Virus record (IMG/VR): IMGVR_UViG_3300006637_000025
Location: 1 to 26,603 of that record
Direction: 5' to 3' (one strand)
From: a virus
Length of the DNA stretch: 26,603 nucleotides
Part shown: positions 1 through 26,603 of the stretch, piece after piece
How positions within the stretch are numbered: the first letter of the stretch is position 1
How the letters are laid out: each line of letters begins with the position of its first letter
Position numbers and translations under genes: made by a program
Notes under the pieces: model-generated
Told to the model about the DNA's origin: nothing
Database searches by the model: none
The model's input: only the letters and a program-made list of their open reading frames with translations

Positions 1-23
1 GCTAACTTCATCCAAAATTGATC

Positions 24-374
24 ATGCAGAACTACGTAGACAACCGGAAATGGACGCGTTTTCTTGGCAAATTGAACGGAAAGCGAATTCACAAATACGC
101 CGTGCGGATCGATTTCAATGAGCGGGCGGCGTTAGGGCTGGACAATTTCCAGGGCAAAACGCAATGGATTTCCGTGACGAGTGATTGTCCCAAAAAGGCG
201 GCACAATGGGTTTTAGACAAGCTGCCAGGGACACCGTGCGTTGAAGTTACAGTTTACGGCCCACGCGGAGGGGAGGCGGCGCGCCGTTTTCAGGGCTGGG
301 ATTCGGCGGTATGGTCGGCGATGGTCCAACGTAGGGATTCATGGCAGCCGGGATTCAAGGGGATTTTAGACTAA
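24..374 (+). CDS. Hypothetical phage protein
   Basis: I do not recognise this gene. It encodes about 116 residues from the ATG at 24; a TTG two codons earlier at 18 is an alternative start. The protein is basic at the N-terminus (KWTRFLGKLNGKRIHKY) and rich in aromatic residues, with no signal peptide or membrane segment. The codons look typical of the neighbourhood and the stop is followed directly by a strong intrinsic terminator, which supports a real expressed gene at the end of a transcription unit. The window starts just upstream, so its promoter and operon partners are not visible. Its last codons (residues QPGFKGIL) lie in a 22-base stretch that recurs, with one base missing, at 12105-12125. 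Function unknown. Confidence 0.6.
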   Translation: MQNYVDNRKWTRFLGKLNGKRIHKYAVRIDFNERAALGLDNFQGKTQWISVTSDCPKKAAQWVLDKLPGTPCVEVTVYGPRGGEAARRFQGWDSAVWSAMVQRRDSWQPGFKGILD

Positions 375-379
375 CGTCA

Positions 380-410
380 AAACGGCCGGGCTTTCGAGCC
401 CGGCCTTTTT
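380..410 (+). terminator. Strong intrinsic terminator
   Basis: A perfect 9-bp stem (384-392 with 397-405, GGCCGGGCT/AGCCCGGCC) is capped by a TTCG tetraloop and followed by TTTTT at 406-410. AAAA just upstream of the stem makes it potentially bidirectional. It begins nine bases after the stop codon of the 24-374 gene and should end that transcript. Confidence 0.9.
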
Positions 411-431
411 GTGCCCTAGAAACGCCTCTCT

Positions 432-493
432 CGCGTTTTAAGGCTCGCAAGGTGTCAGCATACCAGTCGAAAACTAAAACGCCTTAGAACGCG
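432..493. repeat. Imperfect inverted repeat
   Basis: CGCGTTTTAAGGC at 432-444 is complementary to GCCTTAGAACGCG at 481-493 over 13 positions with a single mismatch, which would be a G-U wobble in RNA. The 36-base loop has no clear internal structure. It lies shortly after the terminator at 380-410. Confidence 0.6.
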
Positions 494-502
494 CCTCCGT
501 TC

Positions 503-542
503 GTCCGTCCGTCCGTCTCCCTAGGGGCGCGGACGGACGGAC
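503..542. repeat. GTCC tandem repeat forming a 12-bp hairpin
   Basis: GTCCGTCCGTCC at 503-514 is the exact reverse complement of GGACGGACGGAC at 531-542. The 16-base loop contains the palindrome CCCTAGGG (519-526). Because both arms are tetranucleotide repeats, the stem can slip by four bases and pair in several registers. It is not followed by a T-run, so it does not look like an ordinary terminator. Confidence 0.8.
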
Positions 543-646
543 AGTCCAATCAGACCTGGCCAGACCTAATCCGGGGTTGGCGCTTTGAAGCTTGCAACCA
601 GTCCATGCTTCAACTCATGACCTGCACCGTAATCCCCTGCTATGTC

Positions 647-690
647 GGATACCAGCCGGAAGGGCGTAGCCCGGCAAGGCTGGGGTATGT
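647..690. other. Compact foldable segment, possible structured RNA or DNA element
   Basis: ATACCAGCC (649-657) can pair with GGCTGG-GG-TAT (678-688), with a two-base bulge. Inside, the segment can form CCGG...CCGG around GGGC-GTA-GCCC. The word TATGTCG occurs on both sides (641-647 and 686-692). The nested pairing suggests an RNA or DNA element, but I recognise no known family. Confidence 0.35.
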
Positions 691-892
691 CGCCGGTTTT
701 CATTAATCCGGGGGTTTCGCTTACAGCTTGCTCGCGCCCGCGTTATACTCGGACTAGTACCCGCTGGGATTCAAGCGAATTACAAAGCTCGCTTGGGCTC
801 GCTTCGGGTTTCATTTAACTGCTCATGCGCCAGCCCTCGCCTTCGCTTGCGGGTTTTACGCGCTTTCCGGCCTGCGGCCGACGCGCCCGCGC

Positions 893-1111
893 TTAAGGTT
901 GCTTTGGCTCGGGCTTAAACAGGGGATGAGGGGTACGGGGAGAAGGGTTCTGCGCCTCCCGCTGGTCGGATACTAATTCGGGGGTTGGCGAGTCGTCAAG
1001 GACTATTTTGGGGTGATCTGCGATTCTGGCCCAATTTTCGCAATGTTCCTTTTTGACCACCCCTGAAATCTGCTCGGCGGTGTAATCCTGGGGTATGCGG
1101 GCGGGTGTCAC
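893..1111 (-). CDS. Doubtful small ORF
   Basis: A 72-codon leftward frame with a GTG start at 1111. The product is proline-rich, especially at the C-terminus (PSPRTPHPLFKPEPKQP), and I recognise no domain. There is no clear ribosome binding site in front of the GTG. It is the only sizeable frame in the 0.8-kb gap and runs opposite to the neighbouring genes, sharing its upstream region with the rightward promoter at 1130-1158. It could be a real divergent gene, or chance in GC-rich sequence; I lean towards chance. Confidence 0.25.
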   Translation of the reverse strand: MTPARIPQDYTAEQISGVVKKEHCENWARIADHPKIVLDDSPTPELVSDQREAQNPSPRTPHPLFKPEPKQP

Positions 1112-1129
1112 TTGCTATAACATTTCGTA

Positions 1130-1158
1130 TTGACAGGCGCGTTGCCTGAGCGTAGAAG
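1130..1158 (+). promoter_or_regulatory. Sigma70-like promoter for the 1233 operon
   Basis: A perfect -35 box TTGACA (1130-1135), a 17-base spacer, and TAGAAG (1153-1158, four of six consensus bases) form a plausible promoter. Transcription would start near 1165, almost on top of the small leader ORF at 1167. It points at the 1233-4220 gene group. Confidence 0.55.
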
Positions 1159-1166
1159 TTGCCCCA

Positions 1167-1226
1167 ATGAACGACTTCACTTTAACAGTTCTCAGTCAGC
1201 TACGCTCTGAGGCGTCTTTTCAATAA
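1167..1226 (+). CDS. Possible 19-residue leader peptide
   Basis: ATG at 1167 opens a 19-codon frame (MNDFTLTVLSQLRSEASFQ) that ends seven bases before the next start at 1233. The predicted transcription start is near 1165, so it would be translated from an almost leaderless mRNA. The frame contains CAGTTCTCA (1186-1194), which is the exact complement of TGAGAACTG (1234-1242) at the start of the following gene. Ribosomes on the leader could therefore open a structure hiding the downstream start. Alternatively this is a chance mini-frame. No Shine-Dalgarno sequence is evident. Confidence 0.3.
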   Translation: MNDFTLTVLSQLRSEASFQ

Positions 1227-1242
1227 CTGGAAATGAGAACTG
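1186..1242 (+). promoter_or_regulatory. Inverted repeat able to cover the 1233 start codon
   Basis: CAGTTCTCA (1186-1194) pairs perfectly with TGAGAACTG (1234-1242), the latter overlapping the ATG at 1233. A smaller hairpin ACGC-TCTGAG-GCGT (1202-1215) followed by CTTTT sits in the loop. The arrangement could act in translational control or attenuation, or the two 9-bp arms could be DNA operator half-sites. Confidence 0.35.
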
Positions 1243-1475
1243 ACGAACACCGCCTTCGCAACATCATGCAAGCTGTCTATCTCGCCATGGTCGGGGGAGA
1301 CTGGTTCACCCTTGAGGAGCTTTCAGAGCGGGTTGGCTATCCTGTTGCAAAACTCTCTGTTCTGCTGCGCTGGATGCAAAAGCCTGAGTATGGGGCGCAT
1401 AACATAATTTCCCGCACCGGGCATGACCAAGATGGTCCTGTTCGGGAATACAAACTCGTAGAAAGACTGTTCTGA
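1233..1475 (+). CDS. Small winged-helix DNA-binding-like phage protein
   Basis: Eighty residues with the layout of a winged helix-turn-helix: a first helix (RLRNIMQAVYLAM), then FTLEELSERVGYPVAKLSVLLRWM as the helix-turn-helix at residues 25-48, then a wing-like strand region with HNIISR and EYKLV. Such small proteins are common in phage early regions and are usually annotated only as helix-turn-helix proteins; the role is not known to me. It is the first gene after the 1130 promoter and its stop overlaps the next start by one base (TGATG), so it is translationally coupled to the methyltransferase-like gene. The ribosome binding site is weak, fitting the possible leader-peptide control upstream. 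Confidence 0.65.
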   Translation: MRTDEHRLRNIMQAVYLAMVGGDWFTLEELSERVGYPVAKLSVLLRWMQKPEYGAHNIISRTGHDQDGPVREYKLVERLF

Positions 1476-2032
1476 TGAGAGTCCTGATTGGATGTGAAAC
1501 AAGCGGAAAGGTGAGAGACGCATTCCTTGCCCGTGGGCATGAGGCTATGTCCTGTGACCTTCTCCCTACTGACGTTCCCGGTCCTCACTACCAAGGGGAT
1601 GTCTTTGACGTCATCGACTACCCTTTGGACATTGCTATCTTCCACCCTGAATGCACTCATCTCTCAGTCTCTGGGGCACGGCACTTTGAGGCCAAGAAGG
1701 CTGACGGTCGGCAGCAGGCCGCCGTCAGCTTTTTCATGCGCCTTGTGCGGCGTTCTGAGCATATCTCAGGGCGTTGCTTTGAGAATCCGGTCAGCATCAT
1801 GTCCTCGATGTGGCGCAAGCCCACGCAGATCATCCAACCCTGGATGTTTGGGCATGGCGAGACAAAGGCTACCTGTCTGTGGCTGGAGGGACTGTCTCTG
1901 CTAAAGCCCACCAACATCGTGGAAGGGCGGGAGGCGAGGATTCACAAGATGCCTCCGAGTGAGGACAGGTGGAAAAAGAGAAGCGAAACCTATACCGGCA
2001 TAGCAGATGCCATGGCAGATACTTGGGGCTGA
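1475..2032 (+). CDS. Small atypical C5 cytosine DNA methyltransferase-like protein
   Basis: This 185-residue protein matches a phage family that I remember being annotated either as DNA cytosine methyltransferase or hypothetical. It starts with a SAM-site-like LIGCETSG (residues 4-11), has an acidic residue after the next strand (CDLLP, D28), a PEC motif with Cys60 in the place of the usual PCQ nucleophile loop, and FENP (102-105) in the place of ENV. The conserved block IIQPWMFGHGETKATCLWL follows from about residue 119. It is much shorter than true C5 methyltransferases, which have about 300 residues or more, and lacks an obvious target-recognition domain. It may be a minimal enzyme, act with a partner, or have diverged in function. 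A full C5 methyltransferase lies 1 kb downstream at 3032. Confidence 0.65.
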   Translation: MRVLIGCETSGKVRDAFLARGHEAMSCDLLPTDVPGPHYQGDVFDVIDYPLDIAIFHPECTHLSVSGARHFEAKKADGRQQAAVSFFMRLVRRSEHISGRCFENPVSIMSSMWRKPTQIIQPWMFGHGETKATCLWLEGLSLLKPTNIVEGREARIHKMPPSEDRWKKRSETYTGIADAMADTWG

Positions 2033-2050
2033 AATGAGAGTTCTTGAGCA

Positions 2051-2407
2051 ATGGAGCAGAAACCTGATATGACACCAGAACAGACAACACACATGCTGGA
2101 ACTCAATGCAGAGTTCTCCAACCTATTCAAAAACAAATACCGGGCTGGACAGGAAGAGCACGGTGGGGACTTGTGGAAAAAAGACCCGCTCCTAATGTGC
2201 ATCGCCGCCAAGGAGGAGGTTGCGGACCAGTGGGCTTACATCTCGGTCATCGAGGAGACACTGCGGCGTTGGCACCTGGATCGCATTGAAGCTTTGGCCC
2301 TGCTCCGCGGAGTGGACAGGGCTAGTCAAACCCCGGAATGGAGCACAAGCGCAGAAAGGTTATTGAATCGGGCCTCCGGCTACCGGCCCCAAAAAACGAA
2401 AACATGA
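2051..2407 (+). CDS. MazG-like all-alpha NTP pyrophosphohydrolase-like protein
   Basis: A 118-residue, mostly helical protein. The segment YRAGQEEHGGDLWKKDPLLMCIAAKEEVADQWAY resembles phage MazG-like proteins, in which acidic residues of two helices (E-x-x-E and later E-x-x-D) bind magnesium; here EE in GQEEH and EEVAD supply candidates. Such enzymes hydrolyse nucleoside triphosphates and may adjust nucleotide pools. The match is from motif memory only and I am moderately sure. The ATG at 2051 was chosen; ATG 2069 is an alternative. The last four bases overlap the ATG of the lysozyme gene at 2404 (ATGA), so the two are coupled. Confidence 0.5.
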   Translation: MEQKPDMTPEQTTHMLELNAEFSNLFKNKYRAGQEEHGGDLWKKDPLLMCIAAKEEVADQWAYISVIEETLRRWHLDRIEALALLRGVDRASQTPEWSTSAERLLNRASGYRPQKTKT

Positions 2408-2808
2408 AAACGGCACTCACAATTTTATTCATCACCGCAACGGCTGCGAAGGCAGACCTTCCCGCAGGATTTATCGACGCGCTTCACCGTGTCGAGACAG
2501 GTGGTCGCTTGGGCGCGGTCATTGGCGACGGCGGCGCGGCCCGAGGCCCGCTACAAATTCATCGCGGCTATTGGAAGGAAGCGGTCAATTATGACCGATC
2601 CCTCGGAGGTTGTTATCAGGACGTAGCCGACCTACTCTACGCGTCCAAGGTCGTTGACGCTTACATGCGGCGATATGCGAAGCGGGCCTACATCGACGGC
2701 GACTCAGCGACGATGGCAAGGATTCACAACGGCGGGCCGAGCGGTCACCGCAAGGCGGCGACGTTGCGTTATTTGAAGAAGTTCAAGGCGGCGGGAGGTG
2801 GACGATGA
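2404..2808 (+). CDS. Exported invertebrate-type (destabilase-like) lysozyme, likely endolysin
   Basis: The 134-residue product begins with a signal peptide (MKTALTILFITATAAKA, probable cut before D18). The rest resembles i-type lysozymes (destabilase family), which cleave the glycan of peptidoglycan: the catalytic Glu in RVETGG (E31), a candidate catalytic Asp eleven residues later (D42), GPLQIHRGYW (48-57), a region like the family's NCVQAYMxRY (SKVVDAYMRRY, 81-91), and the hallmark ARIHNGGPSG (105-114). Only one cysteine (C70) remains, whereas animal members are rich in disulfides. The secretion signal suggests Sec export to the periplasm without a dedicated holin pore. The upstream in-frame ATG at 2338 would hide the signal peptide, and ATG 2404 overlaps the previous stop as ATGA, so 2404 is preferred. 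Confidence 0.8.
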   Translation: MKTALTILFITATAAKADLPAGFIDALHRVETGGRLGAVIGDGGAARGPLQIHRGYWKEAVNYDRSLGGCYQDVADLLYASKVVDAYMRRYAKRAYIDGDSATMARIHNGGPSGHRKAATLRYLKKFKAAGGGR

Positions 2809-3023
2809 ATGTCGATCTTACAGGCTACTCTGTGGACGAGGGCGGGGACATCACCTACGAGACCCCTTGCGGATTCCTGATCGACATCGGTTTCGTTGAG
2901 ATACGCGAAGGCGACCCCGTCGTCACGCTGAATGTCTCGCGGGATATCCCCGTGTCCCAACTCCACAAGATCACTCACCTCGCGGCTAATTGGATGGCGG
3001 CGCAGCAGGCGAGCCGCAACTGA
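2805..3023 (+). CDS. Hypothetical small phage protein
   Basis: A 72-residue protein I do not recognise. It has an N-terminal acidic, strand-like half (YSVDEGGDITYETPCGFLIDIGFVEI) and a C-terminal helix (SQLHKITHLAANWMAAQQ). There is no signal peptide or membrane segment. Its start overlaps the lysozyme stop by four bases (ATGA) and it ends nine bases before the methyltransferase start, so it is part of the same operon. The gene is supported by this coupling and by good codon usage; the function is unknown. Confidence 0.6.
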   Translation: MNVDLTGYSVDEGGDITYETPCGFLIDIGFVEIREGDPVVTLNVSRDIPVSQLHKITHLAANWMAAQQASRN

Positions 3024-3031
3024 GGTCAAGG

Positions 3032-3961
3032 ATGAACTATTACAATGAGAACGACAAACACGCATCAGCTTGGCTTCGGGAGCTTATCCAACGCGGACTC
3101 ATTCCGCGAGGACACGTTGACGAACGCAGCATTGTCGAAGTTGAACACGGCGACCTTCAGGGCTACACACAATGTCACTTCTTCGCAGGAATCGGCGGGT
3201 GGAGCTACGCATTGCAACTCGCAGGATGGCCTGAAGACGAACCCGTGTGGACAGGGTCATGCCCATGCCAACCTTTCAGCGCAGCAGGGAAAGGCAAAGG
3301 AACCGACGATGAACGGCACCTATGGCCCGAATTCTTCCGCCTCATCCGCGAGTGTCGCCCTCGCATCGTCTTTGGCGAACAGGTTTCGAGCAAGGCTGGG
3401 CGTGGATGGTTCGATGGAGTATCGGCTGACCTGGAAAGTGTGGATTACGCCGCAGCGGCGGCAGATCTGTGCGCTGCGGGCATCCAAAGCCCGCACATCC
3501 GACAAAGACTTTATTGGGTGGCCGACGCCGAGAGGCCCGCACGGACACGGCCCAAGCGACGGCGTGACGAGAGGGTTGACCCCGGAAGGAGCGGCTCACT
3601 TGGCGGGTTGGGTGACGCCGCCAGCGAGGGATTGGAAGGACACGCCGGGGATGTCGCAGACGGGAACGAACTCGGACGGCTCGACGCGAACTCGCTTGGA
3701 TCAACTGCCGCGACAAGCCGCCCTTGGGATCGCTACGACACCCTCTGCTGCAAAGACGGGAAATCGAGGCGGGTTGAACCCGGCACATTCCCGCTGGTTG
3801 ATGGGCTACCCCGTGGAATGGTGCCAAGCTGCGATATCAGCAGGGCGTATGCTCAATCAACAGCGGAGGAGAGGGTGATGCGTTTACGCGGTTACGGAAA
3901 CGCTATCGTCCCGCCTCTCGCAGCAGAGTTCATAGCCGTGTTCATGGATGAGAGTGAATGA
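3032..3961 (+). CDS. C5 cytosine-specific DNA methyltransferase (Dcm-like)
   Basis: The 309-residue product carries the ordered motifs of C5 methyltransferases: motif I FAGIGGW (51-57) for SAM binding, the catalytic PCQ in SCPCQPFSAAGKGKG (C79), FGEQV (114-118) at the ENV position, HIRQRLYW (155-162) for motif VIII, and the C-terminal GYGNAIVPPLAAEF for motif X. The stretch between about residues 165 and 270 is low-complexity (Arg, Gly, Asp, Ala) and holds the target-recognition region. It would methylate cytosine in a specific site, probably to protect phage DNA from restriction. The ATG at 3032 has AAGG/GAGG just upstream; an in-frame ATG at 2990 lies inside the previous gene. No restriction enzyme is visible nearby. 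The gene also contains a second long frame (3045-3878), described separately. Confidence 0.92.
   Translation: MNYYNENDKHASAWLRELIQRGLIPRGHVDERSIVEVEHGDLQGYTQCHFFAGIGGWSYALQLAGWPEDEPVWTGSCPCQPFSAAGKGKGTDDERHLWPEFFRLIRECRPRIVFGEQVSSKAGRGWFDGVSADLESVDYAAAAADLCAAGIQSPHIRQRLYWVADAERPARTRPKRRRDERVDPGRSGSLGGLGDAASEGLEGHAGDVADGNELGRLDANSLGSTAATSRPWDRYDTLCCKDGKSRRVEPGTFPLVDGLPRGMVPSCDISRAYAQSTAEERVMRLRGYGNAIVPPLAAEFIAVFMDESE
3045..3878 (+). CDS. Second long frame nested in the methyltransferase gene (possible overprinted gene)
   Basis: In the +1 frame relative to the methyltransferase, 277 codons are open and fully nested. The product contains ANLSAQQGKAK (76-86), GTYGPNSSASSAS (91-103), YRLTWKVWITPQRRQICALR (126-145), RTSDKDFIGWPTP (150-162), LAGWVTPPARDWKDTPG (186-202) and LNPAHSRWLMGYPVEW (244-259). 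From memory, phage proteins with just these blocks (LTWK..TP..R.ICALRAS, GWPTP, LNPAHSRWLMG.P.EW) occur repeatedly in databases as hypothetical or methyltransferase-associated proteins. The C-terminal half looks more protein-like than the low-complexity methyltransferase linker it overlaps. The start is uncertain: ATG 3045 has no clear ribosome binding site. It may be a real overprinted gene, a frame preserved as a by-product of methyltransferase codons, or a historic fusion; translation is unproven. Confidence 0.45.
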   Translation: MRTTNTHQLGFGSLSNADSFREDTLTNAALSKLNTATFRATHNVTSSQESAGGATHCNSQDGLKTNPCGQGHAHANLSAQQGKAKEPTMNGTYGPNSSASSASVALASSLANRFRARLGVDGSMEYRLTWKVWITPQRRQICALRASKARTSDKDFIGWPTPRGPHGHGPSDGVTRGLTPEGAAHLAGWVTPPARDWKDTPGMSQTGTNSDGSTRTRLDQLPRQAALGIATTPSAAKTGNRGGLNPAHSRWLMGYPVEWCQAAISAGRMLNQQRRRG

Positions 3962-4220
3962 CTGCGAGGAATGTGCTTACCTCCGCGCTGAGCGGGCCGG
4001 GATGTATTTATCTGACGGGGCTCCGCTTGAAGTTGCTGACCGCGCAGCTCAGCGGGAGCGGTGCAGCAACCACCCTTACACACAGATGGACCTGTTCAAC
4101 GAACTGGCAGACAGAACGAGAAAGGTTGTGAAATCACCTACCTTTTGCGAACAGAAGCGCCGCGAGGGATACCCTTTGGCGGATCATATTCCCACCCCAG
4201 AGAGGCCGCAATGTCCATGA
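3948..4220 (+). CDS. Hypothetical protein with N-terminal CxxC
   Basis: A 90-residue frame starting at ATG 3948 (GTG 3954 is also possible) that overlaps the methyltransferase end by 14 bases. It has an N-terminal CEEC pair, further cysteines in RCSNH and FCEQK, and charged helical sequence, which could form a small zinc site. I do not recognise the family. Its last 83 bases overlap the 3' end of the convergent repressor gene, so either the two genes share their ends or this one is shorter than it appears. The operon position supports it being real; confidence is moderate. Confidence 0.5.
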   Translation: MRVNDCEECAYLRAERAGMYLSDGAPLEVADRAAQRERCSNHPYTQMDLFNELADRTRKVVKSPTFCEQKRREGYPLADHIPTPERPQCP

Positions 4221-4569
4221 TGCTCTCCTCTATCTCAGGAATCTGGTTGGCGCGCTTGAGAATGAATGCGAGAGCAAGCTCGCCCTGGTGCGATAGGTTT
4301 GCTGTAATCACATTCTCTTTTGCTTTAACCGCGACATGCCCGTGCAATTCTTCTGGCACCACGTCTGCCACATACGCCTTGAGCGCGTCGAGTTGGTTGG
4401 GCTTCTTAAGCGGGGCGAGCAGCCGCCACAGGTCATTCGCACTGCATGGCAGCCGGTCGTTGCAGGCCCTGCTGATGTACGCCTGGGTGACACCGGCAGA
4501 TTCCGCCAGTTGTGCCTGTGATTTTTTTTCCTCTCTCAGGACTCGCTTCAGGGTTTTTGGAAATTCCAT
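4138..4569 (-). CDS. Helix-turn-helix (XRE/Cro-CI type) repressor
   Basis: The 143-residue product has an N-terminal helix-turn-helix, QAQLAESAGVTQAYISRACNDR (residues 18-39), followed by a helical segment and an Ala/Leu-rich C-terminal region. There is no Ala-Gly cleavage site or S24 peptidase signature, so it would not be cut by the RecA route used by lambda CI; the C-terminus may serve for dimerisation. It is the only leftward gene among the rightward early genes and faces the early operon, the classical place for a lysogeny or early-gene repressor. Its predicted promoter (4586-4615) leaves a leader of about ten bases and no ribosome binding site. Candidate operators surround its own start. 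Confidence 0.8.
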   Translation of the reverse strand: MEFPKTLKRVLREEKKSQAQLAESAGVTQAYISRACNDRLPCSANDLWRLLAPLKKPNQLDALKAYVADVVPEELHGHVAVKAKENVITANLSHQGELALAFILKRANQIPEIEESIMDIAASLGWEYDPPKGIPRGASVRKR

Positions 4570-4633
4570 GCTTGCAGATTTGGCTAATATGCAGGGATTG
4601 CAAGCACGGTTTCAAACTTTCTCAAGCATTGAG
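4569..4633. promoter_or_regulatory. Candidate repressor operators in the switch region
   Basis: TGCTTGCA (4569-4576) and TGCAAGCA (4599-4606) are exact inverted copies, the first overlapping the repressor start codon. A third site, CTCAA-GCA-TTGAG (4621-4633), is a 13-base palindrome just before the -35 box of the rightward promoter. All three share an AAGCA-like core, fitting binding of one dimeric repressor to sites controlling both its own gene and the early operon. Confidence 0.5.
4586..4615 (-). promoter_or_regulatory. Predicted leftward promoter of the repressor
   Basis: On the minus strand, TTGAAA (4615-4610) and CATATT (4591-4586) are separated by 18 bases. Transcription would begin about ten bases before the repressor ATG at 4569, giving a nearly leaderless mRNA, as seen for the maintenance promoter of lambda. 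The TGCAAGCA site lies in its spacer. Confidence 0.45.
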
Positions 4634-4635
4634 TG

Positions 4636-4663
4636 TTGACAGAATGTAATATCTGACTAAAAT
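4636..4663 (+). promoter_or_regulatory. Strong rightward early promoter
   Basis: TTGACA (4636-4641), a 16-base spacer and TAAAAT (4658-4663, five of six consensus bases) make a strong sigma70-type promoter. The predicted start near 4670 is only some six bases before the ATG at 4676. The palindrome at 4621-4633 abuts the -35 box, where a bound repressor would block polymerase. It drives the 4676-9938 operon. Confidence 0.7.
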
Positions 4664-4675
4664 CCACATCACCAA

Positions 4676-4837
4676 ATGAAGAACACATACATCAAAAAGT
4701 TGGCCCGCCTCCAGAACGAGATCCGCAAACGCGGACTTTTGAACATCGCCCGCAACCACCTTATGGATGAGAACGAACTGGAGCGCATTATTTCCCAAAA
4801 CACTGACCGCTGCAAGGCGAAGGAGGTGCAGGCGTGA
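4676..4837 (+). CDS. Small basic early protein
   Basis: A 53-residue, lysine/arginine-rich helical protein (MKNTYIKKLARLQNEIRKRG at its start), the first gene of the early operon. No domain is recognised. It has no Shine-Dalgarno site; the ATG sits in CACCAAATGAAGA, the same 13 bases found at the start of the 5751 gene, and probably close to the mRNA 5' end. The C-terminal codons include the strong AAGGAGGT ribosome binding site (4820-4827) for the next gene, and its stop overlaps that GTG start (GTGA). First-gene position behind a repressible promoter suggests an early regulatory role, but this is inference. Confidence 0.65.
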   Translation: MKNTYIKKLARLQNEIRKRGLLNIARNHLMDENELERIISQNTDRCKAKEVQA

Positions 4838-5073
4838 TCTCAGACTTCGACCGAGAGAACGTTGGCCTGATTTTGAGAGGCCATGGCGACTGGTTTGGAG
4901 CGAAGCTGCTGCGCCTTTACGCCAAAGCTGACACGCAGAACCGGGACCGCATTGCACAAGGATTCCCCGACTACGCCGAAGCGTACAACGCCTGGTTCAA
5001 CCGGGACGCTGACGCCCATTGGGATGACCGCCCCGTAAACCCCGACCCTGAAACTTACAAAATTCATGAGTGA
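4834..5073 (+). CDS. Hypothetical early protein
   Basis: A 79-residue acidic protein with a GTG start supported by a near-perfect AAGGAGGT six bases upstream and a GTGA overlap with the preceding stop. The sequence is helical in its first half (GLILRGHGDWFGAKLLRLYAKAD) and rich in Asp, Trp and Asn later (AYNAWFNRDADAHWDD). I do not recognise the family, though it resembles the small accessory proteins that precede recombinases in phage early operons. Its end overlaps the ERF gene start by eight bases. Confidence 0.7.
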   Translation: MISDFDRENVGLILRGHGDWFGAKLLRLYAKADTQNRDRIAQGFPDYAEAYNAWFNRDADAHWDDRPVNPDPETYKIHE

Positions 5074-5731
5074 ATCCCATCTCATTTACACCCTGGTTCC
5101 GAAGGTTGCCGCAGCAGTCGGCTCCATCGGGAAGAACAGCCGCAATGAACATTTCCGCTTTAACTACCGGAGCATTGACGACGTTTACGCGGCACTGCAC
5201 AAGGCCCTCATTGAGCATGAGGTGACCGTCACACCCTTCGTCCAGTCTGCTGAATATGACGGCACTGCGTGCCGCCTGATCGTAGACTACGTCCTGTCCG
5301 CCACTGATGGTTCCTCCATCACCTCGCGCATTGCCTCCGAGGCGCAGGACAAGGCTGACAAAGCGACTTCCAAAGCCCTTTCGATGGCTTTCAAGTATTG
5401 GGCATTCCAACAATTTTGCATCCCAGTAGAGGGATCGGACGACGGGGATGCCGGTGGACTTGTTCCGGGCGGCGCAAGGAAATCGGCTCCCCGTCAGGCG
5501 AGGCGGAACGGAGAAAGCGACGGTAAGGCTGTTCAGGAGCTTGCCAAGCAGCTTGGCCCGAAGTGGGTGCCGGTCGCGGAAAGCTTTTTTGCGGACAAAG
5601 GCAAACTGAAGGCTGGTGAAACATTGTCCACACTGGACCCGGATATGGCTGCGGAGTCTGTGAAGCGGTTTGACGACTTCATCAAGGCCCTTGAGAAACA
5701 CGCAGAAGAGAAAAGCATCATGCCATCCTAA
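5066..5731 (+). CDS. erf: ERF-family single-strand annealing recombinase
   Basis: The 221-residue protein has the features of the ERF family (essential recombination function, as in phage P22): IGKNSRNEHFRFNYRSIDDVYAALHKAL (about 21-48) and DKADKATSKALSMAFKYWAFQQFCIP (95-120), which match the conserved KN..F.Y..LDDV and DKA..KALS.A.KY...FCI blocks. ERF proteins bind single-stranded DNA and anneal complementary strands, helping circularise or repair the phage genome. The region after residue 125 is a flexible basic linker (GARKSAPRQARRNGES), followed by a helical C-terminal domain. It is encoded early, upstream of an exonuclease, an SSB-like protein and a resolvase-like nuclease, together making a recombination module. 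Confidence 0.88.
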   Translation: MSESHLIYTLVPKVAAAVGSIGKNSRNEHFRFNYRSIDDVYAALHKALIEHEVTVTPFVQSAEYDGTACRLIVDYVLSATDGSSITSRIASEAQDKADKATSKALSMAFKYWAFQQFCIPVEGSDDGDAGGLVPGGARKSAPRQARRNGESDGKAVQELAKQLGPKWVPVAESFFADKGKLKAGETLSTLDPDMAAESVKRFDDFIKALEKHAEEKSIMPS

Positions 5732-5750
5732 CCTTAAACTCCAACACCAA

Positions 5751-6101
5751 ATGAAGACACAAGAATACGACGACACGGGAGTGAGGAATATGTTTTGCGC
5801 CATGATCGCGCTCGCATGTCGCGATGCCCGCTCCATGCGCAAGAAAGGCATCATTGGCGCAGACTGGAAGCCGACACACAAGCGCAATTGCGGCAATCGC
5901 AAGCTCGCCATTGGCTACTACAAAGAGGCTGCTGTGCAGGAGCTTTGCGAGTTCATGCACGGCGACCTTGATGTCCTGCTCACAGAGGCGGGCTGCGAGT
6001 TCACTAGCCGCGATGTGATGGCCGACATAGACGCGGATGTGCGCGGCGAACGGACTAACCGTCACAAGGAATTTGTATGGTTGTTGGAAGGAGAATATTA
6101 A
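5751..6101 (+). CDS. Hypothetical early protein
   Basis: A 116-residue protein starting at ATG 5751; the longer in-frame start at 5670 lies inside the ERF gene. It has a helical, mixed-charge sequence with several cysteines (MFCAMIALACRDARSMRKKG, RNCGNRKLAIGYYKEAAVQELCEFM) and an acidic C-terminal half. I recognise no domain. The start lies in CACCAAATGAAGA, identical to the start of the first early gene, with an A/C-rich leader and no Shine-Dalgarno site. It sits in the recombination module, so a DNA-metabolism role is possible but not shown. Confidence 0.65.
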   Translation: MKTQEYDDTGVRNMFCAMIALACRDARSMRKKGIIGADWKPTHKRNCGNRKLAIGYYKEAAVQELCEFMHGDLDVLLTEAGCEFTSRDVMADIDADVRGERTNRHKEFVWLLEGEY

Positions 6102-6102
6102 C

Positions 6103-6294
6103 ATGCATGATGTAATCACAGATTGGGAAAACTGCGATTGGAAGATGAGCACCGGCTACGGTCTCGTCACCTACCTTGAATGGTGTGACCTGGAGATTGA
6201 GCGGATCAACGATGCGCGCAATCGCATCGGAACTCCGGGTATGGCGCGACTGGAAGTCAGAAACGATCAATGCAGAATCGTCTTGGACAAATGA
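6103..6294 (+). CDS. Small hypothetical early protein
   Basis: A 63-residue protein from ATG 6103, preceded by a good ribosome binding site (GGAAGGAG). It begins one base after the previous stop, and its own stop overlaps the exonuclease start (ATGA). It is rich in Trp, Asp and Asn (ITDWENCDWKMSTGYG) and carries a charged helix DLEIERINDARNRIG. I do not recognise the family. The longer in-frame start at 6037 is inside the preceding gene and is not needed. Confidence 0.65.
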   Translation: MHDVITDWENCDWKMSTGYGLVTYLEWCDLEIERINDARNRIGTPGMARLEVRNDQCRIVLDK

Positions 6295-6968
6295 AAACAC
6301 TAATCTTTGACATCGAAACCGGCCCTGCCCCCGAGGAGGAGATCCGAAGCATGATGCCCGCCTTTGACCCTGAGTCGGTCAAGATGGGCAATCTCAAAGA
6401 CCCGGAGAAGCGGGCTGAGAAGCTGAAGGAGGCGAAGGAGAACTACTACACCGACGCCTACGCCAAGGCCGCGCTCAATGCGTGGTCGGGGCAGGTGTTG
6501 GCAATCGGCTACAAGTGGTTTGGCGAGGACAAGGAACCGGAGATTCTGCACGGCGATGAGGCGGCTATCCTCGACGAATTCGCTGGGATTTGCGCTCATA
6601 TCGCGATGCCTGAAAAGCCGCGATTTTGCGGCTTCAACATCGAGGGCTTCGACCTGCCGTTCCTCGCCCGCCGCTGCATGAAACACGATGTTACGCTTGG
6701 CGATGTATTTCGCCCCGAGCACAATCGCTACTACAACAGCAACGTCATCGACCTGATGAAGATTTGGCAGTGCGGTAACCGCCAAGAGTTCATCTCACTG
6801 AACAGGCTCGCCAAGTTTCTTGGCTGTGAGCAGAAGGACAATCTGGTTGACGGTAAGAACTTCTACCGGTTCTACGAAGATCCAGAGACGCAGCATATTG
6901 CATTGCAGTATCTGCGCCAGGACGTAATTGTAACTGAACAAGTAGCTGAAAAGCTTTTGCCCTACTAA
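6291..6968 (+). CDS. DnaQ/PolB-like 3'-5' exonuclease (DEDD, RNase H fold)
   Basis: The 225-residue product carries the exonuclease motifs in order: Exo I LIFDIETGP (D7, E9), Exo II CGFNIEGFDLPFL (N116, D121) and Exo III QYLRQDVIVT (Y207, D211). These acidic residues bind two metal ions for hydrolysis of DNA 3' ends. It resembles the stand-alone exonucleases related to the proofreading domain of family B polymerases that occur in phages. There is no polymerase domain. A charged insertion (about residues 30-55, PEKRAEKLKEAKENYYTD) lies between motifs I and II. Beside an annealing recombinase it could process ends for strand annealing. The start at 6291 overlaps the previous stop; the 6270 start is less likely. 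Confidence 0.82.
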   Translation: MKTLIFDIETGPAPEEEIRSMMPAFDPESVKMGNLKDPEKRAEKLKEAKENYYTDAYAKAALNAWSGQVLAIGYKWFGEDKEPEILHGDEAAILDEFAGICAHIAMPEKPRFCGFNIEGFDLPFLARRCMKHDVTLGDVFRPEHNRYYNSNVIDLMKIWQCGNRQEFISLNRLAKFLGCEQKDNLVDGKNFYRFYEDPETQHIALQYLRQDVIVTEQVAEKLLPY

Positions 6969-7083
6969 CGGGCAGGGTATCGCGACGGCCAGAGACAACT
7001 GGCTTGTTACTTCATTCGCCCGCCCCGTAGTCGCATAAAAGCGGGGCACAATTTCAACCCAACAACAAACAGAAAGAGAACCC
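6969..7083. promoter_or_regulatory. Intergenic segment with two hairpins before the SSB-like gene
   Basis: This is the largest gap inside the early operon, 115 bases. It contains GCCAG-AGACAA-CTGGC (6989-7004 region) and GCCCCG (7022-7027) paired with CGGGGC (7042-7047), followed by an A/C-rich leader up to the ATG at 7084. There is no long T-run and no clear promoter. It could act in partial termination, mRNA processing or stability to set the level of the SSB-like protein. Confidence 0.35.
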
Positions 7084-7389
7084 ATGATCATCAGACAGAA
7101 AATTGACGTAACCAAAATTGACAAGAACGCCTTGTTCAAGGGGAGTAAAGGAACCTACCTCGACATAACCCTCCTTGAGAACCGGGAAGGTACGGACCAG
7201 TATGGAAATGACTTTATGGTCGTACAGGACATCGGCAAGGAGGCGCGAGAGCGCGGCGAACGAGGCCCCATACTCGGGAATGCAAAGTTTGTGAACCGAG
7301 ACGGGGTGCAGCAGGGCGGCGGTCAGCAGGGCGGGATGCCGCGAGACAACCGCATCGATGACTCGGATGTCCCCGGATGTCCCTTCTAA
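7084..7389 (+). CDS. SSB-like single-stranded DNA-binding protein (putative)
   Basis: A 101-residue protein. The N-terminal two thirds look like a small beta domain (KIDVTKIDKNALFKGSKGTYLDITLLENREG, then DQYGNDFMVVQDIGKEARERG), which I remember as a recurring phage early family. The C-terminus is a Gly/Gln-rich linker (DGVQQGGGQQGGM) ending in an acidic tail DDSDVPGCPF. Linker plus acidic tail with terminal Pro-Phe is the layout of bacterial SSB proteins, whose last residues recruit repair and replication partners. The location between an exonuclease and a resolvase fits. The fold is inferred, not proven, and the tail has an unusual Gly-Cys inserted before the final Pro-Phe. Confidence 0.6.
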   Translation: MIIRQKIDVTKIDKNALFKGSKGTYLDITLLENREGTDQYGNDFMVVQDIGKEARERGERGPILGNAKFVNRDGVQQGGGQQGGMPRDNRIDDSDVPGCPF

Positions 7390-7405
7390 TCTAAACCCAT
7401 AGCCT

Positions 7406-7630
7406 GTGCCCACCCCCGATCATGTTTTTGACATTTTCAAGGATTGGCGGGTGGGCACTGAGCTTCCTGCTCTTGACGGCGTATGCCCTGTTTGTGCTGG
7501 TCGTTTGGCTCACATGGTTAATCTGCGACACAGCGTTTACACTCAAATGTGTATTAGTCAGGCTGATACATACAGGCCCTGCGGGTGGCATAGGCGAAAG
7601 ACAATTCAAGTGAAAGGCAAGAAGCGATGA
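7406..7630 (+). CDS. Small cysteine-rich (zinc-binding-like) protein
   Basis: A 74-residue frame from a GTG at 7406. It has CPVC (about 27-30), then a later Cys and PCGWH, a spacing that could bind zinc. I do not recognise the family. It was chosen over the overlapping hydrophobic frame at 7422-7613 because its stop overlaps the next ATG (ATGA at 7627-7630), as with its neighbours, and because its codons look normal. There is no strong ribosome binding site at the GTG. Confidence 0.55.
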   Translation: MPTPDHVFDIFKDWRVGTELPALDGVCPVCAGRLAHMVNLRHSVYTQMCISQADTYRPCGWHRRKTIQVKGKKR

Positions 7631-7815
7631 ACAACCTCCCGCCAGGGGTCCGCGACTCCGACTACCAAGACCAAGCTGCCTGCATTTCATGCGGCAGCGA
7701 GAGCATCGAATTCCTTGGCGAGGAGGAGTATTGGAACCGGGGGCGAACCGAGCTCGTCATCTGCCTCATGTTTCGCTGCGACAAATGCGAGATCGAATGG
7801 AGTGAGCCGATATGA
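7627..7815 (+). CDS. Small zinc-ribbon protein
   Basis: A 62-residue protein with two CxxC knuckles, CISC (residues 19-22) and CDKC near the C-terminus, separated by about 30 residues with aromatic and acidic content. This is the pattern of a zinc ribbon, typical of small nucleic-acid or protein-binding phage factors. It is coupled at both ends by four-base ATGA overlaps. The partner or target cannot be told from the sequence. Confidence 0.65.
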   Translation: MNNLPPGVRDSDYQDQAACISCGSESIEFLGEEEYWNRGRTELVICLMFRCDKCEIEWSEPI

Positions 7816-8159
7816 GCGGCAAGAGATCACGGGACAAAGGGGCGCGGGGCGAGCGTGAGTTCGCCGAGTTCCTTACAGATCACGGCTTCCCCGCAGAGCG
7901 GGGCTGCCAACACGCGGGAGGCTTTGACTCGCCTGATGTCAAATGCACTTTTTTGCCCCACATTCACCATGAGGTGAAGCGGGTTGAGAGGCTTGACCTA
8001 TGGGGCTCTCTCGATCAGGCGATCAGGGACGCTGGCAGCATGAAGATGCCGGTTGTCCACCACAGACCAAACAGACGCGAATGGATCAGCATTCTCAGGA
8101 CCGAGGATCTGCTGACTCTGTTCAAAGTCATAGCAGCACTACAGGAAAAAGAACAATGA
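7812..8159 (+). CDS. PD-(D/E)XK nuclease, Holliday-junction-resolvase-like
   Basis: The 115-residue protein has the layout of Hjc-like phage resolvases: a basic start with KGARGEREFAEFLTDHGF (E14 or E16 as first metal ligand), then FDSPDVKC (D42), then HHEVKRVERLDLW with the E-x-K pair (E54, K56), followed by a helix (SLDQAIRDAG) and the strand PVVHHRPNR. These residues form a magnesium-dependent nuclease site that cuts branched DNA. It would resolve recombination or replication intermediates made by the ERF system. It overlaps its neighbours by four bases on both sides. Confidence 0.75.
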   Translation: MSGKRSRDKGARGEREFAEFLTDHGFPAERGCQHAGGFDSPDVKCTFLPHIHHEVKRVERLDLWGSLDQAIRDAGSMKMPVVHHRPNRREWISILRTEDLLTLFKVIAALQEKEQ

Positions 8160-8323
8160 GCTACGGAATCGTTGACCGCATCAAGCGGGCTGACACGGTG
8201 AGCGAAGTCAAGAACTTGCGCCAAGAACTTGAGGGATACGACTACGCCAGCGACAAGACCCGACGCAGGGCGGAACGCTGGGCCACTGCTCGCATCGCAC
8301 ACCTCAAATCCAAGGTAGGGTGA
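8156..8323 (+). CDS. Small hypothetical protein
   Basis: A 55-residue basic, helical protein (MSYGIVDRIKRADTVSEVKN at its start) located between the resolvase-like and helicase genes. The ATG at 8156 overlaps the previous stop (ATGA) and its stop overlaps the helicase GTG (GTGA). The frame is open further upstream, but that part overlaps the nuclease gene. No family is recognised; the position suggests a helicase accessory or loader-like function only by guilt of association. Confidence 0.6.
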   Translation: MSYGIVDRIKRADTVSEVKNLRQELEGYDYASDKTRRRAERWATARIAHLKSKVG

Positions 8324-9663
8324 ACCACCCCATAGAAGCAGAGGAGGGCATCCTCGCCTGCTGCTTGATCGATGAGAACAACATCGATGTCGTCGCGCAA
8401 TCGCTGGAATCTGACGCCTTGTCCGATATTCGCATCGCCGCCCTGTGGCGGCTGATGCTTGAAATGCGAAACGATGGCAAGCCAGTTGACAGCATCACCC
8501 TGATCTCCCGTGTCCGCGAGGCGAACCTGGAGCATGAGTGCGGCGGCATTTATTACATCGGTGAGCTTGAGCAGAAGGTGCCCTCGGCGATAAACCTCCC
8601 CTATTACATTGATGTGGTTAAGGAGGCGTACGCCCACAGGCACGGCCTTGAGGCCCTCTCTGAGGCGTCTTTGGGGCTATCGGGTGATCTCACGGCGGAA
8701 CAGGTGTTCGCACGCTTAGAAACGACCACAGAGAGCCTAAAGGAGAAGCACACGCGAGGGCGAAAAAGGACTCGTGTTGACGCCCTCCAGCAGATCATCG
8801 AAGAATGCCAGGAGGCGCACGACGGGAAGGTGCCTGCCATCAAGACTCACTTCCGAAATCTTGATGGCGCCCTTGGAGGCGGGCTCTGGCCCGCCGAACT
8901 GATAGTCGTTGGGGCAAGGCCATCTATGGGTAAGTCAACACTCGCCAAAGATATTGCCTTGAACATGGGGCTGAACGCAGATCCCGTCACGGTGTTCAGC
9001 CTTGAGGATATTGACACAATCTTTTACAGGCGTGCGCTGGCATCTCACGCGAAAGTGCCATTCAACCTTATCAGGAGCGGATTCAAAGACGACAACGGGA
9101 AATACCACGATAGGGCGCACGCCAAGGTCTTGTCCTCAATGGAGCGAATAAGAGATTGTTCGCTTGAAGTTGACGATGAGTCTCCCCTGACAATTTCGCA
9201 GCTTGTGTCAAAAATGAATGAGCATAAACGCAAGCATGGGACTAAGGCGTTTTTTGTGGACTACCTTCAATACTTATCTCCAGACATATCCAAGGACAAG
9301 CGCGACCAAGAGGTGGCTCAAATTTCAAAGGCCCTGAAGTCCGCAGCAAAGCGGCTCAATGTTCCGATTGTTGCCCTGGCCCAACTTAACCGCGACACTG
9401 ACAACCTGAAGCCTGGGGTTCACCCGATTGAAAAGAACCTTGGAGAGTCAGCCGCGATTGAGCGCGATGCAGACGTTATCCTCATGCTGCACAAAGACCA
9501 TGACTTCAGTGAAGAAGACACCGAGATATGGAAAATCAACTGCCATGTTCTAAAGCAACGCAACGGCCCGAAGCACGTAAACGTGCCGCTTCTGATGCAC
9601 AGGAGCACAGTTCACTTTGAAGAGAGAACTCGAAACGATGACTTGGACTGGATCGGGAAGTGA
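8320..9663 (+). CDS. dnaB: DnaB-like replicative DNA helicase
   Basis: At 447 residues this has the full DnaB domain order. The N-terminal domain (about 1-110; EAEEGILACCLID, GGIYYIGELEQKVPSAINLPYYIDVV) is followed by a linker helix and the RecA-like ATPase domain, with Walker A GARPSMGKS (198-206), Walker B FFVDYLQ (311-317), and LAQLNRD and the sensor-like ESAAIERDADVILML further on. It unwinds DNA at the fork using ATP. The GTG start is supported by GTGA overlap with the previous stop and AAGG upstream. No primase or polymerase is seen in the window, so it probably works with host replication proteins. The protein is close to the usual length. Confidence 0.93.
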   Translation: MNHPIEAEEGILACCLIDENNIDVVAQSLESDALSDIRIAALWRLMLEMRNDGKPVDSITLISRVREANLEHECGGIYYIGELEQKVPSAINLPYYIDVVKEAYAHRHGLEALSEASLGLSGDLTAEQVFARLETTTESLKEKHTRGRKRTRVDALQQIIEECQEAHDGKVPAIKTHFRNLDGALGGGLWPAELIVVGARPSMGKSTLAKDIALNMGLNADPVTVFSLEDIDTIFYRRALASHAKVPFNLIRSGFKDDNGKYHDRAHAKVLSSMERIRDCSLEVDDESPLTISQLVSKMNEHKRKHGTKAFFVDYLQYLSPDISKDKRDQEVAQISKALKSAAKRLNVPIVALAQLNRDTDNLKPGVHPIEKNLGESAAIERDADVILMLHKDHDFSEEDTEIWKINCHVLKQRNGPKHVNVPLLMHRSTVHFEERTRNDDLDWIGK

Positions 9664-9938
9664 CTACTCGTGCCCCAATGTCTGGCGGCGGGATTCTTCT
9701 TTTTGAAACTATGAAAATGAAAACAAGACAAACTAAGTGGACCGTCTACCCAGAAGGCGATGAGAACAAACTATACTCAGAGCACGCGACTTACATAGAG
9801 ATCGTCGATGAATCGGGGGGCGAATTTGTAGAAGTCACGCAAAGTGGCAAAACAGTTCAAATCAACCCCGAGGAATGGCCCGAAATCTGGAACACAATCG
9901 GAATCGCAATCAAACAGATCATCGAAAATGAAGACTAA
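9660..9938 (+). CDS. Hypothetical protein, last gene of the rightward operon
   Basis: The frame spans 92 codons from a GTG at 9660 that overlaps the helicase stop (GTGA), matching the coupling used throughout this operon. However, the first 17 residues look unlike the rest, and ATG 9711 or 9717 may be the real start, giving about 75 residues. The body (KWTVYPEGDENKLYSEHATYIEIVDESGGEFVEVTQ) is strand-rich and acidic, ending in a helix (EIWNTIGIAIKQIIENED). I do not recognise the family. It ends 27 bases before the convergent late genes. Confidence 0.55.
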   Translation: MTTRAPMSGGGILLFETMKMKTRQTKWTVYPEGDENKLYSEHATYIEIVDESGGEFVEVTQSGKTVQINPEEWPEIWNTIGIAIKQIIENED

Positions 9939-9942
9939 AACT

Positions 9943-9969
9943 AAAAAAGCTCGCAGGGACGGCTTTCAT
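9943..9969. terminator. Weak bidirectional terminator at the convergence point
   Basis: AAAGC (9946-9950) can pair with GCTTT (9962-9966), with A-residues before and T-residues after, so it could slow transcripts from both sides. The stem is only five pairs and overlaps the stop of the leftward gene. The early and late operons meet here, so some terminator is expected, but this one is weak. Confidence 0.25.
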
Positions 9970-10277
9970 GGTTTCTTTCTGGTCATGCGGAAGGACTGAC
10001 ATAGGCTCTGCTCCATGATCCTAATGTGAGTCTCACTCAAGCCCATATCGTAAACGAAGTTGATAACCTCCACAATTTCGTGGACCAATGCCCGCGCCTG
10101 CTGCTGTCTGGTCGCCCTGGAGTTGATCCATATTTCGGGCTCGGGAGAGTCGAAGGCGAAGCCGTAGACACTGTATGCCTCAAGGTTGGCGGCATACACC
10201 GGAACCGCGTGCGAGCCCACCTGCACATGACAACGCAGCTTGGCGTCTGTCAGGTTGTGCAGTGCGGAACGTTTCAC
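9966..10277 (-). CDS. Small HExxE (zincin-like) phage protein
   Basis: The 103-residue product contains RALVHEIVEVINFVYDMGLSETHIRIMEQSL (63-93), with H66, E67 and E70 forming an H-E-x-x-E motif on a helix. Phage proteins with a similar HEI(L/V)EAI helix followed by a second helix starting L(S/T)H are familiar to me and may be small metallopeptidase-like proteins; the expected third ligand is not obvious. The N-terminal half is strand-rich (VPVYAANLEAYSVYGFAFDSPEPEIWIN). The GTG start overlaps the previous stop as GTGA. It is the last gene of the leftward operon. The substrate is unknown. Confidence 0.55.
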   Translation of the reverse strand: MKRSALHNLTDAKLRCHVQVGSHAVPVYAANLEAYSVYGFAFDSPEPEIWINSRATRQQQARALVHEIVEVINFVYDMGLSETHIRIMEQSLCQSFRMTRKKP

Positions 10278-10504
10278 TTTATAGTGTAGTGTGGGACCGG
10301 ACGAGAAACACCTTTGACGAAGTGCTTCTCAAGCTTTCCGTCATCAAACATTCGCCTGACGCGGCGAGACGCAGCCTCGGGGCTGATGCCCCACTTCTCC
10401 GCAAGCTGGCGAATGTTAAAACTGTTTGGGGGACGCTCTTTCAATACATCATAGTGATTGTATTCGTCCAGTAAGTCTATCCAATTGGGTTTCTTTGTTT
10501 TCAT
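10274..10504 (-). CDS. Winged helix-turn-helix protein
   Basis: From ATG 10504 the product has 76 residues: a basic start (MKTKKPNWIDLLDEY), then FNIRQLAEKWGISPEAASRRVRRMFDDGKLEKH, a clear helix-turn-helix with recognition helix and wing, then a short tail (RPVPHYTIK). The start overlaps the previous stop as ATGA; an upstream in-frame ATG at 10537 is inside the phosphoesterase gene. A DNA-binding regulator at the end of the late operon might control late or lysis genes, but it could equally be a moron with another role. Confidence 0.65.
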   Translation of the reverse strand: MKTKKPNWIDLLDEYNHYDVLKERPPNSFNIRQLAEKWGISPEAASRRVRRMFDDGKLEKHFVKGVSRPVPHYTIK

Positions 10505-11244
10505 TTTAGTCTTAGTGGTTTCGTGTAGAGGCACCATTCATCGTTGATGCGCTCTGCAAGGTTGACAGAAAATTCCCCTGTCTTTTCATTCACCTCACCG
10601 TAGGCGAAGCCGTTGTTCTGTCGCATGGTTAATGGCTGCCTCGCGTTGTAAGGCATGTCCACCTGACATAGCGCGCCAGATGACCACCCCACCCGACGAT
10701 CAATGCCAGGAGCGGACCACATATCAACGGAGTGAATGTGTCCATGGAGCGTTGAGCACCCATAGTCCATGCAGGTCAGTTTGCAGGCAGTTTGCCCAGA
10801 TCGGAAACCGTGAAGGACGCGCAGGTGTCCCATCTTGTAAACCCCTTTCTTCTTGTGATAGGGGCGCATGTCGCATTTAATCTTGCGCATCAGGGCCTCG
10901 ACCTCCAGTGCTCCCGACATGCAGTAGTCGGCAATCATGGCGTCTCCCTGTGTGCGAGCAGCCATCTCCCATAACCTCTCGTCGTGGTTGCCGCGAAGGA
11001 AGACGTGAGGCTTGAATCGGGTCAGGAATTCAAGTCCAGCCTGATAGTCTGCTGTGACAGAGTCTGCCCGCTCCTCCGGGGATGCTCCATTGCGAATGCA
11101 CCTGAAGTCCCATAAGTCCCCGCCAAGAATCCTGATGTGCGGCTTCCAGTGTTTTTCTGTGAACTCATGGAAGACACGAACCGCTTCACGGTCCTGCATG
11201 TCACCATGAACGTCAAAGGCCGCTATCCAGCGTTTACAACTCAT
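10501..11244 (-). CDS. Calcineurin-like metallophosphoesterase
   Basis: The product (247 residues from ATG 11244) carries the ordered metal-binding motifs of this superfamily: AFDVHGD (D11, H13), ILGGDLWD (D43), LRGNHDERLW (N86, H87, D88), VLHG (H145) and TLHGHIHS (H167, H169, H171). Members hydrolyse phosphomonoesters or phosphodiesters, including nucleic acids; the substrate here is unknown. A TTG at 11280 would add 12 residues and start close to the preceding stop, but the ATG is directly before the conserved core. It lies downstream of the phospholipase-like gene in the late leftward operon. Confidence 0.82.
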   Translation of the reverse strand: MSCKRWIAAFDVHGDMQDREAVRVFHEFTEKHWKPHIRILGGDLWDFRCIRNGASPEERADSVTADYQAGLEFLTRFKPHVFLRGNHDERLWEMAARTQGDAMIADYCMSGALEVEALMRKIKCDMRPYHKKKGVYKMGHLRVLHGFRSGQTACKLTCMDYGCSTLHGHIHSVDMWSAPGIDRRVGWSSGALCQVDMPYNARQPLTMRQNNGFAYGEVNEKTGEFSVNLAERINDEWCLYTKPLRLK

Positions 11245-11283
11245 GTCGAGTAGAGGAACAGGATTATTACATTTTTTCAATCG

Positions 11284-11682
11284 CTACTTGCCTGCCCAAA
11301 ATGCGGAGTCGCCATGGTAGTGGACTGCCAAGTAGTAGGTTTGCGCTCGCCACCCCCGAAGCCAGCGAAGCAGGCGCCTGATGTTTGTGAAGCGCAGCAG
11401 CCACCCGCTGTTGGAGTAGGCGTGATCGATCAGCTTCTGAAGGTTCCTGCGGAACCTGTCGTCCGCGATGTCCTTCATCTGCGCTGATATACCGCGCTGA
11501 TAGTCCCAGTCATGCACGTTGCAAGCCCTGGTGATAGACAATCCCCAGATGGTGTCTGGAACATCGATGCCGTCACGCGCCCCGCAACCGTTGCATGTGG
11601 CGTCGATCAAATCCTGTGAGGCGTCCCTGAATGACTGGTCGCATTCAAGGAACGGAGCCCGCTTTGTGTATGCGTCAGCCAT
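11284..11682 (-). CDS. Phospholipase A2-like protein
   Basis: From ATG 11682 the product has 132 residues. It contains DATCNGCGARDGI (C30, C33) and then ITRACNVHDWDYQRG (50-64), which matches the A2 phospholipase active-site helix C-x-x-H-D-x-x-Y: C54, H57, D58 and Y61. Next comes a helix DIADDRFRRNL typical of small phage proteins of this type, and a basic hydrophobic C-terminal part (GWLLRFTNIRRLLRWLRGWRA) that could bind membranes. Family members cleave the sn-2 ester of phospholipids. The usual calcium loop (YGCxCG) is replaced by CNGCGA. Its start overlaps the end of the membrane coiled-coil gene by eight bases. It could help membrane disruption at lysis or entry; this is inference. Confidence 0.65.
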   Translation of the reverse strand: MADAYTKRAPFLECDQSFRDASQDLIDATCNGCGARDGIDVPDTIWGLSITRACNVHDWDYQRGISAQMKDIADDRFRRNLQKLIDHAYSNSGWLLRFTNIRRLLRWLRGWRAQTYYLAVHYHGDSAFWAGK

Positions 11683-12022
11683 TGCACTTGGATGCCACTT
11701 CCACGCGCAGGTTGTTAATCTGCGCGTCCTGGGCATGGTCTTGGTCGTAGAGCACTTTGATGTGCTCGTCCTGCCGCCGCATGAAATCGGTAATGGCAGC
11801 GTTGAGACTGTTCACTGTCTGCTCAACCCTCACGGCTGAAACGGCATCTGCCTTGGTGTTAAGCTTGTCTTCCATGCTCTTAAACGCCTCGTCAATACGC
11901 TTGTCAACCTCGGCAATTATCGACTGCTCAAAGCTGCGCACCCGCGCAACAGCCCCAAACACGATGCCACCTATGACAACGAGCGCACTCAGCACTGCCC
12001 CAATGGTTGTATTGTCTTCCAT
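11675..12022 (-). CDS. Membrane protein with coiled coil, i-spanin- or holin-like
   Basis: A 115-residue protein with one N-terminal membrane segment (TIGAVLSALVVIGGIVFGAVA, residues 5-25) and a long charged helical region from about residue 28 to 108 (EVDKRIDEAFKSMEDKLN and VNSLNAAITDFMRRQDEH) likely to be a coiled coil. This is the layout of inner-membrane spanins, which link to an outer-membrane lipoprotein to breach the envelope after the cell wall is cut. A lipoprotein gene lies just upstream. It could also be a phage membrane-anchored structural protein; the lysis role is inferred from topology and context. Confidence 0.55.
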   Translation of the reverse strand: MEDNTTIGAVLSALVVIGGIVFGAVARVRSFEQSIIAEVDKRIDEAFKSMEDKLNTKADAVSAVRVEQTVNSLNAAITDFMRRQDEHIKVLYDQDHAQDAQINNLRVEVASKCNG

Positions 12023-12154
12023 ATTTCATGTCAGACGGCTGACGTATTGCCGTTCCGCGCCACCCCCCCAAAAAGCGATTTGTGCTCTGCGCTGTTTCTC
12101 TCAGGCCGGGATCAAGGGGATTTTATACCCCGGCAGCGACTGGCGTTAAATTGG
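12023..12154. other. Short gap with hairpin and repeated segment
   Basis: The 132 bases between the lipoprotein and membrane coiled-coil genes hold a C-run (CACCCCCCCA), and GCCGGG (12105-12110) able to pair with CCCGGC (12129-12134). The segment 12105-12125 is a near copy of 347-368. Read on the minus strand it may be a weak terminator or processing site between the two genes. Confidence 0.4.
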
Positions 12155-12532
12155 CTATGGCTTCACGACGGCTTCTGCCGCCTCACCGATCACTTCTCCG
12201 AGTGCGCCACCTCCAGCCTTGAGGCCGTCTGCGTCCACACCCTTCTTTTCACTCTCGACACCAAACTTCACAGAGTGAAACAGATTGGTCTTGCCGTTCA
12301 CAACTGAGCCGTAGTCGTAGGTTCCCTGAAGCCCTGCGTTCTCGCTCTTGCCAAAGAGTTGGTAGGAGCGCGTGCGGTCGCGATGAACAAGGTTCCCGTC
12401 TGCGTCGTAGTGATGCGATGTGTGCAGCCTGGAACTGCACCCAACGATGCAGCCAAGGAGGAACAGGGTTGCGACGTAAATCAGGCAGATCAATGCTGCA
12501 TTTCGGATGTGTTCTTTGATGTAGTTTTTCAT
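12155..12532 (-). CDS. Predicted lipoprotein
   Basis: From ATG 12532 the product has 125 residues with a hydrophobic signal segment (NAALICLIYVATLFLLGC) and two possible lipobox cysteines, LLGC (C28) and IVGC (C32), followed by SSRLHTSHH. The mature part is strand-rich and Gly-rich, ending in a helical GGALGEVIGEAAEAVV. Lipidation would place it in the outer or inner membrane of a Gram-negative host. Beside a spanin-like protein it could be the outer-membrane partner, although at about 95 mature residues and without a proline-rich linker it is not a typical o-spanin. The start overlaps the previous stop as ATGA. Confidence 0.65.
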   Translation of the reverse strand: MKNYIKEHIRNAALICLIYVATLFLLGCIVGCSSRLHTSHHYDADGNLVHRDRTRSYQLFGKSENAGLQGTYDYGSVVNGKTNLFHSVKFGVESEKKGVDADGLKAGGGALGEVIGEAAEAVVKP

Positions 12533-12936
12533 GGCAATGGCGAGGCGTTGGGGTCGTATTCGGTCCAACCAGAATCAACGCGATCAGGGCCGGTGACGCT
12601 GTAACGCTGTCGCATCCCGTCCGCGGTCCAGTCGAATTCAAAAACGCATAAGAAGGATTGCCCGTCAGGTCCAACGGAAACGTTTACGCTCGCGCTGGTG
12701 TGCATTTGCGCGGGAAAAGAAAAGTATTCTTCCCCGGTTTCGTTCTCGTCGGTTGGTGTGTCCGCAATCGAGTCGGGCGCGCTGGTGTTCCCGTTTGTTG
12801 GCGGCGTCGTGTGCGTTGCCTTTCGTTGCAGGTAAGTCCCTTTCGCCGTCAATCGCGCAGACTGCGCGGCAAAGATCGCGTCTGCGTATGCGTTGATTGC
12901 TGTAAAAGCTGCCGCCCGTGCTTCTTCTTTTGTCAT
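12529..12936 (-). CDS. Hypothetical protein of the tail-fibre operon
   Basis: A 135-residue protein. It begins with an Ala-rich helix (TKEEARAAAFTAINAYADAIFAAQSARL), has a Thr/Pro/Asn-rich flexible middle (ATHTTPPTNGNTSAPDS), and a strand-rich C-terminal domain (SASVNVSVGPDGQSFLCVFEFDW). I do not recognise the family. It lies right behind the LamG-like adhesin and fibre genes, so it may be a fibre accessory or minor particle protein. There is no signal peptide. Confidence 0.6.
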   Translation of the reverse strand: MTKEEARAAAFTAINAYADAIFAAQSARLTAKGTYLQRKATHTTPPTNGNTSAPDSIADTPTDENETGEEYFSFPAQMHTSASVNVSVGPDGQSFLCVFEFDWTADGMRQRYSVTGPDRVDSGWTEYDPNASPLP

Positions 12937-12940
12937 AGTG

Positions 12941-13681
12941 CTAGAATTGATCGTAAAACGGGTTGGAGGAATCAGCTAGTGCGGTGATCTCGGCGTCGGA
13001 AAGGCGACGATTAAAAAGCATCGCTGGTCCAAGAACACCATCCAATGAATGTAGGTTCTCAGGGCCACCTGACACAAATCGTTCACCAATCCCAAAATCA
13101 CCGGAACCCGTCTGAGGTGTATTTGTAAATGATACAGTTGCCGCCGTGCCGCCGTCAATACTGATGCCGATTTCCTGTGCCGTTGTGTCATGATAACCAC
13201 AAATGAAATACCAAACCCCAGTCGTTAAAGTGGATGAATTTTCAGCTGTAACCTGATCTGTTGACCCAGCCCCATAGGTCCGCGCAAACTGCGCCTTTGA
13301 GTATACGACTAGCAAATTATATTCCCTGTTTGGAGACGATGTCGGATAACCTGTGTAATCATCCTTTGTGACTAGCATTGCGAGATCATATGTTCCAAAA
13401 GACTCAAACTTGACCCAGCAGCAAACTGTCATATCACCAGTCGGAGACAAAGATGAGTTGTGAGCGGAACTTAAATATTCATTGTTTGAATGCTCAAAAT
13501 CTGCCGCATTCGCATAGACCGTTCCGGTTCCCTGCGCCACGGTATTGTTGTCCGTCAGATCGTTCGACCCGAAGGCGTCGTATCGTGTGCCGCTCGCTTC
13601 ATCCAGCTTCCAGAAAGAAACCAAGTCGGTCGTAGAGACTCCTCTGAACTGCGCCCTGCGATGTGGTAAATATATTTGCAT
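12941..13681 (-). CDS. LamG/concanavalin-A-like domain protein, tail-tip adhesin
   Basis: The 246-residue product is mostly one laminin-G-like jelly roll: LVSFWKLDEASGTRYDAFGSNDLTDNN (about 20-46), MTVCCWVKFES, GVWYFICGYHDTTAQEIGISIDGG and the typical ending LDGVLGPAMLFNRRLSDAEITAL. Such domains bind sugars and occur in phage receptor-binding proteins. The N-terminus (MQIYLPHRRAQFRG) is short and may attach to the fibre. It follows the tail-fibre gene with one intervening base, so it is probably produced with it and decorates or tips the fibre. No enzyme motif was seen. Confidence 0.75.
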   Translation of the reverse strand: MQIYLPHRRAQFRGVSTTDLVSFWKLDEASGTRYDAFGSNDLTDNNTVAQGTGTVYANAADFEHSNNEYLSSAHNSSLSPTGDMTVCCWVKFESFGTYDLAMLVTKDDYTGYPTSSPNREYNLLVVYSKAQFARTYGAGSTDQVTAENSSTLTTGVWYFICGYHDTTAQEIGISIDGGTAATVSFTNTPQTGSGDFGIGERFVSGGPENLHSLDGVLGPAMLFNRRLSDAEITALADSSNPFYDQF

Positions 13682-13682
13682 C

Positions 13683-16600
13683 TTACCAAGCGGATTGTTC
13701 TGTGCTGCTTTCCTGATACTGGATCATGCAACCAATCAACTGGGCATCCACTCCAAGCGTGTCGGTCGCAACATCCCGCGTTATCTGTAAGTAAACCGGC
13801 TCGCCAGCAGTCGCATCGGCAATGGTCAACGCTGATGTGGCGGAGGTGATGTGCATATCGTTTGCGGTTAAGAGCGTGTCAGTCACGCCCTGCTCCGTGC
13901 CAAGGGCTTGGTCGATGGCATCGTTGTCAGCGTAGGATTGACCTGCAATATCCCACTTTGCCGTCCCACTCCCGCTGGCAGCAGTCCAATAGAATTTCAC
14001 CTTCACCGTCCCGGCATTCCATTGATCACCGAAGTTGACCCAGAACCCAACCCCCTCCTCGGTAGCGGTGTCAAAGTCCATCGTGTCTAACATGACATCG
14101 TTCGTCGCCAATTCCGCCGTTCCGGTCGCGGCGCCATTGGTGGTGCGCGGAACCATCGCGCCCGCGCCAATCCAGATAGTTCGATAAACTCCTGTTCGCG
14201 TCGTTTTAACATCCGCCGCCACAATCGATGCATCCACAGCATCACCGTTTGCGTCCCATTGCACCAGGTTACCGTTCGTTCCCGCTGTGCCTGTCACCAA
14301 GGTTCCATCAATTCCAGACTTCAGGCCCGCAGTAATCTCAGTAATGGTATCAATTGAATCCGCTCCGAGGCGGTCCGCTGGCAGCGTCCCGCTATTAATC
14401 TGGTCTGCGGAAATACTCTTGTTAGTCAACGTTTCCGTGCCGGCCAATGTGGCAAGCGTACCGTCGGATGTCGGTGGTGTCAGTGTTACAGTGGTGCCTG
14501 TGCCGATTCCTGAGCATTGAAACGCAAGTTCTTTGGTCGTGTCGCCTTCGTCCTGAATGCGGAAAACGTTGTCGGAAAATTCGTTGCTCTGCCCCCCCGC
14601 CGCCGCCCACTTGACGCCGGAGGTCTGCGTGCTGTCGGCGGTAAGCACATACCCGTTGGTTCCCACTGGTAGGTTCACCGACTGGCCGCTGCCCTTGCCT
14701 ACTGTGATGTCGCCCTTCGCCCCGTTGAAGTTCTCCGAAGCGTTCAGCAGCGACCAGTCACTACCAATCCAGACGAACTCAGCGAAGCCGGAACCATTAA
14801 AGACCCACATATCCGTGCCGCCGGACAGTTCCAGCGTCACAGCATAGTGGTTGGAGTTGTTGGTGATGTTGAACGCGATCTGGTCACCGTTAGACCCGCC
14901 AGACGGCATGGTAATAACCGTCGCAGCAGAGGGCACAACATTGTGCAATTGGTTGATGTCGCCCGAGACTTGCGTTGTGGTGCCCAAAATAAGGTCGCCA
15001 GCGGCGTAGCGGACCGCTCCACCTGTGGTGACCTGAACTTCGCTTCCGCCGTGGGCGTAGAAATACAACTCGCCGTCTGACTTGGCGTAGAGGTGCGAAG
15101 TGCCCCCAATGGGAGCGGACGGCGTCGTCGTGTGGTCGAGGATGTGGTGCGACGAGACCTGCGTCGTCGGGCCAGCGATGTTGCCATAGAAAGTAGCGTC
15201 CTGCGCACTGTCCAGATGCAGGGCTGCCAACCCTCCGACGTAAAACTCCCACTCGCTGCTGCTTAGGTCAGCGTAGGTGGTGTTGTCCAACGTCGAGCCA
15301 AACAGGTTGGCGTAAACGTTGTATTCGCCGTAGTCGAAGTTGTTGGTCACTACCAACTGGCTGGCGTCGATGGTCTTGTTCGTCAGCGTGTCATTAGATG
15401 ACGCTGTGATGTAAGCGCCCAGATCCGTGATGTCGGATTCCGTATGGGTGTGGGAAGCCGCAGCAATCCCAGCCTCGGCCAATGTGTTGTTGATCCAGGC
15501 CGAACCATTCCACTTGAGCAGCTCCCCGGACGCAATCGAGGTAATCGTTACATCGGACAGATCGGAGACTGCTCCGTCCAAGTCAGTCAAATCATAGATT
15601 GTGCCTGACGCATTCTTGAAGGATGGCTTGCCCAAAGCATCGGCATACCAGACCCCGTATCCGGCTGCCGGGGTCGAAGGGGCGAGTCGGTAGGCCGTCG
15701 TCAAAGTATCAGCATCCAATACAGCGTTGCCGCCCAAGTCCAAATCCCCCGTCATGGGAACGGAACCATCAGCCATGAAATCTCCACCGCCTCCACCACC
15801 GCTAGGGAGATTGTCGATGTCGAATTTTCGCAACGCACCCCCGGACTCCACGCCCAGCAAGAAGTCGCCAGCGGCCGGGGATGCCTCCTCGGTCAGTCCG
15901 GTGACGATGTCCGCAACAATGTCGCCGGAATCAATCGCAAGGGACGTCAACTGTGAGTAGGCAACCGACAACGCCGCCTCGTGTTGAGTGACGCTGGACT
16001 CCGAAATGCGGGCGTCAGCGAATGTCCCTGACACCACCTCGCTCGCAGCATGACTGTGAGTGTGCGCCATCAACTGGAGGAGGGACGCTTTCTTGACGGT
16101 GTTGTCAGTGACGTCCTCAATCAAAACGAGATCCGAATCTGCCGTGGTTGGGATCGCCCCCGCGCCAGCAAAATCAACCTGGTCGGCAGCAATCGACAAC
16201 GCAGCCTCATGCTGAGTGACGTTTGACTCCGCAATGCGGGCGTCAGCCATTGTGCCGGAAACGATCTCGCTCGCATCATGGGTATGAGAACTACTGGCGG
16301 CGCCAAGCGTGCTTCGCGCCGCCGAGGCAGTCCCGTCGTCAAGCAGTGTCGCCGCGAAGCCGGTCACATACGGAACGGCGCGAGTGTTCACCGAAATAAT
16401 TCCCAAAGATGCGTGAGAGCGCAGAACCGTCGCCACCGCCTCCACTTGCGCAGAGCCTGTAGGCTTTGTCGATGTTAGGGCTCCAGCAGTCTCACTCACA
16501 TAAAGGATGTCGCCCTCTGACCAAGAGGATGTGTCAATGTTCTCAACGAGTCCCTTGACGATCACCTCTCCTGTAGCGTTATTCGACAACGCTTCATTCA

Positions 16601-17660
16601 TAATGCCCAATGCGGGCATTGTGGATGCAGACGATGCGTCAGCGAGGGAGACTAAAGTCTTTGACTGCCCGACCGACCACCCCGAGGTGTAAACGACATC
16701 GCCAGCACTCAGCGCAGACCCTGACTCGTTGCGCACCTGAATGTGAACAAAGTCTGCATGAACCGTGTTGGTGAAGTCGTCAATCGTCTTGTTGGTCAAC
16801 GTCTGCGTGTCCGTCGTTCCTACGATAGTTCCACTTGGTGGAGTCGGACCATCCACAAGGTCACCGTTGGCGTCCCACTGAGACAAGTCCCCGCTGGTTC
16901 CAGCGGTGCCCGTAATCAGAGTTCCATCGCTGCCCGACTTTAGGCTGCTGGCAATCTCAGTGATGGCGTCAATTGAATCTGCCCCAAGTCGCGCAGGCGG
17001 GAGTGTCCCTGATGTAATATCTGTGGCGGCGTGTGTGTGCGAAGCCGGGGCAATCCCTGCCTCGGCCAGCGTGTTGTTCACCCAGCCGCTTCCATCCCAG
17101 ACAAGGATCTCACCGGAGGCGATGGACGTGAGGGTGACATCGTTAATGTCTGACAGGTCGAGGTCCGAAACATCCGTCACCTTCTCCCAGCCCGTATCAG
17201 TCCCGTTGCCCGAAGACTTATGATAGAGAATGCTGTTGGTTGAGTCGTAGCAAAAGTCGCCGCGATCCGCAAAGCCTGTCACTACCGATTCGGGCGTTCC
17301 TGCGTTGGACTGAATCGTCGGGTAGTTGTCAATAACGACCATGGCCCTGCGGTCCAGGTCGTCCTCGATGTCCTGCGCATTGAACCGCGCATTGGCAACC
17401 CAGTCAGTGGGCTGAGTGTTGGGTGTGACCCTTAGAATCAGAACCGTGTTGCCATCAGTCGGCGCAGTCGTGAACGTCACAGTCCCGCCGCTTTCCTCCC
17501 CGGCCCCTGTTACGGTGTAATCGGTGGTGATGGTTTGCAACGTGCCCGCGTCGTAGACCTGTAGGTGTGCGTTCGCCAAGAATTTATGCGGGAACGAGAA
17601 CTCGGTCGTTGACCCGTTGGCGATGTAACTTGCGTGTCTGTCTGTGTCTGTAAGGCTCAT
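13683..17660 (-). CDS. Tail fibre with T7-type N-terminal domain and internal repeats
   Basis: At 1325 residues this is the largest gene. Residues 1 to about 115 (TDRHASYIANGSTTEFSFPHKFLANAHLQVYDAG, then FTTAPTDGNTVLILRVTPN, then FNAQDIEDDLDRR) match the T7 gp17 type domain that joins fibres to the tail. The shaft contains repeated modules such as ITSIASGE-LLKWNGSAW-INNTLAEAGIA-ASHTH, LGADSID-ITEI, TQHEAALS and HTHSHAASEVVSGT. The domain with SALSAGDVVYTSG and GLVENIDTSSWSEGDILYVSE resembles blocks of environmental phage fibres. The C-terminal 200 residues (from YRTIWIGAGAMVPRTTNGA) form a different, probably receptor-facing or trimerising, domain. It binds the host surface. The start has AGGA upstream. 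Internal DNA repeats are listed separately. Confidence 0.85.
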   Translation of the reverse strand: MSLTDTDRHASYIANGSTTEFSFPHKFLANAHLQVYDAGTLQTITTDYTVTGAGEESGGTVTFTTAPTDGNTVLILRVTPNTQPTDWVANARFNAQDIEDDLDRRAMVVIDNYPTIQSNAGTPESVVTGFADRGDFCYDSTNSILYHKSSGNGTDTGWEKVTDVSDLDLSDINDVTLTSIASGEILVWDGSGWVNNTLAEAGIAPASHTHAATDITSGTLPPARLGADSIDAITEIASSLKSGSDGTLITGTAGTSGDLSQWDANGDLVDGPTPPSGTIVGTTDTQTLTNKTIDDFTNTVHADFVHIQVRNESGSALSAGDVVYTSGWSVGQSKTLVSLADASSASTMPALGIMNEALSNNATGEVIVKGLVENIDTSSWSEGDILYVSETAGALTSTKPTGSAQVEAVATVLRSHASLGIISVNTRAVPYVTGFAATLLDDGTASAARSTLGAASSSHTHDASEIVSGTMADARIAESNVTQHEAALSIAADQVDFAGAGAIPTTADSDLVLIEDVTDNTVKKASLLQLMAHTHSHAASEVVSGTFADARISESSVTQHEAALSVAYSQLTSLAIDSGDIVADIVTGLTEEASPAAGDFLLGVESGGALRKFDIDNLPSGGGGGGDFMADGSVPMTGDLDLGGNAVLDADTLTTAYRLAPSTPAAGYGVWYADALGKPSFKNASGTIYDLTDLDGAVSDLSDVTITSIASGELLKWNGSAWINNTLAEAGIAAASHTHTESDITDLGAYITASSNDTLTNKTIDASQLVVTNNFDYGEYNVYANLFGSTLDNTTYADLSSSEWEFYVGGLAALHLDSAQDATFYGNIAGPTTQVSSHHILDHTTTPSAPIGGTSHLYAKSDGELYFYAHGGSEVQVTTGGAVRYAAGDLILGTTTQVSGDINQLHNVVPSAATVITMPSGGSNGDQIAFNITNNSNHYAVTLELSGGTDMWVFNGSGFAEFVWIGSDWSLLNASENFNGAKGDITVGKGSGQSVNLPVGTNGYVLTADSTQTSGVKWAAAGGQSNEFSDNVFRIQDEGDTTKELAFQCSGIGTGTTVTLTPPTSDGTLATLAGTETLTNKSISADQINSGTLPADRLGADSIDTITEITAGLKSGIDGTLVTGTAGTNGNLVQWDANGDAVDASIVAADVKTTRTGVYRTIWIGAGAMVPRTTNGAATGTAELATNDVMLDTMDFDTATEEGVGFWVNFGDQWNAGTVKVKFYWTAASGSGTAKWDIAGQSYADNDAIDQALGTEQGVTDTLLTANDMHITSATSALTIADATAGEPVYLQITRDVATDTLGVDAQLIGCMIQYQESSTEQSAW
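14231..14391. repeat. Fibre module repeat B, copy 2
   Basis: Encodes LPADRLGADSIDTITEITAG and GTLVTGTAGTNGNLVQWDANG in the fibre. It is a diverged copy of 16846-17010 (LPPARLGADSIDAITEIASS and GTLITGTAGTSGDLSQWDANG). The copies are about 2.6 kb apart. Confidence 0.75.
15442..15563. repeat. Fibre module repeat A, copy 2
   Basis: This part of the tail-fibre gene encodes SDVTITSIASGELLKWNGSA and the NNTLAEAGIAAASHTH block. It is a diverged copy of 17031-17153, which encodes DVTLTSIASGEILVWDGSG with the same NNTLAEAGIA block. The two copies show the fibre shaft was partly built by duplication. Confidence 0.75.
15969..16064. repeat. Fibre module repeat C, copy 2
   Basis: Encodes HTHSHAASEVVSGTFADARI and SESSVTQHEAALSVA. 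It matches 16197-16290 (SHTHDASEIVSGTMADARIA and ESNVTQHEAALSIA) with scattered substitutions; the two are only about 230 bases apart, a tandem-like duplication. Confidence 0.75.
16197..16290. repeat. Fibre module repeat C, copy 1
   Basis: Counterpart of 15969-16064, encoding the EIVSGTMADARIAESNVTQH block of the fibre shaft. Its His-Thr-His start resembles metal-binding HxH repeats of phage fibres. Confidence 0.75.
16846..17010. repeat. Fibre module repeat B, copy 1
   Basis: Counterpart of 14231-14391; both encode the LGADSID-ITEI followed by GTAGT-G-L-QWDANGD module. In the fibre it precedes the long central region. Confidence 0.75.
17031..17153. repeat. Fibre module repeat A, copy 1
   Basis: Diverged duplicate of 15442-15563 within the tail-fibre gene, carrying the NNTLAEAGIAPASHTH block near the N-terminal domain. 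The similarity is visible at both DNA and protein level. Confidence 0.75.
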
Positions 17661-17711
17661 TGCTCTATCCTATTCAGATCCATTTGTCAAAATGGTCAAG
17701 AAGTTTCAGTT

Positions 17712-20339
17712 TTATTCGCTCGGGTTTCCAAACTCCCCAACGACTGGCAAGTCTATAAATTCCTGCCCTGCGTCATCCATTCTTGCTTTGTATCTCTTCT
17801 CCCACCCCGGCGAGAAGAACTCATTCATGTTGAACCAGATCAACTGGTCCATCAGTGGCTTGATGTAGAACAGGTTCGCAAATGGAGTGTTGTCCCTGGC
17901 GGCCTTGTACAATGAAGCCTGAGCCGCATCGACGTCTCCGTCATGGGCAATCGCCGAAACAGACGACGCTAGCGGGTCCACCAAGCCACCAACTGTTGGG
18001 CCAACAAACACGGATGAAGCCTTGCTCAAGTGATTGTCATACTCACGGAACAGGACATCTCCGAAAATGCCTAACCCGCCGCCCCTTGAGGCGGCGTCCA
18101 GCCAGGTCTTAACATTCTTTGGGTCTTTAGGCGTCTTGCCGCGCATGATGTCTTTAGCTGCTCCAGACAAGTAACCCGCGACTGTTGTCAGCCCTATCAT
18201 CATCATCAGGTTATTTCTTGCGCTACCTCCCTTGGCGAGGAATTCTCCTACCCCTGCTGCACCCGACTTCTTGTAGGCGCGCCTGACAATCTTGTTGTAG
18301 ACCGTGATTGGGTGCGTCTTGAACTGAAGCAGGACTCCAAGCATTCCAGCGAAGTAGTCGTCCGTATGCCTGTATCCCCTCATGATAAGCCGCTCCTCCA
18401 TGCCTGGAGTCGGGACAGACTGCTCAAGCAGGTTGTCCATGTAGATGCGGGTCTTCAACTCAACATCGTTTGCCACCTTCTGGAGGTTGGCCGGAGTGTT
18501 CGTAAGCCCCCTCTCTTTGAGGACTGCTGAGTAGTCGCCGCTTCCAACGGTGTCGGCGGCAACCATCCTCGCCCCATCTTCGTTGATTTGCATTGCCGTG
18601 CGACGCATGGCGTCCCACTCAAGTTCCGTGATGCCCGCCTCGACCATGTCAGCCCGCATACCTCCGGGCAGCTTGCTGAAGTCAACCTTTGAGAACTCAC
18701 CAAGCAGGGCGGCATGGGCGTTGTGCGCCGCTACCCGAATAGTGTCAGTCCACCACCCAAGTAGGTTGATCTTGAAGAAGGCATTGGTTATAGCCTTGAA
18801 CATCTCATTTGCCCTACCCGCCCCGGTAACAGTAGACCCCCACCGCTCGGCAATTCCCATACTGAATGAGTCAGACATGACGCCATTAACCCGGGCCCAG
18901 GCTGCGCCTGAGCCCTTGCCCAATACAGCCTTAAAGGCGGAAGGGACTTCCTTGATGACCCTGACGGCCGCCTCAAGTCCCTTTCCCCACCCGCTGCCAT
19001 CAGCGGACATGGTTGCCATAAGCTTTGCCGAACTTGTAAACAAGTCAGGCAGGGAGGCTGGAGCCGCCCCACCAAGCTTTGACACGGACTGCAACGTCTT
19101 GAGCCCGTTCATGTAGGTGTTAAAAGTGTTGGTTCCTTCGGACGCATTGGCTCCAGTCGCCTCGTTCCATGCTGCCTCGATCTGCCTGCCTTCGCGCCCC
19201 TTGAAGGCGTCAAGCTGCCTTGCTGAATCAGGCTTGTCTTTTACGAGAGCCATGAGCCCGCGAAGCCTTCGCTCAAAAGCCTCGCCGGGATTATGAGTGA
19301 ACTCAGACATCAGTGCGATACTACGCGCCCGCGTCTCGATGTCGGCCATGATTGCCTGGGCCAAGAACTTGTGCCTCCCATACTTCTTGTTGTAGTTGAA
19401 CCATGAGTCCGCGTCCTTGAAGTGAAGGACACGCTCCGCCCCAAGCTTTTTGGCAAGGCTGCCGTGCTGCCCAGCCTTCGGAAGGATGACACGGTCAACC
19501 TTTCCGTCGGCAAACTCGTCAACGCGGACCTTGTCAAAGAAGTTGTTGTAAAAATCCTCGTGGACAGAGTTCAGGAAGGCGTCTTCATCTGCGCCCTTGA
19601 AGGTTGCTTCAGAATCAATGCCTTCCAAAATGTCCTTCTTCCACAATCCCTGACTTGCCTCCTTTCCCCCTAGGGACCGGATGACCGTGTGATCGTGCGT
19701 CTGCGGCAGGATGTAGTCGGCTCGTATTTTAATGTCTGCCCCGTTCTCGTTCTGCTTGCCGACAAGGTCTCTCATTATGGAGTGAACCTCGGCAGCTATT
19801 CTCTTTGCAGCGTTGCTGCCGGATACGCCCGGGTTGCCCTTCTCCCCCATGGAGAGTTGCTGCATCTCGTTGGCTATCTCGCGCTCCAGCCTGTTGCTCT
19901 TGAAGTCTGCCCAAAGCCCCTTTTTGTGAAGCCTCGCCTCAAGCCTGCCTTGGTAAGCAGCAGTTAAGGCAACGAAGTGCCCCTCGACAGAGTTCCTGCC
20001 TCCCTGAACGTCTGCCTCTGTCCTCCCAAACTTGCCGATGGACGACAATAGGGCGTCAGCCTTGTTCTCAAACCCTTCAGCCCGCCTGAAGAAGTCCCGG
20101 TCGGAGGCAATCGCCTTCAACCTGCGGCGTTTGTCGATGACCTTCTTGGCTTCAAGCTTGTCAATGACATCGTTCATTGCCGCCTGAGCAGCTTCCAGCG
20201 AGGCAAACTTCGGCTCCACGCCTTCGCGCTTGTGGATCTGAGCTTCAATCTCACGAAGGATTTCCTCGGCCTGCTGCTTGGTGATCTTCTTGTCACCAGA
20301 GGCTTTTACGACCCTGTCTATGCAACGGTTTTTTGGCAT
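17712..20339 (-). CDS. Very large internal virion (ejection-type) protein
   Basis: An 875-residue protein, mostly helical and charged in its N-terminal part (KKITKQQAEEILREIEAQIHK, KLEAKKVIDKRRRLKAIASD), with small-residue-rich segments later that may insert into membranes (NNLMMMIGLTTVAGYLSG and SSVFVGPTVGGLVDPLASS). There is no signal peptide. Size, composition and location between fibre genes and two other giant late proteins fit the internal core or ejected proteins of short-tailed phages, which leave the capsid and form a channel through the host envelope. I recognise the general type but no named family. A good ribosome binding site (GAGGAAAGGA) precedes the ATG. Confidence 0.6.
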   Translation of the reverse strand: MPKNRCIDRVVKASGDKKITKQQAEEILREIEAQIHKREGVEPKFASLEAAQAAMNDVIDKLEAKKVIDKRRRLKAIASDRDFFRRAEGFENKADALLSSIGKFGRTEADVQGGRNSVEGHFVALTAAYQGRLEARLHKKGLWADFKSNRLEREIANEMQQLSMGEKGNPGVSGSNAAKRIAAEVHSIMRDLVGKQNENGADIKIRADYILPQTHDHTVIRSLGGKEASQGLWKKDILEGIDSEATFKGADEDAFLNSVHEDFYNNFFDKVRVDEFADGKVDRVILPKAGQHGSLAKKLGAERVLHFKDADSWFNYNKKYGRHKFLAQAIMADIETRARSIALMSEFTHNPGEAFERRLRGLMALVKDKPDSARQLDAFKGREGRQIEAAWNEATGANASEGTNTFNTYMNGLKTLQSVSKLGGAAPASLPDLFTSSAKLMATMSADGSGWGKGLEAAVRVIKEVPSAFKAVLGKGSGAAWARVNGVMSDSFSMGIAERWGSTVTGAGRANEMFKAITNAFFKINLLGWWTDTIRVAAHNAHAALLGEFSKVDFSKLPGGMRADMVEAGITELEWDAMRRTAMQINEDGARMVAADTVGSGDYSAVLKERGLTNTPANLQKVANDVELKTRIYMDNLLEQSVPTPGMEERLIMRGYRHTDDYFAGMLGVLLQFKTHPITVYNKIVRRAYKKSGAAGVGEFLAKGGSARNNLMMMIGLTTVAGYLSGAAKDIMRGKTPKDPKNVKTWLDAASRGGGLGIFGDVLFREYDNHLSKASSVFVGPTVGGLVDPLASSVSAIAHDGDVDAAQASLYKAARDNTPFANLFYIKPLMDQLIWFNMNEFFSPGWEKRYKARMDDAGQEFIDLPVVGEFGNPSE

Positions 20340-20340
20340 G

Positions 20341-22251
20341 TCATCCTTTCCTCATGCAGAGCAATCCTTCCTCGATTGCCTTCGGCTCGTAGTCAAAGGA
20401 GTTGTCAAGGTAAGCCTGCTCAGATGCCGTAAGTTCCCCGTCCCGCTTGATGGTCGCCTCAATCTCTGTCGCGTCCTGCTGGTGGAACGTCGTATCCATT
20501 CCGCCCTCGCCCGCATCGGACTCCCTCGGGATGGGCTCCTGGCCCGGTTCGCTCTTGGAGAGCCCGCGCTCATCTATGAGTTCACGCAACCTATTCTGGT
20601 AGGTGTCCTCAATCAACTGCTGGGTGCGGGCATCATACTCGGTCTGGAGTCTGCGGACCTCAGCCTTGTAACGCTTGAGCCGTTCCTTCTCAACCCGCTT
20701 CTTAAATCTGCTTTTCTTGCCAGCATCCTGCCTCTTCAGGTCAGCAATGCGTCTCTTGTATTCCGCCCGCTCAATCCTGTCGGCTTTCGCTTGGATGCCT
20801 GCCTCAATCCGTGAGTCAAAGTCCAGACGGTCAGCAGAGATGCGTTGCATCATCTTCTTGGTCCGGTCTGGGAGGAGGTCAACGATTTCGTCAATTGCTT
20901 TGAGTTGAGCCGGAGTGAACTTCGGGGAAACCTCCCCAGTCTTGAACAAGCTTGGGATGTTCCTGGATGTCTCGTCAAGCTCAAGGAAAAACATGCGGGC
21001 AATGTTGTCGGCTGCCGACACATCTCCGCCCTTGGCTCTCTCCAGCAAAGCCTTGAGTGTTTTTGCCTGCTGCCCTTTGCCTCCGCGCTTTGCCGCAGAC
21101 TCGCCTATCTGGATTGCCTGCTCCCTGGTGACGCGACCAAGGACGCCAATCGCCTCTACTCGCGCCCTGACCTTGGCTGCAATCTTCGCCTTGCGAGCCT
21201 CGACCGCATCCTTGGCTCCAAGGCGGGCTTCGTAAGCTTCCGACCTTAAAATGTCATTATACCAACGCCCTTCACCACCTACCGCAGCATAGATTTCAGC
21301 CTCCTGATCATCGACCGCCTTCTTGGCAAGCCTGCGGATCTCGGCCATGTCGCGCATCCTGCGTGCCTCGTCAGCCAGTATCTCCCCGGCGATAACGCCA
21401 CGGTCAAGTTTGGCGATACCGGCAACGTCAACGTCTACGTCGTTCAGGAACTGGTCATGCGCAACGGCAGCCATCTCCCTCTTGGTGGGGGCCGTCAGCC
21501 TCTCAAACACGATGCCAGCTCCACGCAACCCGCCGCCGACTATGGCCGATCCAGCGACACCGATAAGGATGTCGTTGAATCCGTATTCTGCCTGCTGCTG
21601 CCTGTTGGCTATGTATATTGGGATTTCCGCAATCAGGCTGCCAACCGAAGCATCGACTGCTCCGCCGACCACCCTGGCGATGACGGACCTACCCTCCTCG
21701 AGCGAAAGGCGGTCGCGTTGGGCGATGAGCGGAGAGTTCTTTACTCGGACGACCGGGCGACCAAGTCCCCCGCCCATGCGGATTGTCTTAGCCCCGCGCT
21801 TGGTGCGCGAGGCGATGCCTGCCATGCGCCTGTATTTGGCCTGCCCTACGATAGGGACAAAGTTGAGACCAAAGTCTGTGAACGACATCTGGCTCCCGAT
21901 GACTTGCCCCGCAAAGGCAGCCGACATGCCAGTGAAGCCTTTCGCATTCTGGAGGTAGAACATGCGGGCGTTCTCCAACTCCTTCCGCCTACGCATGAGT
22001 TGAGCCTGACCTTCCAAAACCGGCTCATTGAACTCTAGCCCCGGCATACTGTATCTCTCGTTGGCTTCGTCAGGAGAGAGAACATTGCCGCTGGCGACTC
22101 CCATCTCAACCATGCGCTGGACTGCGTTCTGCGCTTGGAGGAACTCACGCCCATACCCAACAGCAGCGTTAAACACGCTGGAAAGAGGGAGATCGTTGAT
22201 CTCCCTTACCTGCCCCACATCCCTGCGGGAGTATGGTTTATAGGTGATCAT
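20341..22251 (-). CDS. Large internal virion-type protein
   Basis: A 636-residue protein. The N-terminal third has small-residue and hydrophobic stretches (FTGMSAAFAGQVIGSQMSFTDFGLNFVPIVG and VVGGAVDASVGSLIAEIPIYI, ILIGVAGSAIVGGGLRGAGIV) that could interact with membranes; the C-terminal half is a long, highly charged, Arg/Lys/Glu-rich helical region (ERAEYKRRIADLKRQDAGKK and RFKKRVEKERLKRYKAEVRR), likely coiled coil. No enzyme motif was identified. With 17712-20339 and 22251-24521 it forms a trio like the internal proteins of podoviruses. Its start and the previous stop overlap by one base (TGATG). Confidence 0.6.
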   Translation of the reverse strand: MITYKPYSRRDVGQVREINDLPLSSVFNAAVGYGREFLQAQNAVQRMVEMGVASGNVLSPDEANERYSMPGLEFNEPVLEGQAQLMRRRKELENARMFYLQNAKGFTGMSAAFAGQVIGSQMSFTDFGLNFVPIVGQAKYRRMAGIASRTKRGAKTIRMGGGLGRPVVRVKNSPLIAQRDRLSLEEGRSVIARVVGGAVDASVGSLIAEIPIYIANRQQQAEYGFNDILIGVAGSAIVGGGLRGAGIVFERLTAPTKREMAAVAHDQFLNDVDVDVAGIAKLDRGVIAGEILADEARRMRDMAEIRRLAKKAVDDQEAEIYAAVGGEGRWYNDILRSEAYEARLGAKDAVEARKAKIAAKVRARVEAIGVLGRVTREQAIQIGESAAKRGGKGQQAKTLKALLERAKGGDVSAADNIARMFFLELDETSRNIPSLFKTGEVSPKFTPAQLKAIDEIVDLLPDRTKKMMQRISADRLDFDSRIEAGIQAKADRIERAEYKRRIADLKRQDAGKKSRFKKRVEKERLKRYKAEVRRLQTEYDARTQQLIEDTYQNRLRELIDERGLSKSEPGQEPIPRESDAGEGGMDTTFHQQDATEIEATIKRDGELTASEQAYLDNSFDYEPKAIEEGLLCMRKG

Positions 22252-24521
22252 CAGTAGAACGGGACGTTGTCAACGCCCGGAAGCGGAATTGATGGCCGGC
22301 GAATGTTGTCTATATCAGCCTTATGCTTGCCGGTGGTGGGCCAATTGGTCTTCCCTCCGCCAAATGGATTGTCAAAGTCGATGTAAAGCTTCTTACCTTT
22401 CTTGTCGCGCAAGTGGAATGAGTCACCGCCACGGAGTTCTTCCAACCGGAGATACACCCCGTGGCCGTCAGACTCCCAGCGGTAGTTTTCGACACCGTTC
22501 AGGAATGCCTCAACCGCCTCCATCTGGGAGGTGCCCTTGATGCTTACTGATCCGGCAAGCGTGTCTTCCCTGAGCCTTTGCTCAGGCAGTCCCGGCGCAA
22601 TCCCTGCCGCGTCCACTACGGAATGGTCAAGGACCGATGTTGCAATGTCGAGGAATTCAATGACGTTGTCGATCTCGTCGTCCGTGCGCTTGCCTTCGGC
22701 GTTTCGCTGATCCCTGAACACAAGGATGGGCTCCTGATCATTTGCGTCCACCTCGGCAACGATGGCGTGATCATCGACAAGATACTGGTTAGCCAACTCA
22801 ACCGCTTCGGAATGGGTGATGCTGGGATTGTTGCTGTTGAGTTGCAGGGCGAAACTTTCCACAAAACTAAGAATCCCGCTTTTCAAGTGCGCGCTACCAC
22901 CGGCCATTACATGAGCAAAGGCGGCAAGTTCCGGGTCGTTGTCAACTTTCTCCCTCACCTTGGCACGGTCGTTTTGCTCAAATCCCTTTTCATTGCTGAT
23001 AGCTTCCATGACCGTCTCGCGGATTCCGTGGGAATCCTTGTAGTTGTAAGCCATGAACATTCCCGAAGACATTCCCTCGTCAACCAACTGGTTGAACACA
23101 CGGGGCCAATACTTGTCTCCGTGCCGGAACTCTATGTTGAGCAACTCGTTCAGTCCGTCCCGTGGTTTCATCGAGTTCAGGGCTGCGATGGACTGCTTGG
23201 CCTCGGAGTCAAGGAGCAGCTTGATGTCGTCGTCCGCAACCCCAAGCTCGCGCTGCATGTGAATCAGCCTGCCATCCAGGTCCTGGTAGGTGCTGTGCAT
23301 CTGCGCGTTGATCGCAGGCTTCGCTTCGTCCGAGGCAACCTTGTATTGCTCCATCAAGCCCTCAAGCTCGATTATCTCAGCACGCAATTCGTCTGCCGTG
23401 TCAAAGATGTATCGCAACGGCTCCTTCTGGAACGAGTCTAACAGCCCGACTGCACCAATGCGGCTGTCCTCCACCCCTTGTGCGGCAATCTTGGCAACCT
23501 CGTTCTCCTTGTCGAGGGTGTCCCCCGCCTTCTCTACAATCTTGGCGAGTTCTGCCGGGGAGTTTTTTGCCATACGGAGCATGTGCCCCGCAGCCGCATA
23601 ACGCTCTCGCTCCTTATCATAGGCAGCATACTTGTCCTTGTCCCCGCCAACCATGTCCATTGTGACAACCATCTTGCCTGAAGGCTCACCATCCCATGCC
23701 CGCGCAAGGTCGTCCTCGATGTTCTCGGCCAACGCTGCCGCGTCAATCTGGTTGTTTTTCTGAATGCTGCGGCCAATGGCTGCCTCAAGTTCCTCAACCC
23801 GGTTTGCGGGGAGATACTTGCTGTCCTTCAGCATATATGACGCCTCCTCGGGGAAGTCCGAGACTGCGGTCATCACAGCGTTATACTCATACTTTTCCAT
23901 GTTGGAACGCTCGACCTCTGAGCCAAATGTCCGAAGGCTTTCGGCGTATGCTGGCCCAAGCCCGTAGTATGCCTCGCGAAGGGAGTCCAAGTCCTTCGTG
24001 ATGGCGACTTTTGAGAGAGTTTTCTCGGCTGTCGTAATGATCTCACCGATCTTGCGACCTCTGGCAGCAGAGGCGATGACCGGAATCTTCTGGGCGTAAA
24101 TCCTGCCCATGTTGACCTTAAAGTCATTCGACATCTCACCAAGGGTGTCGCTGTGCATCTTGACGGTGTTCTCAAACTCGTCAGTGAATTCAGCGACTCC
24201 CACATTGGGGTTCTCCGCCATGTAGACGCCCATCTTCTGGGACGCCTCAATCAGGGCCATATTGAATCGGAACTTGTCGTCCTTCTCCTTCTCTTCATCC
24301 GACTCAAGCTTGGCTTGGATTGCCTCCTCCCGTGCAAACATGGCAGCTTCGCGCTCCCGCGTCTTACGCGCACCCGCAACCGCAGCCAGCGCACCAGGAA
24401 CCTGTGACAACCCCTGTGCCGCCCCAGCAAAGCTTGGAGCGAATGACGCTGCTGACGCCCTCGGCCCTGTTGATCCAGCCACCTGAAGCGGGGCTGCTGT
24501 GGATGTTCTTACGGGTGGCAT
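22251..24521 (-). CDS. Large internal virion-type protein
   Basis: A 756-residue acidic, helical protein. It begins with a flexible Ala/Pro/Ser-rich segment (VAGSTGPRASAASFAPSFAGAAQ), then a charged helix (KTREREAAMFAREEAIQAKLESDEEKEKDDKF) and long repeated helical stretches. No membrane segment or catalytic motif stands out, and I see no lysozyme-like active site. Its place in the cluster and length suggest a structural core or ejected protein. The ATG is placed just after the previous stop (TAA-T-ATG). Confidence 0.6.
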   Translation of the reverse strand: MPPVRTSTAAPLQVAGSTGPRASAASFAPSFAGAAQGLSQVPGALAAVAGARKTREREAAMFAREEAIQAKLESDEEKEKDDKFRFNMALIEASQKMGVYMAENPNVGVAEFTDEFENTVKMHSDTLGEMSNDFKVNMGRIYAQKIPVIASAARGRKIGEIITTAEKTLSKVAITKDLDSLREAYYGLGPAYAESLRTFGSEVERSNMEKYEYNAVMTAVSDFPEEASYMLKDSKYLPANRVEELEAAIGRSIQKNNQIDAAALAENIEDDLARAWDGEPSGKMVVTMDMVGGDKDKYAAYDKERERYAAAGHMLRMAKNSPAELAKIVEKAGDTLDKENEVAKIAAQGVEDSRIGAVGLLDSFQKEPLRYIFDTADELRAEIIELEGLMEQYKVASDEAKPAINAQMHSTYQDLDGRLIHMQRELGVADDDIKLLLDSEAKQSIAALNSMKPRDGLNELLNIEFRHGDKYWPRVFNQLVDEGMSSGMFMAYNYKDSHGIRETVMEAISNEKGFEQNDRAKVREKVDNDPELAAFAHVMAGGSAHLKSGILSFVESFALQLNSNNPSITHSEAVELANQYLVDDHAIVAEVDANDQEPILVFRDQRNAEGKRTDDEIDNVIEFLDIATSVLDHSVVDAAGIAPGLPEQRLREDTLAGSVSIKGTSQMEAVEAFLNGVENYRWESDGHGVYLRLEELRGGDSFHLRDKKGKKLYIDFDNPFGGGKTNWPTTGKHKADIDNIRRPSIPLPGVDNVPFY

Positions 24522-24522
24522 A

Positions 24523-25095
24523 TTATGGTGAGGCCCAATATTGTGATTGACTTACTCCGGGAGTTACATATGACCCGCCCGCGCTTGCTGCGCCTCGCGA
24601 AGATCCACCACTTCTACGAAAGCTTGGATTTGAAGCGATGCTCAACCCCTGGCTGACGCCGCCGAAAAATGTCCCGGCCGCGTTTAGGTAGGACGATGTC
24701 ACTGCGTTGCGCCCCATCGCCTCCTGCAATCCAGCCTCGGCCTTGGAACGTCTTGCGCGAAGCTCCCCGCGATAGATGGCGTTCTGACGGTCAAGCTCAT
24801 CCTGGACCGCAGAGTCAAACATCACATCCTCGGCAGAACCGGACAACTCGATCCCACTAGCCGCGAAGCGTGCCCGCCTAGTGGCGGCACGCAATCTGTT
24901 CCGCCGTGACAACTGGCGGGACTCAGACGCGGCCTGCTGCTGCGCCGCGATGGCATCATTGCGCGCAACGGCAGCGTTGAACTCGGCGGCGTCCTTCTGT
25001 GCAGCCCCAGACTGCACGGCAGAATAGACTCCAAGCCCGGTTGATACTGTAGAGGCTGCTATCGCCGCTACCCCTAATGCACCTAAAGCTGCCAT
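24523..25095 (-). CDS. Small internal virion protein, T7 gp14-like organisation
   Basis: A 190-residue protein with an N-terminal hydrophobic, small-residue helix (AALGALGVAAIAASTVSTGLGVYSAV), then an Ala/Arg-rich helical part (RQLSRRNRLRAATRRARFAASGIELSGSAEDVM), and a Gly/Ser-rich C-terminus. Phage proteins with the RRNRLRAATRRARFAASGIELSGS-like block sit in front of large internal virion proteins in many short-tailed phages and are annotated as internal core proteins; T7 gp14, which enters the outer membrane, has the same position and size. The assignment rests on pattern and position. It overlaps the end of the GNAT-like gene by 13 bases. Confidence 0.65.
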   Translation of the reverse strand: MAALGALGVAAIAASTVSTGLGVYSAVQSGAAQKDAAEFNAAVARNDAIAAQQQAASESRQLSRRNRLRAATRRARFAASGIELSGSAEDVMFDSAVQDELDRQNAIYRGELRARRSKAEAGLQEAMGRNAVTSSYLNAAGTFFGGVSQGLSIASNPSFRRSGGSSRGAASAGGSYVTPGVSQSQYWASP

Positions 25096-25502
25096 GTCAT
25101 CATGTGGTAATCGGTCGCGTCGGGACCGTATTTCTTTAGTGTCGATTCGTAGTCAAAGCCAAGCATCTTCGCCACCCGTTTGGCCTTCTTGTCGCTTGCA
25201 TTGATTTCGGCGTGGACTCGATGTAGTCGCAGATCCTCGGCTGCATTGTGCAGCATCTCAAAGGCGGCATTCATCAGCGCGTGAGGGTGCTTCTTCGCAG
25301 CCGGAAACACTGTTAGCCAAGCAATGCCAACCCCTGTCCATACCTGCGTGATGCCGCCGATAGCCAGCATCGATCCGTTGCGCAGGGCGGCGTGTTTGCC
25401 GGGGGGGATGACAACGAGCCTGTCGGCAATCTCCTTCAAGAGCAATCCGCTCCGAAAGCAGTCCCGCACATGCTGAGTTGTCAATGCCTCAAGCGTTATC
25501 AT
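25083..25502 (-). CDS. GNAT-like acetyltransferase-type protein
   Basis: From ATG 25502 the product has 139 residues with an acetyltransferase-like pattern: a strand-rich start (ITLEALTTQHVRDCFRSGLLLKEIADRL), a middle with GSMLAIGGITQVWTGVGIAWLTVF, a helix (HALMNAAFEMLHNAAEDL), then HRVHAEINASDKKAKRVAKMLGFDYESTLKKYG, typical of the GNAT C-terminal half in which Lys-x-hydrophobic-LGF-(Y/E)xE marks the last helix and strand. The usual acetyl-CoA binding loop is degenerate. Genes of this kind occur between tail and internal proteins in several podoviruses; the substrate is unknown. The start overlaps the preceding stop as ATGA. Confidence 0.65.
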   Translation of the reverse strand: MITLEALTTQHVRDCFRSGLLLKEIADRLVVIPPGKHAALRNGSMLAIGGITQVWTGVGIAWLTVFPAAKKHPHALMNAAFEMLHNAAEDLRLHRVHAEINASDKKAKRVAKMLGFDYESTLKKYGPDATDYHMMTWQL

Positions 25503-26603
25503 TCCGAATTCTCCACCACCAAGACCATCGCAAGTATGTTCAGCGGGTGAGGCTGCTGCTGCTGAATCCAAACCTGACCCTCATAATCTAGGTCGTTGTC
25601 CAAATCGTCGTCGCCATAAATGTTAAACTCTTTCCACCCCGTGAAGAGGTTTGGAGCCTGATCCATGTCATCATCTTCTTCCCGGTAGTCGTGCTGAATT
25701 AGGTCCGACTCGCTTGCCCCGTAACGATGCCCAAGACTGTTAAGAACGTGTATGTATCCCTTTGGGACTCTCTTCACGCTCCCGCCAGAACTTCCCCAGT
25801 CGCCGCGTGGCGCAAGTGGCATACTCTTAACCTTACTGATAAATTGCAAACCTGCAATAACAGTCGTCCCTGTGTCATCCAGCGTGATTGCCCCGGACGA
25901 CACGGTTTTGTCGCCCACATACTCCCCGTCAACCAAGACCTGCAAGGACTCACCTTCAAGGTGGTTAAGCCCGCGAACCGTAGTGGATGTTGCCGAGCCC
26001 GACAGCATGGAGTCCACAAACTTCATCTCGTCCTTGTCAGTGGCGGACGCAGGATTGAAGTCGGGCAGCAACTTCTCAATGTAGCGAACTGTCTTCGTGT
26101 TGATGGTGCGCTTCACCACCATCCAAATCTCATCTTCAGTCCCTGCGGACGACGGGATGGACGCGATAGACTCAACTACCCCAGTCCCGCCAATCTTCTG
26201 CCTTGACCACGCATAGATATCCTGGTCTGCCTCGTAGGTCAGGGTGATAAGGTCGCCAGTCTCAGTGAGTACCCACACTACGGAATTGGGGTTCTTCTGG
26301 TAACGCAGTCTGTTTGCCTGCGTTTGATCGCGAAGAATGTGCTCCGACGTGATGTTTAGGTCACGGCTCACAAAGCTGTCGGCCTCAAACGAGTAGCGCA
26401 TGTCATGCACCTCACGCCCCGCCCGCTGGATGAACAGCACAGCCGAACCAACGCGCTGGGGCATGTGGCTTGCCAGTGTTCCATTGCTTGTCTGCGTCTT
26501 GACATCAACGTTGCTCGGAGTCAGCGGCTCATTGATCGTGCTCGCCGCACGCATCTGATACTCCCCGCTCAGTGTCCCGATCAGAAGGACCGGGCCGCTT
26601 TCT
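25499..26603 (-). CDS. Tail-tube/tail-stabilisation-like protein, 5' end cut by the window
   Basis: The frame is open to the right edge of the window: before the ATG at 26554 it still reads SGPVLLIGTLSGEYQ, followed by MRAASTINEPLTPSNVDVKTQTSNG, so the gene begins outside. The visible 367 residues have the signature of phage tail-tube-B type proteins: PNSVVWVLTETGDLITLTYEADQDIYAWSR, VVESIASIPSS, EDEIWMVVKRTINTKTVRYIEKL. These form the nozzle of short tails, between portal/connector and fibres. Its full length is probably well above what is seen. Start at 26554 is not the natural start. Confidence 0.75.
   Translation of the reverse strand, partial: ESGPVLLIGTLSGEYQMRAASTINEPLTPSNVDVKTQTSNGTLASHMPQRVGSAVLFIQRAGREVHDMRYSFEADSFVSRDLNITSEHILRDQTQANRLRYQKNPNSVVWVLTETGDLITLTYEADQDIYAWSRQKIGGTGVVESIASIPSSAGTEDEIWMVVKRTINTKTVRYIEKLLPDFNPASATDKDEMKFVDSMLSGSATSTTVRGLNHLEGESLQVLVDGEYVGDKTVSSGAITLDDTGTTVIAGLQFISKVKSMPLAPRGDWGSSGGSVKRVPKGYIHVLNSLGHRYGASESDLIQHDYREEDDDMDQAPNLFTGWKEFNIYGDDDLDNDLDYEGQVWIQQQQPHPLNILAMVLVVENSE

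Follow-up and report, generated by a model that had tools for sequence, protein, structure and literature searches.

The small polypeptide of the C5 methylase M.EcoHK31I (YGGCCR) reportedly comes from another frame inside the gene for the large one, and Lee, Kam and Shaw are said to have described it in 1995 as a chain of about 176 aa. In this enzyme motifs I–VIII and X lie in the large subunit and motif IX in the small polypeptide, while the predicted recognition domain has been assigned to the large subunit (PMC3404938). M.AquI (CYCGRG) is a further two-polypeptide C5 methylase, in which the small subunit carries motifs IX and X (PMC3404938). In the monomeric enzymes M.HhaI, M.HaeIII and Dcm the recognition domain and motif IX share a frame with the catalytic domain, and there is no +1 gene. 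The multispecific C5 methylases of the Bacillus phages SPR, phi3T and H2 are single polypeptides read in one frame. Methylases of this kind accommodate tandem recognition domains within one enzyme (PMC8936443), and the region between motifs VIII and IX is the place of C5 recognition domains (PMC3404938; PMC2413257).

We have analysed a methylase gene in a phage record of IMG/VR (IMGVR_UViG_3300006637_000025; the whole stretch of 26,603 nucleotides is termed the window), in which replication, tail and internal virion genes are present. Anatomy and precedent together make it very probable that both chains of a two-polypeptide C5 methylase, resembling M.EcoHK31I, are specified by this one gene. 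Frame 0 (3032–3961) would be translated into alpha, in which a long, near-unconstrained linker connects a catalytic domain (motifs I–VIII) to motif X. The +1 frame (about 3309–3878) would give beta, made of an N-terminal helix-plus-hairpin, a few GW.TP modules of ~36 residues, and motif IX. Alpha and beta are predicted to associate into one working enzyme that needs both chains, with alpha responsible for AdoMet binding and cytosine methylation, and beta for target recognition. The second protein had been taken in the first-pass annotation for a separate one recurring beside methyltransferases; containing the recognition region and motif IX, it is better read as the small subunit of the same enzyme.

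Compared by motif layout, the gene divides its motifs just as M.EcoHK31I does, and a small chain nested in the other frame, as is reported for that enzyme, is present here too (189 aa). It differs in that the layout has been conserved in phages and prophages from Pseudomonadota, Bacteroidota and further phyla, in that selection tests place the constrained middle (recognition) region in beta and not in the large subunit, and in having shuffled modules and free-standing beta genes. As in M.AquI, the C5 enzyme would be divided between motifs VIII and IX, but motif X belongs to alpha and follows the end of beta, and beta overlaps alpha. Several units in tandem are shared with the SPR, phi3T and H2 enzymes, yet here it is the second, +1-encoded polypeptide that holds them. 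The monomeric enzymes share the catalytic domain fold and motifs with alpha. We searched a literature library for a prior report of this overlap in phages and found none; the sole precedent found there was M.EcoHK31I.

The two frames of the window gene

The +1 ORF (3045–3878, + strand) runs stop-free for 277 aa wholly inside a methyltransferase ORF at 2990–3961, confirming what had been noted from the sequence. The first TTG of the larger ORF is at 2990, but alpha probably starts at the ATG at 3032, just after a GAGGT (3022–3026). Alpha matches PF00145 in Pfam (E 2e-15) and phrog_363 in PHROGs (E 5e-79), and beta matches phrog_1008 (E 1e-20), labelled 'DNA methyltransferase'. The features, all on the + strand, are as follows.

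3032–3961 (+): alpha, C5 cytosine methyltransferase catalytic polypeptide; 309 aa, motifs I–VIII and X, disordered linker mid-chain
3045–3308 (+): 5′ part of the +1 ORF; open, +1 selection not clear in three sets (values below)
3176–3202 (+): alpha motif I (HFFAGIGGW); (nearly) invariant columns in alignment A3
3263–3277 (+): alpha motif IV (PCQPF, catalytic Cys); A3 columns, aligned to PCQAFS of M.HhaI
3309–3878 (+): putative beta subunit, +1 frame nested in alpha; 189 aa, MNGTYGP...NQQRRRG, from a presumed start codon, other starts being possible
3374–3385 (+): alpha motif VI (GEQV); (nearly) invariant columns in A3
3491–3517 (+): alpha motif VIII (PHIRQRLYW); (nearly) invariant columns in A3
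3516–3605 (+): beta module 1 (GWPTPRGPHGHGPSDGVTRGLTPEGAAHLA), probable recognition cassette; from the module split
3606–3725 (+): beta module 2 (GWVTPPARDWKDTPGMSQTGTNSDGSTRTRLDQLPRQAAL), probable recognition cassette; from the module split, Thr103 nearly invariant
3774–3821 (+): beta motif IX (LNPAHSRWLMGYPVEW), in the C-terminal part of beta; from hhalign, with L156, P158, M165, G166, P168 and W171 nearly invariant
3893–3913 (+): alpha motif X (YGNAIVP), beyond the end of beta; (nearly) invariant columns in A3

The five motifs listed in the first-pass annotation (I, IV, VI, VIII and X) are all correct; motif IX was missing from that list. A second DNA methyltransferase gene lies ~1 kb upstream (1475–2032; phrog_757, E 7e-63), and a small gene resembling a helix-turn-helix regulator is found downstream on the opposite strand (4138–4569, –).

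With motifs I, IV, VI, VIII and X and a predicted catalytic domain fold, alpha belongs with the C5 methyltransferases of PF00145. In the AF2 model the blocks to residue ~150 mostly have pLDDT of 89–98, with one block at 75, and the best Foldseek matches are M.HhaI (E 1e-8) and M.HaeIII. The linker at 181–230 has pLDDT of about 44–50, and this low confidence coincides with a methylase-frame selection ratio of about 1. Over the motif IX region frame 0 gives a weak motif-IX-like alignment to M.HhaI; given this, and the constraint there in the epsilon15 set (wMT 0.33, see below), alpha may keep a role at this position. At five loci (L005, L013, L030, L050 and L147) the beta frame is open and alpha is shortened, by alpha decay or sequencing errors. 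In two E. coli prophages (L369 and L370, 1486–2655) RefSeq gives alpha as two incomplete pseudogene pieces with the middle omitted, perhaps because that stretch is coding in the other frame.

The open +1 frame compared with chance

In the window gene itself a +1 run of this length arose in 6 of 500 synonymous-codon shuffles. Among 80 IMG/VR loci collected by a methylase protein query only, every one contained the +1 homologue, and the frame was open in all of 60 distinct full-length methylase relatives. The mean longest +1 run in these 60 was 283 codons, compared with 153 in synonymous shuffles and 77 in the +2 frame. Distant AT-rich copies, from Bacteroidota and others, are open in +1 over 210–350 codons, often against 0 of 300 shuffles. 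As a negative control we used 22 monomeric C5 methylases from a search of 94 genomes. Their +1 run was 88, against 85 when shuffled, with no excess, so C5-methylase motifs do not of themselves produce the long frame. The contrast makes the open +1 frame a trait of the alpha/beta family and not of C5 methylases generally.

Selection in each frame

Selection was scored in the style of OLGenie with our own script, from close pairs, using each sequence once and excluding changes to stops; wALT (dNN/dNS) refers to the +1 frame and wMT (dNN/dSN) to the methylase frame. Three pair sets with shared ancestry were used (epsilon15, Bacteroidota-like and window-type). In the overlap of the epsilon15 set (35 disjoint pairs) wALT was 0.22 (0.16–0.28) and wMT 0.23; outside the overlap of the same genes wALT was 0.73 (0.59–0.90). 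Inside the overlap only, first-position changes are raised and third-position changes depressed. The values by segment, in the order epsilon15/Bacteroidota-like/window-type, are as follows.

5′ part: wALT 0.75/0.79/1.08, wMT 0.05/0.11/0.26; methylase frame alone constrained
End of motif IV (DERH) to motif VIII: wALT 0.32/0.31/0.65, wMT 0.17/0.12/0.29; both constrained
Middle: wALT 0.18/0.52/0.63, wMT 0.82/0.95/0.97; +1 constrained, methylase frame near neutral
Motif IX region: wALT 0.20/0.44/0.67, wMT 0.33/0.86/1.11; mainly +1 constrained
Motif X to end: wALT 0.93/0.65/1.12, wMT 0.10/0.17/0.38; methylase frame alone constrained

Thus in the segment from DERH to motif VIII purifying selection acts on both frames through the same bases, as in overprinting. 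The pattern also means that the +1 ORF of 3045–3878 is too long at its 5′ end; the second protein had been drawn from 3045, and in relatives selection begins near 3309. IMG/VR holds two exact copies of the window gene, which are identical, and since the nearest distinct relatives in that database are ~55% identical in the methylase, the selection evidence concerns the family and not the window copy alone. At that level the substitution patterns leave practically no doubt of dual coding, with both frames under purifying selection. The expectation of the first-pass annotation that both frames are conserved on the same DNA is therefore borne out, and the checks it proposed point the same way: almost all close relatives keep the +1 frame free of breaks, it is constrained in the overlap test, and the second protein has been found, in two copies, without the methyltransferase frame.

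The beta polypeptide

Profile–profile comparison (hhalign) of beta with monomeric C5 methylases gives as the best local match their motif IX, with LNPAHSRWLMGYPVEW aligned against LTPRECARLMGFGDDF. The score is 25–29, compared with 12 ± 2.5 for column-shuffled profiles, none of 100 of which reached it. The hhalign probability is low (4–11%) because the match spans 16 columns only, so the argument rests on the shuffles and on the exact position of the match. Searching Pfam and NCBIfam with beta found no family, and single-sequence and profile searches of the PDB matched no solved chain. Modelled alone with AF2, from an alignment with four rows left out, beta (which may fold only with alpha) reached pLDDT 71 and pTM 0.31, and neither Foldseek nor VIA-align matched it convincingly to a known fold.

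Translation of beta probably begins by internal initiation near 3309, where +1 selection in the relatives sets in; the window has an ATG at 3309 and an AAGGA at 3297–3301, separated by a 7-nt gap. A universal start codon sought across the family was not found at any one conserved position. In the Bacteroidota-like set 42 of 73 members have an ATG at the DERHLWP codons, and in the epsilon15 set all 71 have one four codons upstream of them, although the Shine–Dalgarno match favours a TTG two codons later. Most members of the window-type set lack an ATG near DERHLWP. For epsilon15 an ATG with a Shine–Dalgarno sequence at –57 codons was rejected as the start, +1 selection being absent there.

Can beta exist outside alpha? 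An HMM survey of 428 fetched loci contained 403 beta ORFs, of which 401 overlap alpha, always in the same +1 register; these are loci and not independent genes, since some overlap or repeat each other. The other two are free-standing, in Edaphocola aurantiacus (L183, 3762–4346) and a Bacteroidetes MAG (L186, 3949–4515), each with an alpha/beta gene just upstream. They are 51% identical in amino acids (dN 0.50; dS 2.7, near saturation) with an ordinary coding pattern, and contain 13–14 stops in the –1 frame, that which alpha would occupy over a nested beta. The length of their N-termini fits a start near the DERHLWP codons (~3309 in the window). A further search of IMG/VR and Bacteroidota for free-standing betas found none beyond these two. 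Conversely, 31 of 431 alpha-like ORFs were without beta, and most of these were the monomeric controls. One unit of free-standing beta, residues 83–137 (L181/L429 Pseudarcicella, L186), is 60% identical to a nested-beta unit of another genus, a similarity which suggests that nested and free-standing beta genes exchange units.

The GW.TP modules

In 52 enterobacterial betas of the epsilon15 set the stretch from the hairpin to motif IX consists of two to four units of ~36 residues, opening with GW.TP. With boundaries set by a simple pattern, these fall into 14 clusters and 37 arrangements, and one unit type is found at differing ordinal positions. The flanks are constant, with average identity of 96% in the motif IX segment and 93% in the N part of alpha. 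Copies from E. coli prophages align to epsilon15 as two separate pieces, which in most records cover only 63–66% of the query. The beta of the window has two modules. Exchangeable units between motifs VIII and IX are what is found in multispecific methylases, but there the units belong to the catalytic chain; here they are constrained in +1 and nearly neutral in alpha.

The modules are likely to be target-recognition cassettes, in view of their exchange between conserved flanks and the precedent of tandem domains in the Bacillus phage enzymes. It is rather unlikely that beta is a partner subunit whose modules are structural repeats, or segments exchanged for some other reason. Beta has no fold match, which would suit such a reading; against it are set the exchange with flanks conserved, the tandem recognition domains of the Bacillus phages (PMC8936443), and the position of the modules between motifs VIII and IX, just where C5 enzymes have their recognition domains (PMC3404938; PMC2413257).

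Alternative explanations of the second frame

The first-pass annotation had left the choice between overprinting and a by-product of the codon and amino acid constraints of the methylase. Selection on both frames upholds the former. Shuffles of GC-rich relatives do keep fairly long +1 runs (the mean of 153 codons given above), as a by-product would require, yet monomeric C5 methylases exhibit no excess, the AT-rich Bacteroidota copies retain the frame, in most cases unmatched by any of 300 shuffles, the shift of changes from third to first positions is confined to the overlap, and in the middle it is the +1 frame that is constrained while the methylase frame is nearly neutral. The by-product reading is refuted at the family level by the shuffle, monomeric-control and substitution tests, leaving it a negligible probability.

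Two readings accept selection in +1 and differ over its product. Constraint in +1 in the middle and in frame 0 in the flanks is what programmed frameshifting would leave, with translation starting in frame 0 (motifs I–VIII), slipping into +1 for the middle and returning to frame 0 for motif X, so as to make one long methylase. This is very improbable: it needs two opposite shifts, and +1 selection is already present upstream of motif VIII (wALT 0.31–0.32 in two sets, 0.65 in the third), where such a product has no need of it. A frameshift product is further disfavoured because the free-standing betas have their own start near DERHLWP and their own stop. The +1 product might instead be an independent protein with a function unrelated to the methylase (e.g. 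anti-restriction or regulatory), overprinted by chance. Selection on both frames would be expected of this as well, and beta has neither a database relative of known function nor a fold match; but it contains the C5 motif IX, the alpha/beta pair is nearly inseparable, and the free-standing betas lie directly downstream of an alpha/beta gene, making independence distinctly unlikely.

Distribution and significance

How general is the arrangement? A tblastn search with the +1 protein found 219 phage records from many hosts, mostly annotated as methylase in either frame, and both frames are annotated in one Xanthomonas phage record and one Escherichia phage record. With the genomes used as centres included, 10 of 274 genomes in the class to which Paraburkholderia belongs carry phrog_1008, as do 3 of 296 in the phylum of Pseudarcicella. 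The alpha/beta arrangement is kept in phages and prophages of distantly related bacteria. In Komagataeibacter phage phiKX1 (L207, 3497–4015) the parts with motif IX and with motif X are separated by an insertion, in +1, of an HNH-type sequence (CEICGC...HVHHISENRSDNHPENLKTLCPSCHK), with pieces resembling the beta C-terminus on both sides and the alpha frame open throughout; the insert is possibly an intron or homing element. Rhizobium sp. S152 (L167, 2186–3867) has two alpha/beta genes in tandem, both with +1 similarity.

To our knowledge, few long, fully nested gene pairs on the same strand are known from cellular or phage DNA, and the evidence for them is often poor. The alpha/beta pair shows a clean selection signature, is spread over several phyla and can be given a likely function. 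Dual coding explains why many phage 'methylase' annotations disagree in frame or appear incomplete, and why the label on the +1 protein is either 'DNA methyltransferase' or hypothetical.

On balance the analysis favours an ancient, widespread dual-coding gene, in which a subunit with shuffled recognition cassettes lies out of frame inside its catalytic partner. If this is so, phages could switch methylation specificity by swapping cassettes of ~108 bp, which must stay open in both frames and which the catalytic chain reads as neutral linker. If the beta modules are indeed recognition cassettes, the cytosine-methylation specificity of phages would become predictable from sequence, and the origin of split C5 methylases would become testable.
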